Assembly (NCBI GenBank): GCA_005772825.1
Contig: SXIP01000062.1
Location: 1 to 60,877, forward strand
DNA length: 60,877 nt
DNA from: Methylococcaceae bacterium
Lineage (GTDB): Bacteria; Pseudomonadota; Gammaproteobacteria; Methylococcales; Methylomonadaceae
Reading direction: 5' to 3'
Of this stretch, positions 1 through 60,877 are shown piece by piece. How positions within the stretch are numbered: the stretch's first letter is position 1; every line of letters begins with the position of its first letter. The position numbers and the translations under genes are program-made. The notes under the pieces are model-generated. The model had not been told where the DNA came from and did no database searches. It was given only the letters and a program-made list of their open reading frames with translations.

Positions 1-662
<662 letters not shown>

Positions 663-703
663 TGGCAAACTTTTTATTTAACGAACAACAATTGAGGATA
701 GCA

Positions 704-1051
704 ATGAGTTTCTTTATTTCTGACGCTTTAGCGGCTGCAGCACCCGCTGCCCAACAACCCGGCATTGAAGGCATGCTGTTTCCACTGGGCATCCTGGTAT
801 TTTTTTACTTTTTGTTTCTGCGTCCGCAAGCCAAGCGCGCCAAAGAGAAAAAGCAAATGATTTCCGCCATGACCAAGGGCTCTGAAGTGGTCACCGCCGG
901 CGGGATTTTAGGTAAAGTGGTTGATATGGATGACAATTTTTTAAAAATTGAAATTTGTGACGATACCTATATTCAAGTACAGCGTCATAGTATCGAAAGC
1001 ATGATGCCGAAAGGAACTTATAAGGCGATAACTAAAAAAGTTAAAGCTTAA
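704..1051 (+). CDS. yajC: Preprotein translocase subunit YajC
   Basis: YajC is a small inner-membrane partner of SecD and SecF that associates with the SecYEG channel. The 115-residue product has a single transmembrane segment at about residues 23-41 followed by FLRPQAKRAKEKK, the family signature, and a cytoplasmic domain. An in-frame ATG at 662 overlaps the tgt stop, but I prefer 704: it has a GAGG Shine-Dalgarno at 694-697 with ordinary spacing, and the protein then starts with a short N-terminus and has close to the usual length of about 110 residues. It lies between tgt and secD in the canonical order. Confidence 0.95.
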   Translation: MSFFISDALAAAAPAAQQPGIEGMLFPLGILVFFYFLFLRPQAKRAKEKKQMISAMTKGSEVVTAGGILGKVVDMDDNFLKIEICDDTYIQVQRHSIESMMPKGTYKAITKKVKA

Positions 1052-1114
1052 TGTGATAACGCTTAGCTGAGTGCTGTTTAGGCAACGACACGGCTTAATT
1101 GTTGGAAGAACATA

Positions 1115-2962
1115 ATGCAAAACCATTACCCACTCTGGAAGAATATCTTAATTCTGACTGTTTTTTTTATCTCGTTGGTTTACGCGCTACCGAATTTGTA
1201 CGGTGAAGACCCTTCTGTACAAGTCTCCTCGACACAAGCAGGAAAATTGACTCAGGAAAAAGCCAGCGAAATTGAGTCCGCTATTAAAACCCTTGGCGTT
1301 GGTGTCAAGGCATTCGAGTATAAAGACGGTCGTGTGTTGGCGCGTTTCGCCAATACCGATGATCAGCTAAAATCTGCTGACTTGCTCCGGGATAAGATGG
1401 GCAGCGATTATACGGTTGCCTTAAATCTGGCGCCGACAACACCCAATTGGTTAAGAGCCATAGGCGCCGACGCCATGTATCTGGGTCTGGATTTACGGGG
1501 TGGTGTGCATTTCTTGCTGGAAGTGGATATGGATGCTGCCGTCAAGCAGGCTGAAGATCGTTATAACGATGATGTTCGTTTGGCGTTAAGAGCGGCAAAA
1601 ATACGCTATTTGTCGGTTAATAAAGACAGTGGCTATATTAAAGTCACACTGAAATCAGCCGATGACAAGCCTGCGCTGATGACAGTATTGAATAAAGATT
1701 TTCGGGTTCTGGATATTACCGAACCGGAAGTCAAAGACCAGGTCTGGTTGAAAATTTCTGAATTAGAACAAAAAGAGATCAGAAAATTCGCCGTGGCTCA
1801 AAACATGACCACCTTGCGTAATCGTGTCAACGAACTGGGCGTTGCGGAACCTGTAATTCAGCAACAAGGCATCAACCGCATTATGGTGCAGTTGCCCGGT
1901 GTGCAGGATACCACCCGCGCCAAGGAAATTCTGGGTACTACGGCGACATTGGAATATCGCCTGGTTGATGTGGAGCATGATGTACAAAAAGCCGTTGAGG
2001 GGCATGTGCCGGTCGGTAGCCGTTTATATTATGAAAAAAACGGCAATCCGATATTGCTGGATCGTCGCGTTATCGTGACCGGCGACCAAATTGTCGATGC
2101 GTCTTCAGGCATGGACCAGGACGGCAGGGCGGCGGTATTTATCTCGCTGAACGGAGTCGGCGCATCGAAAATGGGTAAACTCACCCAAGCCAATATCGGC
2201 AAGCCGATGGCGGTGGTCTTTATTGAGTATAAGGTGGATACCAAAATAGTTAACGGTCAAAAAGTGCGTCATAAGGAGAAAGTGGAAAAAGTCATTAGTG
2301 TGGCGACTATCCAGGGCGTATTCAGCAAGCGTTTTCAGACAACCGGATTGGACGGTCCACAGGAAGCGCGTAACCTGTCATTGTTATTAAGAGCGGGCGC
2401 ATTGGCCGCCCCGGTTGATATTGTTGAAGAGCGTACTGTAGGTCCAAGCCTGGGTCAGGACAATATTAATAAAGGCTTCCTGTCCTTCGTAGTCGGCTTC
2501 GTGCTGGTCGTGTTGTTTATGGCGGTTTATTACCGGTTGTTCGGTATGATTGCCAATCTGGCGCTGGCGTTTAACGTGGTGATTGTTGTCGCCATTTTGT
2601 CATTGTTACAGGCGACGCTGACTTTGCCGGGTATTGCCGGTATCATTTTGACCGTGGGTATGTCGGTAGATGCCAACGTATTGATTTTTGAGCGTATTAA
2701 AGAAGAAATTAAGAATGGCAATACGCCGCAAACCAGTATATTCATTGGTTACGAGAAGGCCTTTGCGACCATTCTTGACTCACATTTTACTAATCTTGTA
2801 GTCGCTGTCGTGTTATTCGCTTTCGGAACGGGTTCTGTTAAAGGTTTTGCCGTGACGCTGATTATCGGTATTTTATCTTCCATGTTTACCGCCATTACCG
2901 GTACGCGGATGATTATTAACTGGATATACGGTAACCGCAGGGTTGAAAAATTATCTATTTAG
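1115..2962 (+). CDS. secD: Protein translocase subunit SecD
   Basis: SecD is a proton-driven inner-membrane protein that pulls exported proteins across the membrane on the periplasmic side. At 615 residues it has the family's usual length. The sequence shows an N-terminal membrane helix at about residues 9-28, the conserved GLDLRGGVHFLLEVD segment at the start of the large periplasmic domain, and a C-terminal block of membrane helices with the RND-type motif GMSVDANVLIFERIKEE. The start ATG at 1115 is preceded by GGAAG. The gene is followed by secF after a 92-base gap that contains a palindromic element. There is nothing odd in the protein. Confidence 0.97.
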   Translation: MQNHYPLWKNILILTVFFISLVYALPNLYGEDPSVQVSSTQAGKLTQEKASEIESAIKTLGVGVKAFEYKDGRVLARFANTDDQLKSADLLRDKMGSDYTVALNLAPTTPNWLRAIGADAMYLGLDLRGGVHFLLEVDMDAAVKQAEDRYNDDVRLALRAAKIRYLSVNKDSGYIKVTLKSADDKPALMTVLNKDFRVLDITEPEVKDQVWLKISELEQKEIRKFAVAQNMTTLRNRVNELGVAEPVIQQQGINRIMVQLPGVQDTTRAKEILGTTATLEYRLVDVEHDVQKAVEGHVPVGSRLYYEKNGNPILLDRRVIVTGDQIVDASSGMDQDGRAAVFISLNGVGASKMGKLTQANIGKPMAVVFIEYKVDTKIVNGQKVRHKEKVEKVISVATIQGVFSKRFQTTGLDGPQEARNLSLLLRAGALAAPVDIVEERTVGPSLGQDNINKGFLSFVVGFVLVVLFMAVYYRLFGMIANLALAFNVVIVVAILSLLQATLTLPGIAGIILTVGMSVDANVLIFERIKEEIKNGNTPQTSIFIGYEKAFATILDSHFTNLVVAVVLFAFGTGSVKGFAVTLIIGILSSMFTAITGTRMIINWIYGNRRVEKLSI

Positions 2963-2963
2963 T

Positions 2964-3040
2964 GGGTAGGGCAATCCTTTGGGAATGCTCCTGGATGCAA
3001 GATAAAAAAACAAAAGGGCAGTCACAAGGATTGCCCCTAC
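2964..3040. repeat. Degenerate palindromic (REP-like) element between secD and secF
   Basis: The secD-secF gap carries a long imperfect inverted repeat. The left arm GTAGGGCAATCCTT at 2966-2979 pairs with AAGGATTGCCCCTAC at 3026-3040, with one extra base in the right arm. The region between the arms is less symmetric. Palindromes of the type GTAGGGGCAA...TTGCCCCTAC occur as dispersed elements in many bacterial genomes, so this is probably an inserted REP/MITE-like unit. It could form a strong hairpin in the secDF mRNA and uncouple the two genes. Confidence 0.7.
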
Positions 3041-3054
3041 GAGAAGATTAAAAC

Positions 3055-3981
3055 ATGAAGACGACAAATATAAATTTTATAGGCAACCGCAACATAGCTC
3101 TGATATTTTCCGGTGTGTTGATGATTCTTTCGATAGCCTCGCTCGCTGTGCAGGGATTGAAAATGGGTATTGACTTTACCGGCGGTACGCTCATTGAAGT
3201 CGGTTACCAAAAAGCAGCCGATTTGACGGCCCTGCGTAATACCCTCGATGAGGCCGGTTTTAATGATGCGACCGTGCAGAATTTTGGCACGGCAAAAGAT
3301 GTGTTAATCCGTTTGAAGCTTCAGGAAGGCGTCAGTAGCGCCGATTTAAGCGCCAAAGTACTGGATGCGATCAATAAAAACACCGCAGAGCCTGCAAGTT
3401 TGCGACGGGTTGAATTCGTCGGCCCTCAGGTTGGTGATGACTTGGCTCAGGACGGTTTTCTGGCGTTGTTGTATTCGACCATCGGCATCCTGATTTACAT
3501 TGCCTGGCGATTTGAATGGAAATTCTCTTTGGGTGCAGTTATCGCGACATTTCATGATGTTATCGTGACGCTGGGATTATTTTCCGTTTTAAGAATGGAA
3601 TTTGACTTGACGGTATTGGCGGCGGTCCTTGCGCTGATCGGCTATTCATTGAACGATACCATTGTGGTTTATGACCGTATCCGGGAAAGTTTCAGATTGA
3701 TGAGAAACAAGTCAACCGAAGAAATCATGAATATCTCGATTAACGTGACCTTAAGCCGTACGATCATGACGTCCTTGACGGTCATCCTGGTGCTGGTTTC
3801 GCTGTTCTTTCTGGGTGGTGAAGTTATTCATGGATTTTCCGTCGTGCTGTTATTCGGTGTGGCTTTTGGTACCTATTCATCCATCTTTATCGCCAGCCCG
3901 ATGGCTTTAATGCTGGGCATCAGTCCTGAGGACTTGATGATTCCGGTAAAAGAAGGCGCAGAACTCGATAACCGGCCTTAA
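3055..3981 (+). CDS. secF: Protein translocase subunit SecF
   Basis: SecF pairs with SecD to form the proton-motive-force-driven export accessory complex in the inner membrane. The 308-residue product has an N-terminal helix at about residues 15-34, the short periplasmic domain opening with MGIDFTGGTLIEVGY, and the five-helix C-terminal block with ALIGYSLNDTIVVYDRIRE, the SecF counterpart of the SecD RND motif. The length is normal. The gene is separated from secD by the palindromic element, which is unusual because secD and secF are commonly only a few bases apart. Confidence 0.97.
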   Translation: MKTTNINFIGNRNIALIFSGVLMILSIASLAVQGLKMGIDFTGGTLIEVGYQKAADLTALRNTLDEAGFNDATVQNFGTAKDVLIRLKLQEGVSSADLSAKVLDAINKNTAEPASLRRVEFVGPQVGDDLAQDGFLALLYSTIGILIYIAWRFEWKFSLGAVIATFHDVIVTLGLFSVLRMEFDLTVLAAVLALIGYSLNDTIVVYDRIRESFRLMRNKSTEEIMNISINVTLSRTIMTSLTVILVLVSLFFLGGEVIHGFSVVLLFGVAFGTYSSIFIASPMALMLGISPEDLMIPVKEGAELDNRP

Positions 3982-4006
3982 TCTGATCAGGTTTCTTCGA
4001 AATACC

Positions 4007-4032
4007 GCGGCTGATCAGGTATAATCAGCCGC
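4007..4032. promoter_or_regulatory. Perfect 9-bp palindrome enclosing TATAAT, secF-ndk gap
   Basis: GCGGCTGAT at 4007-4015 and ATCAGCCGC at 4024-4032 form a perfect 9-bp stem with an 8-base loop. The sequence TATAAT (4020-4025), a perfect sigma-70 -10 hexamer, lies across the loop and right arm. No good -35 hexamer is visible at 17-18 bp. The 10-mer CTGATCAGGT occurs twice, at 3983-3992 and 4011-4020. The hairpin could end secDF transcription, or the site could be an ndk promoter overlapped by an operator; sequence alone does not decide. Confidence 0.5.
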
Positions 4033-4068
4033 TTACAACATTTATTCATACTAGGAGTTTTAAAACAC

Positions 4069-4500
4069 ATGGCGATAGAACGCACTTTCTCAATTATTAA
4101 ACCTGATGCGGTAGCAAAAAATGTGATCGGTGAAATTTACAGCCGTTTCGAAAAAAATGGTTTAAAAATCATTGCTGCAAAAATGCTGCATTTGACCCGC
4201 GAACAGGCGGAAGGTTTTTACGCGGAACACAGCGAGCGCGGTTTTTTTAACGATCTGATAGCCTTTATGATTTCAGGTCCCGTCATCATGCAAGTGCTCG
4301 AAGGCGAGAATGCAGTTCTTAAACATCGTGAAATAATGGGCGCCACCAACCCTAAAGAAGCGGCTCCAGGCACCATTCGCGCCGATTTTGCTTCCAGCAT
4401 TGATGAAAATGCTGTGCATGGCTCAGATGCCCTGGAAACAGCCAAAAGAGAAATCGCTTTCTTTTTCTCGGATAATGAACTTTGTGTTAGAACCCGTTAA
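4069..4500 (+). CDS. ndk: Nucleoside diphosphate kinase
   Basis: Ndk equalises nucleoside triphosphate pools by transferring the gamma phosphate through a phospho-histidine. The 143-residue product has the exact length of the Escherichia coli enzyme and starts [18 protein letters not shown]. The active-site histidine is in [16 protein letters not shown] (His at about residue 117). A Shine-Dalgarno AGGAG lies at 4053-4057. The 3' end overlaps the proposed rlmN start by 26 bases, so the two are probably translationally coupled. Confidence 0.97.
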
Positions 4501-5587
4501 GCAAAAACGAATTAACTTACTTGATTTCGACAGAAAAGGCTTGGCGGCTTTTTTTGTCGAGTTAGGCGAGAAACCGTTTCGAGCGACGCAATTGCTCAAA
4601 TGGATTTATCAGGAAGGCGTTGAAGACTTCGGCCTGATGACCAATTTGAGCAAGTCGTTACGCAGTTTTTTGAATGAAAATTGCACGATCGCCACTCCCG
4701 AGATTGTTGTCGAGCAAATCGCCAGCGACGGTACCTGCAAATGGGCGTTACAAACGCATTGCGGCAATCGAGTGGAAACCGTTTTTATTCCCGAAGAAGG
4801 TCGCGGCACCTTATGTGTGTCTTCTCAAATCGGCTGCGCGTTAGCTTGCACTTTTTGCTCTACTGCCCAGCAGGGTTTTAACCGCAACCTGAGTACCTCC
4901 GAAATTATCGGTCAGGTATATGTTGCGCAAAAGCGCTTGGGGCCGGAAAAGAAAATTACCAATGTCGTCATGATGGGCATGGGTGAACCGCTGCTTAATT
5001 TTGATAATGTGGTTGCCGCAATGAACCTGATGATGGACGATTTCACGTACGGTTTGTCCAAACGCCGCGTGACCATTAGTACTTCAGGTGTCGTGCCTGC
5101 CATGTATAGACTGACGCAAGTCTGCGATGTCAGTCTTGCCGTATCTTTACATGCGGTTACCGATGAGTTGAGAGACGTACTGGTTCCGATTAATAAAAAA
5201 TATCCATTAAAGGAATTGATGGAAGCGTGCCGGGATAACGCAAAGATAGCGCCGCGGCGTACCATTACCTTTGAGTATGTCATGCTGGCCGGGATTAATG
5301 ATTCAATGGATGATGCGCGCGGACTGATCAAGTTGTTAAAAACCGTCCCTGCAAAACTCAATCTGATTCCGTTTAACCCGTTTCCCTATTCCTCTTATTT
5401 ATGTTCCAGCAAGGAAACGATACTGCGTTTTAAAACGTTGTTAAACGATGCCGGAATAGTCACGACAGTCAGAAAAACACGCGGCGAAGATATTGATGCC
5501 GCTTGCGGTCAATTGGTTGGCCAAGTACAGGATAAAAGTCGCAGACACCTTAAACTAAAGTCAGTGGGTTCTGAACATGCAGCTTGA
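4475..5587 (+). CDS. rlmN: Dual-specificity 23S rRNA/tRNA (adenine-C2) methyltransferase RlmN
   Basis: RlmN is a radical-SAM enzyme that makes 2-methyladenosine at A2503 of 23S rRNA and A37 of some tRNAs. The cluster-binding motif [15 protein letters not shown] (C-x3-C-x2-C) is intact, as are the GEPLLN motif and the C-terminal [15 protein letters not shown] segment carrying a catalytic cysteine. The frame is open upstream to 4388, but the residues before [18 protein letters not shown] do not resemble the family, so I place the start at 4475, inside ndk; this gives 370 residues. The 3' end overlaps pilW by 11 bases. Confidence 0.95.
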
Positions 5588-6332
5588 TACATCGAAACAG
5601 ATTAATCGGGTCGCCATTTGCCTGTGTGTGCTGGTTTTGACAGCTTGTGCGACATCGTCTGAAAGAAATAAGGACGATGCCGCTAATGTTTATCTGCAAT
5701 TGGGTGTGCGCTACCTGACCTTGAATAAACTGGAAGTTGCCAAAGAGAATCTGGAGCGGGCGTTAAACGATGACTCCAATAACGTTCAGGCGATTAATGC
5801 GATGGCGTTTTTGTACGAAAAGCTAAACAAATTCGACGAAGCCCGGAAATATTATGAGACGGCTTCAAGCTTGGCTCCGGATGATTTGGGCGTACAGAAT
5901 AACTTTGGCCGTTTTCTGTGCAATCGCGGTGATTTTCAAAAAGGCATCGCGTTACTGACCGGTGCGAGCACGAATCCTTTAAACGATCAGCAATGGTTGG
6001 CGTTAACCAATGCCGGCCGCTGTCATTTGGCCTTGAAACAGACGCAAAAAGCCAAAATCTACTTCAAGCAAGCCTTGCAAATGAATCCAGCCTATGCGCC
6101 GGCATTGCTTGAAATGCAGAAAATCAGTTATCAAAGCGGCGAGTATTGGGCCGCGAAAGGCTATTTGCAGAGATACCTGGCGGTTGCCGATCACACCTCG
6201 GAATCCTTATGGTTTGCCATATTAACGGAGCGTGACCTGGGCAATGAAAGCGAAGCTATGAAATACCAAAACCTTTTACTGGAAAAATATCCTCTTTCAA
6301 ACGAAGCAAAATTAATCAGACCCGTTCAATAA
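5577..6332 (+). CDS. pilW: Type IV pilus biogenesis/stability lipoprotein PilW (PilF)
   Basis: PilW/PilF is an outer-membrane lipoprotein that supports assembly of the PilQ secretin. The 251-residue product has a lipoprotein signal ending in LTAC, with the acylated cysteine at about residue 23, followed by a run of tetratricopeptide repeats, for example [17 protein letters not shown] and [20 protein letters not shown]. The start ATG overlaps the end of rlmN, and hisS follows; this rlmN-pilW-hisS arrangement is common in gammaproteobacteria. It is consistent with the Pil-Chp cluster about 10 kb downstream. Confidence 0.92.
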
Positions 6333-6354
6333 CGATGGGTTGATTGCAATTAAC

Positions 6355-7635
6355 ATGGCAAAAAATATTCAAGCAATTCGCGGGATGCACGATGTGTTGC
6401 CCGAGCAGACGCCGCTTTGGCAATATGCGGAAAAAATTATCCAAGAAGTACTTGGTGCTTACGGTTATAGTGAAATCCGCTTACCTGTTTTAGAAAAGAC
6501 AGAACTTTTTAAACGCTCTATCGGTGAAGTTACCGATATCGTTGAAAAGGAAATGTATACCTTCGACGACAGGAACGGCGATTCTCTAACATTACGCCCG
6601 GAAGGTACGGCGGGTTGTCTTAGAGCCTGTTTAGAACATGGTTTATTGCATAACCAGGTGCATCGATTATGGTATTACGGTCCCATGTATCGTCATGAGC
6701 GTCCGCAAAAAGGCCGCTATCGCCAGTTTATCCAGCTAGGCGTTGAAACCTACGGCATGTCGGGGCCCGATATCGATGCCGAGCTGATCCTGATCATGGA
6801 TCGCCTGTGGAAGAGACTGGGTATCCGCGACAAGGTCAAGCTGCAATTGAATTCCTTAGGCACCATTCACGAGCGCAATATTTATCGCGACTGTTTGGTC
6901 AGTTATTTCCAGCAACATCTCGATCAACTGGATGAGGATAGTTTGCGTCGCTTGCAGTCCAATCCGTTGCGAATTCTGGATACCAAAAATCCTGCGATGC
7001 AGGCTGTTGTCGCCAATGCGCCTGAATTAAAGGATTTTTTGGGTACCGATAGCGCCGAGCATTTCAAGGCGATAACCACGATACTGGATAATCTCGGCAT
7101 AAGCTACGAACTCAATTCCCGCTTGGTGCGCGGACTCGATTATTACAGCAAGACCGTTTTCGAATGGGTGACCGATGAACTGGGGTCCCAGGGTACGGTT
7201 TGCGCGGGCGGTCGGTACGACAGCCTGATAGAGCAGCTGGGCGGCAAAGCCAATCATGCGGTGGGTTTTGCAATGGGTATCGAACGCTTGCTGGCCCTGG
7301 TGGAAACCCTTGATAATCTCCAGCTGCCGAAACCGGTTGATGTATACCTGATTCGTGTCGGTGAGAGCGCCCAACAGGAAGGCTTGCGTCTTGCGGAAAT
7401 GATCAGGGATCAGGTGCCGGGATTAAGATTGCAGGTGTGCGCGGATGGCGGCAGTTTCAAAAGTCAGTTTAAAAAAGCCGATAAAATAGGCGCCGATTAT
7501 GCCGTTATTCTGGGTGACGATGAAGTCAGTCGCGGCGTGGTCGGTATTAAATCGCTGCGAATTCAGCAAGAACAGCAGACGCTGACACCTTCCCAGGCAG
7601 TTACATTTTTGCAAGACTATTTGCGATCAAGATAA
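6355..7635 (+). CDS. hisS: Histidyl-tRNA synthetase
   Basis: HisS charges tRNA-His. It is a class II aminoacyl-tRNA synthetase of 426 residues. Visible motifs are the N-terminal [12 protein letters not shown], motif 2 around [19 protein letters not shown], the histidine-binding loop [15 protein letters not shown] and motif 3 in [14 protein letters not shown], followed by an anticodon-binding domain. A TTG 15 bases upstream is in frame, but ATG 6355 gives the family's typical [10 protein letters not shown] start. The gene lies 22 bases after pilW and probably belongs to the same transcript. Confidence 0.97.
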
Positions 7636-7753
7636 TCAGGTAACAGGACAATCATTAGCACGCCGATGGATCAAGATAAGGTAAATCTGTTGCCTACGTG
7701 TCGCGTCCTTTGGGCTGTTTTTAATAATCAACACATATTTATAGAGAAAATCC

Positions 7754-8401
7754 GTGGAAATTTACGATACAGAAGAAGAACAGCTTGAGGCATTAAAAAG
7801 ATGGTGGAAAGAAAACGGCAAATCAGCGCTTGTCGGATTAGGGTTGGGGGTTGCCGTTATCCTGGGTTGGAATTATTGGCAGGAATACAAGAAAGGACAG
7901 GCTGAGCAGGCGTCAGCCTTATACGATCAGTTACTGAAAGCCGCCCAGACTGATAAAAAAGATACCGCATTAAAACTCGCCGAACGTATACAGAGCCAGT
8001 TTTCTTCGACTGAATATGCGGCATACAGTGGCCTTTTACAGGCCAAAATGAAGGTTGAGCAAGGAGACGTTGCGGCGGCAAGAAAGATTTTTGAAAAAAT
8101 CGGTTCGGAGTCGAATAAGGAATTGGCTAATATTGCCAAGATCAGGCTGGTGCGCCTGATGATGGCGAATAAGGAATATGAGCAGGCCTTGCAAATCATT
8201 AATGAAGTTGATCCTTCGACATCGGTCAGTTTCTCGGGTAATTATGATGAATTGGTCGGCGATTTGTATGTGGCGCTGGATCGTCTGGACCAAGCAAGAA
8301 CTTCATATCAAAACGCCTTAAGAAACGGCTATCAATCGCAGTTTTTACAACTTAAGATTGATGACCTGACCGCGCATGAAAAGGTAGAAATTCAAAAATA
8401 A
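7754..8401 (+). CDS. yfgM: YfgM family ancillary SecYEG translocon subunit
   Basis: YfgM is an inner-membrane protein with a periplasmic TPR domain that sits beside SecYEG and hands secreted proteins to periplasmic chaperones. The product is 215 residues and begins, at a GTG codon, with MEIYDTEEEQLEALKRWWKE, close to the E. coli protein. A membrane helix follows at about residues 24-42 (ALVGLGLGVAVILGWNYW), then helical repeats. Its stop codon shares one base with the bamB start, so coupling is likely. Together with secDF and bamB the region is rich in envelope-biogenesis genes. Confidence 0.93.
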   Translation: MEIYDTEEEQLEALKRWWKENGKSALVGLGLGVAVILGWNYWQEYKKGQAEQASALYDQLLKAAQTDKKDTALKLAERIQSQFSSTEYAAYSGLLQAKMKVEQGDVAAARKIFEKIGSESNKELANIAKIRLVRLMMANKEYEQALQIINEVDPSTSVSFSGNYDELVGDLYVALDRLDQARTSYQNALRNGYQSQFLQLKIDDLTAHEKVEIQK

Positions 8402-9603
8402 TGCGCTTCATAACTTGTTTATTGCTTAGCTTCGCGTTGTTGGTATTGTCCGGCTGCGCCGGTCTTGATGTTGCCAAGGAGGCTTATTCAGGGATTTCGA
8501 ATTACTTTCACGGCGGTGAAGATAACTCTGATCCGCCGGCGGCATTGGTTGAATATACCCCGGAAATCGAGATTTCTGTGCTGTGGAAGGAATCGGTCGG
8601 GGTCGGCGCGGACGAACAGTCGTTGAAACTGGTGCCGGCAATCGGTAATGGAAGAATACTGGCCGCTGATAGAAATGGGCTGGTGCAGGCCAGGGATTTA
8701 AAGACCGGAGACTTGGTCTGGGAAGCAGACACAGAGGTGCATTTTTCCGGTGGCCCGGCTTTGGGCGCGGGAACCGTTATTTTAGGTTCCAGCGATGCGG
8801 AAGTGGTGGCCCTGAATAGCGAGAACGGCACATTACTCTGGAAGTCCTCAGTATCCAGCGAGGTGCTTTCGGTACCCGTTGTCGGCAACGGTATTGTTGT
8901 AGTTCGAACCAATGACGGCGGGGTTATCGCGTTCAACGAGAAAACCGGGGCGAAGTTATGGAGTTATGAAGTCACGCTGCCGACATTAAGTATACGCGGA
9001 ACCGGCGCCCCCATTATTGTTGAGGATAATGTGATTGACGGCTACGATAACGGCAAATTAATGGCGCTGCGCCTGACCGACGGTAAATATGCCTGGGAAA
9101 CCAGTATCGCCATTCCGCAAGGACGCTCTGAGGTTGAGCGTCTGGTGGATCTGGATGTCGATCCGATAGAAACCGGAGGCGTTATTTATGTCGCCAGTTA
9201 TCACGGCGGCGTTTGCGCTGTCTCTGAATTGGATGGTGAAGTCTTGTGGCGCAATGAGACTATTTCTTCGCATAGCGGTTTGAGCCATGATTTCCGTTAT
9301 CTGTATTTGTCCGATTCCGAAAGCCATGTCTGGCAATTAGATCAGCGTAGCGGTGCTTCGTTGTGGAAACAAAAAGACTTGCATCAACGAAGACTGACCG
9401 CTCCGGCCGCTTACGAGAACTATGTTGTGGCGGGCGATTTTGAAGGTTATGTGCATTGGCTGGGTAATAGCGACGGCAGGCAATTGGCCCGCATCCAGAT
9501 TGCCGACAGCCCAATTGATGCCAAACCTGTCGTCGTAGACAATACCGTTTATATTTACGCAAAAGACGGCACTCTTGCCGCCTTACAAGCCCGATTACCT
9601 TAA
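8401..9603 (+). CDS. bamB: Outer membrane protein assembly factor BamB
   Basis: BamB is the beta-propeller lipoprotein of the BAM complex that inserts outer-membrane proteins. The 400-residue product has a signal peptide ending LVLSGC, with the acylated cysteine at about residue 19, followed by eight-bladed PQQ/WD-like repeats, seen as recurring G.l.W.......sgP and G...W blocks such as [20 protein letters not shown]. Spacing to der is two bases, the order conserved in gammaproteobacteria. The start overlaps the yfgM stop by one base (TAATG). Confidence 0.96.
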
Positions 9604-9605
9604 TC

Positions 9606-11000
9606 ATGTTACCAGTCATAGCCCTCGTAGGGCGCCCCAATGTCGGCAAGTCCACATTATTCAATTATTTAACCCGTAGCCGTGAAGCGTTGGTTGCCGA
9701 TTACCCCGGATTAACCCGCGATCGGCAATACGGCCGTGTCAAGCACGGTAGTCGCCCCTGCCTGGTCGTTGACACCGGCGGTATCGCCGATGATGCGGAA
9801 GGTATCGAAAGCTTTTCCAGAAAACAGGTGCAAATTGCTTTGGAAGAGGCCGATGTGGTGTGCTTTATGGTCGATGCGCGTGAGGGTCTCAGCGCATCGG
9901 ATAAAGTCATTGCCGATAGCCTTAGAAAACTGGCGAAACCGGTTATCCTGGTCACCAATAAAGTAGACGGCATCGATGCCAATCTGGCGGCCAGTGATTT
10001 CTACTCCCTGGCGCTGGGCGAGCCTGTGCAGATAGCCGCTTCTCATGGCAGGGGCGTGCCGGAATTGCTGGACCGTGTCGGCCAGTTGCTGCCTGCCGGG
10101 ATAGACGATGTTGAGGATGACTCCCGTAAGGGGATAGGTATTGCCGTAGTCGGGCGGCCCAATGTCGGCAAGTCTACTCTGGTCAATCGCCTGCTGGGTG
10201 AAGAAAGGGTTATTGTTTTTGATGAACCCGGCACTACGCGCGACAGTATTTATATTCCTTTCGAACGCAACGGCAAGCAGTTTACCCTGATCGACACGGC
10301 CGGTATGCGCCGCCGTTCCAAAATATCGGAAACGATTGAGAAATTCAGTGTGATTAAATCCCTGCAAGCGATTGAAAAATCGCATGTGGTTATTTACCTG
10401 ATTGATGCCAGCGAAGGTATTACCGATCAGGATGCGCATTTACTCGGCTTGGTATTGGAAGCGGGCAGGGCGCTGATTATCGGTCTCAATAAATGGGACG
10501 GCTTGACGATAGCGCAGAAAGAAACCGTTAAACGGCAACTGGATGTCAAACTGTCGTTTCTTGAGTTTGCCGAAAAACATCCAATTTCCGCGTTACACGG
10601 CAGCGGTGTCGGCAAATTGTTTGATATGGTGCATAAGTTATACGAATCGGCCATGATAGACATGTCCACGCCGACCTTGACCCGCATCATAAAAGAAGCC
10701 ACGGACGCGCATCAGCCGCCTTTGGTCAATGGTCGTCGCATCAAGCTGAAATACGCGCATCAGGGCGGGCGCAATCCACCCATTATCGTTATACACGGCG
10801 TACAAACCGATGCCTTGCCGACGTCCTATAAACGTTATCTGACGAACTATTTCCGTGACAAACTGAATTTGTCGGGAACGCCGATACGTCTGGAATTTAA
10901 ATCACCGGTCAATCCTTTTCACGGACAGAGAACCAAGCCTGTCGAATGGCAGGTGGAAAAGCGTAAGCGCCTGATGAAACGGGATAAAAACAAAAAATAA
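9606..11000 (+). CDS. der: Ribosome biogenesis GTPase Der (EngA)
   Basis: Der is an essential double GTPase that acts on the 50S subunit during its assembly. The 464-residue protein carries two full G domains: [12 protein letters not shown] near the N-terminus with DTGGI and NKVDG, and a second [12 protein letters not shown] at about residues 184-195 with [11 protein letters not shown] and NKWDG. A C-terminal KH-like domain and a basic tail ([13 protein letters not shown]) follow. Length and motif order are typical. It closes the ndk-to-der run. Confidence 0.98.
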
Positions 11001-11114
11001 AAACTTTCGGGAGCTGGTGTTTTTAAGGCGAAGCATGAAACAACACACGTTGCGCCCTTCGTGATAACGCCGTTTAACCTGATCTATTAGTCAACATAAC
11101 AACACGATATATCT

Positions 11115-11609
11115 ATGGCAACGATTACATTTCAAGGCAAACCACTACATACTTCCGGTGAATTACCCGCTGTCGGCAGCAAAGCGCCCGATTTTAAGCT
11201 GGTGAGCGGTAAATTAACCGAAGCAACCCTGGCAAGTTATGCCGGTAAAAGAAAAGTCCTGAATATCGTTCCAAGCATCGACACGCCGACCTGCGCCACG
11301 TCAACTCTCAGATTTAACGAAAAAGCCGCGCACTTGCATAATACCGTTGTTCTGGTGGTTTCCGCCGATTTACCGTTCGCGCAATGCCGTTTTTGCGACA
11401 ACGAGGGGCTGAGGCATATTATTCCCCTGTCGAGTTTTCGTTCAAGTTTTGCCGATGACTACGGTGTCAGGTTGGTCGATTCGGTTCTTGCCGGATTAAC
11501 CGCTCGAGCCATCGTCATCATTGACGAGAATGACAAGGTTATCTATACGCAGTTGGTGAGTGAGCTTGCCAACGAACCCGATTATGAAGGTGCTTTGGCG
11601 GCGTTGTAA
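11115..11609 (+). CDS. tpx: Thiol peroxidase (Tpx, atypical 2-Cys peroxiredoxin)
   Basis: Tpx reduces hydrogen and organic peroxides with electrons from thioredoxin. The 164-residue protein aligns along its length with E. coli Tpx. The peroxidatic cysteine is in PSIDTPTCATS (about residue 59) and the resolving cysteine in FAQCRFCDNEG. There are two cysteines in that second segment (QCRFC); the E. coli sequence has serine at the first. The gene stands alone, 114 bases after der, and is followed by a 548-base gap before oadG, so it probably has its own promoter, which I could not place. Confidence 0.96.
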   Translation: MATITFQGKPLHTSGELPAVGSKAPDFKLVSGKLTEATLASYAGKRKVLNIVPSIDTPTCATSTLRFNEKAAHLHNTVVLVVSADLPFAQCRFCDNEGLRHIIPLSSFRSSFADDYGVRLVDSVLAGLTARAIVIIDENDKVIYTQLVSELANEPDYEGALAAL

Positions 11610-12157
11610 ACAGCCGGACGATAGCTAATCAGACGTCTTGGCGTCTTATTTCAGGGCTTTTATTGTCTCAAGATCTGCTGGAGCTCCAGCTTCCGGAGTA
11701 TTAAGGGGGGAAGGTAACGCGGAACAGTGATAATGGGCTGAGTTACAATGTTCAGGTTATTTTATGCCCGATCCCAACGGCTGGATTTGGTGCATTGCAA
11801 TTCCTCCTTACCCTATGAATTTACAGGTTTTTATTATGTAAAACAGGGTGCAAAATATTACCGGCCTATTTCGTGTAAAGGACAATGGAGTAGATATATT
11901 TACCATTCTCCCTGAATCGAAAATGCAAAGCCGGCCCAGCTACAATTTAGCCCTGTTAATTGCATAAAACGACATGATATGCCATCGGCGCCAGGGTATT
12001 TGTTCAAAACCGCCGGCTTCCAAAAACGCAGGCCTTGCTTATCTTTAGTTTGTTTAGCTGCATGGTTTTATGGATAATGTACTTGCCTGGTTTCAGGATT
12101 TTCAATGCCTTAAGGATTTTCAAGGGCTTCAAGCGGTTTAATACAAGGTTTTCAAAT
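11610..12157 (+). other. Gene-free stretch between tpx and oadG
   Basis: No convincing gene is seen on either strand. A weak stem AGACG/CGTCT followed by TATTTC at about 11631-11651 might help end tpx transcription. The last 120 bases are open in frame with oadG but do not look like protein-coding sequence of that family. The 11-mer AGGATTTTCAA occurs twice, at 12095-12105 and 12113-12123, just upstream of oadG. I could not assign a promoter. Confidence 0.4.
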
Positions 12158-12394
12158 ATGACAGAGCTTATGAGTAGCGGAGTTGAATTAATGTTTGTCG
12201 GCATGGGCATTGTGTTTTTGTTTCTGACGATGCTGGTGATTGTTATTAATATGATGTCGTCGCTGGTGCAACGTTTTTTTCCTGAAGTACAGGCAAACAC
12301 TGTGAATGTTCCAGCAGCCGCAATTGGCACTGATAAACAGACTATAGCCGCAATTACGGCAGCCGTGCATCAGTATCGAAGCAAGCATAAATAA
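12158..12394 (+). CDS. oadG: Oxaloacetate decarboxylase gamma subunit
   Basis: OadG is the small membrane subunit that links the biotin-carrying alpha subunit to the beta subunit of the sodium-pumping decarboxylase. The 78-residue product starts MTELMSSGVELMFVGMGIV, typical of the family, with one membrane helix at about residues 10-32 and a hydrophilic tail. The frame is open back to 12035, but those extra residues are unlike OadG; ATG 12158 has AAGG at 12145-12148. The C-terminal tail ends VHQYRSKHK, similar to the tail that contacts the alpha subunit and a zinc ion in known homologues. oadA and oadB follow. Confidence 0.9.
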   Translation: MTELMSSGVELMFVGMGIVFLFLTMLVIVINMMSSLVQRFFPEVQANTVNVPAAAIGTDKQTIAAITAAVHQYRSKHK

Positions 12395-12568
12395 CATTGG
12401 TGCCAAACACCTGTCGTGTTCGCTTATTTGGTATTGAAAATAAGCAGTGTTAAAAATAAGTTATGTTAAACGCGTTGCGTTAACGACAAACCGTTCGCAA
12501 CCTATTCAAACGACTTGAAATGTCAATGATTAATGGCTCACACAGGTTTTCCGGGAGAAATATCAAGC

Positions 12569-14356
12569 ATGGCCAAAGATAAAACAAAGCCCTTAGCTAT
12601 CACTGAAGTCGTCTTGCGAGATGCACATCAATCTATTTTGGCAACGCGGTTACGCATCGAAGACATGTTGCCGATATGTGAAAAGCTCGATCAGATCGGC
12701 TACTGGTCTATAGAGTCATGGGGCGGAGCTACCTTTGACGCATGTATCCGTTATTTGGGCGAAGACCCGTGGGAAAGATTGCGCCTTTTGAAAGCGGCAA
12801 TGCCTAAAACGCCCCAACAAATGTTATTGCGAGGTCAAAATATTTTGGGTTATCGGCATTATGCCGATGATGTGGTCGATAAATTTGTCGAGCGTTGTGC
12901 AATTAACGGTATGGACGTATTCCGTATCTTTGATGCGATGAACGATATGCGCAATATTGAACATGCGGTAAAAGCGGTGCTGAACACTGATGCTCACGCC
13001 CAAGGCACTATTTCCTATACGACCAGTCCGGTTCATACGACCGATATGTGGGTTAATCTCGGCAAGCAAATCGAAGACATGGGTGCGCATTCCATCTGTA
13101 TCAAGGATATGGCCGGTTTGCTCAAGCCCTATGAGGCTTTTGAGCTGGTCAGCCGCTTGAAACTTAGTACCGGTATCCCGATACACCTGCATAGCCATGC
13201 CACCACCGGTTTAAGCGTGGCCAGCATCATTAAGGCCGCAGAAGCGGGTATAGATAATGTTGATACCGCTATTTCATCAATGAGCATGACTTACGGTCAC
13301 AGTGCTACCGAAACCATTGTTGCCAGTCTTGAAGGCACTGAACGCTCAACCGGGCTTGATTTGGTCAAGCTGGAAGAAATCGCCCACTACTTCAGGGACA
13401 TACGCAAAAAATACGCGCAGTTTGAAGGCAGCTTGAAAGGTGTAGACAGTCGTATTTTAATTGCTCAGGTGCCCGGCGGCATGTTGACCAACATGGAAAG
13501 CCAGTTGAAAGAGCAGGGCGCGGCCGACAAATATGATGAAGTGATGCACGAAATTCCGCGCGTTCGTGAAGACCTTGGATTTATCCCGCTGGTGACGCCG
13601 ACTTCGCAAATTGTCGGCACCCAGGCGGTTATTAATGTCATGAGTGGCGAGCGCTATAAGACCATTACCAAAGAAACGGCGGGCGTGCTGAAAGGTGAGT
13701 ACGGAGCAACCCCCGCGCCGGTAAACAAGCAATTGCAAGAGCGGGTGTTGGACGGCGCACAGCCGATTACCTGTAGACCGGCTGATTTAATCGACTCGGA
13801 AATGGACAAATTAATTGCCGAGGTGCAGGAAAAGGCTAAAGCGGAAGGCGTCAAACTGGCAGCCAGCATTGAAGAAGACGCCTTGATTAACGGCATGTTC
13901 GCGCAGGTGGGTTGGAAATTCCTGGTCAATCGGGGTAATCCGTCCGCATTTGAAGCCGCCCCCGATCCGGAGGCCTTTGCCGCCGCCCGGGCACCTAAAG
14001 CAAATGCCGATAGTAAACCCACGGAAAACTACACGGTAAACGTAGACGGCAGGAATTTTAATGTCGCCGTAGCGCCTGCCGGAACGGTGTTGAATATTCA
14101 GGTCGGAGAAGCGGAAACCGCGCATGCGTCGTCGGTCAGCAGTTCCGGGGCGGTGGTTTATGCACCGATGGCGGGTAATATATTGAAAATACTGGTTAAT
14201 GTCGGCAGTTCTGTCGCTGAGGGCGAGATTGTTGTTATTATGGAAGCAATGAAAATGGAAACCGAAGTGCGTTCCAAATTTTCAGGCACTGTCAGTGCTG
14301 TTCATGTCAAGGAAGGCGGCGCAGTCGCCGGTGGTAACGCCCTGATTTCTCTATAA
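12569..14356 (+). CDS. oadA: Oxaloacetate decarboxylase alpha subunit (biotin-containing)
   Basis: OadA transfers the carboxyl group of oxaloacetate to its own biotin. The 595-residue product has an N-terminal carboxyltransferase barrel ([33 protein letters not shown], the metal site [10 protein letters not shown]), a conserved middle region ([20 protein letters not shown]), and a C-terminal biotinyl domain with the biotinylated lysine in [11 protein letters not shown]. An ATG at 12533 is in frame, but ATG 12569 behind GGGAGA yields [20 protein letters not shown], closer to the family start. Length matches the Klebsiella enzyme (about 596). It lies between oadG and oadB in the standard order. 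Confidence 0.96.
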
Positions 14357-14383
14357 AAACACTATTTACTCAAAGACAACACT

Positions 14384-15511
14384 ATGGAAAATCTTATTTC
14401 ACTCTGGCAAAGCACCGGTATTTACAATTTTACGGCCGGGCAGGCCTTTATGATGTTGGTGGGTTTCCTGTTGCTGTTTCTTGCTATTAAAAAGGGTTTT
14501 GAGCCCTTGTTATTATTACCCATAGGCTTTGGCGCAATCCTCAGTAATATTCCGGTTGCCGGTATTGCTGAAGAGGGCGGGCTTTTGTATTACCTATATT
14601 TCGGTATTAAAGCGGGTATTTTTCCGCTACTGATTTTTATGGGTGTCGGCGCCATGACCGATTTTGGTCCCATGCTGGCAAATCCCAAAACCCTGTTATT
14701 GGGCGCAGCGGCACAGTTCGGCATTTTTGCATCGCTCATCGGCGCATTGGCGCTTAACGTGGTGCCGGGACTGGAATTTACCTTAAAAGATGCGGCTGCT
14801 ATCGGTATTATCGGTGGTGCAGACGGGCCTACAGCAATTTATGTCGCATCAAAATTGTCTCCCGATTTATTGGGCGCTATTGCGGTAGCCGCTTATTCCT
14901 ACATGGCGCTGGTGCCGTTGATTCAACCGCCGATCATGCGGGCATTAACGACAGAAGATGAGCGCAAAATTGAAATGCAGCAATTGCGGGTGGTAGGTAA
15001 AACTGAAAAAATTGTTTTTCCGTTAATGTTGCTGTTTCTTTCTATCTTGTTATTACCGTCCGCGACACCGCTGATCGGCATGTTTGCGCTGGGTAACCTG
15101 ATGAATGCCTGCGGTGTGGTTGAGCGCTTAAGCCAAACCGCACAAAATGAGTTGATTAATATCGTGACCATTTTTCTGGGTTTGTCGGTTGGTTCAAAAT
15201 TGAGCGCCCATGCTTTTCTGCAAATGGAAACCCTGGGTATTCTGGCATTGGGTGCGATTGCTTTTGCCATTGGTACGGCCGCCGGCGTCATCATGGCGAA
15301 AATCATGAATAAATTCAGCGATACGCCGATTAATCCATTGATTGGCGCCGCTGGCGTATCGGCAGTACCGATGGCGGCGCGTGTCGCCAATAAACTGGGT
15401 CTGGAAAGCAATCCGCATAACTTTCTGTTGATGCACGCCATGGGGCCTAATGTTGCCGGTGTTATCGGTTCCGCTGTCGCTGCCGGGGTGCTGTTAAGCC
15501 TGGTTAAATAA
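14384..15511 (+). CDS. oadB: Oxaloacetate decarboxylase beta subunit (sodium pump)
   Basis: OadB is the multi-helix membrane subunit that decarboxylates carboxybiotin and couples this to Na+ export. The 375-residue product has repeated hydrophobic segments and the conserved signatures [15 protein letters not shown] (about residues 144-158, containing the essential aspartate), [13 protein letters not shown] and [19 protein letters not shown] near the C-terminus, where Na+-binding residues lie in the studied Klebsiella protein. It is shorter than the 433-residue Klebsiella form, but the C-terminal signature is complete, so it is not truncated. The gene follows oadA by 27 bases. Confidence 0.96.
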
Positions 15512-16368
15512 ACTTGATGCGTTAAAAGCAGCTGCTCCGGTAAAGCAGATATGTTGCGGGTTCTTCTGTTTGAAAGCCCGCGGGTGAAGGAAGGTAACGG
15601 AAGGTTTGCCTTCCCGCTCCGTAATCTGTAACGTTGAATATAAACTTCGACTCGTTCAGAAAAACACGCGACGAGTAGTTTTCAGTCCTCATCCCTTCGC
15701 TTCTTGTTGATTGCAGATTTCGAGAAGCCGAATTTATAAGTCATAGCAATCCCAATATCAATCCGGGCAAGTCTGCTCAGGCATCAGAGTAGGTAGCCCA
15801 TAGTTGTCGCCCATAGTTATGGTTTCGAAATGCAGGATTGTTGCCGACTCAAAATGTAGTTATTTCATGCATGTCCCCATCTACAAAACCACTTCCCCTT
15901 GTTATTTGCCGGTAATATAGAGAAAATCGGGCAAAAATTCTTTTTGGATAAATAAGAAATGTGATTTCTATTTATCATCAAATTAATCATTTTTATGGTG
16001 CGGATTGATTGTAAACAAAAGTGCCAATAATGTCACATTGTGATAAAATCTGTCACGGGTAATGATTTAAATTTCCTGTTGTAAAGAGTTTTTTATGGCA
16101 TTTATCGTTAAATAAATGCATAAAAAAGGTAAAAAAATTAATATCTGGGCTATTTTATTCTTAATTTAATTTAATTAATACTTGGCATTATTTGTGCTTA
16201 AATAGTTTTTGTTAAATGATAGAAATTGTAAAAATGCTGAAAATGCAGATGCCTTACAATTAAATCAAATTGAAATAAACTGGTTACGATTCACAATTGA
16301 CAATGTGTAAAGTCCGGGGCCGTACTTACGAATTAACGCACATACAACAAGTGGGACGAATGTAAATT
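15512..16368 (+). other. 857-base gene-free region upstream of the Pil-Chp operon
   Basis: No gene is seen. A short hairpin GGAAGG/CCTTCC with a 4-base loop at 15599-15614 may lie at the end of the oad transcript but has no T-run. From about 15900 the sequence becomes strongly AT-rich. It contains the palindrome TCACATTGTGA at 16033-16043, TGTCAC at 16031-16036 and 16051-16056, and a sigma-54-like promoter at 16183-16198 (listed separately). The layout suggests a regulated promoter region for the downstream chemosensory operon. Confidence 0.6.
16183..16198 (+). promoter_or_regulatory. Candidate sigma-54 promoter for the Pil-Chp operon
   Basis: TGGCATTATTTGTGCT matches the sigma-54 consensus TGGCAC-N5-TTGCW at the invariant GG and GC with the correct 10-base separation between them, plus CA after GG and T before GC. 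It lies 170 bases upstream of the first gene. Two TGTC sequences about 130-150 bases further upstream resemble the core of PilR binding sites described in Pseudomonas. The functional assignment is inference. Confidence 0.5.
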
Positions 16369-17241
16369 ATGGAATTACATAATGCACATCAAGATAGTCA
16401 AAAACAGCATCAGTTGTTAGTGATGCCTTTGGGATTCGGGCCGGCACTCGAAGACAAGCTCAAAAATCTTTTTCAGCTCGAACGGCAAAGCGATAGAGTC
16501 TATACAATAGCGCATCCGCCAATATCAGGACGCGTGGATATCTTGCTGGTGAATTACGATAACCCTTCGGCCTTACATAAAAAAGACACCTTGATTGCCG
16601 GTCGCTTTCCCGATGCCCATGTGGTAGGCGTAAGCCAGGGGCCCTTGCATGAGCCGCCCGTTTATCATATTCGGGGCATGTTGACCGCTTCCCGCTTGCT
16701 GAGTTTATTTGACAAGCTTCCCATCCATGCTCCCGGTTTCGCGCCGGCTGTGGTAGGACAACATAATCGTCCGCCTGCTCAGGAGTCGGCTAACTCCGAC
16801 GATTTCTCTCCTCCGCTTGAGTCTGATGCAAGTATTTCAGAACCATCTACTACCAGGAGTTATCGCGCACTGGTTGTCGACGACAGTATCGCCATACAAA
16901 AGTCCCTTGAGTTGAAGCTGGCGGCTCTGGATCAAATTGCGGGAATTGATTTTGCCGACAGTGGTGAAAGCGCGTTGGAAATGGCCGAAGCGGCACAGTA
17001 TGACTTGATTTTTCTGGATGTCATGATGCCGGGAATTGATGGTTACGAAACCTGTACCCGATTACGAAAAAAAGTGGAATACAAAAAAACACCTATTATC
17101 ATGGTGTCCGGCAAGACATCTCCGCTGGATGAAGTTAAAGGTGTTATGGCCGGATGCACCACGTATTTAACCAAACCGGTACAGGACGAGGCGTTTAATA
17201 AGCTAAGCCTGCGTGTGCTGGCATGGCTGATGAACCGTTAG
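16369..17241 (+). CDS. PilG-like response regulator with an unrecognised N-terminal domain
   Basis: The C-terminal part (about residues 163-285) is a complete receiver domain: VVDDS with the acidic pocket, the phospho-acceptor aspartate in LIFLDVMMPGIDGYE (about residue 217), the serine of IIMVSG and the lysine of YLTKPV. The first 125 residues or so are not a domain I recognise; they alternate beta-like and helical stretches (VDILLVNYDNPSAL, DAHVVGVSQG) and could be a degenerate receiver. A low-complexity linker rich in Pro, Ser and Glu joins the two. Position at the head of a Pil-Chp type cluster suggests a PilG-like role in pilus extension or output, but PilG itself is a lone receiver, so the extra domain is unusual. 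Confidence 0.8.
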   Translation: MELHNAHQDSQKQHQLLVMPLGFGPALEDKLKNLFQLERQSDRVYTIAHPPISGRVDILLVNYDNPSALHKKDTLIAGRFPDAHVVGVSQGPLHEPPVYHIRGMLTASRLLSLFDKLPIHAPGFAPAVVGQHNRPPAQESANSDDFSPPLESDASISEPSTTRSYRALVVDDSIAIQKSLELKLAALDQIAGIDFADSGESALEMAEAAQYDLIFLDVMMPGIDGYETCTRLRKKVEYKKTPIIMVSGKTSPLDEVKGVMAGCTTYLTKPVQDEAFNKLSLRVLAWLMNR

Positions 17242-17425
17242 CCTGGTTGTTACATGAACATGCAGAAGATTTGTTAACAAGCTACGATGTATAACCTCAA
17301 GGCGGCAGGCATCGAGACGGCGGCAGAGGAAAGGCAATAGTAGTAAAACATTACTCTGTTGAGATTTACACTATTCAGCGGTAACTCATGCGGTTACTTA
17401 TTTAAGCTGACATTTAAGGAAATTT

Positions 17426-17788
17426 ATGACTATTCAAAAAATATTGATCTGCGATGATTCACAAACCGATTTGATGAATCTGAAAAACGCTTTGCACAAC
17501 ACCGATTTTATTTTGATTACCGCCAGCGACGGCCAAGAGGCGATAAACAAGGCCCGGTCTGAAAAACCGGATGTTATTTTCCTGGATATCGTGATGCCTG
17601 GAATTGACGGCTATGCCACTTGCCGGACCTTGCAGAACGACCCTGAAACAAAACACATCCCGGTGATTTTTGTCAGCTCAAAGCATCAACGGGCCGATCG
17701 TGTATGGGCGCAAATGCAGGGCGCCAAAGAGTTGATCGCCAAGCCATATGAGGCGAGCCAGATTACTGCTGCATTAGCCGCGCTTTAG
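17426..17788 (+). CDS. pilH: PilH-like single-domain response regulator
   Basis: The 120-residue product is a lone CheY-type receiver: ILICDDSQTD, phospho-acceptor aspartate in VIFLDIVMPGIDGYA (Asp at about residue 54), VIFVSSK and the conserved lysine in LIAKPYE. In Pil-Chp systems the second receiver, PilH, draws phosphate from the ChpA kinase and affects pilus retraction; assignment here rests on gene order. It has AAGGAA as Shine-Dalgarno. A 184-base gap separates it from the preceding receiver gene. Confidence 0.85.
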   Translation: MTIQKILICDDSQTDLMNLKNALHNTDFILITASDGQEAINKARSEKPDVIFLDIVMPGIDGYATCRTLQNDPETKHIPVIFVSSKHQRADRVWAQMQGAKELIAKPYEASQITAALAAL

Positions 17789-17828
17789 TCGCTGAGTATT
17801 TTAAATCCCCGCTGCGGAGTAGCCATTT

Positions 17829-18407
17829 ATGGAAGCCGAACATCTTAAAGTTGCTGACCGGAATAACGTTGGTTTATTGAACCTAACGCAAATTTCGGCA
17901 GAATTTCAAACTAACGGAACTGAAACGGATGGCGTCAATTCTGTTGCCGGTGAGGGAAATATCATGGGTTTTCGCGTAGGAGGTTTAGGCTTTTTGGTGG
18001 ATCCCGGTATTTATTGTGAGGTGATTGAGCGGTCACAGGTCAATCCGCTCCCTAATATGAAGCGTTGGTTTAGCGGATTGCTGAATCTTCGCGGCAATAT
18101 CGTACCGGTCATTGATCTGGCGATATTGCTGGGCGGGGCGCCGGCTGAAAACAAAAAGCGGCATCTTTTCGCTATCGATCAGGGAGAGAGGACGATGGCG
18201 CTATGGATAGACAGTCTGCCCGAAATACAGCAAGTCAGATTACAGTCGCCTGACCGGCTTGCGCCGCTGTCTCCGCTATTGGACCCTTATATCTCCGCCG
18301 CTTGTGTGGACAAAGACAGAATCTGGCTCAAAGTCAGATTTCCGGAGTTTTTCAAGGCGCTGGGTAATCAGGGATGGCAGAACGTAGACGGAGAACCGGC
18401 ACAATGA
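17829..18407 (+). CDS. pilI: CheW-like adaptor (PilI-type)
   Basis: The 192-residue product contains one CheW domain from about residue 45: it reads FRVGGLGFLVDPGIYCEVIE, then MKRWFSGLLNLRGNIVPVID, the hallmark of CheW folds, and ends with a segment similar to the second half of the fold. Such adaptors bridge the PilJ receptor and the ChpA kinase at the inner face of the membrane. The start has GGAG 10 bases upstream. The stop overlaps the chpA start (ATGA), implying translational coupling. Confidence 0.85.
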   Translation: MEAEHLKVADRNNVGLLNLTQISAEFQTNGTETDGVNSVAGEGNIMGFRVGGLGFLVDPGIYCEVIERSQVNPLPNMKRWFSGLLNLRGNIVPVIDLAILLGGAPAENKKRHLFAIDQGERTMALWIDSLPEIQQVRLQSPDRLAPLSPLLDPYISAACVDKDRIWLKVRFPEFFKALGNQGWQNVDGEPAQ

Positions 18408-21400
18408 CCAGGATATTTCAACATGAAGATGAAGAATCTATCATTAAGACATCCGCGGCAGATATAGGTTTTGATCATGAAAAGCAGGCCATTGAAAAGC
18501 ATATCGCCGCCATCGAACAGTATGCCGAGTCGGCGGGAGCCGATGGTTTTTATGGCTTACAGGATGCCTGCCTGATCATAGTGGAAGCCTTGCGGGAATT
18601 AAGCGACTTGCCGCAATCAGACGATTCTTTTTTTTCGAAAGCCGATTTATTGTCCATGCTGGACGAATTCCCGATTCTGGTAGAGGCCTATCGGCAGGAT
18701 CCGGGTTCGGTTGCCAGAGAATTGGTTATCACTCTTCATCATCCGGATCTCGATCTTGCGCTCAGCGATGATGATTTTGCCGTGCTGGCTACGGAACTTA
18801 ACGAAGGCAAGGTTGCAACAGATAGCCCCGGTCATGATGCCGATAGAAGCTCACTGCCGTTTTCACAGATGGCGCGCAATTTTTTACACAAGCGGTTCAT
18901 ACGCCCTGTTCAGAAAGCAGTCCATCAAGTCGGTATGTCAGTGCAACATCAGGATAATGAGCCCAGCGCCCCGACTTCGGAGGATAGCAAACCGCAGGCC
19001 GACAGCCTGCAATTCGGCTCATCACTGTTCAATCCGGAAAAACAGACGGTTGAAGATTATATTGCCGCAATCGAGCAATTTGCCGACCAGGCCGTACTTG
19101 ACGGCTATTACGGTCTGCAAGACGCTTGTCTGGTAATTGCCGATGCATTGCGTGAATTGCCGGAAGCATCGGCTCCGTTAAGATTCGATCTCCTGTCTAT
19201 ACTCAATCAATGGCCGCAATTGATGGTCGCCTATCGGCAGGAACCACAGGCTGCAATAGCCGAAATCATCAAAATACTTCGTCATCCCGATTTGAACCTT
19301 CCGCTTATGGAAGATGAATTTGTCATGATCGAGACTATGCTCGTTCAAGACTCGTCCGGCGCTGCGGAGCCTCAGGCGGCTGCGATTGACCAAATCTTGA
19401 CCGATGAGTCTTTGGCGCAAAACGACATGACCAAAGAGTCGGTCAATTTATCGAGCACCAGCCAAGGCGAGCCAGGTCCACAAGGGCAAACCGTCGGCGA
19501 TAGTATCTCTGTCATTGAGGCGTTTGCGGACCGGGCGGCCGAGAATCATTATTATGGTTTGCAGGATGCCTGCTTATTGATGGCGGAAGCCTTGCGGGAA
19601 TTGCCGCAGGAGGTATCGGCTTCTGCAAATCCCGATCTGTTGGCTTTGTTGGACGATTGGTCGGCACTAATCAATGCTTATCATGCAACGCCCGGGTCAA
19701 CGGCCGCGAGCATAGTCAAAATACTTCGCCATCCCGATTTGCATCTTCCTCTTTCAGAAGATGAATTTGCAATGCTTGAAACGGCGCTTGCAGAACCTGC
19801 TGATGCAGGGGACGGCGATGCGCGGCAAGAGCCGGTTGAAGAACCGGCTCCATTGTCGCCCGCGGTACTTGAGCTGGTCCAGTTACTGGTGATGCAAGCC
19901 GAATTGATTGACAGCGGTTTGCAGGGCGTTGTTCTCGACAATACGGCAGCACTGCCCGATGATTTGCAGCAGTTGGCAGAGTATCTGGAGCGTTACACGA
20001 AAGCGTCCGAAATGGCCGGCTTTGAAGGATTGGCGCGGATATGCGAACACGTACATGCGAATATCCTTCGATTGTCTGAAGACGTTCAGGCTTTTACGCC
20101 CGAAAGACTGGCCCTGTTGCGAGCCTGGATCGATCATGTCAAGGATTATCTGGCAGCGTTTAACGCCACTGATGCGGGCCAAGTAATGTTGGCTCAACTG
20201 GCCGATAGTCGCTGGATTTTGCCGCTTTCCGCCGATGCCGGCGCAGCGATCCTGACGCAAATCCAGGCTACGGATTCAACGGTGTCTTCGCAGGAAGAGG
20301 AGATTCGTGAGAAGGTGGCCAGCCCTGAGGATGTTTCCTTGGCTTTGCCTGATGATGTTAACCGGGAATTGCTGGAGCTTTTGCTGCAAGAACTGCCAAT
20401 CTATACACAACAGTTTTCCGAAGCGGTGCAGCGTATACAAGCGGGCGGCAGTGTACAGGATATCGAAGTTGCCCAGCGTATCGCGCATACCCTCAAGGGA
20501 TCCGCCAATACCGTTGGCGTCAAGGGTATCGCTGTTTTAACCCATCAGCTGGAAGATATTCTGACTGCCTGTGCCAAGGCGCATCGGCTGCCCGGGGATG
20601 CTCTCGCCAATGTGCTCATCGAAGCCGCCGATTGCCTGGAAAGCATGAGCGAATGCCTGATGGGCCTGGGTGATCCACCCGATGAAGCCCTGACAATCTT
20701 GCAGGGTGTGCTGGATTGGGCTAACCGGATAGAGCAAAACGGTATTCAGGAAGTCGACGATAAAGAAGCACCGGAGCCCACACGCAATCTGATTGATCGC
20801 GACGAACGGGAAACGTTAAGCCAGACGGAACCTGCGGAGCCGGCTTCGCAAAAGTCGCAGGCCGGGATGGTTCGAGTGCCGACCGAGCAGATCGATAACC
20901 TGTTCCGGCTCACCGGTGAAAGTATTATTCTTAACAGTCAGGCTAATGAACGCCTGCGCCGGATGAAACACCAGCTCCAGACCATGGAAACGCAGTTTTC
21001 GCTGTTGCAGCAATTGGGTGATGGCTTGCAAGAGCTGATTGATCTGAAGGACTTGTCGGGACGCTCGTTGGTGAATCTTGGCGCAGGATTTGACGCCCTG
21101 GAAATGGATCAATACAACGAATTGCATACCGCCAGTTTGCGTTTGGTCGAGGCTGCCGTCGATGCGCGGGAAATGAGTCTGGACGCCAGGAAAGAACTGG
21201 ACCAGATGGGCGAGGTATTGGAATACCAGCAACGTATGATCATCGATACCCAGGAAGCGATTATGACGACGCGCTTGGTGCCGGTATCGACGATTACGCC
21301 GCGTTTGCAACGGGGCATGAGACAAACCTGTCGCTTGACCGGCAAGCAAAGCGATTTGATTTTATCGGGCGAAACGTTGCTGATTGACAGCGACACGCTG

Positions 21401-22666
21401 AACTCAATGGTTGACCCTTTAATGCACTTGTTACGCAATGCGGTTGATCATGGTATCGAAAGCGAGTCCGAGCGCGTGGCAAAAGGCAAGCCGCGACACG
21501 GTCGGGTAAGCATCAACTTTGAGCGGGAAGGCAATAATATCCTGGTGAGTTGCCGGGACGACGGTCGTGGCCTCGACTTTGCCGCGATACGCGAGGCGGC
21601 GGAAAAGCAGGGCGTATTGAAGCCTGATCAGGCGGTTTCCGAAGATGACTTAAAGCGCTTCATCCTGCGTCCCAATTTTTCCACGCGGAGCCATTCCACC
21701 CAGACCTCGGGGCGTGGTGTAGGCATGGATGCTGTCTATTTTCAGGTTACCACACTCGGGGGCTCGCTCTCCCTGCATTCCGAACAGGGGCAAGGCTTGA
21801 CCGTTGAGCTGACGATGCCTCTGCCGCTGAGCCGGTCGCATGCGCTGTTGGCGCAGGCCGGCAATTACCGGGTGGCGATTGCGGGTAAAGGGATTATACA
21901 GGTCATCTATTCCGGCTCCGGCGAATTTATAACCGTCGATGGCGAACGTATGCTGCGGATAGAGGATAACAACTATCCGTTGATGTCGCTGAACAGGCTG
22001 TTGCGTGTTCCTCAGCCGCCCAGGGAAAGTCGGGCTCATAGCGCCGTATTACTGGTGCAATCCAATGAGAAAATTACCGCAGTCCTGCTGGATGCAATAA
22101 CCGACAGTCTGGATATCGTCATCAAAAATTTCGGTTTCTATATCAAGAAAATTCCGGGGTTTATGGGGGCGGCGATCATGGGCGACGGTTCGGTAGCGCC
22201 TGTACTCGATGTGCCTGAGTTACTCAGAATTGCGGATGCGGCATTGAATGCCGGTTATATTCGTGCGATTGAAACCATTGAGCAGGGAGCTATGCTGCCA
22301 AAGGTGCTGGTGGTCGATGATTCGCTCAGCCAGCGTCGGGCGCTTGAACAATTGCTGCATGATACCGGTTTTCATGTCATCTCGGCGCGTGACGGTATTG
22401 AAGCGGTAGAAATGCTTGAAAAGACCAAGCCGGATATTGTGCTTACCGATTTGGAGATGCCCAGAATGAACGGTATAGAGCTCGCCTCACATATTCGTTC
22501 TAAGGAAGGTACTAAAACCATTCCTGTCATCATGATTACGTCAAGAACGACGCAAAAACATCGGAAGATGGCCGAGGATGCAGGGGTTGGCTTTTATATC
22601 GTCAAACCGGTACGGGAAGATGACCTGCTGGCCAAGATGCAAATCTTGTTGGAAAAAGCACGATAA
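18404..22666 (+). CDS. chpA: ChpA/PilL-type hybrid sensor kinase with tandem N-terminal repeats
   Basis: This 1420-residue protein is the central kinase of the chemosensory operon. It begins with three similar units of about 100 residues, at about 29-132, 214-314 and 362-462, each carrying YGLQDAC and ending HPDL.L.L..D.F. A more divergent helical region follows to about 630, then one HPt domain with the phospho-histidine in HTLKGSA (about residue 695), a CheA-like dimerisation region, an HATPase with LLRNAVDHGIES, DDGRGLD and GRGVGMDAV, a CheW-like domain at about 1150-1300, and a C-terminal receiver with aspartate in IVLTDLEMPRMNG (about residue 1349). I choose ATG 18404 (ATGA overlap with the adaptor, GGAG upstream) over an in-frame ATG at 18374. 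Confidence 0.92.
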   Translation: MTRIFQHEDEESIIKTSAADIGFDHEKQAIEKHIAAIEQYAESAGADGFYGLQDACLIIVEALRELSDLPQSDDSFFSKADLLSMLDEFPILVEAYRQDPGSVARELVITLHHPDLDLALSDDDFAVLATELNEGKVATDSPGHDADRSSLPFSQMARNFLHKRFIRPVQKAVHQVGMSVQHQDNEPSAPTSEDSKPQADSLQFGSSLFNPEKQTVEDYIAAIEQFADQAVLDGYYGLQDACLVIADALRELPEASAPLRFDLLSILNQWPQLMVAYRQEPQAAIAEIIKILRHPDLNLPLMEDEFVMIETMLVQDSSGAAEPQAAAIDQILTDESLAQNDMTKESVNLSSTSQGEPGPQGQTVGDSISVIEAFADRAAENHYYGLQDACLLMAEALRELPQEVSASANPDLLALLDDWSALINAYHATPGSTAASIVKILRHPDLHLPLSEDEFAMLETALAEPADAGDGDARQEPVEEPAPLSPAVLELVQLLVMQAELIDSGLQGVVLDNTAALPDDLQQLAEYLERYTKASEMAGFEGLARICEHVHANILRLSEDVQAFTPERLALLRAWIDHVKDYLAAFNATDAGQVMLAQLADSRWILPLSADAGAAILTQIQATDSTVSSQEEEIREKVASPEDVSLALPDDVNRELLELLLQELPIYTQQFSEAVQRIQAGGSVQDIEVAQRIAHTLKGSANTVGVKGIAVLTHQLEDILTACAKAHRLPGDALANVLIEAADCLESMSECLMGLGDPPDEALTILQGVLDWANRIEQNGIQEVDDKEAPEPTRNLIDRDERETLSQTEPAEPASQKSQAGMVRVPTEQIDNLFRLTGESIILNSQANERLRRMKHQLQTMETQFSLLQQLGDGLQELIDLKDLSGRSLVNLGAGFDALEMDQYNELHTASLRLVEAAVDAREMSLDARKELDQMGEVLEYQQRMIIDTQEAIMTTRLVPVSTITPRLQRGMRQTCRLTGKQSDLILSGETLLIDSDTLNSMVDPLMHLLRNAVDHGIESESERVAKGKPRHGRVSINFEREGNNILVSCRDDGRGLDFAAIREAAEKQGVLKPDQAVSEDDLKRFILRPNFSTRSHSTQTSGRGVGMDAVYFQVTTLGGSLSLHSEQGQGLTVELTMPLPLSRSHALLAQAGNYRVAIAGKGIIQVIYSGSGEFITVDGERMLRIEDNNYPLMSLNRLLRVPQPPRESRAHSAVLLVQSNEKITAVLLDAITDSLDIVIKNFGFYIKKIPGFMGAAIMGDGSVAPVLDVPELLRIADAALNAGYIRAIETIEQGAMLPKVLVVDDSLSQRRALEQLLHDTGFHVISARDGIEAVEMLEKTKPDIVLTDLEMPRMNGIELASHIRSKEGTKTIPVIMITSRTTQKHRKMAEDAGVGFYIVKPVREDDLLAKMQILLEKAR
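18488..18800 (+). repeat. chpA N-terminal coding repeat, unit 1
   Basis: This is the first of three homologous coding units. It reads IEKHIAAIEQYAES at its start, has FYGLQDACLIIVEALREL in the middle and HHPDLDLALSDDDF near the end. It is the most diverged of the three at DNA level. Confidence 0.75.
19043..19349 (+). repeat. chpA N-terminal coding repeat, unit 2
   Basis: The unit begins QTVEDYIAAIEQFADQ, contains YYGLQDACLVIADALREL and ends RHPDLNLPLMEDEF. Its 3' part is strikingly similar at DNA level to unit 3, around 19268-19322 against 19715-19769. Confidence 0.8.
19487..19793 (+). repeat. chpA N-terminal coding repeat, unit 3
   Basis: The unit begins QTVGDSISVIEAFADR, contains YYGLQDACLLMAEALREL and ends RHPDLHLPLSEDEF. 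The near-identity of its 3' part to unit 2 suggests recent duplication or gene conversion. Confidence 0.8.
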
Positions 22667-22708
22667 AGATTGCAATACGCAAAATTGTAGCCGAAAAATA
22701 AAACATCT

Positions 22709-22801
22709 ATGACACAAGAAAAGACAAGCTTGTTTAGCTGGCTTCTGCTACAGCGGAAATTTGAGCTATTCGGCAGAAACATCATTGAAAATGGGAAATG
22801 A
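22709..22801 (+). pseudogene. Relic of a second pilJ start (30 codons)
   Basis: An ATG at 22709 opens a 30-codon frame that ends at TGA 22799-22801. Its first 22 or so codons align without gaps with the start of the downstream pil[15 protein letters not shown] against [14 protein letters not shown], then QRKFELFG against WQKFLLLG, with much DNA identity. After that the similarity stops. This looks like the surviving 5' end of a tandem pilJ-type gene whose remainder was lost. Whether the 30-residue peptide is translated, and couples to pilJ, cannot be told; it ends 4 bases before pilJ. Confidence 0.8.
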
Positions 22802-22805
22802 TAAA

Positions 22806-25046
22806 ATGAAACAAGAAAATGCAAGCCTGTTCAGTCAGTTGCTCCTGTGGCAGAAATTTTTGCTGTTAGGCGTGATCATGCTCATCCTGGTGGTGATGCC
22901 TTTTTATTTATATATATCGGATGGGCAGAAACAGATCAATAACTACGAACGGGGACAGGCGGGTCTGATGACCGGGTCGAAATTAGTGGATATCCTGAAG
23001 ACGACTCAGAAACATCGGGGATTGGCTGCTGTGGTGTTGTTCGGCGATACCAGTAAGAAAGCCGACCTGCTCAAGGAAAATACACATCTTAACGAAGCTG
23101 TCTCTGCCTTCGATGTGACTGTCAGTGAATTGAGTTATCCTGAGCTGACGGAAAAATGGAACAGTATCAAGGATACCTGGCAGAAGATAAGTCAAGGTCT
23201 TGCCACCGGCAAAATCGACAGGGAAAGATTGTGGGAGCTGCATACGCACCAGATAGATTTGACGAAAGAAGCATTATTATTGATTCTCGGCAACTCCAGC
23301 ATGACTCTGGATGCGTTTCCGCAATCTTATTTCCTGGTTCAGGGCGTTATGATCAATCTGCCCGAATTATTTGACCGGATGGGTCTGGCCCGTGCTTATG
23401 GCCGGGAGTTCCTGGAAAGAGCCTTATCGGTTTCCAGCCTCAGTCCACAGGAACAGGCCGAAATGGAAAAATATCGCGCCTTGCTGGCGGAAACGGTCAA
23501 ACTGTCGCGTTCAAGTCTTAAGGCCAATGCCGCTTCGTTGCTGATGTCGGTAAGCCATATTCCCGAACTGAAAACCAGTCTGGAAACACGTATCAATAAC
23601 CTGTTTGATGTGGCGGAAGCACCACTTAAGCTGAGTGAGCAGATTATCGATACCAGAACAACGACCTATCCGTCCATTAACGATTTCCGTAGTAAATACA
23701 ACACAGCCACCGATGCGACTTTCGAATTGATTATCGCTTCTATAGATGCGTTGAACGGGCAATTCGACAAGCAGATCGGGCAAGTGCGCAGATCGCAGTA
23801 CATTATTATTTCTATCATGTTAATGGTATCGATGTTGGGTACCTTGATTGCGGTGTTTATCGTAGGTTCTATTACCGGCCCGGTGAATAAACTGGTGACG
23901 GTCATGAAAAAGCTGGCATCCGGTGACAGTACCGCCCGTTCCAATATGCAGGCCATCGATGAGCTTGGCGTTTTGGGGCGTCAGTTTGACGCCATGGTGG
24001 ATCAGCGTGAGGCATTAAGAGCGAGGATTCAGGAAGAGAACGAAACACTCAACAACTCGGTTATTGATTTGCTTCAAGCGGTGGCAAGACTGGCGCAACG
24101 GGATCTGACAGTGAAAGTGCCGGTGGCTGAAGACATTACCGGCCCGGTTGCCGACGCGTTGAATATGCTGTCCGGTGAAACCTCCAAGGTACTGAGCCGG
24201 GTGGTTCAAATCGCCCGTGACGTATCAAAGGTTTCTTACCAGGTACAAAGTCAGTCCGCGATAGTTATCGACGTGGCGGCGGAAGAAAAACGAGAAGTGG
24301 AGCAGGCGGCCATGGAACTTAACGAAGCATCGAGGGCCATGTTGGAGATCGCCAAGCTGGCGTTCTCCTGTAACGAAGCAGCCCAGAAGGCGATTAAAAA
24401 CACCGATAAGGCGCAGGAATCGGTTTTGGGTACGGTGCAGGGTATCACAACAATTCGCGATACCATCCGTGAAACTGAAAAACGTATCAAACGTTTGGGC
24501 GAACGTTCGCAGGAAATCGGCGGCGTGGTTAAACTGATTAACGAAATTTCGGAACGTACCCATATTCTGGCGCTTAACGCCTCCATGCATGCGGCTTCTG
24601 CCGGTGAAGCCGGACGCGGTTTTGCGGTCGTCGCCAACGAAGTACAAAAGCTGGCGGAAAACTCCCGTGAGGCGACCTCGAAAATTGCCGCGCTGGTTAA
24701 TAATATCCAGGTCGAGACCGCTGACACGGTAATCACCATGAATGATGCTATCAGCCAGGTGGTGCGCGGAACGGATCTGGCTCAGCAGGCGGGTAGTGAA
24801 ATGCGTGAAACACGTGATACGACCGCCAACCTGGTACTGCTGGTAAAACAGATTGCCGAAAGCTCGACAACGCAATCTGATACGTCCAGACGTTTGCTGG
24901 AGCGTGCTCAGCAGATTCAGAAGAGCACCAGTCAAACCTATGATCAGTTGCAGGAGCAAGGTCACCAGACCAACCTGTTGGTTGATCTATCCAATAGCCT
25001 GGTGACCTCGGTGGGCGTATTTACGCTGCCCAAGCAGGTAAGTTAG
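22806..25046 (+). CDS. pilJ: PilJ-type methyl-accepting chemoreceptor
   Basis: PilJ is the inner-membrane receptor of the Pil-Chp pathway, which senses surface contact through pilus tension. The 746-residue protein has membrane helices at about residues 15-36 and 332-355, a large periplasmic region between them, a HAMP segment ([19 protein letters not shown]), a second HAMP-like stretch, and a cytoplasmic signalling hairpin with [20 protein letters not shown]. The frame is open upstream (TTG 22761, ATG 22791), but 22806 is preferred because the protein then starts cleanly at the region also preserved in the upstream relic. It lies last in this operon, after chpA, whereas in Pseudomonas pilJ precedes chpA. 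No PilK methyltransferase is adjacent. Confidence 0.9.
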
Positions 25047-25371
25047 CACCGGCTGGTAATCATCGGGGGAAACAATTTTTGCACCCTCGTTTCATGCCAA
25101 CCTTATATGTCACGATTGTCAGGTTAAATAGTGACAGGCTGTTCCAAAAAGGGCGACTCTGATCGGTCGCCCCATGAAGACCTGATCTTCCCGCTGTAAC
25201 GCTCATCTTTATATACAAACCTATGGTCATAAGTCCCTATTTTTATGGGCTATGGGTCTGTTTGTGCTTAAAAAAGAGCTAAGACGGGAAATAAATACTA
25301 AAAGAATTATAAATAACTCCTGGCGCTACCGCTTACCCGCGGCGCGTTTACTTTTTTAAGGGAAGACCGAT
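25047..25371 (+). other. Intergenic region between pilJ and the porin gene
   Basis: No gene is seen. It contains a hairpin at 25151-25172 (listed separately) and an AT-rich stretch at about 25260-25315 that may hold the promoter of the porin gene, though I cannot place clear hexamers. Confidence 0.45.
25146..25172 (-). terminator. Hairpin with T-run on the - strand, possibly a REP-type element
   Basis: GGGCGAC (25151-25157) and GTCGCCC (25166-25172) form a perfect 7-bp stem with an 8-base loop. The AAAAA before the left arm makes a T-run when read on the - strand, so it has the form of a - strand terminator, yet no - strand gene lies nearby. It may instead be a dispersed GTCGCCC-type palindrome and could block antisense transcription into pilJ. 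Confidence 0.4.
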
Positions 25372-26889
25372 ATGAAAAAATATAGCAAAACTATAATTGC
25401 AGGCACCGTTAATCTGGCATTAATGGGTTCCGGAAACGCATTGGCGGAGGAAGGATTCTGGGATGGCGTCAGCGAGCGCGTATCCAAAGAATTCAATTCC
25501 AAAGAGTGGCGGGAAGTGCCTGATGAAGCGCTGATCCCTGCAAGCCGGATCAAATGGAACCGTCTGGCGAAAGCCGCCTTGAATTTGCCTGAGTGGGTGG
25601 AATTCAGCTTGAGTCAGCGCACCCGCTTTGAATCGGTGTCGCATCCCTGGCGCAACGGACAGAATGGTCATATCGATCAACAGGTCCCTATGCAATCAAG
25701 GGTACGCTTAGGCGTCAATCAGGGGCCGTTTTGGTTGATGTTTGAAGGCCAGGACTCGCGCACTCATCATGTCAGCACTCATCAATCAATACTTGATGAC
25801 TTTGACGGCAACACGGTAACCAATAAATTCGATGTCCTGCAGTTATTCGGTTCAGCCACTTTTCGCAATATTTACGATACAGGTTTAAGAGTTGATGCGC
25901 ATCTCGGACGAATGACGTTGATGGTCGGTTCGGCGCGATTGGTCGGCAGAAACGGTTACCGCAACACGACCGGCAGCTTTGATGGCGGTCACCTGGCTAT
26001 CGGCAACGACAAAGACTGGCGGGTCAGAACATTCCTAACCTCACCGGTACAAATAGAAACGGCGCAAATGGATAACAGCAGTCGGTCCCGTCTGTTTTGG
26101 GGGACGGTTTTTGAATCGACTCAATTATCGTGGCTGAGCGGTGAGGCTTATTATTTTGGCCTGAACGATAAAGAAGATCCTGCCAGAACGAGTACTTTTT
26201 CAACCTTCGGCGCTCGCGCTTATCAAAGCCCTGCCAAAGGCAGCAAATTTGAAAAACAGGACATCGGTAAAATCGATTATGAATTTGAAAGCGCGGTGCA
26301 AACCGGCGATAAGTCTTCCAAGGGTGTTAATAAAGATTTTTTTGCTTATATGAGTCATGCCGAGATTGGCTATACCGTTAACGCGCCGTGGTTTCCACGC
26401 TTTGATGGCGAATATGATTACGCCAGCGGAACTAATGATCCTGATAGCGGTAGCAATAACACCTTTGACAGGTTGAACGGTTTACGCCGTGCGGACATGA
26501 TGCAAACCGGTATTTTCGGCGCATTTTTCCGCTCCAACATTGAATCGGCAGGCTCTCGGCTTACCTTGCAGCCACGCGATGATCTGAAGTTAATGGCCAA
26601 GCATCATGTCTGGTATTTGGCCGAAGCGAAAGATGCGTTTTCAGGATCCAACCTGAATTCTGATTTTAAGCCGTTGCAGGATAAAACCGGTGGTTCCGGT
26701 CGCTTTTTGGGGCATGATCTTGAGATGGTTGCGCAATGGAAGCTGAAGTCCAACGTGATTATTGAAGTGGGTTATGAGCATTGGTTTAAAGGTGATTATT
26801 TCAAACGTCTTCCGGCATCGGCGGGTTTACCTGCCGGTGGTGAGAAAGACACGGATTATTTCTTTGTCAATACCGAGTTCCGTATTTGA
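25372..26889 (+). CDS. Alginate-export-family outer-membrane porin
   Basis: The 505-residue product has a signal peptide (MKKYSKTIIAGTVNLALMGS, cleavage near ALAEEGF) and then a beta-barrel-like pattern with alternating aromatic residues, ending in the C-terminal aromatic-rich strand DTDYFFVNTEFRI expected for BAM substrates. Segments such as LSQRTRFESVSHPW, RLGVNQGPFWLMFEGQDSR and LHLGR-like strands fit the alginate_exp family related to AlgE. No alginate biosynthesis genes are near, so the substrate is unknown; homologues without such context may carry other organic anions. AAGGGAAG precedes the start. It is separated from the chemosensory operon and probably transcribed alone. Confidence 0.8.
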   Translation: MKKYSKTIIAGTVNLALMGSGNALAEEGFWDGVSERVSKEFNSKEWREVPDEALIPASRIKWNRLAKAALNLPEWVEFSLSQRTRFESVSHPWRNGQNGHIDQQVPMQSRVRLGVNQGPFWLMFEGQDSRTHHVSTHQSILDDFDGNTVTNKFDVLQLFGSATFRNIYDTGLRVDAHLGRMTLMVGSARLVGRNGYRNTTGSFDGGHLAIGNDKDWRVRTFLTSPVQIETAQMDNSSRSRLFWGTVFESTQLSWLSGEAYYFGLNDKEDPARTSTFSTFGARAYQSPAKGSKFEKQDIGKIDYEFESAVQTGDKSSKGVNKDFFAYMSHAEIGYTVNAPWFPRFDGEYDYASGTNDPDSGSNNTFDRLNGLRRADMMQTGIFGAFFRSNIESAGSRLTLQPRDDLKLMAKHHVWYLAEAKDAFSGSNLNSDFKPLQDKTGGSGRFLGHDLEMVAQWKLKSNVIIEVGYEHWFKGDYFKRLPASAGLPAGGEKDTDYFFVNTEFRI

Positions 26890-26914
26890 TTCAGAAATGG
26901 TCGATATGTCTTGC

Positions 26915-26939
26915 CGACATGCACGATATAGGCATGTCG
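26915..26939 (+). terminator. Possible stem-loop after the porin gene
   Basis: CGACATGC (26915-26922) and GCATGTCG (26932-26939) form a perfect 8-bp stem with a 9-base loop, 25 bases after the porin stop codon. No T-run follows, so it may be an mRNA-end stabiliser rather than an intrinsic terminator. Confidence 0.4.
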
Positions 26940-27138
26940 CCTGATGAGACTTGGCAAGTCAGAGCAGAGCCGATTTTTACGATACTCCGGCATAAGCGCT
27001 AATGAAGCCTGCATTTACTGACTACTTTATTGTGTGACAAACAACCTGGAAATCAGTAAGCTTCAATATTGTACACATAGATTCAATGTGTTGATTGGCT
27101 TGGTGATTTCAATTTATTTACTTGAAAGGAGATAAAAA

Positions 27139-27870
27139 ATGACAAGCTATAATATTACCCTTGTTGTCCTGTCCTTTGCCGTCGCGGTAATGGGTTCTTT
27201 AATGGCTTTAATCATGACACGCGACGCACTGCTGCGCTCAGCCGACAGTCGTCGTGGCTTGGTTGCTTTGGCTGCACTGTGCCTCGGCGGTGTAGGCATT
27301 TGGTCCATGCACTTTATCGGTATGTTGGCGTTCGATATGAATGGCATGGACATGAACTATAATTGGTGGCTCACCGCCTTGTCTTTACTGGTGGGAATCG
27401 TCGTGGTTTATATCGGTTTGGCTCTGATGAGCCTGGGTGAATTCAGTTACTTCAGATTAATTCTGGCCGGCATTTTTGTAGGCTTTGGCGTTGCAGCAAT
27501 GCATTACACCGGCATGTTGTCGATGCAGGTACAGGCTGATGCGCATTGGAATGCGGCGATTATCGCCGCTTCGATCGGTATCGCGGTGGTTGCATCTATA
27601 GTCGCGCTGTGGTTGGCCGTTCATGTCAAAAAGATGTGGCAAATGATGGTGAGCGCGGTGGTTATGGGGGTTGCGGTGTGCGGCATGCATTATACCGGTA
27701 TGGCGGCTGTTGATTTTGTGCATAATCCGGCATTGCCTGCTGTTGAGCCGATGACCACAACCATAACGGTTTTTGCGATGAGTATCGCCGTGATCGATAC
27801 TGTGATTGCCGTGCTGGCGATGATGGTGGCTATGGTGGAAATGAATAAGCGCACCTTTACTTCTGTTTAG
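27139..27870 (+). CDS. Stand-alone MHYT-domain membrane sensor
   Basis: The 243-residue protein is nearly all membrane helices (about seven) and carries the three diagnostic MHYT motifs: SMHFIGMLAF, AMHYTGMLSM and GMHYTGMAAV. MHYT domains were predicted to bind a metal, probably copper, and to sense oxygen, CO or NO at the inner membrane. In most proteins the domain is fused to GGDEF, EAL or kinase modules; here there is no output domain, so any signal must be passed to a partner. AAAGGAG lies 8 bases upstream of the ATG, a strong Shine-Dalgarno. It converges with a pair of uncharacterised genes on the other strand. Confidence 0.9.
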   Translation: MTSYNITLVVLSFAVAVMGSLMALIMTRDALLRSADSRRGLVALAALCLGGVGIWSMHFIGMLAFDMNGMDMNYNWWLTALSLLVGIVVVYIGLALMSLGEFSYFRLILAGIFVGFGVAAMHYTGMLSMQVQADAHWNAAIIAASIGIAVVASIVALWLAVHVKKMWQMMVSAVVMGVAVCGMHYTGMAAVDFVHNPALPAVEPMTTTITVFAMSIAVIDTVIAVLAMMVAMVEMNKRTFTSV

Positions 27871-27899
27871 TGTCGGGTTTTGAATATAAGAATCATAAT

Positions 27900-27959
27900 A
27901 TGGATAGCGATGACAACGTCTGTCTATCGCAATAAATCACTGTGGTCATTGCTATCCAT
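27900..27959. terminator. 15-bp inverted repeat between convergent genes
   Basis: ATGGATAGCGATGAC (27900-27914) pairs with GTCATTGCTATCCAT (27945-27959), with a single G-T position, around a 30-base loop. The right arm runs into the last codons of the - strand gene. It may act as a bidirectional transcript end for the MHYT gene and the opposing operon. Confidence 0.5.
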
Positions 27960-28497
27960 CCCTACCGGAATTCTGAATCAGGTTCAGCGTTTTTTCCGGC
28001 AGTTTTTCTCTATTCCCGTCTTCCAGGTAGTGCTGCGCGTCTTCATGCACTGTCGTCATAAATTGTATCAACTGCATTTCATGGCGCATTTTTTGTTCAA
28101 AGTCTTCCGCTTCCCACATGTTATTCAATAACTGTTTGGCGTGATGATGAATGGTGAAAGCGACGGCTTCAGGCAAATGAGAGTAACTGTGCCGTATTGA
28201 GCGCTTAAGTTGATCAAGCGCGGCCAGATACTGTTTATAGTCCTTGATATCCTGATTGCACCGGGTTTTAAACATGGATAGCTCGGCGTCGTTTTTAGTC
28301 CTTAGCAGGGCGATATCATGTTCCAGTTGTACGGTTTTCTTTTTTAATTCAGCCGCCAGGTTTTTTTCAGCCAGTATATAGGCCGTTTTAAGTTTTATCT
28401 GCTGATCCTGATTGGCCGTTTGCCATTGCAGGTTTTCATCTTTGACCGAATGAAAAAGCTTAGCGACGCTAATGACCCAGTCTTTTAAAAATGTCAT
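27952..28497 (-). CDS. Uncharacterised coiled-coil protein
   Basis: I do not recognise this 181-residue protein. It has no signal peptide or clear membrane helix and is rich in charged heptad-like stretches (AEKNLAAELKKKTVQLEHDI, KDYKQYLAALDQLKRSI), so a mostly helical coiled coil is likely. It has two histidine-containing segments (HSYSHLPEAV, FTIHHHAKQLL). It starts at an ATG 38 bases after the stop of the membrane-protein gene 28536-29060, and the two read as one operon. A soluble coiled coil downstream of a membrane-anchored coiled coil suggests that the two products interact. No function can be given. Confidence 0.75.
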   Translation of the reverse strand: MTFLKDWVISVAKLFHSVKDENLQWQTANQDQQIKLKTAYILAEKNLAAELKKKTVQLEHDIALLRTKNDAELSMFKTRCNQDIKDYKQYLAALDQLKRSIRHSYSHLPEAVAFTIHHHAKQLLNNMWEAEDFEQKMRHEMQLIQFMTTVHEDAQHYLEDGNREKLPEKTLNLIQNSGRDG

Positions 28498-28535
28498 GGT
28501 TTGAGCAATGCCTTGAGTTAAATTAAGCTTCTGAG

Positions 28536-29060
28536 TTAAATAAGCCGGGCTATTTTTTGCTGCAATTGTAACAGCGCCTCGCTGTCCAGCTGCTTTCGAT
28601 AATGCGTGTTTTCCTGTTGCAGTTGCAGATAAGCGCTTTTGGGTAGCTGTTGTTTAATCGACAGCAAGTCTTTATCGATCGATTTCGATAAAGACAGGAT
28701 GTGTTTACGGTCGTTGGAGCCCAGCAAACGCTTTCTCTTCAGTTCGCTAAAGTAGTTTATTTGTAATGTCCTCAGATAAAAAAGCTGTTTGAGCTGATCT
28801 TGCTTGGCCTGGGTAAATAATAAGCGTCGCTGCAGGCGTTGTTGCTCGGAAAAATAATCCAGAACGGACCGGATGATCAGTCGGCCAATCATTATCCCGC
28901 CGCTGATTAACAGCAATGCGCCGGCGCATATCAGGATCGCCAGACCAAGCTGAGTGATGAAATCGGGCAGTACTGGTAGTGTTGTTGACAACAACAGATC
29001 TGCCGACAAAAACAGGGCAAATGAGACAAGTATTAACAACAGGGAAATTCTAATAATCAA
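28536..29060 (-). CDS. Uncharacterised membrane-anchored coiled-coil protein
   Basis: I do not recognise this 174-residue protein. Two hydrophobic helices (about residues 3-24 and 38-60) are followed by a long charged helical region (YFSEQQRLQRRLLFTQAKQD, SIDKDLLSIKQQL, QLQQENTHYRKQLDSEALL) that looks coiled-coil and cytoplasmic. The start is a TTG with AAGGAAG nine bases upstream on the - strand. It is the first gene of a two-gene operon facing the MHYT sensor gene and divergent from yciO. Other starts are possible but would remove the first helix. Confidence 0.75.
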   Translation of the reverse strand: MIIRISLLLILVSFALFLSADLLLSTTLPVLPDFITQLGLAILICAGALLLISGGIMIGRLIIRSVLDYFSEQQRLQRRLLFTQAKQDQLKQLFYLRTLQINYFSELKRKRLLGSNDRKHILSLSKSIDKDLLSIKQQLPKSAYLQLQQENTHYRKQLDSEALLQLQQKIARLI

Positions 29061-29197
29061 AACGCTTGCTTCCTTAACTTAAATCAGTGTTGCGCTAGGT
29101 GCGGAAACCGGGAAACTTCCCGGCTATTGTAACCAAATATTCATTAAAAGGCTTAATGCCCCCGGTATTGATACTGCAAGCGGGTATCGATGTACGG

Positions 29198-29203
29198 TAT
29201 AAT
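29198..29203 (+). promoter_or_regulatory. TATAAT -10 element upstream of yciO
   Basis: A perfect TATAAT occurs just before an in-frame ATG at 29206. A transcript from it would begin at about 29210, after that ATG, which supports the downstream yciO start at 29236. No good -35 hexamer is found at normal spacing. Confidence 0.5.
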
Positions 29204-29235
29204 TCATGAATAATTCACTCACGCAATCTTATTCA

Positions 29236-29856
29236 ATGGCCCAGTTTTTCGAAATACATCCCCAGAACCCGCAACTGCGCTTGATTCATCGCGCCGTGGA
29301 AATAATACGTCAGGGCGGTGTTATTGCTTATCCGACCGACTCTTCTTATGCGCTCGCCTGCCATCTCGATGACAAACAGGCGCTGGATAAGATTCGCCGG
29401 ATCAGGCAACTGGATGATAAGCACAATTTTACGCTGGTGTGCAAGGACCTGACCCAGGTCTCCACGTTTACCAAAATTGGCAATGACGCCTATCGCTTGA
29501 TCAAGGCCTTAACGCCGGGACCTTTCACTTTTATATTGGATGCCACGCGTGAAGTGCCGCGCCGGCTCCAGCATCCCAAGAAAAAAACCATAGGCATACG
29601 CGTTCCCGATCATCCGGTTACGCAATTACTGGTTCAGGAACTCGGTGAAGCCTTGTTTAGTTCTACTCTGGTGTTGCCGGGATCGACGGAAGCATTGACC
29701 GACCCTTTCGAAATCAGGGATCAACTCGAACATGAGCTGGATTTGGTCATCGATGCCGGTATTATTGAGCATGAACAAACGACGATGATTGAATTTTCCA
29801 GTAATGGCCCCGAAATCATCAGACAGGGCAAAGGCATTGCGCCGATGCTGGGCTGA
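29236..29856 (+). CDS. yciO: YciO-type Sua5/YrdC family protein
   Basis: The product (206 residues from 29236, the same length as E. coli YciO) belongs to the Sua5/YrdC fold, whose characterised members make threonylcarbamoyl-AMP for the tRNA t6A modification. It reads MAQFFEIHPQNPQLRLIHRA and GGVIAYPTDSSYALACHL, the nucleotide-binding signature, with HNFTLVCKDL and RVPDHPVTQLL further on. YciO is a paralogue of TsaC with a less certain role. An ATG at 29206 would add ten residues absent from E. coli YciO and lies upstream of the likely transcription start. Confidence 0.9.
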   Translation: MAQFFEIHPQNPQLRLIHRAVEIIRQGGVIAYPTDSSYALACHLDDKQALDKIRRIRQLDDKHNFTLVCKDLTQVSTFTKIGNDAYRLIKALTPGPFTFILDATREVPRRLQHPKKKTIGIRVPDHPVTQLLVQELGEALFSSTLVLPGSTEALTDPFEIRDQLEHELDLVIDAGIIEHEQTTMIEFSSNGPEIIRQGKGIAPMLG

Positions 29857-29870
29857 TCAAGGAAACAGGC

Positions 29871-30521
29871 ATGAATGAATTAAGTTTTTTACAAAAGATA
29901 ATCGTCTGGATATTGCCGGTGGTTTTTGCGATTACCGTGCATGAAGTGGCTCACGGCTGGGTGGCAAAAAAATACGGCGATAACACCGCTTCGATGCTGG
30001 GCCGCCTGACCTTAAACCCGATCAAGCACATCGATTGGTTCGGTACGGTCATTCTTCCCGGACTTCTGTTATTGACCGGCACCGGGTTTATATTCGGCTG
30101 GGCGAAACCGGTTCCCGTCGATGCCAGGAATTTTAAAAAACCGCGTCATGATATGGCGATGGTGGCGTTGGCGGGTCCTGTCGCGAATTTGTTGATGGCG
30201 TTGGGATGGGCATTGCTGGCCCGTATCGGCGTTATTATAGGCGTTGAAGCTATCTCGCTGCCTCTGATTTACACCGGTATTGCCGGTATTTCAATTAACC
30301 TGGTGTTGGCGTTGGTGAACTTGTTGCCTATTCCGCCGCTGGACGGCAGTCGCATACTAAGCGGACTGCTCCCGAATAGATTGGCATGGCAATACAACCA
30401 ACTGGAGCCCTATGGTTTTTATATTTTGATAGCGCTTTTATATTTCAAGATATTGAATGTGCTTTTAGAATTTCCGATGTATGTCGCCCAGAAGCTGTTT
30501 ATGTCTATTGCAGGGCTGTAG
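29871..30521 (+). CDS. Site-2 protease family (M50) membrane protein
   Basis: The 216-residue integral membrane protein carries the metalloprotease motif HEVAHGW (HExxH, histidines at about residues 24 and 28) in the first helix and the second metal ligand region NLLPIPPLDGSR with the aspartate at about residue 158. These are the signatures of intramembrane zinc proteases of the M50 family. It lacks the PDZ domain of RseP. In many bacteria this family sits next to scpA and scpB, as here; the substrate is unknown. It begins 14 bases after yciO. Confidence 0.9.
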   Translation: MNELSFLQKIIVWILPVVFAITVHEVAHGWVAKKYGDNTASMLGRLTLNPIKHIDWFGTVILPGLLLLTGTGFIFGWAKPVPVDARNFKKPRHDMAMVALAGPVANLLMALGWALLARIGVIIGVEAISLPLIYTGIAGISINLVLALVNLLPIPPLDGSRILSGLLPNRLAWQYNQLEPYGFYILIALLYFKILNVLLEFPMYVAQKLFMSIAGL

Positions 30522-30569
30522 CATCTTGTTGGAGTCCTGTTAAGTCATGATTGAGCGGTGCAAGGATAA

Positions 30570-31418
30570 ATGGAAGCCACGCTAGCAGAGCCCCCTCCGG
30601 CCTTCGCAATAGTTAACGGCGCACCCTATAACCAGTTACCCGAAGACCTTTATATCCCGCCCGATGCGCTGGAAGTCTTCCTGGATTTATTTGAAGGTCC
30701 GCTGGATTTATTGCTGTATTTGATAAGACGGCAGAATCTGGACATCGTCAATATACCGATAGCCGAGATTACCCGGCAATATATCGATTACATTCAAATG
30801 ATGGGTTTTCTGAATCTGGAACTGGCGGCGGAATACCTGGTAATGGCCGCCTTGCTCGCCGAGATAAAATCAAGAATGCTGTTGCCGAGACAGCCTGAGG
30901 CGGAAGACGAGGAAGAAGATCCCAGGGCGACATTGATTCGCAGACTTCAGGAATATGAATGTATTAAAAACGCAGCCGAAGAGATAGACCGCTTGCCCCG
31001 GCATGAACGTGACACATTTGCAATCGATGTCGATGTGTCAAAATTAAGCGTTGTACAACAGTTGCCGGATGTCCGGTTATCGGACATGCTGCTGGCATTC
31101 CAGGATGTCCTTAAACGCGTTGAGCAACTCAGTCACCACCAAATTACCAAAGAAGCTTTATCTGTCCGTGAACGAATGGCAACCATTTTGGCAAACCTTA
31201 AAGGAGAAGATAGTCTCCTTTTCGCGCAATTATTTACCCGAGCAGAAGGTCGACACGGAGTTGTTGTCTCGTTTCTGGCCATCCTCGAACTCGGCAAGGA
31301 ACGACTCATCGAAATCATCCAGCCAGAACCCTTTGCCGACATCCGGGTTAGAGCAGCCGGTTCCGCCGCCATCGCCGAAGAAGATTTCCAAGTCGAGAGC
31401 GCCGCTCAAGTCGGATGA
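30570..31418 (+). CDS. scpA: Segregation and condensation protein A
   Basis: ScpA is the kleisin that bridges SMC heads in the chromosome condensation complex. The 282-residue product has the N-terminal kleisin signature FLDLFEGPLDLLLYLIRRQN with DIVNIPIAEITRQYIDYI, a charged linker rich in Glu and Asp (PEAEDEEEDPRATLIRRL), and a C-terminal winged-helix end LELGKERLIEIIQPEPF. The first 30 or so residues are rich in Pro and Ala. It ends 196 bases before the scpB start. Confidence 0.93.
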   Translation: MEATLAEPPPAFAIVNGAPYNQLPEDLYIPPDALEVFLDLFEGPLDLLLYLIRRQNLDIVNIPIAEITRQYIDYIQMMGFLNLELAAEYLVMAALLAEIKSRMLLPRQPEAEDEEEDPRATLIRRLQEYECIKNAAEEIDRLPRHERDTFAIDVDVSKLSVVQQLPDVRLSDMLLAFQDVLKRVEQLSHHQITKEALSVRERMATILANLKGEDSLLFAQLFTRAEGRHGVVVSFLAILELGKERLIEIIQPEPFADIRVRAAGSAAIAEEDFQVESAAQVG

Positions 31419-31484
31419 TTTAATTCCGGACAGTTATGTCGAGTTCTTTGACTATCCTCAGGAAAATCCTGCCGAAGAACTTCC

Positions 31485-31535
31485 CGTTGAGCCGGTCAGG
31501 CTTCGCCCCTTCGGCAAGCTGAGGAGTCGACGTAG
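31485..31535. repeat. Degenerate repeat-like sequence in the scpA-scpB gap
   Basis: CCCTTCGGCAAGCTGAGG near 31508-31525 resembles the CCCTTCGACAAGCTCAGG sequence that recurs as a dispersed palindromic repeat in many bacterial genomes; GTTGAGCC precedes it. It lies between scpA and scpB and keeps the scpB frame open. Identification as a mobile repeat remnant is tentative. Confidence 0.35.
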
Positions 31536-31614
31536 ACAGATTAAGTCGGTAACGCTGAACATACAATCTCCATTACACATACCTCCTCCCATCATTGAAC
31601 AAGCCGAATTCAAC

Positions 31615-32235
31615 ATGGAAATCAAATGCATCGTTGAAGCTATACTGTTTGCTGCGAAACGCCCGATGACGGCAAAGCAGGTGCAGCAGGTTTTTCCTGA
31701 GCTGGAACAGCCCGATATGACCGACATACAGGCTGCTATTGACGCTATCATTGCAGATTACCGCTTGCGTCCGGTTGAGTTAAAGCAGTTGGCCAGCGGT
31801 TATCGTTTTCAGGTAAAGTCGGAATTGTCGCGTTGGGTGTCACGCCTGTTTGAAGAAAAGCCGCCAAAATATTCCCGTGCATTACTGGAAACACTGGCGA
31901 TTATTGCCTATCGCCAACCGGTAACACGCGGTGATATTGAAGATATACGCGGTGTCAGTGTCAGTTCGGGCATTATCCAGACCTTGCTTGAGCGTGAATG
32001 GGTGAGGGTGGTCTCCCACAAGGAAGTACCCGGCAGGCCGGGCTTGTACGGTACTACCAAACAGTTCCTGGATTATTTCAATATTACGGCATTAAACGAA
32101 CTGCCGACTTTACAAGAGATTAAAGATCTTGATGTGTCGGACATTGATAAATCGATAGCTAACAAACACCCACATTTGCAGGTAACGAGTGAAAGCCAAA
32201 AAACCAACCAACCATTCGCCGAAGCAACCGACTGA
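31615..32235 (+). CDS. scpB: Segregation and condensation protein B
   Basis: ScpB dimers bind ScpA and regulate the SMC complex. From ATG 31615 the product is 206 residues and begins MEIKCIVEAILFAAKRPMT, typical of the family. Two winged-helix domains follow, with RALLETLAIIAYRQPVTRGD, EDIRGVSVSSG and PGRPGLYGTTKQFLDYF, the strongest ScpB signatures. No convincing Shine-Dalgarno precedes this ATG, and the frame is open upstream through the whole scpA-scpB gap and into scpA, so the true start is less certain than the identity. The 3' end overlaps rluB by 47 bases. Confidence 0.9.
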   Translation: MEIKCIVEAILFAAKRPMTAKQVQQVFPELEQPDMTDIQAAIDAIIADYRLRPVELKQLASGYRFQVKSELSRWVSRLFEEKPPKYSRALLETLAIIAYRQPVTRGDIEDIRGVSVSSGIIQTLLEREWVRVVSHKEVPGRPGLYGTTKQFLDYFNITALNELPTLQEIKDLDVSDIDKSIANKHPHLQVTSESQKTNQPFAEATD

Positions 32236-33190
32236 ACAGAGGGCGCCGAAAGTACCGCGAAAGCCTGAGCAGAAAAAGACGCACAGCGCTGCAAGGCCGC
32301 CGGCGGATCAGAAAACACCAAAAATACCGCAAAAAACAGATTCCCCACAATCAGATTCGTCGGACGCGGGGGAGCGCATTCAAAAAGTGCTGGCGCGCGG
32401 TGGTGTCGGTTCCAGAAGAGAGATTGAGCGCTGGATAGCGGAAGGCCGCATCAAGCTTAACGGTATCACCGTTACGCCGGGTATGCGCCTGAAAACCGGC
32501 GATCATTTGCTGATTAATGACAGGGTTGTGCATTGGGAAAAGTTTGCCGAGCAACCCACTCGTGTGCTGCTTTATCATAAAGCTACAGGCGAAATGGTGA
32601 CGCGTCGCGACCCTGAAGGTCGTCCGACGGTTTTCAGTAAATTGCCTGAATTGGTTACCGCCCGCTGGATTGCTGTGGGTCGGCTGGATATTAATACCTC
32701 GGGCTTATTGTTGGTGACCAACAATGGTGAGCTGGCGAATCGCCTGATGCACCCGTCCACGCAAGTGGAGCGTGAATACGCCGTGCGTATTCTGGGTAAT
32801 GTCCCTGATGCGGTATTGGAAAGACTCAAACAGGGCGTTGAGCTTGAAGACGGCCTGGCCAAGTTTGATGCGATCCGGTTTTCCGGCGGTGAAGGCGCCA
32901 ATAAATGGTATTACGTGACCGTAAGTGAAGGCCGTAATCGTTTGGTGCGGCGATTATGGGAATCGCAGGAAGTCGTTGTCAGTCGCTTAATGCGCGTACG
33001 TTACGGGCCGGTGGTGTTACCGGATCATTTGCGAGCCCAGACTTATTATGAGCTGACCGATAAAGAGCTGGATTTGTTATTCGAATTTGCCGGTATGGAA
33101 AGAGAAAAGCGGGTAAACGTAGCGACGGCCAAACCGGTACCACCTAAAAGCCATGATCCCGGAAAAGGCAGAAGCAACAGACGGAATTGA
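32189..33190 (+). CDS. rluB: 23S rRNA pseudouridine synthase (RluB type)
   Basis: RluB makes pseudouridine 2605 in 23S rRNA. The 333-residue product has a Lys/Pro-rich disordered N-terminus (about 60 residues), an S4 RNA-binding domain (ERIQKVLARGGVGSRREIER), and the RsuA/RluB catalytic motif GRLDINTSGLLLVTNNGEL with the essential aspartate. The start is a GTG inside scpB; a GERIQK-proximal start would shorten it but none with a better Shine-Dalgarno is seen. scpB-rluB adjacency is common in gammaproteobacteria. A basic C-terminal tail (PGKGRSNRRN) is present. Confidence 0.92.
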   Translation: MKAKKPTNHSPKQPTEQRAPKVPRKPEQKKTHSAARPPADQKTPKIPQKTDSPQSDSSDAGERIQKVLARGGVGSRREIERWIAEGRIKLNGITVTPGMRLKTGDHLLINDRVVHWEKFAEQPTRVLLYHKATGEMVTRRDPEGRPTVFSKLPELVTARWIAVGRLDINTSGLLLVTNNGELANRLMHPSTQVEREYAVRILGNVPDAVLERLKQGVELEDGLAKFDAIRFSGGEGANKWYYVTVSEGRNRLVRRLWESQEVVVSRLMRVRYGPVVLPDHLRAQTYYELTDKELDLLFEFAGMEREKRVNVATAKPVPPKSHDPGKGRSNRRN

Positions 33191-33350
33191 TAAAACGATA
33201 TTGTGCATCCTCTCCTGTCGGAAAAAAGCGGGGGAGGGGGCAAATGATTAAACGATGGGCGGGAATAATGCCGGGGGTTGGGCGGTGCTGATCAAGCTTT
33301 TTGTGAACCCCATCGCGCAATAAGAAATAAATTGCATGCGGCGTGGTGTT

Positions 33351-33378
33351 TTGTAAAATTATCCATCTTTATTATAAA
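33351..33378 (+). promoter_or_regulatory. Sigma-70-like promoter of the small lipoprotein gene
   Basis: TTGTAA (33351-33356) and TATAAA (33373-33378) are separated by 16 bases, upstream of the gene at 33412. The spacing and -10 match are good; the -35 match is partial. Confidence 0.5.
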
Positions 33379-33411
33379 TTCATATCTATCTATCTTTAGG
33401 AGTAGTTAATC

Positions 33412-33720
33412 ATGCAAAAACATTTCAGCATTCGATGCGGTTTATATGTCGTTTGTTTAACGGCGTTCATCGGAGGTTGTGCATCTGACCATCCTTCAAC
33501 GGCGCCTGTGGAGATCCTTTCGGGTGACCAAATGTTGCGTGAAAGCCAGGGTATTGCGCATTTAAGCGATCGTTGGAAAAGCGGAAAGCAAATGGTCGAT
33601 CGGGGAAATATTATGGTTCGTGAAGGTCAGGCCAAGATCGACGAAGGCAATCGGATGATTGAAGAGGGAAATAAAGTAGTGCGCGAAAGTGAGGAAAGCT
33701 ATAGAAATATCAAGCAGTGA
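33412..33720 (+). CDS. Small heptad-repeat lipoprotein
   Basis: I do not recognise the family. The 102-residue product has a lipoprotein signal ending in FIGGC (acylated cysteine at about residue 23, followed by Ala-Ser, which favours the outer membrane). Near the C-terminus there are four consecutive seven-residue units, GNIMVRE, GQAKIDE, GNRMIEE and GNKVVRE, so this part likely forms a regular amphipathic helix or coiled coil, somewhat like Lpp-type proteins. TAGGAG is the Shine-Dalgarno, and a promoter lies upstream. It is monocistronic and followed by a bidirectional terminator-like hairpin. Confidence 0.82.
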   Translation: MQKHFSIRCGLYVVCLTAFIGGCASDHPSTAPVEILSGDQMLRESQGIAHLSDRWKSGKQMVDRGNIMVREGQAKIDEGNRMIEEGNKVVRESEESYRNIKQ

Positions 33721-33894
33721 TGCTTCGGCAGCATGTGTTGAGTGTAAGCCTAGCCCATCGTATTGGTGATTAATTATGGTGGGTTTAGGTTGCTTCTGAT
33801 CATCCTCTCAAGTTAACCAAGGGTTAGGGAGGTTATGTTCGCAGGGAAAGTAAAGCGTAGTAATTTTGCAATTACCCAGTGATCTTTTTCAGAT

Positions 33895-33919
33895 AAAACA
33901 ATTGCAGGTCGATTGTTTT
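33895..33919. terminator. Bidirectional terminator-like hairpin near tRNA-Phe
   Basis: AAAACAAT (33895-33902) and ATTGTTTT (33912-33919) form an 8-bp stem with a 9-base loop and T-rich sequence on both outgoing sides. It lies after the 3' end of the - strand tRNA-Phe and also downstream of the + strand lipoprotein gene, so it may end both. Confidence 0.5.
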
Positions 33920-33932
33920 TGATTTTATAAAA

Positions 33933-34008
<76 letters not shown>

Positions 34009-34028
34009 GTGTGCTGCAAAAGACGGCT

Positions 34029-34057
34029 ATTACAACCGATTATTGCTCTTTAGTCAA
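34029..34057 (-). promoter_or_regulatory. Sigma-70 promoter of tRNA-Phe
   Basis: On the - strand TTGACT (34057-34052) and TGTAAT (34034-34029) are separated by exactly 17 bases, each matching five of six consensus positions. The start point would fall about 14 bases before the mature tRNA 5' end. Confidence 0.75.
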
Positions 34058-34076
34058 TATAAACTGTAATTTTTTA

Positions 34077-34712
34077 TTATGGAGGATTGGGGGTCGGGGG
34101 CGTGCCGGTGCTTCGGAACAGGTTGATTATAAATCGAAGGACTTTTTTCACCCCTGTCCATATCCGTGGTAGCCACCAGATCATGAACATGATAAAAAAC
34201 GCCAAGGCGATCAAAAACAGTATGGGATGGTTTATGCAGGCCCAAACCCCGCCAATCACGGCAACATCTTCGCCAACTGAAGCAAGCCAGTTGCTAAAAG
34301 GTTCCGGAGAGGTGTTGATAAGCACACGGGTGCCTGCTTTTGTTGCATGCGTACCTGCGGCCATGGCGCCGCCCATGATGGCAGCGGCGATTTCAACAGC
34401 CGGGTCCAGGTCGCCTATCGCGCCGGCTGCAAGCATGGCTCCAGCCGGAATACGTATAAATGTATGAATGGCATCCCATCCTGTATCTACGCCCGGGGTT
34501 TTGTCGGCAAAAAACTCGATAAAATACATGATTCCAGCCGCGCCTATAACCAGTGGGTTGGCGACTATTTGTAAATCAGGCGGTAAGTCGATATTGCCGG
34601 TATTGGCAAGAATGCCCAGTGTCAGTAAGGTAGCGTACAGATTAATGCCGCTAGCCCAAGCCAGTCCCATGGTTAATGCCAGGGTTGTCGATATTTGATT
34701 CAGCGCTTCCAT
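34077..34712 (-). CDS. DUF4126 family membrane protein
   Basis: The 211-residue protein resembles DUF4126 proteins: it opens ALTMGLAWASGINLYATLLTLG and has IVANPLVIGAAGIMYFIEFF, FADKTPGVDTGWDAIHTFIR and AIMGGAMAAGTHATKAGTR, with about five membrane helices. The last helix is followed by a basic segment and a Pro-rich tail. No biochemical role is established for the family. It is transcribed toward tRNA-Phe but the tRNA has its own promoter, so the two need not be linked. The start ATG is at 34712. Confidence 0.82.
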   Translation of the reverse strand: MEALNQISTTLALTMGLAWASGINLYATLLTLGILANTGNIDLPPDLQIVANPLVIGAAGIMYFIEFFADKTPGVDTGWDAIHTFIRIPAGAMLAAGAIGDLDPAVEIAAAIMGGAMAAGTHATKAGTRVLINTSPEPFSNWLASVGEDVAVIGGVWACINHPILFLIALAFFIMFMIWWLPRIWTGVKKVLRFIINLFRSTGTPPTPNPP

Positions 34713-34880
34713 AAGTTACCCGCTTCATTAATAAATGAATGAGCAGCGTAGCATAAATTTTTGAATTTGAGCGAGTTTATAGGTCTGCCTATAAAAATTA
34801 CGGCTGGTAATTATGACGTTTGAAGACGAAGTAGATTTTACAGCGAGGGCTTGCTGTGAAGGGAAGAGCGGTGGCATCCG

Positions 34881-34914
34881 GTAAAACCACAATCAGGTTG
34901 AGCTGTGGTTTTAC
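34881..34914 (-). terminator. Terminator of the rpmB-rpmG operon
   Basis: GTAAAACCACA (34881-34891) and TGTGGTTTTAC (34904-34914) form a perfect 11-bp stem with a 12-base loop, about 40 bases past the rpmG stop codon on the - strand. The stem contains a T-run on the outgoing side. It is placed where the ribosomal-protein transcript should end. Confidence 0.65.
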
Positions 34915-34954
34915 AGGCCTGGAAGCTTAAATGAAACCGTTTAAATTCGGTTAA

Positions 34955-35110
34955 TTATTTAATTTTTGCTTCTTTGTACATAACATGCTTGCGGACAACA
35001 GGATCAAATTTCTTGATCTCCATTTTGCCGGGCATGGTACGTTTGTTTTTGGTTGTGGTGTAAAAGTGACCAGTGCCTTCGGTAGAGATCAGTTTAATTT
35101 TATCGCGCAT
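34955..35110 (-). CDS. rpmG: 50S ribosomal protein L33
   Basis: The 51-residue product reads [20 protein letters not shown], then [19 protein letters not shown] and [12 protein letters not shown], a full-length L33 of the large ribosomal subunit. It is of the cysteine-free type, lacking the CxxC pairs of zinc-binding L33. GGAGA lies just upstream on the - strand, in the 11-base gap to rpmB. rpmB-rpmG is the normal order. Confidence 0.97.
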
Positions 35111-35121
35111 TTTTTGTCTCC

Positions 35122-35358
35122 TTAAGCCTTAACGCCGTTTTTACGCAAATCCGCCAGAACGGCGTCTATGCCTCTTTTATCGATGATACGCATTCCTTTT
35201 GTAGAGATTCTGAGACGAACCCAGCGATTTTCACTCTCTACCCAAAATCTGTGATGTTGCAGATTCGGCAGAAAACGTCTTTTGGTTTTGTTGTTTGCGT
35301 GTGATACGTTATTACCGGTAACCGGGTGTTTACCGGTTACTTGACATACTCTGGACAT
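35122..35358 (-). CDS. rpmB: 50S ribosomal protein L28
   Basis: The 78-residue protein matches L28 of gammaproteobacteria along its length: [35 protein letters not shown] and the C-terminal [18 protein letters not shown]. It is a component of the large ribosomal subunit. It is the first gene of the rpmB-rpmG pair, with a promoter at 35399-35427, and diverges from gshB. Confidence 0.98.
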
Positions 35359-35398
35359 GATTAACCTCGTGGTGTACCTAAATTCAAATTAGCCAAGC

Positions 35399-35427
35399 TT
35401 TATACCAAAAATTCTTTTCAAGGTAAA
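35399..35427 (-). promoter_or_regulatory. Sigma-70-like promoter of rpmB-rpmG
   Basis: On the - strand TTTACC (35427-35422) and TATAAA (35404-35399) are 17 bases apart, about 40 bases before the rpmB start codon. The -10 is strong; the -35 matches four of six positions. Confidence 0.55.
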
Positions 35428-35484
35428 TAACAATCTATAAAATAAACGGGATAGGGCCTTTTCAAATAATCAAGCGGGATAATA

Positions 35485-36432
35485 ATGCCAATAAAATTAG
35501 GCATGGTCATGGACTCCATTGATCATATCAACATAAAAAAAGATACCAGTTTCGCTATGCTGCTTGAAGCCCAATCCAGGGGCTGGGAACTGCATTACAT
35601 GGAACTTAATGACCTGTTTCTCCGAAACGGCAGGGCTTATGCCAGAACCCGGACGCTGACTGTCCAAAGACATGCGCAGCAGTGGCACGAGTTTATCGCC
35701 GAACAGGATATTCCACTGGATCAGCTGGATGTGATCATGATGCGTAAAGATCCGCCTTTTGACCAGGAATACATTTATGCCACCTATTTGCTGGAGCGCG
35801 CGGAAAGCATGGGGGTTTATGTAGTCAATAAGCCGCAGTCCTTGCGCGATGCCAATGAAAAGCTTTTTACCGCCTGGTTTCCGCAATGCTGCGCGGAAAC
35901 GCTGGTTGCCAGAGAGCCTGCTAGAATCCGGCATTTTTTACAGGAGCAAGGCGAGATTATTTTAAAACCGCTCGACGGCATGGGCGGGACATCCATTTTC
36001 CATTTGCGTCAGAACGACCCCAACCTCAGCGTCATTCTGGAAACCATGACTCATTACAATAGCCGCTATGTCATGGCGCAAAAATATCTGCCGCAGATTA
36101 AGGACGGTGATAAGCGCATTCTGGTGGTTAATGGTGAAGCCGTGCCATTCGCGCTGGCGCGGATTCCGGCTCAGGGAGAAACGCGCGGCAATCTCGCGGC
36201 AGGCGGTCGTGCCGAAGGTCGACCCCTGACAGAGCGGGATTGGTGGATTGCCAATCAGGTCGGGCCTGCGTTGAAAGAAAAAGGCCTGGTATTTGTCGGT
36301 CTGGATGTTATCGGTGACACATTGACAGAAATTAATGTGACCAGTCCTACCTGTGTTCAGGAACTGGATAATCAATTCGGGCTTAATATTTGCGGGCTGT
36401 TAATGGACCATATTGAAACTACCATTCAATAA
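35485..36432 (+). CDS. gshB: Glutathione synthetase
   Basis: GshB joins glycine to gamma-glutamylcysteine using ATP, the last step of glutathione synthesis. The 315-residue protein has the typical start IKLGMVMDSIDHINIKKDTS, the ATP-grasp segments EIILKPLDGMGGTSIF and DGDKRILVVNGEAVPFALAR, and the C-terminal EINVTSPTCVQELD motif. Length equals the E. coli enzyme. It heads the gshB-tonB-yqgE-ruvX-pyrR-pyrB-pyrX series. A different ligase of the GCS2 family lies 14 kb away at 50104; whether it supplies this enzyme's substrate is unknown. Confidence 0.97.
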   Translation: MPIKLGMVMDSIDHINIKKDTSFAMLLEAQSRGWELHYMELNDLFLRNGRAYARTRTLTVQRHAQQWHEFIAEQDIPLDQLDVIMMRKDPPFDQEYIYATYLLERAESMGVYVVNKPQSLRDANEKLFTAWFPQCCAETLVAREPARIRHFLQEQGEIILKPLDGMGGTSIFHLRQNDPNLSVILETMTHYNSRYVMAQKYLPQIKDGDKRILVVNGEAVPFALARIPAQGETRGNLAAGGRAEGRPLTERDWWIANQVGPALKEKGLVFVGLDVIGDTLTEINVTSPTCVQELDNQFGLNICGLLMDHIETTIQ

Positions 36433-36448
36433 CCATGAAGCTTAATTT

Positions 36449-37345
36449 ATGACAAAGCCGGCAACGTTCAAACCATCCACACTGCTGTCAGATACGGACT
36501 CATTATTGATAACCCTGTTTCTGGCGGCCGTGGTTCATCTTATTATCATTTTAGGCATTAATTTCACCGCACCGGAGCCGGACAAAGTCCGCAGATCGAT
36601 AGAGATCACGCTGGTCAATACGCCGGTAAAACAAGCGCCTAAAGAAGCGAAGTTTTTGGCTCAGGAAAATCAGGTAGGCGCTGGTGAGAAAATCAAAAAG
36701 CCTGCGCCGCCCAGGCAACAACTTCCGAGTGAGGGCAATCGTCCGGTGGCAAAGCCGGTTAAAAAGAGTACACCCGAAGAGAGCCAGCCTAAAACGGTTC
36801 ATAAAGTGCTGACTCAGCAAAAATCCGAAAAGAAAGTCGTCATCGCCAGCAAGCCGAAGCCTGATCCGGTCAAGCAGGAAATAGCTGAAAAACGCCCGCA
36901 TATATCGGCTGAGTCATTGCAACAGCAAATTGCCCAGATGGGCACCGAAATCAGGCAAAGCCAACAAAGCGCCGATGACACCCATATAAAATTCGTTTCT
37001 GAAGTGAGCGCCCATAAATACCTTGCCGCACAATATATGAAAGACTGGGAAAGCAAGGTGGAACGGGTCGGTAACCTGAATTATCCTGAAGTGGCGGCCA
37101 AGAAGAATTTTTCAGGCACCTTAACGATGGATGTCACTATCAATGCTGACGGCAGTATTCATAAAATTACTATCAAGCGCTCATCCGGTAATCCGGCGCT
37201 GGATGAGGCTGCGAAAAGAATTGTTCTGATGAGCGCACCTTTTGCGCCTTTACCCAACGAATTGCTTAAGGAATTGAATCCTAAAATTCTTGGGATTACC
37301 AGGGTATGGAAATTTTCGGATGAATCGGGCATGATGGCCCGATAA
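36449..37345 (+). CDS. Energy transducer TonB family protein
   Basis: The 298-residue protein has one membrane anchor at about residues 20-41 (LITLFLAAVVHLIIILGINF), a long Pro/Lys-rich periplasmic spacer, and a C-terminal TonB domain with NLNYPEVAAKKNFSGTLTMD, IHKITIKRSSGNPALDEAAK and ITRVWKF. TonB transmits proton-motive force from ExbBD to outer-membrane receptors. Its location between gshB and yqgE is conserved in many gammaproteobacteria without exbBD beside it; here too exbBD is absent from the window. Confidence 0.92.
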   Translation: MTKPATFKPSTLLSDTDSLLITLFLAAVVHLIIILGINFTAPEPDKVRRSIEITLVNTPVKQAPKEAKFLAQENQVGAGEKIKKPAPPRQQLPSEGNRPVAKPVKKSTPEESQPKTVHKVLTQQKSEKKVVIASKPKPDPVKQEIAEKRPHISAESLQQQIAQMGTEIRQSQQSADDTHIKFVSEVSAHKYLAAQYMKDWESKVERVGNLNYPEVAAKKNFSGTLTMDVTINADGSIHKITIKRSSGNPALDEAAKRIVLMSAPFAPLPNELLKELNPKILGITRVWKFSDESGMMAR

Positions 37346-37401
37346 CAGCGTTAGCCGATAAATGATTGCTTAAGTCACAATAACCTTCGATACTAGGCCT
37401 T

Positions 37402-37959
37402 ATGAACACATACTTAAATAATCAGTTTATTATCGCCATGCCCACGCTGGCGGACCCGGTTTTTTCCCATACCGTTACTTACTTGTGCCAGCATAACAAA
37501 GAAGGCGCTTTAGGTATCGTCATTAACAAGCCGATAGACATGAAGCTGGGCGAAATTTTTACCCAGATGAATATTCCGGTGACATCGCTGGCGGCAGCTG
37601 AAATGCCCGTTTTCGCCGGTGGACCGGTGCAGCAGGAGCGCGGCTTTGTGTTGCATACCTCGGGCGGAAACTGGGATGTCACGATGGCTGTTTCAGACAC
37701 TATTTCGTTAACGACATCGCGCGATGTGATTGAAGCCATTGCCGCCGGCGTCGGCCCGGCACGGTATCTGGTCGCGTTAGGTTATGCGGGTTGGGGGCAA
37801 GGGCAATTGGAAAAAGAAATAATGGCCAATGCCTGGCTGAATACGCCTTACGGCAGTCAGGTTTTATTCGATACGCCGGTTGACTTGCGCTGGCGTGCGG
37901 CAGCGAGCCAAATCGGTATTGATATTAACCAACTCACCACACCGGCCGGGCATGGCTAA
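37402..37959 (+). CDS. yqgE: YqgE/AlgH family protein
   Basis: The 185-residue protein matches the UPF0301 family: LNNQFIIAMPTLADPVFSHT, GALGIVINKP, VFAGGPVQQERGFVLH and YAGWGQGQLEKEI. AlgH in Pseudomonas was named for an effect on alginate synthesis, but the biochemical role is unsettled. Its last eight bases overlap the ruvX start, and the two are very often coupled. Start ATG at 37402. Confidence 0.95.
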   Translation: MNTYLNNQFIIAMPTLADPVFSHTVTYLCQHNKEGALGIVINKPIDMKLGEIFTQMNIPVTSLAAAEMPVFAGGPVQQERGFVLHTSGGNWDVTMAVSDTISLTTSRDVIEAIAAGVGPARYLVALGYAGWGQGQLEKEIMANAWLNTPYGSQVLFDTPVDLRWRAAASQIGIDINQLTTPAGHG

Positions 37960-38431
37960 GCTGAACAAGCAAGATCCCTTATTCGGCAAGTCGGCTTCCG
38001 ATACCTACCTCGGCTTTGATTTCGGCAGTAAAAAAATAGGTACTGCCGTCGGTCAAACCACAACAGCGACCGCAAGTCCTTTGCAAACCATTCGATCGGT
38101 CAACCAGAATCCTGATTGGCACATCATCGGCAAACTCATTCAGGAGTGGCGACCCGTCGGTCTGGTCGTCGGTATTTCCAGACAGGATGACGGCTCGGAC
38201 AATCCGGTTACTCCGCGCATGTTAAAATTTTGCCGGCAACTGGAAGGACGTTTCCATCTGCCTGTTTATCAACAGGACGAAACCTTGTCGACATTTGAAG
38301 CCAAGCAGTTATTGTTTGATGAAGTCAGTGTCAGCGCAACAAAACTCTGGGATGTACAGGATCAGCTGGCGGCCCAACTTATTTTACAGACCTGGCTCAA
38401 TGACAATAGACCAAAAAATGACAGCCCTTAA
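37952..38431 (+). CDS. ruvX: Holliday junction resolvase-like protein (YqgF/RuvX)
   Basis: The 159-residue product has the RNase H-like fold of the YqgF family: YLGFDFGSKKIGTAVGQ, the VGLVVGISR segment and the acidic QQDETLSTFEAKQ, with aspartates of the active site at the N-terminal strand and near WDVQDQLAAQLIL. In E. coli the protein is essential and acts in 5' processing of 16S rRNA. The frame is open upstream to 37880 within yqgE, but ATG 37952 gives the normal N-terminus and an 8-base overlap. Confidence 0.94.
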   Translation: MAKLNKQDPLFGKSASDTYLGFDFGSKKIGTAVGQTTTATASPLQTIRSVNQNPDWHIIGKLIQEWRPVGLVVGISRQDDGSDNPVTPRMLKFCRQLEGRFHLPVYQQDETLSTFEAKQLLFDEVSVSATKLWDVQDQLAAQLILQTWLNDNRPKNDSP

Positions 38432-38435
38432 AAAA

Positions 38436-38954
38436 ATGACATCTTATAACCTGGACATACCGGATTTGCTTGATAAACTGGAAGTTGAGCTGAAGCGCAC
38501 GGTGCTAGAGAGACAACTGGTCAACCCGTTGATGATAGGTATTCGTACCGGGGGGGTTTGGATTGCCGAACACTTACACCGGCGTCTTGAAATCAGCGAA
38601 CCGCTGGGACTTTTGGATATTTCGTTTTATCGTGACGATTTTTCGCAAATCGGCGTGCATCCCAATGTGAAGCCAAGTCACTTGCCTACGCATATTGAAG
38701 GACGCGACATCATCCTGGTCGATGATGTTTTTTATACCGGCAGGACTATCCGCGCCGCGCTGAATGAAATTTTTGATTATGGCAGACCTAATCAGGTGGT
38801 CCTGGCGGTTTTGATAATGCGTGACGGTAAACAGATTCCAGTCAATCCCGATTGCGTCGGCGTCAGAATTACCTTAAATGCAAGTCAACGAATCAAGCTT
38901 GACGGTCCCGAGCCCTTGACCATTCATATAGAAACTATTGATGCGGCAGCGTGA
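38436..38954 (+). CDS. pyrR: Bifunctional pyrimidine regulator / uracil phosphoribosyltransferase PyrR
   Basis: The 172-residue product has a phosphoribosyltransferase fold with the PRPP loop [17 protein letters not shown] and the N-terminal [15 protein letters not shown]. In Bacillus PyrR is an mRNA-binding attenuator; in gammaproteobacteria its regulatory role is less clear. I place the start at ATG 38436, five bases after ruvX; ATG 38418 overlapping ruvX is an alternative and would add six residues. It is followed by pyrB with a small overlap-sized gap. Confidence 0.92.
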
Positions 38955-38958
38955 AACG

Positions 38959-39921
38959 ATGGTTGATAATTTGCAGTTAAATTCGGAAGGCAAACTTAAA
39001 CATTTTCTGACGATCGAAGGTCTGGACCGTAGCCTGCTGACGGAAATTCTGGACATGGCTGAATCTTTTGTCGGCATGTCCGATCAACAAGTGAAAAAAG
39101 TGCCGCTATTGCGCGGCAAAACCATCGTTAACCTATTTTTTGAAAACAGCACGCGCACACGAACCACCTTTGAACTGGCCGCCAAGCGCCTGTCTGCCGA
39201 CGTCCTGAGTATGAGCATTGCGACCTCGTCAACGTCAAAAGGCGAAAGCCTGCTCGATACCATACGCAACCTGGAATCGATGTTTGTCGATATGTTCGTG
39301 GTCCGTCATGCGATCAGCGGCGCCGCCCATTTTATCGCCCAGCATACCGCGCCGCATATCAGCGTTATCAATGCCGGTGACGGGCAACACGCACACCCCA
39401 CACAGGCGATGCTGGATATGTTTACCATTCGGCAGATAAAGCGCGATTTTTCAACGCTCAGGGTGGCTATTATCGGCGATATTTTGCACTCCCGCGTCGC
39501 CCGCTCGGAAATCCAGGCGCTAAATACCCTGGGTGCGGCTGAAGTCCGGGTGATTGCTCCCAAGACGCTGTTGCCCGCACACGTTGAAAAACTGGGTGTT
39601 AGTGTTTCGCACGACCTGAACGAAGGCCTCCGGGACATCGATGTCATTATAATGCTGCGTTTACAGAAGGAACGCATGAGCTCAGCGTTACTGCCCAGTG
39701 AAAGCGAATATTTCAAGTGCTTCGGATTGACTGAAGCTAAGCTGAAAATCGCCAAGCCTGACGCCATTGTCATGCATCCCGGACCGATTAACAGGGGCGT
39801 GGAAATAGATTCCAAGGTGGCTGACGGTCCGCAGTCGGTCATACTCAAACAGGTTAGCAATGGTATTGCCATCCGTATGGCGATTATGGCGATGGCGATG
39901 CAAAAACAGGGCGCAATGTGA
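38959..39921 (+). CDS. pyrB: Aspartate carbamoyltransferase catalytic subunit
   Basis: PyrB makes carbamoyl aspartate, the committed step of pyrimidine synthesis. The 320-residue product contains the carbamoyl phosphate site [19 protein letters not shown], the [12 protein letters not shown] segment and [15 protein letters not shown] 38959 is chosen because the preceding residues (from TTG 38938 or ATG 38941) overlap pyrR and are not family-like. The gene overlaps the next by four bases (GTGA), and in this class the enzyme is expected to form a dodecamer with an inactive dihydroorotase homologue. Confidence 0.95.
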
Positions 39922-41243
39922 ATAATCAGATACAAATCAAGCAAGGCCGGATTATTGATCCCGCCAACCAGATAGATCATATCGGATCGGTTTATATAGC
40001 CGACGGCAAAATTGTTTCCGTGACCCACGAGCCGCTTGGTTTTAAGCCTGATATTGTCATCAATGCCGACAACCAAATCGTCTGTCCCGGCTTTATCGAT
40101 CTCAGCACCCGCTTGCGCGAACCGGGTCAAAGCCGCAAGGCGACCTTTAAAAGTGAAACCCTTGCCGCCGCCAGCGCCGGTATCACGACGATGTGCCTGC
40201 AGCCGGATACCAAGCCGGTTATCGATACGCCTGCCGTAGTGGAACTGATCAATGAATTGGCGGACAAAGCCCGGTATCCGCAAATCTATCCTATCGCTGC
40301 GCTGACCCGGAGTCTCGAGGGTACTGAATTAAGCTCCATGTTGTCGCTAAAAGAAGCCGGTTGTATCGCTGTCGGCAATGCCAATCAGCCGGTTAGAAAC
40401 CTGCTGATTTTAAGGCGGGCAATGGAGTATGCAGCGAGTCACGACTTATTGTTAATGTTTCGCTCGAATGACTATTGGCTAGGCAATAACGGCTGCGCTC
40501 ACGAAGGCGTCTTTGCCACCCGTTACGGCTTGCCCAGCATACCCGAGGCCGCCGAAACCATCGCGCTGGCTCAATGCCTGGAACTGGCCGAGCTGACCGG
40601 GTGTCGTGTGCATTTCGGTCAATTAAGCTGCAAGCGTTCGGTTATCAAGATACATCAGGCGAAAAAATACGGTTTGAATGTCAGTGCCGATGTCGCGGCT
40701 CATCAATTACACCTGACCGAAAATGATATAGCGCCTTTCGATAGCGCCTATCACGTCTTGCCGCCGTTACGCACCGAAGCCGATAAGCAGTACCTGAGAC
40801 AAGGACTTGCCGGCGGGACTCTGGACAGTATTTGTTCCGACCACCAGCCGCATGATATTGACGCCAAGCTTGGCGCATTCCCGGAGACAGAACCCGGCAT
40901 ATCATCACTGGAAACGCTGTTGCCGTTAATGCTCAAACTGGTGACTCAACACGCGATAACGCTGGAACAGGGTATTGCCCTGCTAAGCCAAAATCCCGCT
41001 CAGATTCTGCGCTTGAAAAGCGGCGCCTTGACGCCCGGATTATCAGCCGATGTCTGCATTTTTGACGCCGAACTGGAGTGGCAGGTCAATTCAGAAAACT
41101 GGCTGAGCCGCGGTATTAATACGCCTTTTTGGGGACAGACCATGAAAGGGCGAGTGACCCATACCTTGCAGAGCGGGAAAATCATTTTTCAATTGGAAAC
41201 ATCTGCAGCGCATTCATCCCATCGCCTTTGGATGGCAAACTGA
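39918..41243 (+). CDS. pyrX: Inactive dihydroorotase homologue (PyrX / PyrC')
   Basis: The 441-residue protein has the amidohydrolase fold of class I dihydroorotase, but the zinc motif that should read D-x-H-x-H after VCPGFID is [10 protein letters not shown], with Ser and Arg in place of both histidines. The distal [13 protein letters not shown] resembles the TDHAPH segment. As in the studied Pseudomonas pyrBC' pair, such proteins are catalytically dead and serve as structural partners of aspartate carbamoyltransferase. The start is a GTG overlapping the pyrB stop. A true dihydroorotase must be encoded elsewhere. Confidence 0.93.
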
Positions 41244-41979
41244 CAAGGATATACCCGTTAATTTCGGTACAAATGCTGCCTGTTATGGATGTCCACACTA
41301 AAAGAAGGGCAGTAGACGGAATAGTTGTCGAGAGGCTTATAGCCAAACGGCGCCTCCTTAACGTTGGACAAACAAGATCAAATTCGCAATCCCCCTCAGT
41401 TAATTAACTTATGTCTTATGGTTAAAAGCTCAAAAGAGCAACGACCAAAGTTATCCGCAGGCTACCCACTTAAGGCCGGGCATTCATTCACTTCAATGGG
41501 TTAAGAGTCAAGCGCTCACCACTCATTCAAGGCAACGACTCTCTCCCATGTTCTCTGAATTTTGCAGGTAACATGCCACAGCACTCACCGATGAAGAACG
41601 GCAAACCTTTTCTGTCTGAAAAATATCTCTGGAAGGTACGAGTGCTGAGGCCTTGAAACGAGAAGACACCAAACAGCTTCTAAGCGAAGACAATGTCGGA
41701 GCGACATATCTTTAAGATATTCTTCACCTGAAGCAGCAATTCAGCAATAACTGTTGCTATAGCAGCATACCAACGAATGCTTTGCATTTGTTTTTTAATA
41801 AATACAATGAATTAGGTGGTGGCATATAAATTGACTAATGAATACTGCATAACGGTAATTTTTAATATTTACCGGATGTGTTTTTACTTTCTCTGAGCTT
41901 CTTCAGTAATAGCGGGTAATGCCCGGTTTTAGCTAAGCTTCAAGGATTGGCATTCATTCAAGATTCAATAGAGGTTTAT
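41244..41979 (+). other. Gene-poor region upstream of the haloperoxidase gene
   Basis: No convincing gene is seen. A short run of plausible coding at 41629-41715 (reading LEGTSAEALKREDTK before a stop) may be a decayed gene fragment I cannot name. The region holds one copy of a 23-bp sequence (41460-41482) that recurs downstream of the sulfatase gene. A possible promoter, TTGACT (41831-41836) with GGTAAT (41854-41859) 17 bases away, precedes the haloperoxidase gene. Confidence 0.45.
41460..41482 (+). repeat. Left copy of 23-bp direct repeat flanking the haloperoxidase-sulfatase pair
   Basis: The sequence starts GGCTACCCACTTAAG and matches the copy at 45406-45428 at 18 of 23 positions in the same orientation. 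It resembles an insertion-sequence terminus, but no transposase remains beside it. Confidence 0.45.
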
Positions 41980-43593
41980 ATGAAAACAAATGCTTCAGCA
42001 TCTACCTTACGATTATCCACACTGACTGTAGCCATTGCTGCATCTTTAGTGGCGTTAGAGACGGCGGCGGACACTGTTACCGACTGGAATAAATACACTA
42101 TTTTAGCAACAAAAGGCGCGACATCTCCCACGGTCGGGACGGCCGGCATTGCACAGAATTCGAATGTTGCAACACGTATTGAAGCAATTGAAGCCAGGGC
42201 CGTGTTCGATGCGGTCAATGCCATCAATCATTTCAGCGCCGACAGTTATTATTACAGCAGCGCTACGCCTGCCGGTGTTACCGCCAATTCGGCGGCCGCC
42301 GCTGCTGCACAAGCGGCCCATGATGTATTGCTCGGTACACTTCCAAACCCGATTAGCGGTAGCTGGACTCCGACACGAAACTGGCTGGACAGTCAACTGG
42401 CCAGTGATTTGGCGGCATTGGGCGTAAGTAACTCCGATCCGGGTCTTGCAATTGGTCAAGCGGCGGCGGCAGCTGCTATCGCCGCCAGAGCGGAGGATTT
42501 TTCGGCCATCAGAACAACTTATACACCGTCAACCAATCTCTCTGTTTCCGGCGGAGCAACAGTAGTGGCCAATGCGTCAGGCAATCCGGGTATAGGCCTT
42601 TGGCGTCCCAGTAACGGCGGCGCCGGTGTTAATGATCCTGTCACCGGTGCTCCGACCGGATTCGATGGTTCCGGCGTTATTCAAGCCGCTGCCGCGATTG
42701 ATTTTAACTGGAAGAACGTCACGCCATTCAGCCTGACCACCTTGAAAAAGCAGCAACTTGTCGCTGCCGTGCCCCCTTCGCTGATAGTAGGCAGCGATGA
42801 ATACAACGCTGAATTGGATTTTGTAAAAACGCATGGACAAAGCTCAGCAAATCCGGGTAGTCGTACCAATGACCAAACCCTGCAAGCGCTGTATTACAAA
42901 TCCGACGCGGAGCTCTTCATCAATGAAGCAGCGCGCATTGCGTCGGCAAGCCGTGGTTTAACACTGAATCAGAACGCCAAATTGTTCGCCGTGCTGGACA
43001 ATGCCTTGGCTGATGCTCGTATTGCCGCCTGGCAATCCAAATACGACCTGACTTTCTGGCGTCCTATTACCGCAATCAACGCTAATCCTGACGGTAGCGT
43101 CAGCGACTATACCTGGAAGCCGCTCGCAGCTACACCGTCACATCCTTCCAACACCGGCGGGCATAGCGCAACCGTCTCAGCAGGAACTGAAATACTCAGG
43201 GCCTTTTTCAAGTCCGACAGGATTAAAAAGAACGGCGCTCCGGCTACCTTTACCACACTACCTTGGTTAATCGGAACCAATAACGGCACGGGTAAAGCCA
43301 ACCCGCTTATTAACGGCAGCGACGCTACCACGCGAAACGTCGCCAGCTTTTCCCAACTACAACTGGAGAATGGTCGAAGCCGCATCTATCTGGGCGTTCA
43401 TTTTGGTAATGACGATTATCAGGGGCAAACGCTTGGTTTGAGCGTCGCAGATGCCATCATCAGGTCTAAAACAGATCCTGCTGCTGCAGATTTACACATC
43501 TTTTGGGGCAATAACCCAAGTGTTGCCCATATTAAAAATTTGAAATCTATTCTGATATCGGACTCGACTAACTCAGGATTATTCGGCTTGTAA
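41980..43593 (+). CDS. Secreted vanadium-dependent haloperoxidase / PAP2-type enzyme
   Basis: The 537-residue protein has a signal peptide (STLTVAIAASLVALETAADT) and a C-terminal acid phosphatase/vanadate-binding core: K354-YDLTFW-RP, then SHPSNTGGHSA with H395, and SRIYLGVHFGNDD with R468, H474 and D478. The spacing fits the KX6RP, GH and SRX5HX3D motifs shared by vanadium chloro- and bromoperoxidases and PAP2 phosphatases. It could oxidise halides with hydrogen peroxide or act as a phosphatase; sequence cannot decide. The frame extends upstream to 41947, but 41980 has GAGG at proper spacing and starts the signal peptide. Export to periplasm or outside is expected. Confidence 0.82.
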   Translation: MKTNASASTLRLSTLTVAIAASLVALETAADTVTDWNKYTILATKGATSPTVGTAGIAQNSNVATRIEAIEARAVFDAVNAINHFSADSYYYSSATPAGVTANSAAAAAAQAAHDVLLGTLPNPISGSWTPTRNWLDSQLASDLAALGVSNSDPGLAIGQAAAAAAIAARAEDFSAIRTTYTPSTNLSVSGGATVVANASGNPGIGLWRPSNGGAGVNDPVTGAPTGFDGSGVIQAAAAIDFNWKNVTPFSLTTLKKQQLVAAVPPSLIVGSDEYNAELDFVKTHGQSSANPGSRTNDQTLQALYYKSDAELFINEAARIASASRGLTLNQNAKLFAVLDNALADARIAAWQSKYDLTFWRPITAINANPDGSVSDYTWKPLAATPSHPSNTGGHSATVSAGTEILRAFFKSDRIKKNGAPATFTTLPWLIGTNNGTGKANPLINGSDATTRNVASFSQLQLENGRSRIYLGVHFGNDDYQGQTLGLSVADAIIRSKTDPAAADLHIFWGNNPSVAHIKNLKSILISDSTNSGLFGL

Positions 43594-43676
43594 TCCGGTC
43601 GTTGCCCATGTCCTGAAGTGCAATAGATAGTTAGATAAACAATTTGCTTCAAGTATTTTCAATTGTGGAGTTATTC

Positions 43677-45260
43677 ATGAAAACCGCTCTTGTTCAATTG
43701 CTACTGTATTTAACATTGCTTTTTATACCCACTATTGGCTGGTCAAGTGATCGTCTCAATATTCTTATTATCGTAGGCGACGATTGGGGGCCAGATGCTA
43801 GTGCTTATGCGGGCGTTTATGGACGCAAATTACCCAGTAGTGTAGTCAAAACTCCCAATATTGATCGCATTGCACATAACGGAGTGTTGTTTAAGAATGC
43901 CTATGTCAATGCGCCTACCTGTACGGCATCACGCAGTTCCATTTTTTCAGGACGGTATTTTTTTAATACAGGTGGAGGTTCATCCCTAGGTGGATTGTGG
44001 GACTCTACCATCCCAACATTTCCGTTACTACTACGTGATGCGGGGTATCATATCGGTTACACATATAAAGGATGGGCGCCTGGTAGACCAGTAGATGCAC
44101 CATTGGGAGGTCTGGCATACGCTTATAATAAATCAGGTTTTCTCCCTCTTAAATTCGGTAGTCATGCGTCTGATCTTATCGCGAAAGGTTGGTCATTTGA
44201 ACAAGCAAAGCAAAGAATTCTTAAAGACGTTCGCGGTAATTTCGAAAGCTTTTTAGCGGCTAGAAAACCGAATCAACCTTTTTTATATTGGTTCGGCCCT
44301 AGCAACATACACCGCCCTTATAGGCAAGGTTCGGGTAAAACGTTATGGGGCATTAATCCCGAAAATTTAAAAGGTAAACTGCCTATTTTTATACCTGATG
44401 TTCCTGAGGTACGTGAGAGTATTGCAGATTATCTGGGTGAGATTCAAGCATTCGATGCTTATGTCGGCGTGTTATTGAAAAAATTAGAAGATATTGGCGA
44501 ATTGGATAACACGTTAATTGTAGTAACGGGTGACAACGGCCCAAGTGGTATCCCGCACGGTAAATTCACTTTGTATGATTCTGGCGTTTCTACGCCATTG
44601 GTCATATGGTTGCCGCACAGTAAAGGTGGTCGCGTTGTTACTGATTTTACTACTCTGATGGATTTGGCACCGACTTTTCTTCAAGTAGCAGGTGTGCCGA
44701 ATCCACCCAAAATAAACGGTCGAAGTTTGCTCAATATATTGAAATCATCTAACAGCGGTCAAATCGATGCAAAGCGTACATTCGCCATTACCGGCACAGA
44801 ACGGCATAGCATTTATGCACACGAAAATAACTTGGGTTATCCTGCGCGTGCATTACGCACAGCGGACTTCCTGTATATTCGTAATTTTGCACCCGATCGT
44901 TGGCCTATGGGGTGTCCTTTCGTTACATGGCCAGGAAAACCTTCTGCATTTCGCGACTGGGGGCCGAAGTCTACCAATTGGCTTATGAGGCATCGTAACA
45001 CGCCATATTTTATCTGGGCGTTTGGAAAACATCCTGAAGAGCAATTATATGATATAGATAAAGACCCAGGGCAAATCATCAATGTGGCCACAAATCCGGC
45101 GTATGCGACTATCAAAGCGCAATTGGCTGAGAAATTACTGACGGAACTTAAAAAAGCCGGTGATCCGCGCGTTACAGGTGACGGAACGGCCTTTGACCGT
45201 CCTCCCTATACCAACCCTGTTCCGGTTGCCTGTCAAGATACTATTCCTTTAAATTATTAA
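43677..45260 (+). CDS. Secreted sulfatase
   Basis: The 527-residue protein has a signal peptide (QLLLYLTLLFIPTIGWSS) and an alkaline-phosphatase-superfamily sulfatase core: ILIIVGDDWGPDASAYAG (metal aspartates), TPNIDRIAHNGVLF, the formylglycine site PTCTASRSS (C-x-A-x-R), FYW...GPSNIHRP and VVTGDNGPSG. The cysteine needs conversion to formylglycine by a maturase; none is in the window. ATG 43677 behind GGAG is preferred to an in-frame start at 43644. Substrate is unknown (heparan N-sulfatase-like type). By eye the gene is richer in A and T than its neighbours, which fits acquisition from elsewhere. Confidence 0.88.
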   Translation: MKTALVQLLLYLTLLFIPTIGWSSDRLNILIIVGDDWGPDASAYAGVYGRKLPSSVVKTPNIDRIAHNGVLFKNAYVNAPTCTASRSSIFSGRYFFNTGGGSSLGGLWDSTIPTFPLLLRDAGYHIGYTYKGWAPGRPVDAPLGGLAYAYNKSGFLPLKFGSHASDLIAKGWSFEQAKQRILKDVRGNFESFLAARKPNQPFLYWFGPSNIHRPYRQGSGKTLWGINPENLKGKLPIFIPDVPEVRESIADYLGEIQAFDAYVGVLLKKLEDIGELDNTLIVVTGDNGPSGIPHGKFTLYDSGVSTPLVIWLPHSKGGRVVTDFTTLMDLAPTFLQVAGVPNPPKINGRSLLNILKSSNSGQIDAKRTFAITGTERHSIYAHENNLGYPARALRTADFLYIRNFAPDRWPMGCPFVTWPGKPSAFRDWGPKSTNWLMRHRNTPYFIWAFGKHPEEQLYDIDKDPGQIINVATNPAYATIKAQLAEKLLTELKKAGDPRVTGDGTAFDRPPYTNPVPVACQDTIPLNY

Positions 45261-45405
45261 TTATCGGGTAGTTACTATAAGATTTCCGGAAATCCTTGTG
45301 TACGGACGCCGGTTTCACTCGCCTCGTCGTTTGATAACTCATCGCGCTTGTGCATCAGAGGATATCAATCGATCTCTTCGGCAAATTCCTCCATGCCTAC
45401 TCAGT

Positions 45406-45428
45406 GGCTATCCACTTAAAACGGGACA
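45406..45428 (+). repeat. Right copy of 23-bp direct repeat flanking the haloperoxidase-sulfatase pair
   Basis: The sequence starts GGCTATCCACTTAAA and is in the same orientation as the copy at 41460-41482. Together they bracket about 3.9 kb carrying the two secreted-enzyme genes. Confidence 0.45.
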
Positions 45429-45512
45429 AAAATTAGAGCTAGACTGCTATATTTTAGTATCATGAGTTAATGACTAAAAAACAATACAACACAGAAAATA
45501 CGAGCAGCTAGC

Positions 45513-45743
45513 TTAGCAATTCAAAATTCGATCCCCTCGGATTGGAAGGCCATTAGTCAGCAATAAAAGCTTAATTACTTGACGATCGTTTATAGCACTC
45601 ACGGCTGGTTCATTCACAACCGCCCTGACTCTGCGTATTTCTACCACCCAGCGTTCAACTTGCTGCGTATCCGGTTCATCCTGCAATCGGTAAGCAGCAA
45701 AACCTTCATTGACTTGCCGGATCTTCTCTGCGGCTTTAGCCAT
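45513..45743 (-). CDS. Short hypothetical protein, possibly a gene fragment
   Basis: A 76-codon frame starting at ATG 45743 reads MAKAAEKIRQVNEGFAAYRL and ends GLPIRGDRILNC. The composition is protein-like, and codons resemble those of the genome, but I recognise no family and see no Shine-Dalgarno. It lies in a region of apparent decay and may be the remains of a longer gene. Confidence 0.35.
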   Translation of the reverse strand: MAKAAEKIRQVNEGFAAYRLQDEPDTQQVERWVVEIRRVRAVVNEPAVSAINDRQVIKLLLLTNGLPIRGDRILNC

Positions 45744-45999
45744 TAATTTTTCGTCAGCAGTTTGAGCTATTTCCCTTCATAATAGACAACGTCATTACAC
45801 TCACTGCAAACCTGTTCAGGATTTGGTCAACATAACATCCCGAAATTGAGTTGGTATGACGAGGCCTGTTGCGTGATCATTTCGAGAAGTTATTTTTAGC
45901 CAAATCCTAATCGAATTGATCATAAATAACGTCAGTAAATCTACTCATGTATAATTTTTCTTATCACAGTTAGAATTTTAAACACACAATCGCCGGACT

Positions 46000-47496
46000 A
46001 TGGGTATTATTAAAAAACTGGCCTCTCAAACGGCGATTTACGGCCTCAGCAGCATTTTCGGGCGCTTCCTCAATTATTTGCTGGTACCTCTTTACACCTA
46101 TTATTTCTCTGCGGCGGAATATGGGGTAGTCTCCGAATTTTACGCGTATGCGGGTTTTTTCTCCGTGTTGCTGCTCTTCGGTTTTGAGACCGGCTATTTT
46201 CGCTTCCGCGATAAGGAAACGAGCGGACGGGATGTTGCTTATTCGACCGCGCTGATTTTTGTTGTACTGGTCAATCTGGGTTTTTTTCTGTGCATTACCC
46301 TGTTAAACGCGCGGCTTTCAGCCGCCTTGCATTATTCAGAGCATCCCGAGTATGTGTGGTGGTTTAGCATGATCCTGGCACTGGATGCCGTTGCCGCGAT
46401 TCCCTTTGCGAGGCTAAGGGCGGAAAATCGGGCTTTCCGTTTTGCCGCTATCAAGGTTATAGAAATTCTCGTCACGGTATTGCTGAGCCTGTTTTTCATT
46501 ATTTATTGTCCCAAGCTGATTGCGGAGAACCCGCATTCATGGATAGAACATTTTTACGAGCCGTCGATAGGCCTGGGTTATATCTTTATTGCCAACCTGA
46601 TGGCCAGCGGCGTCAAGTTTATATTGCTTGCGCCCCAACTGAAGGGCTTGGTCTGGGGCTTTGATCGGGCGCTGTTTGGCCGCATGCTGCGCTATTCAAT
46701 GCCGATGGTGGTCATTGGCTTCGCCGGTATCATTAATGAAATGCTCGACCGGGCTTTATTAAAATACCTGCTGCCTTATGATTTTCAGACCAACATGAAA
46801 ATGCTGGGCATTTATAGCGCCTGTTACAAGCTGTCTATCCTGATGTCGCTGTTTATCCAGGCTTTCCGCTATGCCGCCGAGCCGTTTTTCTTCGCCTATT
46901 CCGGCAATAGCGATGCCCGCCAGGTTTACGCCAGAGTGCTCAAGTTTTTTGTTATTTTTTGCGTATTCATTTTCCTGCTGGTGACCTTGTATATCGACTT
47001 CTTCAAGTATTTTCTCGGAACTGAATTTAGAGCAGGCCTTGAGGTTGTGCCGATTTTATTGCTGGCCAATCTGTGTCTGGGTATTTATGTGAATTTGTCG
47101 ATCTGGTACAAGCTCACCGATCGCACCCTGATGGGGGCCTTCGTGTCTTTATTCGGTGCCGCGCTGACGGTTGTTCTGAATATCTGGTGGATTCCCGTGC
47201 TCGGCTATGTGGGATCGGCTTGGGCGACGCTGGTTTGTTATGCCAGTATGGCGCTTATATCGTACTTATTGGGGCGTATATATTACCCGGTGGATTACGA
47301 TGTAAAGCGGGTGATCGCTTACATAACGTTGGGCGTTGTCTTGTATCTTGCCAGGCAATACCTGGTAGTTAAAGAGTTTGTGCTCTTTAACAGCAACTGG
47401 CAACCGTGGTTATTGTCTACGGAGTTAATGCTGATTTATATCCTGACGGCTGCGTTGTTTGAAGGCCGGGCGATGACAGTGAAGGCGAAGCGATAA
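46000..47496 (+). CDS. Polysaccharide/lipid-linked oligosaccharide flippase (Wzx-like)
   Basis: The 498-residue protein is nearly all hydrophobic helices (about 12-14) and opens LASQTAIYGLSSIFGRFLNY with the positively charged first loop typical of the MOP/Wzx superfamily of polysaccharide transporters. A second repeat half begins around MLRYSMPMVVIGFAGIINEM. It should flip undecaprenyl-linked glycans across the inner membrane, yet no glycosyltransferase or polymerase genes are adjacent, so its pathway is unknown. It is followed by an AI-2E family gene. Confidence 0.87.
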   Translation: MGIIKKLASQTAIYGLSSIFGRFLNYLLVPLYTYYFSAAEYGVVSEFYAYAGFFSVLLLFGFETGYFRFRDKETSGRDVAYSTALIFVVLVNLGFFLCITLLNARLSAALHYSEHPEYVWWFSMILALDAVAAIPFARLRAENRAFRFAAIKVIEILVTVLLSLFFIIYCPKLIAENPHSWIEHFYEPSIGLGYIFIANLMASGVKFILLAPQLKGLVWGFDRALFGRMLRYSMPMVVIGFAGIINEMLDRALLKYLLPYDFQTNMKMLGIYSACYKLSILMSLFIQAFRYAAEPFFFAYSGNSDARQVYARVLKFFVIFCVFIFLLVTLYIDFFKYFLGTEFRAGLEVVPILLLANLCLGIYVNLSIWYKLTDRTLMGAFVSLFGAALTVVLNIWWIPVLGYVGSAWATLVCYASMALISYLLGRIYYPVDYDVKRVIAYITLGVVLYLARQYLVVKEFVLFNSNWQPWLLSTELMLIYILTAALFEGRAMTVKAKR

Positions 47497-47592
47497 ACTA
47501 TATTGTGTTTTTCCTCCGGGACGTTGGTGCTAGAATGCCGAACCGTTGTTAAATCATCAAACCATCAAATCAGGGTATCAAGTCGAATAATC

Positions 47593-48642
47593 ATGGCAAA
47601 TAATCTGGATGTTCGGGCGCGTCTCATCGGCGGTCTCATATTGTTGTTGCTCGGTGGCTGGGTCCTGCACAGTTATCTTGCGTTATTGGCCTGGGCTGTC
47701 GTACTTGCCATCACTACTTGGCCCGTGTATCAGCGCTTGTTGGGATCTGACGCATTGCACGGAAAATCAACCTGGGGAGCCGTTGGCCTGACCTTGTTGA
47801 TCGGCGCCGTTATTTTGGTTCCCCTGGGTTATGGTTTGAGCCGTTTGCTTGATGAAGCGCAATCACTCGGGCAAGTTTTGACTGATGCGCAAAATGTCGG
47901 AATTCCTCCGCCGGTCTGGCTGGAAACCATACCTATGATCGGCCATTGGGCTAAAGAAAACTGGGCGAACGCGCTGGGCAGCCCGTCCGGGGCAAAGGCA
48001 TCCCTACATTGGCTGGGTACCGGCGGCGCCGTCACTTATACCAAGGAATTTGCCAGCCAGATTTTACATCGCTTCTTTGGTTTTTTGCTGACGCTGTTAA
48101 TGTTGTTTTTCGTCTATCAACATGGCAAGGGTTTAAGTGATCAGGTGTTGGCGAGCAGTCGAAAATTATTCGGCGATACCGGTATCCGCTATGCGGTTCA
48201 CGCCACATCGGCGGTGCGCGCCACCGTTAACGGTCTGGTGCTGGTCGGTATCGGTGAAGGCTTGTTACTCGGCGTCGGCTATGCATTTGCGGGCTTAAGC
48301 CATCCGGCTATTCTGGGAGCGCTAACGGGCGTTTTTGCGATGATTCCGTTTGCCGCCAAGTTGATCTTCGGCGCATGCGCCCTGGTATTGGTTGCTGAAG
48401 GGAATATGGTGGCGGGGACCGGCCTGTTTGTATTCGGTGTGGTTGTCATTTTGCTGGCCGATAATTATGTCCGTCCTGCTTTAATAGGTGGGGCCGTTAA
48501 ATTGCCTTTTCTCTGGACATTGCTCGGTATTTTTGGCGGCCTGGAAAACTTTGGTTTGCTCGGTTTGTTTTTGGGGCCTACACTGATGGCTGTACTGATG
48601 TCGATTTGGCGTGACTGGATTGAAGATGTCAATATGCCGTGA
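47593..48642 (+). CDS. AI-2E family transporter (PerM/YdiK type)
   Basis: The 349-residue membrane protein has seven or eight helices in the arrangement of the PF01594 family, with ALLAWAVVLAITTWPVYQRL near the start and LADNYVRPALIGGAVKLPFL, FGGLENFGLLGLFLGPTLMA near the end. Members have been linked to autoinducer-2 export or Na+/H+ antiport; the substrate cannot be predicted. The frame extends to 47503, but the residues before MANNLDVRARLIGGLILL are not membrane-family-like, so 47593 is chosen. Confidence 0.88.
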   Translation: MANNLDVRARLIGGLILLLLGGWVLHSYLALLAWAVVLAITTWPVYQRLLGSDALHGKSTWGAVGLTLLIGAVILVPLGYGLSRLLDEAQSLGQVLTDAQNVGIPPPVWLETIPMIGHWAKENWANALGSPSGAKASLHWLGTGGAVTYTKEFASQILHRFFGFLLTLLMLFFVYQHGKGLSDQVLASSRKLFGDTGIRYAVHATSAVRATVNGLVLVGIGEGLLLGVGYAFAGLSHPAILGALTGVFAMIPFAAKLIFGACALVLVAEGNMVAGTGLFVFGVVVILLADNYVRPALIGGAVKLPFLWTLLGIFGGLENFGLLGLFLGPTLMAVLMSIWRDWIEDVNMP

Positions 48643-48818
48643 CGGATGGGGTCGATCAAACCAGGATAATTGCCGATTTGCAACATCGTTATGATTTTTT
48701 CAAAGGGAGACTGAATATTAGATCGCAGGAACTCCTCCCAACTGCAGCTTTATAGCTCGATTTATTTTGTAATATTAAACACTGTCTCCAAAAAACCGGA
48801 GCAGTCGTATGTCATGTC

Positions 48819-48834
48819 GGCTTCGACCGAAGCC
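48819..48834. promoter_or_regulatory. Perfect dyad upstream of the OmpA-like lipoprotein gene
   Basis: GGCTTCG and CGAAGCC flank a two-base centre, 30 bases before the start codon. Too tight to be a good hairpin, it could be a protein-binding site in the leader. Function is unknown. Confidence 0.3.
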
Positions 48835-48864
48835 TTGTAAAAACTAACCAAAGGCGTTGAAATA

Positions 48865-49782
48865 ATGAAAAAGCAGGTATTAATTATAGGTATAACTTCA
48901 GTTTTGCTAAGCGCTTGCGTAACTGATCCTAATACCGGACAAACCAGTATGAGTAATGCCGCTAAGGGCGGCGGCATAGGCGCCGTTGTCGGCGCCGGGG
49001 CAGGGACACTGTTTGGCGGCAACGATCTTAAGAACGCCGGATGGGGTGCATTAGCGGGTGGAGCCGTCGGTGCCGCTGTCGGCGCCTATATGGATCATCA
49101 GCAACAGGAAATGCAGCAATCCTTGCAGGGCACAGGAATCCAGGTTCAGCGTACAGCGCAAAATACTTTGAATTTGACGATGCCTAGCAGCATCACGTTC
49201 GGATTTGATTCGGCAAATTTGACATCGCAGGCTCAAACCGCGTTGGACTCGGTTGCGAATGTATTAAATCAATACCCTGATTCAACAATCACAGTTACCG
49301 GTCATACCGATGATACCGGGTCTGACACCTATAACCAGAAATTGTCCGAACAGCGTGCCGCCAGTGTTTCGGGTTATCTGGGACAACACGGCGTAAATTA
49401 TGCGCGCCTTACTCAACAGGGTATGGGGGAAAGAATGCCGAAATTTCCTAATACCACTGAAGAAAATCGGGCGCAGAATCGTCGGGTCGAGTTAGCCATT
49501 GTCGCCAATAACAATGCCGGTGCTCCGCAAGGCGCAGCCCCGCAACAGGGTTACCAGCAACAACAGGGCTATCAACAACAAGGTTACCCACAGCAACAGG
49601 GATACCCGCAGCAGCAAGGTTATCCTCAGCAACAGGGATACCCACAACAGCAAGGTTATCCGCAACAACAAGGCTATCCACAACAACAAAATTACCTGAA
49701 CCCACAACAAGGCTTCAAGAAACCGGTTAAGCGTAAAAAAAATGGATATAACCAGGGTTATCAATACGGTTATCCGCAGTAA
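48865..49782 (+). CDS. OmpA-family lipoprotein with glycine zipper and GYPQQQ repeat tail
   Basis: The 305-residue protein has a lipoprotein signal ending LLSAC (cysteine at about residue 18), a glycine-zipper region of small residues (GGGIGAVVGAGAGTLFGG, AGWGALAGGAVGAAVGAYM), and an OmpA peptidoglycan-binding domain (ITFGFDSANLTSQAQTALD, VTGHTDDTGSD, LSEQRAASVSGYL, RAQNRRVELAI). After it comes a Gln/Tyr/Pro-rich tail with six successive six-residue GYPQQQ units and a basic end (KKPVKRKKNGYNQGYQYG). The first parts resemble YiaD-type proteins; the tail is an unusual addition, probably disordered. A distinct class of outer-membrane-anchored, wall-bound protein is likely. Confidence 0.9.
   Translation: MKKQVLIIGITSVLLSACVTDPNTGQTSMSNAAKGGGIGAVVGAGAGTLFGGNDLKNAGWGALAGGAVGAAVGAYMDHQQQEMQQSLQGTGIQVQRTAQNTLNLTMPSSITFGFDSANLTSQAQTALDSVANVLNQYPDSTITVTGHTDDTGSDTYNQKLSEQRAASVSGYLGQHGVNYARLTQQGMGERMPKFPNTTEENRAQNRRVELAIVANNNAGAPQGAAPQQGYQQQQGYQQQGYPQQQGYPQQQGYPQQQGYPQQQGYPQQQGYPQQQNYLNPQQGFKKPVKRKKNGYNQGYQYGYPQ
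49582..49689 (+). repeat. Six tandem 18-bp units encoding GYPQQQ
   Basis: Six consecutive in-frame 18-base units, each GGN-TAY-CCN-CAR-CAR-CAR, fill this segment; partial units (GYQQQ and GYQQQQ) precede it from 49549. Synonymous positions differ between units, so the array is not a very recent slippage product as a whole, though adjacent units share blocks. Confidence 0.9.
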
Positions 49783-50103
49783 AATAACGCTGTTACAAGC
49801 ATGGGACGGGCGTCTGTGACAGCCCGTTCCGTCATTAAACTCGCTTAAGCTGCTACGTCAACACAGGTTAAACGATGGTAACGAGGCCTCAATATATTGC
49901 TCTTTTAATTAAGGGCATATGATCCTTCCCAAGGCCTTTCAGGTTTTAAACACCTGAAAGGTCCTAGTCCTTGGGAACAATAATAACTTCCCATTCAGCC
50001 GGATTAGCGGATCCGCTGCTGCAAAAATAGCGTCACTCCTTATTTGACGCTTTCTCCATAAAGGCCGTATGATTAACCGTCAAGAGTTACCAGGCCGATG
50101 TAT
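49783..50103 (+). other. Intergenic region with a nested inverted repeat
   Basis: No gene is seen in this 320-base stretch between the OmpA-like lipoprotein and the GCS2-type ligase genes. Its main feature is the two-tier inverted repeat at 49928-49975 (listed separately). Confidence 0.5.
49928..49975. repeat. Two-tier palindrome (REP-like, possible terminator)
   Basis: CCTTTCAGGT (49935-49944) pairs perfectly with ACCTGAAAGG (49952-49961), and the outer arms CCCAAGG (49928-49934) and CCTTGGG (49969-49975) also pair, with a seven-base bulge on one side. Palindromes with an ACCTGA(A/C)AGG core are known as dispersed repeats in other bacteria. It may end the lipoprotein transcript. Confidence 0.6.
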
Positions 50104-51537
50104 ATGGGACAAGAAATCTCTTTATCGCAATTTGATGATGCCGACTTTAAACGTTTTCATCAAAAACTGCAGCAGGAAACCCGGCTGCTCAGGCGCTTGA
50201 TTGAGCAAAAAAACGTCTCGCATCGGGATCCTGTCGCCGGTTTTGAAATAGAAGCCTGGCTGGTTAATAAAGACATGCGCCCGTCGCCGATCAATAAGCA
50301 TTATCTGGCAACACTCAATGATCCTCAGGCTTCACTGGAACTGGCCAAATTCAATATAGAATTCAACTGTGACCCGGTTGTATTGACGGATGACGTTTTC
50401 AGCCGTCTGCACCGGCAATTACAGACTACCTGGGACAAGGCAAAGCGCCATGCCGAAAGCCTGGATCATAACATTGTCATGATCGGCATTCTCCCCACGC
50501 TACAACAGGCAGACCTGCATTTGGGCAATATGTCGGACATGCACCGGTACCGAGCCCTGAATAAACAGATTTTACAAACCCGCGGCGAGCCCATTCATAT
50601 TGATATTTGCGGTGCGGAACACCTAAAAACCGATCATCATGACGTCATGCTGGAAGCGGCGACCACCTCATTTCAAACCCACATTCAGTTGCCGCTGCAA
50701 ATTGCCCATCATTTTTATAATGCCTCCATCATTGCCTCCGCGCCTATTGTGGCGCTGTGCGCAAACGCGCCTTTCTTATTCGGTAAAGAACTCTGGCATG
50801 AGTCCAGAATCCCGCTTTTCGAACAGGCTATTGAAACAGGTGGCTTTGGCGGAGTTGCTCACGGGCCGCTTAGACGGGTCAGTTTCGGCTCTGATTATGC
50901 CAGGCACTCAATTATTGAATGCTTTCAGGAGAATTTTGATCATTTTCCGGTGTTACTGCCGGTTAACCACGATGCGGCAATCGAGGCCTTTGAGCATTTG
51001 CGCCTGCATAACGGCACGATATGGCGCTGGAACAGGCCTTTGATCGGTTTTGATGAGGACAGCACGCCCCACATCCGCGTAGAACACAGAACCCCGGCAG
51101 CCGGTCCCAGCGTACCTGATGCGATTGCCAATGCCGCTTTTTATTATGGCCTCGCGAAGCATATTTGCGACCGGATTATCGCCAGAGGTTTACCGTTGCC
51201 GTTTGCGCAGGCGAAGGATAACTTTTATCAGGCGGCCCGCTACGGTCTGGACGGCACTATCATCTGGTTCGACGGCGCAAAACATCGCCTGCAACCATTA
51301 TTGCAATCGGAACTCCTGCCCGGAGCCGTTGCAGGCTTGAAATCATTAGGCATTTACAATTCCGAAATCGAGGATTATCTGGATATTATCCGGCAACGTA
51401 TCGCCAATAAACAAAACGGCTGCCATTGGCAGCGCCGCTATATCCGGGAACTTAACCAGGATTTTACAGAAATGACGCGAACTTATTTAAAAAACCAAAA
51501 TACCGGTAATCCGGTCAGTGCCTGGAAATTATTGTGA
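50104..51537 (+). CDS. GCS2-family glutamate-cysteine-ligase-like enzyme
   Basis: The 477-residue protein resembles carboxylate-amine ligases of the GCS2 type: VAGFEIEAWLVNKDMRPSPI near the start, LELAKFNIEFNCDPVVL, DIHL-like strand region around GEPIHIDICG, TTSFQTHIQLPLQIAHHFYN and HIRVEHRTPAAGPSVPDAI with metal and glutamate-binding residues. Known members make gamma-glutamyl amides, including gamma-glutamylcysteine. It overlaps by four bases the following M14-type deacylase, which suggests a coupled make-and-cleave or salvage pair rather than ordinary glutathione synthesis. The acceptor amine is unknown. ATG 50098 is an alternative start; 50104 has better spacing to AGG. Confidence 0.82.
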   Translation: MGQEISLSQFDDADFKRFHQKLQQETRLLRRLIEQKNVSHRDPVAGFEIEAWLVNKDMRPSPINKHYLATLNDPQASLELAKFNIEFNCDPVVLTDDVFSRLHRQLQTTWDKAKRHAESLDHNIVMIGILPTLQQADLHLGNMSDMHRYRALNKQILQTRGEPIHIDICGAEHLKTDHHDVMLEAATTSFQTHIQLPLQIAHHFYNASIIASAPIVALCANAPFLFGKELWHESRIPLFEQAIETGGFGGVAHGPLRRVSFGSDYARHSIIECFQENFDHFPVLLPVNHDAAIEAFEHLRLHNGTIWRWNRPLIGFDEDSTPHIRVEHRTPAAGPSVPDAIANAAFYYGLAKHICDRIIARGLPLPFAQAKDNFYQAARYGLDGTIIWFDGAKHRLQPLLQSELLPGAVAGLKSLGIYNSEIEDYLDIIRQRIANKQNGCHWQRRYIRELNQDFTEMTRTYLKNQNTGNPVSAWKLL

Positions 51538-52550
51538 GCAGCCTGCGTTTAAATCAGCTCGATTACCTGCCGGAAGGCCTGCTGGAGGCAACATCGGAAA
51601 CGCTGCACACTCTTCTGCCTGAACCGACCCTGGTCCATTTACCGGGCAAACAGGCAGCGCCGCTGTTTGTCTCGGTGTTGCTGCACGGCAATGAACCTAC
51701 GGGATTCATGGCAATACAATTACTGCTGAAAAAATATCAAAACAAACCATTGCCGCGCTCACTGTCGATATTTTTCGGCAATACCGACGCTGCAAGGCAT
51801 AACCTCCGAAGGCTGGATATGCAGCCGGATTTTAATCGTATCTGGCCGGGTACTGAAATGCCGGATTGCCCGGAAACTGCATTGGCGAATGAAATCGTCG
51901 CGGTGATGAAACAACGCGGTCTTTTCGCCAGTATTGACCTGCATAACAATACCGGCTTGAATCCGCATTACGCCTGTATCAACAAACTGGATAACGATTT
52001 TCTGCAATTGGCGGCATTATTCGGACGATTGATCGTTTATTTTACCCACCCCAAAGGCGTGCAGTCCGCGGCATTCGCTGAATTCTGTCCGGCGGTAACC
52101 CTGGAATGCGGTCGTCCCGGACAGCAGCATGGTGTTGAACATGCGCTGGAGTTTCTGAACAGTTGCCTTAATCTTGTCGAACTGCCGCAGCATCAAATCC
52201 AGGCCAGGGATATTGATCTTTTCCATACCGTTGCCCAGGTTAAGATAGACGATAGCGTCAATTTCAGCTTTGATCGTCCCGATGCCGATCTTTTGCTAAA
52301 TCAGGATCTTGAGCGTATGAACTTTACCGAAATTTCTCCCGGCACTGTCTTGGGGACTTCGAAAAACAACGCGTCCCTGCCGGTTATCGCCAAAGATGAA
52401 TCCGGCAAAAATGTCACCGATGATTTTTTCTCGGTTCAAAACGGTGAATTGCAGCTAAACCGGCGAACCATGCCGTCAATGTTGACGCTCGATGAGCGCG
52501 TCATCAGGCAGGATTGTCTGTGTTATCTAATGGAAAGGATTCATTTGTGA
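51534..52550 (+). CDS. M14-family zinc deacylase (aspartoacylase/succinylglutamate desuccinylase-like)
   Basis: The 338-residue protein has the zinc-binding HGNEPTGFMA (His and Glu ligands), the conserved IFFGNTDAARHNLRRLDMQPD with substrate-binding arginines and the PDFNRIWPG segment, DLHNNTGLNPHYACI with the third ligand, and the catalytic glutamate in VTLECGRPGQ. This matches the AstE/AspA branch of M14, whose members hydrolyse N-acyl amino acids. The start is GTG, overlapping the ligase stop (GTGA). The C-terminal 90 residues are a beta-rich cap. Substrate is unknown; the pairing suggests a gamma-glutamyl or related amide. Confidence 0.82.
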   Translation: MSSLRLNQLDYLPEGLLEATSETLHTLLPEPTLVHLPGKQAAPLFVSVLLHGNEPTGFMAIQLLLKKYQNKPLPRSLSIFFGNTDAARHNLRRLDMQPDFNRIWPGTEMPDCPETALANEIVAVMKQRGLFASIDLHNNTGLNPHYACINKLDNDFLQLAALFGRLIVYFTHPKGVQSAAFAEFCPAVTLECGRPGQQHGVEHALEFLNSCLNLVELPQHQIQARDIDLFHTVAQVKIDDSVNFSFDRPDADLLLNQDLERMNFTEISPGTVLGTSKNNASLPVIAKDESGKNVTDDFFSVQNGELQLNRRTMPSMLTLDERVIRQDCLCYLMERIHL

Positions 52551-52580
52551 TCTTTGAAAAAGTAACTGAAAGAGGCTTTT

Positions 52581-53213
52581 ATGGTTACAACAGCCACGAA
52601 AAATAGAAGTTCGACGCTTTTAATTTATCCGTCGGAAGCGCTTGAAATTGATTTCGGCACATTGCTGAAACCGATGGATGACGATGAGTTTTTTTATTTT
52701 TGTCAGCGCCATAGAGACTTGCGGATTGAAATGGACAAGTACGGAGAGATCACGATCATGTCACCGACAGGCAGTGAAACCGGCGGAGTAAATTTTGAGT
52801 TAAGTGTTGATTTCGGGATTTGGGCTCGTGCAGACGGAACGGGCAAAGGCTTTGATTCTTCAACGGGTTTTGTTTTGCCGAACGGCGCCAAGCGTTCGCC
52901 GGATTTATCGTGGATTAAACTCGAAAGATGGCTCGCAGTACCCGCCGAAAAACGTAAAAAATTCGCGCCGATTTGCCCGGATTTTGTCGTGGAGCTTCGC
53001 TCCGAGTCCGATTCGCTCAATGTGTTGCAAGCCAAAATGCTTGAATATCTCGAAAATGGTGCCGAGCTGGGATGGCTGATTGACGTTAAAGACAAAAAAG
53101 TATACGTGTACCGGCAACACACAGCAGTCCAGGTTTTGGAAAACCCGGCAGAAGTTTACGGCGAACCTTTGCTCAGAGGTTTTGTTTTACAGATGAAAGC
53201 GCTTTGGGGATAG
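52581..53213 (+). CDS. Uma2 family endonuclease (DUF820)
   Basis: The 210-residue protein fits the Uma2 family with a PD-(D/E)xK-like fold: MSPTGSETGGVNFEL, SSTGFVLPNGAKRSPDLSWI (catalytic aspartate), PDFVVELRSESDSLNVLQAK (glutamate, and lysine of the nuclease core), and GAELGWLIDVKDKKVYVY. The family is abundant in cyanobacteria and occurs in scattered copies elsewhere; DNA-cleaving activity is inferred from fold. It follows the deacylase by 30 bases and could share its transcript by chance. Confidence 0.88.
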   Translation: MVTTATKNRSSTLLIYPSEALEIDFGTLLKPMDDDEFFYFCQRHRDLRIEMDKYGEITIMSPTGSETGGVNFELSVDFGIWARADGTGKGFDSSTGFVLPNGAKRSPDLSWIKLERWLAVPAEKRKKFAPICPDFVVELRSESDSLNVLQAKMLEYLENGAELGWLIDVKDKKVYVYRQHTAVQVLENPAEVYGEPLLRGFVLQMKALWG

Positions 53214-53415
53214 AAACTTAATTGTGACTGTGAGTAGTTTGCCGATATTGGATTTCTTTTTAGGGAGTTCCGGCAGATTTCAGGTCGCCGTATCAAGCTA
53301 TTTATCAAGCATCATTTTCATCGAACAACTTGCGCGATAATTTGTTAAAGCACTACACTTGTCGGCTATCGTCGGCAATGTCCGGCCTATAAACCATTAC
53401 TTCACAGGTGATAGT

Positions 53416-54411
53416 ATGAAATCAATCCTAATGACAGCCGTCGGTGCGCCCGAAGTTTTAAAGTTCCAGGACATTGACGCGCCGGACATATCCAATGATT
53501 CGCAAATCAAGGTCAGGTTGCATGCGGCCGGGGTTAATCCGGTCGATACCAAAATCAGGCAGCATGGCGTGTTTTATGACCGTCCCTTACCGGCGGTATT
53601 GGGATGTGACGGCGCCGGTGTGGTAGTTGAAACAGGGATTGCAGTCAGTCGCTTTAAAGTCGGCGATAAAGTCTGGTTTTGTCACGGCGGATTGGGCCGT
53701 GAGCAAGGCAACTACGCCGAATATACCGTGCTTGATGAACGCTGGGCCGCATTGATGCCGGATTCCTATTCATTTACCGAAGCGGCGGCATCACCGCTGG
53801 TGCTGATTACCGCCTGGGGCGGTTTGTATGATCGCGGCGGGTTACAGGCCGGGCAGACCGTGCTTGTTCATGCCGGTGCAGGCGGTGTCGGTCATGTGTC
53901 CATACAATTGGCGAAATTAAAGGGCGCCAGGGTTATTGCGACGACAAGAACCGAGCAGCAAGTGGATTTTGTCAGGTCGATGGGCGCGGATGAAGTCGTT
54001 ATTTATAAGCCAGACGGTTTGGCCGAGGCTGTGAATAATCTTACTGACGGCAAAGGGGCCGATCTGGTATTCGATACCGTAGGCGGGGCTGTTTTCAAGG
54101 AGAGCATCTCGGCGACGGCGCATTATGGCCGATTGGTGACATTGCTTGATCCCGGTGAATTGAGTCTGGCGGAGGCCAGGATGCGCAATTTGCTGATCGG
54201 TTTTGAGTTGATGTTGACGCCGATGCTTAGGGATTTGACTGAGGCAAGACATAAGCATGTTGAAATCCTGGAGCAATGCGCCGGGTATGCCGATAAGGGC
54301 TTGTTAAAACCGCATATCAGCAAGCTGTTGGCGCTTGAAGAGGCTGTAGATGCGCATAAGTTTATCGAGACCGGACATACGACCGGGAAAATCGTGTTAT
54401 CTATTTGCTAG
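53416..54411 (+). CDS. Zinc-free quinone oxidoreductase (MDR superfamily)
   Basis: The 331-residue product is a medium-chain reductase of the quinone oxidoreductase type: KVRLHAAGVNPVDTKIRQHG, PAVLGCDGAGVV, the nucleotide motif VLVHAGAGGVGHVSIQLAK and TGKIVLSIC at the end. The catalytic zinc ligands of alcohol dehydrogenases are absent. It would reduce quinones or enones with NADPH. The frame is open to 53359; ATG 53416 starts the family-like MKSILMTAVGAPEVLKF. It is preceded by a 200-base gap and appears monocistronic. Confidence 0.9.
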   Translation: MKSILMTAVGAPEVLKFQDIDAPDISNDSQIKVRLHAAGVNPVDTKIRQHGVFYDRPLPAVLGCDGAGVVVETGIAVSRFKVGDKVWFCHGGLGREQGNYAEYTVLDERWAALMPDSYSFTEAAASPLVLITAWGGLYDRGGLQAGQTVLVHAGAGGVGHVSIQLAKLKGARVIATTRTEQQVDFVRSMGADEVVIYKPDGLAEAVNNLTDGKGADLVFDTVGGAVFKESISATAHYGRLVTLLDPGELSLAEARMRNLLIGFELMLTPMLRDLTEARHKHVEILEQCAGYADKGLLKPHISKLLALEEAVDAHKFIETGHTTGKIVLSIC

Positions 54412-54635
54412 CGCGGTGTTACCGGGTAAATAACAGAGCCCGCATCAATACAATTGTAATATTGATTTTACTTATCAACGGATTACGCAATTGCCAAGCC
54501 ATTGCATGAAGTCAATGCTATACTGGCGAAAGACCGGCGTATCGGCTTTTAAAGCACGGCAGGCTTCTGTTATTCATTCGATGTTCACTTTAATTCGCTA
54601 CATTCACGCTTGCTGAATCCAGTCATGCTGTTATG

Positions 54636-54641
54636 TATAAT
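54636..54641 (+). promoter_or_regulatory. TATAAT upstream of mrcB
   Basis: A perfect -10 hexamer occurs 53 bases before the mrcB start. The best -35 candidate, TTGCTG at 54610-54615, is 20 bases away, longer than usual, so promoter identity is tentative. Confidence 0.4.
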
Positions 54642-54694
54642 AGCCCGAGACGTTATGGATGATGATTGAAAAATAATGACTATTGTTGGGAGCT

Positions 54695-57058
54695 ATGGCT
54701 GAAAAAACAAAAACGCGCGGTGTTCGATATGGCATGAAAAAATATGGCATGAAAAAAACGCCGGAAAAACCGCCTTCGCACTGGTTTAGAAATCTGTTTC
54801 TAATGCTTGTGGTGGGTTTTTCCTTTGTTTTGTTCAGTTATCTCGGCTATCTGGATTATAACGTGCGCAATCAATTCGAGGGCAAGCGTTGGGCCATTCC
54901 TGCCAGGGTTTATGCCAATCCTCTCGAACTCTATGCCGGTTACAGCCTGACGGCGGCAAAATTCGAACAATTGCTGGAGATGCTGCATTACCGCCAAGAT
55001 CCCCGTTTAAGCACTGACGGCACCTATTTTAAAAACGGCTCGCAAATCAGTGTAAAAACCCGCGAGTTCACCTTCTGGGATCAACAACAACCCAGTACGC
55101 TTATGCAACTGAACTTTACCGATACCGGCATCAGTGCAATTACCGATTTGAAACAGGCGCAGGATATAGCGATTATCCGCATGGACCCGGTGCAAATCGG
55201 CAGTTTTTATCCCACCATCAAGGAAGACCGGGTATTGATTAAACTGGAGGAAGCGCCGGATGCGTTGATCAAGGGGCTGCTTGCTTCCGAAGACCGGAAT
55301 TTTTACCAGCATTTCGGCATTTCCTTGCGCGGTGTTGCCAGGGCGATGCTCGCCAATGTCAAGGCCGGCGGCATGATACAGGGCGGCAGCACCATTACCC
55401 AGCAGTTGGTCAAAAACTTTTATTTAACATCCGAACGCAGATGGTCGCGTAAAGTTAAAGAAGCCTTGATGGCGCTGATTCTGGAATTCCGTTACAGTAA
55501 AAATGAAATCCTGGAAGCCTATCTCAATGAAATTTACCTGGGTCAGGACGGCGGCAGTTCCGTTCATGGCTTTGGCTTGGCGAGCGAGTTTTATTTTGGC
55601 ACAGCGTTAAAGGATTTGCCGCTGGAGCAGGTTGCTTCTCTGGTGGCATTGGTGCGTGGACCCTCCGAATACGACCCGAGGCGCTATCCCGAGCATGCGT
55701 TGCAACGGCGCAACCTGATTCTCGATGAAATGGCGATTGAAGGCTATATCTCAACAGACCAGGCAACCAACGCAAAAGCAAAGCCATTAAACGTCATTGC
55801 CCGTACACACCGCTCATCCAATCGTTATCCGGGATTTCTCGATCTGGTCAAACGGCAATTAAAAGAAGAGTACCGAGAAGATGACTTTACCTCTGAAGGG
55901 TTGAAGATATTTACCACGCTGGATACCCAGATTCAGGATACTTTGGAAAAAACCGTTACTACGCAATTAAGCAAGCTGGAAAAGCTGCCTCATGCCAATA
56001 ATCTGGAGTCGGCGGTCATAGTGACACGCAGGGATAGCGGCGAAGTTGCCGCACTGGTCAGTGGCCGGGAAAACTCCGCAGCCGGCTTTAATCGCGCCTT
56101 GGACGCGTTACGCCCGATAGGTTCGCTGATCAAGCCGGTTGTCTATTTGACGGCGCTGGAATACCCGGACAAATACACGATAACGACCAAAGTCAGTGAT
56201 TCCTATATTGTGGTTAAAAACCCGAGCGGGAACTGGATACCTAAAAATTATGACCATAAAGAACATGGCAATGTCCCTTTACATAAGGCATTGGCCAAGT
56301 CTTACAATCTGGCCACAGTCCGTATAGGCATGGATATTGGCGTAGCCAGAACGGCGAAAACCCTGAAAAACATGGGCGTCACCCGAGAGGTTGATTTATT
56401 CCCGTCATTATTGCTGGGCGCATCATCACTGACGCCTATTGAAGTGACACAGATGTATCAAACTTTGGCAGGGGACGGTTTTTTAACGCCGATAAAAGCC
56501 ATCAGGGCGGTGGTGGCTGCCGACGGCAAACGTTTGCAAAGTTATCCGTTTACCGTCAGGCAGGCGGTTGATCCTTCCGCAACCTATATTGTCAATACCA
56601 TGTTGCAGGAAGTGATGCACGAAGGCACAGGACATGCTGCGTATGATTCCTTCCCGAAAGACTACGGCCTGGTCGGTAAAACAGGCACCACCAATGATGC
56701 TAAAGACAGTTGGTTCGCCGGCTATACCGGCGATTATTTATCGGTAGTCTGGGTAGGTCGCGATGATAACAAACCCATCGGTTTAACAGGAGCGACCGGT
56801 GCTTTACCAATCTGGGTTTCGTTGATGCAGCAAATTTCAACTCAGCCGGTTAATTTAATCCCGCCGGATAATATCAAGATGGTCAGGGTTGATCCGAATA
56901 ATGGTTTACTGGCGACTAAAGCCTGCGGCAGTGCCAAACAATACCCTTACATTGCCGGTTCTGTACCGACCGGTTATTCATCCTGCGGAAAAGCGCCGGT
57001 AGAGAAAACAGTGATAGAGCAGGATAAACCCTGGTTTAGCGATTTTTTTCCTGAATAA
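54695..57058 (+). CDS. mrcB: Penicillin-binding protein 1B
   Basis: PBP1B is the bifunctional peptidoglycan synthase of the inner membrane. The 787-residue protein has a basic cytoplasmic tail, a membrane anchor at about residues 31-50, a UB2H-like domain, a GT51 transglycosylase domain (ASEDRNFYQHFGI, GGSTITQQLVKNFYL, RKVKEALMALILE) and a transpeptidase domain with SLIK (after RPIG), SYN and KTGT motifs. Length is close to E. coli PBP1B. A TTG at 54683 is in frame, but ATG 54695 lies behind GGGAG. lolA follows 18 bases later. Confidence 0.95.
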   Translation: MAEKTKTRGVRYGMKKYGMKKTPEKPPSHWFRNLFLMLVVGFSFVLFSYLGYLDYNVRNQFEGKRWAIPARVYANPLELYAGYSLTAAKFEQLLEMLHYRQDPRLSTDGTYFKNGSQISVKTREFTFWDQQQPSTLMQLNFTDTGISAITDLKQAQDIAIIRMDPVQIGSFYPTIKEDRVLIKLEEAPDALIKGLLASEDRNFYQHFGISLRGVARAMLANVKAGGMIQGGSTITQQLVKNFYLTSERRWSRKVKEALMALILEFRYSKNEILEAYLNEIYLGQDGGSSVHGFGLASEFYFGTALKDLPLEQVASLVALVRGPSEYDPRRYPEHALQRRNLILDEMAIEGYISTDQATNAKAKPLNVIARTHRSSNRYPGFLDLVKRQLKEEYREDDFTSEGLKIFTTLDTQIQDTLEKTVTTQLSKLEKLPHANNLESAVIVTRRDSGEVAALVSGRENSAAGFNRALDALRPIGSLIKPVVYLTALEYPDKYTITTKVSDSYIVVKNPSGNWIPKNYDHKEHGNVPLHKALAKSYNLATVRIGMDIGVARTAKTLKNMGVTREVDLFPSLLLGASSLTPIEVTQMYQTLAGDGFLTPIKAIRAVVAADGKRLQSYPFTVRQAVDPSATYIVNTMLQEVMHEGTGHAAYDSFPKDYGLVGKTGTTNDAKDSWFAGYTGDYLSVVWVGRDDNKPIGLTGATGALPIWVSLMQQISTQPVNLIPPDNIKMVRVDPNNGLLATKACGSAKQYPYIAGSVPTGYSSCGKAPVEKTVIEQDKPWFSDFFPE

Positions 57059-57076
57059 TTTTCAGAACACTCTTAT

Positions 57077-57727
57077 ATGATTCACATGAATATGATTAAC
57101 ATGAATTTTTTGCGCGGAAGCCTGATCGCCTTATTACTTTTTAACAGTAGCGCAGGCTTTTCAGCAGGAGACAAACCGGTTCAGCAATTGAAGGCTTTTT
57201 TACAATCATCAAAGTCACTGACGGCTGATTTTAAACAGGTGTTGATTAATGAAGCCGGCAACCCCATGCAGTCCAGCACGGGGGTTTTTTATCTGCAAAG
57301 GCCGGGGAAATTCCGTTGGGATTATTTAAAGCCCTTTCAGCAACAGATAATCTCCAATGCCGGAAAAGTCTGGTTTTATGATACCGATCTGGAACAGGTC
57401 ACGATAAAAAAACTGGATGAATCGGTAGGATCAACACCGGCTTTGTTATTGAGCGGCGATGTATCGCTGGAGGAAAATTACAACATGGAAGATCAGGGTG
57501 TTGACGGTGATTTGCAATGGATAAAACTGGTCCCTAAAAACCAGGAAAGCAGTTTTAAATACGTGCTGATCGGCCTTGATAAAGGTTCACTGGGCGGCAT
57601 GGAACTGAGTGACAATTTCGGCCAGCTGACGCGCATTTATTTTTCCAATGTCAAACTGAATCCATTCATAAAACCCGGTCTGTTTGAATTTGAAACGCCC
57701 AAGGGCGCTGATGTTTTTTCTGAATAA
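57077..57727 (+). CDS. lolA: Outer-membrane lipoprotein carrier LolA
   Basis: LolA ferries lipoproteins across the periplasm from LolCDE to LolB. The 216-residue product has a signal peptide (LIALLLFNSSAGFSAG) and the LolA fold: KSLTADFKQVLINEAGNPMQ, FYLQRPGKFRWDYLKPFQQQ, VWFYDTDLEQVTIK and MELSDNFGQLTRIYF. Four in-frame ATGs (57077, 57086, 57092, 57101) arise from a tandem 15-bp duplication; none has a clear Shine-Dalgarno, so the start is uncertain within 24 bases. It lies before rarA, a common order. Confidence 0.93.
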   Translation: MIHMNMINMNFLRGSLIALLLFNSSAGFSAGDKPVQQLKAFLQSSKSLTADFKQVLINEAGNPMQSSTGVFYLQRPGKFRWDYLKPFQQQIISNAGKVWFYDTDLEQVTIKKLDESVGSTPALLLSGDVSLEENYNMEDQGVDGDLQWIKLVPKNQESSFKYVLIGLDKGSLGGMELSDNFGQLTRIYFSNVKLNPFIKPGLFEFETPKGADVFSE

Positions 57728-57757
57728 TTCATTCTAAGTAATTGGCGTCTTCCTGAT

Positions 57758-59071
57758 ATGTTCGAAGACTTGGGAAAACCTCTGGCCGACAGGATGCGGC
57801 CAAGAGTCATTGATGACTATGTCGGCCAACAGCATATCCTGAAACCCGGCAAACCCCTCTACGAAGCGATCGTATCTGGCCGCTTGCACTCTATGATATT
57901 TTGGGGGCCGCCCGGTACCGGTAAAACCACACTGGCGCGGCTCATTGCGCAACATTCCGATGCTGAATTCATGCCTATTTCCGCAGTGTTATCGGGTGTC
58001 AAGGAAATCCGCGCCGCTGTTACGGAGGCAAAAAAAATCCAGCTGGAACGACACAAGAGAACGGTCTTGTTTGTCGATGAAGTGCATCGCTTTAACAAAT
58101 CGAAACAGGACGCTTTCCTGCCGCATGTCGAAGACGGTACGGTATATTTTGTCGGCGCCACCACTGAAAATCCCTCTTTTGCACTGAATAACGCATTGCT
58201 GTCTCGCGCCCGTGTCTATGTACTTAACTCATTAACTACCGAAGATTTACTGTCCGTACTGGAAAAAGCCTTAAACGATCAAGAGCGAGGTCTCGGCAGC
58301 TTCACTATTGAAATGACTGATGCTGTTAAATTGCAATTTGCCCGCGCCGCCGACGGCGATGCCAGAAGATTGCTGAATTTGCTGGATATTGCCGCCGAAC
58401 TTGCCGCGTCCAAGCATAGCCGTTCAATTGATGAAGTAATAGCGCTGGAAGTGCTGTCCGGTGGCGTCAGGCGCTTTGATAACCAGGGTGAGGAATTTTA
58501 TAACCAGATTTCGGCGTTGCACAAAGCGGTTCGCGGCAGCTCTCCCGATGGTGCTTTATATTGGCTATGCCGCATGATGGATGCAGGCTGCGATTTATCC
58601 TATTTAGCCAGACGAATCGTCAGAATGGCGTCGGAAGATATAGGCAATGCCGACCCCAGGGCCTTGCAGATTGCCATCAATGCCTGGGAAGCCCAAGAAC
58701 GGCTGGGTAGCCCCGAAGGCGAATTGACCTTGGCGCAAGCCGTTGTGTACCTGGCCTGCGCGCCTAAAAGCAATGCCGTTTACATGGCTTACAATGCCGC
58801 GATGCGCGATGCCAAGCAAAGCGGCAGTTTGGGTGTGCCTGTGCATTTACGGAATGCGCCGACCAAGTTAATGAAATCACTGGATTACGGCAAGGAATAC
58901 CGCTACGCCCATAATGAACCTGAAGCTTATGCGGCCGGTGAAAACTATTTTCCTGATGAGTTGACGGGAACACGTTATTACCAGCCGGTAGAGCGGGGTT
59001 TGGAAATAAAAATCGGCGAAAAGCTCCGGCATCTCCAGGAATTGGATAAGCGTTTTCAGGGCAAGGGTTAA
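57758..59071 (+). CDS. rarA: Replication-associated recombination protein A (RarA/MgsA)
   Basis: RarA is a clamp-loader-like AAA+ ATPase that acts at stalled replication forks. The 437-residue protein has Walker A GPPGTGKTTLAR, Walker B TVLFVDEVHRFNKSKQDA, sensor 1 VGATTENPSF, the arginine finger region LLSRARVYVL and the C-terminal tetramerisation domain (SPDGALYWLCRMMDAG, RRIVRMASEDIGNADPRAL). Length is typical. It follows lolA as in E. coli. Confidence 0.96.
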   Translation: MFEDLGKPLADRMRPRVIDDYVGQQHILKPGKPLYEAIVSGRLHSMIFWGPPGTGKTTLARLIAQHSDAEFMPISAVLSGVKEIRAAVTEAKKIQLERHKRTVLFVDEVHRFNKSKQDAFLPHVEDGTVYFVGATTENPSFALNNALLSRARVYVLNSLTTEDLLSVLEKALNDQERGLGSFTIEMTDAVKLQFARAADGDARRLLNLLDIAAELAASKHSRSIDEVIALEVLSGGVRRFDNQGEEFYNQISALHKAVRGSSPDGALYWLCRMMDAGCDLSYLARRIVRMASEDIGNADPRALQIAINAWEAQERLGSPEGELTLAQAVVYLACAPKSNAVYMAYNAAMRDAKQSGSLGVPVHLRNAPTKLMKSLDYGKEYRYAHNEPEAYAAGENYFPDELTGTRYYQPVERGLEIKIGEKLRHLQELDKRFQGKG

Positions 59072-59113
59072 GATGGATTTAAACCCGGAAGCGGCAATTC
59101 CTTTATGTAACAG

Positions 59114-59422
59114 CTACCTATAATTTTTAGAGCTGAATCTTATCCAGTAAAGTGAATAAACAACGATAATCAGCAAATAAACGATCATCGCGGTGAGAAA
59201 TTCACTTGAGCTGTCTACCAAAGGCTCAATCATCGTAGGACTATTAAAGGTATTTACGGTAAAAATGGCATTCTCTGAAGTTCCCTGATCAAACGCTAAT
59301 GTCATAACAGAGGGTGGTTGATGGTAATTATCGAGTTTCGATTTGTCTTGAATTTCAAGAGCAAAGGCGTTAAGCGGTAATAGTAATATGGCGATATAAA
59401 TTAAAATTTTTTTAATGTTCAT
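59114..59422 (-). CDS. Small secreted/membrane hypothetical protein
   Basis: I do not recognise this 102-residue product. It has a signal peptide or N-terminal anchor (KKILIYIAILLLPLNAFA) and a second hydrophobic helix at about residues 76-95 (FLTAMIVYLLIIVVYSLYWI), with a periplasmic loop of about 50 residues. CGGAGA is a good Shine-Dalgarno on the - strand, and a possible promoter (TTGTTT, 17 bases, CATAAT) lies at about 59500. It is the only - strand gene between rarA and thpR. Confidence 0.7.
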   Translation of the reverse strand: MNIKKILIYIAILLLPLNAFALEIQDKSKLDNYHQPPSVMTLAFDQGTSENAIFTVNTFNSPTMIEPLVDSSSEFLTAMIVYLLIIVVYSLYWIRFSSKNYR

Positions 59423-59617
59423 TACAGTCTCCGGCAGCTATAGGGGAAAAACCGACAACAAATATATCGAGTCGATACTATTATGCTAATTTTTAATTAT
59501 GAAAACAATAGTTTTTTAGCTGCAAGCATTAAGAATACCCATGCCTGTGCGACAAATTCGAGTTTTACAGGTATCTTTGTCCATTCATATTGATGCCGAT
59601 CTCTTAAGGTTTATATC

Positions 59618-60166
59618 ATGGCTCCTTCTGCACGATTGTTTTTCGCCCTATGGCCTGATGAAGAAACCAGACAGGCGTTGGTGCGCTTGAGCGAATTGTT
59701 GCAAATAAGCCAATCCGGCCGGGCTAAGGAGTTCAAATGGACGCAGCCGCACAATCTTCATGTCACCCTAGTGTTTTTAGGTCAGGTTGAAGCTGCAACC
59801 GGGTTATTACTTAAGCAGGCTGTTGCCGGTATTGGCGCGACTCCTTTTGAATTGACGTTTGACCGGCTGAGTTACTGGAGTCAGCCCAAGGTGTTATGCC
59901 TGACTGCTCAGCAACCGGCTCAGGCAATCATGGAATTGGTAGCCGGGCTCAATGCCGCAGTCATCGGTTGCGGCCTCCAGCCTGATGCAAGACCTTATAG
60001 TCCCCACATTACCTTGGCCAGGCATGCCCGTTATTTGCCCGAAATAGCCATTGAGCCGCTTGTCTGGAGGGCCGAATCGTTTTGTCTTGTGGAGTCCTGC
60101 AGCGAAGCGGATGGTGTTTGTTACAGGGTGTTGCAGCAATGGCCGTTTATCAAGACTCCGGTTTAA
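59618..60166 (+). CDS. thpR: RNA 2',3'-cyclic phosphodiesterase (ThpR)
   Basis: The 182-residue protein has the 2H phosphoesterase fold with both catalytic histidine motifs, HVTL (in [13 protein letters not shown]) and HITL (in [13 protein letters not shown]). The E. coli homologue opens RNA 2',3'-cyclic phosphates and can join tRNA halves by a 2'-5' bond. AAGG precedes the ATG. Its last 17 bases overlap the 3' end of the convergent xseA. Confidence 0.94.
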
Positions 60167-60877
60167 GCGCTTTAACCTGACTGACGAAATAGCCTTGACC
60201 AAGGCGGGTTTCAACCAGATCACCGACAGCCAATTGTTCGGCAGAGCGGATGATGGCGCCCGAGGGTTGCTGTATAACCATCGCATAACCGCGGTTTAGC
60301 GTCGCCAACGGGCTGACTGCATGCAATGTCTGGCTGAAATTTAACAGGCGCAGGTTCTGTTGTTCCAGTTTGCGCCTGATCGCGGTAATCAGGCGCTTGC
60401 TCAAATACTGTTGCCGCTGTTGGTGATTGTTGATGATGACGGCGGGATTATGTTGCCAGAGTTTCGCCGTTTTTGTTTCAATCAGACTGTTGGCATGGCG
60501 AAGTTTGGCTTGTATGGCTTGGTTAAGCCGTAACTCGAGTTCATCAAGGCGCTGCGCATTTCTTGCCAGTTTTTGCCCCGGATGCTGCTGTTGCAGACGC
60601 CGGGTTAGCCAATCCAATGTTTGCTGTTTTTCAGCGAGTTTTCGCTGCAACTGTTGTTGCAGGCGTGATTCCAGGTAAATAAACCGGGATAGCCATTCCT
60701 GTTGGTCGGGCGTTGCTAGTTCAGCCGCTGCGGTTGGCGTTGCGGCCCGAAGGTCAGCGACAAAATCGCATATTGTAAAATCCGTTTCATGCCCGACTGC
60801 CGAGATAACTGGTATTTTGCTTGCTGCCACTGCTCTGGCAACGGTTTCTTCGTTAAATGCCCAGAGTTCTTCAATTG
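60150..60877 (-). CDS. xseA: Exodeoxyribonuclease VII large subunit (5' truncated by window edge)
   Basis: XseA is the catalytic large subunit of exonuclease VII, which degrades single-stranded DNA. Reading from the window edge, the frame shows [20 protein letters not shown] and [20 protein letters not shown], the family's signature, then [19 protein letters not shown], a long coiled-coil region rich in Gln and Leu, and a C-terminal segment ending [13 protein letters not shown] and [11 protein letters not shown]. The N-terminal OB-fold part lies outside the window. The 3' end overlaps thpR by 17 bases. Confidence 0.95.

Follow-up and report, generated by a model that had tools for sequence, protein, structure and literature searches.

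A putative array of HPt-derived, phospho-dead domains in the N-terminal part of a Tfp-class ChpA homologue

The ChpA homologue encoded in the window (the whole 60,877-nt stretch of DNA analyzed here) carries in its N-terminal part four copies of a domain that very probably descends from HPt domains and has become phospho-dead. Family membership and acceptor loss are well supported, and the reading as a whole, i.e., HPt-derived, phospho-dead copies that would dock receivers and/or FimV, is given a probability of roughly 0.5 to 0.6. The gene is located in an operon with PilG/H/I/J-like genes:

16369..17241, + strand: 290-aa protein with a C-terminal receiver domain (Pfam Response_reg, 2e-23, residues 168-276), a PilG-like response regulator according to this domain and the conserved gene order
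17426..17788, + strand: 120-aa single-domain response regulator, PilG/PilH-like (Pfam Response_reg, 6.3e-26)
17829..18407, + strand: CheW-like adaptor, PilI-like (Pfam CheW, 7.5e-20)
18374..22666, + strand: ChpA homologue, a Tfp-class CheA of 1430 aa as called (open reading frame, Pfam domains)
22761..25046, + strand: PilJ-like chemoreceptor with HAMP and MCPsignal domains (Pfam)

The longest open reading frame of the ChpA homologue was called from position 18374, but translation probably starts at the ATG at 18404 (1420 aa), since this start codon shares an ATGA with the stop of the CheW-like gene located upstream. Pfam recognizes HPt, H-kinase_dim (22.9 bits, just below the cut-off of 23), HATPase_c, CheW, and a C-terminal Response_reg; the combination of HPt, dimerization, ATPase, CheW, and C-terminal receiver domains with the PilG/H/I/J-like genes of the operon identifies the protein as a CheA of the Tfp class. 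Most near relatives that were examined share the gene order receiver-receiver-CheW-ChpA-chemoreceptor. In the 290-aa protein, the normal receiver is preceded by an N-terminal stretch of about 150 residues that matches no Pfam model and whose pattern (DILLVNYD, VVGVS) resembles a degenerate receiver. Oxaloacetate decarboxylase sodium-pump-like genes for a biotin carrier and a membrane subunit are found upstream of the pilus operon (12533-15511), and positions 27139-27870 encode a membrane protein with repeated MHYTGM motifs, which has a sensor domain of the MHYT type and no output domain attached to it.

The part of ChpA preceding the kinase core is composed as follows:

18479..18811, + strand: unit 1, aa 36-146, pseudo-HPt with Glu48 at the position of the HPt histidine
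19037..19354, + strand: unit 2, aa 222-327, pseudo-HPt with Glu234 at the His position, modeled without helix A
19487..19801, + strand: unit 3, aa 372-476, pseudo-HPt with Glu382 at the His position
19847..20275, + strand: fourth, divergent copy with helix A, aa 492-634, recognized by profiles, with Glu539 at the His position
20306..20710, + strand: true HPt domain, aa 645-779, HTLKG with His705 (nt 20486-20488; Pfam PF01627, E = 7.8e-12; AF2 model)

The earlier note had placed three tandem repeats in this part of the protein, and they are indeed found there as units of about 105 residues each that are 48-58% identical (53/107, 51/107, and 60/103 in the pairwise alignments). Their mutual BLASTP E values range from 1e-30 to 1e-39, and comparison with shuffled sequences gave z scores of 38-51, with none of 1000 shuffles coming close. 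The motifs that had been called invariant, YGLQDAC and HPDL, are each found three times in the N-terminal part of ChpA (at aa 60, 246, and 394 and at aa 123, 304, and 453, respectively). HxxKG is absent from units 1-3, and the sole HTLKG of the protein is the one at aa 705, so that the description of a single true HPt downstream of units lacking the motif also holds. What had been overlooked is the fourth copy, which directly precedes the true HPt. It is weak in pairwise comparison (best z of 5.9, with unit 3) and clear in profiles, which unite all four copies of the window in one family.

Loss of the phospho-acceptor is a property of the whole family. In 183 units, the column of the histidine is occupied by Gln (64), Glu (59), Asp (11), and His (3), and each of the four window copies has Glu at this site, where the true HPt has His705. 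Lys and Gly of HxxKG have likewise been exchanged, whereas the two Gly in the turn after the motif, ahead of helix C, persist in 109 and 135 of the 183 units. A functional HPt is defined by an acceptor His within HxxKG, which all four copies lack; they show instead the hallmark of the pseudo-HPts of FimL and the ChpA N terminus, namely Gln or Glu in place of the acceptor in a domain located N-terminal to the HPt of ChpA. Judged by these residues, transfer of a phosphate to that histidine would be impossible for the four copies, and they probably hold partners instead of passing phosphate. That another residue has taken over from His as the phosphorylation site, an idea put forward for 'Xpt' domains, is barely credible here: the Thr/Ser variants of HPt in Pseudomonas aeruginosa ChpA are counted as potential acceptors (PMC5812489, PMC12632253), but the site is Glu in all window copies and mostly Glu or Gln in relatives, and the Lys and Gly of the motif are gone.

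The connection to HPt was established by profiles and runs through the fourth copy. Units 1-3 match the family of the fourth copy over the full length and in register (hhalign probability of 98.3%, E = 1.8e-14; 95.4% and E = 1.8e-8 with smaller alignments), and this family, including helix A, in turn matches the HPt of ChpA over 104 columns (92.5%, E = 5e-7). A profile from 138 units, seeded without any HPt sequence and with no unit overlapping an HPt, reaches the HPt of 38 among 46 ChpA proteins at E values of less than 1 (the best being 2.3e-7). These matches are in register and align the HPt histidine with profile position 10; two further matches were obtained, and none on reversed sequences. 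In the reverse direction, an HPt profile recovers pseudo-units in large ChpA proteins, again in register (E = 0.0026). Only the round of profile iteration that was free of HPt sequences was used as evidence; the third round takes in such sequences and was left out. Since the searched sets were small and made of ChpA loci, the E values of these profile searches rank the evidence and do not express database-wide significance. By these profile comparisons, the fourth copy is a homologue of HPt, and units 1-3 would share this ancestry through the fourth copy as a bridge.

That the units represent an unrelated helical domain resembling HPt by convergence is very unlikely. Direct comparison of units 1-3 with HPt yielded no significant profile match, both profiles retrieved only chance-level matches in a sequence search of the PDB, and Pfam has no model for the units and finds no match in units 1-3. 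The bridge, however, is significant and in register at both of its steps, and the Pfam Hpt model itself touches the fourth copy of the window, albeit weakly and below the cut-off (E = 0.073; 13.8 bits versus a gathering threshold of 24.6). The earlier note had left the choice between degenerate HPt-derived modules and a novel docking domain; the profile link via the fourth copy, the replacement of His and Lys-Gly, and the relatives described in the literature favor the former, and the idea of a novel, unrelated docking domain is weakened by the bridge. The units did not turn out to be an ordinary HPt or a well-characterized domain, the result that would have contradicted the note, since Pfam does not recognize them.

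Structures were modeled for the fourth copy with the true HPt and for unit 2. For the fourth copy plus the true HPt (43 sequences), AF2 predicted two consecutive helical bundles with the same helix order (pLDDT of 93), and the best function-coherent PDB matches of this two-domain model in Foldseek are CheA P1 domains, a result that does not tell which of the two domains is matched. The model of unit 2 (113 sequences, pLDDT of 78.6) is all-helical and contains the helices expected for B to E plus an extra short one, with a disordered stretch at the expected site of helix A. Units 1-3 lack helix A. A Foldseek search of the unit 2 model against the PDB returned no significant match, with CheA P1 at rank 5 (E = 2.9).

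Among relatives, the domain recurs in ChpA in variable copy number. The iterated profile found it in every ChpA homologue first retrieved, in two to five copies each. In about 50 ChpA proteins from the family and the class (Gammaproteobacteria), one to eight copies precede the HPt, and a kinase-proximal copy of the fourth-copy type is present in nearly all of them. Repeats of the window type occur in records named Crenothrix, Methylovulum, and Methylobacter, which assigns the window to a methanotroph lineage (Crenothrix/Methylovulum-like). In one bacterial family, ChpA reaches about 2400-2700 aa and combines a single HTLKG with five to eight copies. The 2576-aa ChpA of relative G206 (L107:937-8664) has eight pseudo-HPts beside one HPt with HTLKG, and Pfam recognizes one of these nine HPt-type domains. 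Copy number shifts within lineages: two nearly identical copies lie side by side in relative G060, and the first and second copies of the Crenothrix group form separate clades. With the N-terminal region of ChpA as the query, a match was obtained in 11 of 61 relatives, and the unit profile is present in 28 of 151 genomes of the family, which indicates a patchy distribution even inside the family. In two relatives, L115 (G358) and L112 (G259), the ChpA frame is broken (pieces of 370 and 183 aa; internal TAA), due to either decay or an assembly error.

The fluctuation from one to eight copies would also be expected if the units were non-functional relics or spacers left behind by domain duplication. 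Their counterparts in the literature point the same way: the His-less domains of P. aeruginosa ChpA have no known role (PMC10782961, PMC12632253), and the degenerate domains of Rhodobacter sphaeroides CheA3 were judged to be largely non-functional (PMC10782961). The sequences themselves argue against decay. The DNA of units 1-3 is about 60% identical, with an identity of 0.64-0.67 at the first codon position, 0.71-0.75 at the second, and 0.42-0.45 at the third; positions 1 and 2 are thus far more conserved than position 3 between all three units, which indicates old duplications and a protein sequence under selection, i.e., the units are subject to purifying selection. Moreover, the motif has been retained across genera, and the last copy, that of the fourth type, usually ends 10-21 residues before the HPt, as seen in nearly all of the approximately 50 ChpA proteins. 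Relics or spacers are accordingly an improbable explanation of the units.

Comparable domains are known from other systems. The ancestral family of the window copies would be CheA P1/Pfam Hpt (PF01627), as judged by profiles through the fourth copy; compared to it, all copies lack the acceptor His and the Lys-Gly, and units 1-3 lack helix A in addition. Some of the HPt domains of P. aeruginosa ChpA have the His and others lack it, and the latter have not been seen to be phosphorylated (PMC10782961, PMC5812489). This ChpA resembles the window protein in having acceptor-less HPt-like domains within a Tfp-class CheA, some of them missed by domain libraries (PMC10782961). It differs, in a comparison made by description only, in that it has six further HPts with His, whereas the window ChpA and most others examined combine one HTLKG HPt with acceptor-less extra copies; units 1-3 of the window protein, in addition, lack helix A. 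FimL is homologous to the N terminus of ChpA and has Gln at both acceptor sites (PMC3019171); it is likened to the window copies, again by description, as a carrier of HPt-like domains without His, but it is a separate protein, whereas the window modules are fused to the kinase. A mechanistic precedent for competition by a phospho-dead HPt is the plant pseudo-HPt AHP6, in which the His is replaced and which is thought to compete for phosphorelay partners (PMC7402358), although it belongs to an unrelated pathway, is a single-domain protein, and carries a change of His to Asn.

The proposed function of the array follows these precedents. Its ancestor would be an HPt like the one that lies ahead of the kinase core in this ChpA, with a later change of His to Glu and loss of Lys-Gly. 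The face by which an HPt normally contacts a receiver may then have been reused for docking without chemistry. Candidates for docking are the PilG/PilH-like regulators of the operon or the receiver of ChpA itself, which would be kept near the single active HPt (His705), and/or the polar hub FimV, which would be bound as it is by FimL in trans in Pseudomonas. Tandem amplification would provide more docking sites and might act through local concentration, buffering, or competition.

Docking as such and the identity of the partners are suggested by the literature on FimL. This protein interacts with FimV and PilG, polar recruitment of PilG requires both FimL and ChpA, and PilH is recruited by ChpA independently of the kinase activity of the latter (PMC10519157; for Acinetobacter, see also PMC9596432). 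FimV is encoded in the genome studied here. A FimL-like open reading frame was not detected at E values of up to 10, but since the assembly is 77% complete and FimL detection had no positive control, this absence weighs little. PF26379, which we take to be the FimL model, is absent from the Pfam library searched. In relative G460, a 509-aa open reading frame considered as a FimL candidate was rejected because it is a ChpA cut by the contig end. The presence of FimV without a detected FimL-like protein would be compatible with an array that takes over in cis the role played by FimL in trans.

HPt-derived units might alternatively bind a partner other than a receiver, e.g., only FimV, the chemoreceptor array, or the pilus ATPases, and so position the kinase and not the regulators. 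Conservation within the family is not restricted to the presumed docking face of an HPt, since besides G20, G23, and C28 the best conserved residues are W56, Y63, and L85 (numbered by profile position); the binding of FimV by FimL (PMC10519157) and the FimV gene of this genome are also compatible with such a partner. On the other hand, the best conserved short block of the window units, YYGLQDAC, coincides with the turn and the helix located next after the His-bearing helix of HPts, and in P. aeruginosa both ChpA and FimL act on PilG (PMC10519157), so that exclusive binding of non-receivers appears rather unlikely. Docking of receivers and/or FimV is retained as the preferred reading. As a tentative extension, a widespread and so far unrecognized family of phospho-dead HPts, multiplied in tandem in the N-terminal part of ChpA, may represent a built-in FimL, i.e., a multi-site dock that concentrates or sequesters pilus regulators beside one active HPt and whose copy number would tune steering.

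Domains of this kind had already been noticed in P. aeruginosa ChpA and FimL, and the array of the window extends them and does not constitute a new kind of system. Its ChpA is a simpler natural version of about 1420 aa, compared to about 2500 aa, with one active HPt and an array of pseudo-HPts carrying Glu. One active HPt next to a clean pseudo-HPt array in a smaller protein would make docking separable from phosphotransfer. Pfam does not see the family, which is therefore undercounted when CheA architectures are surveyed.
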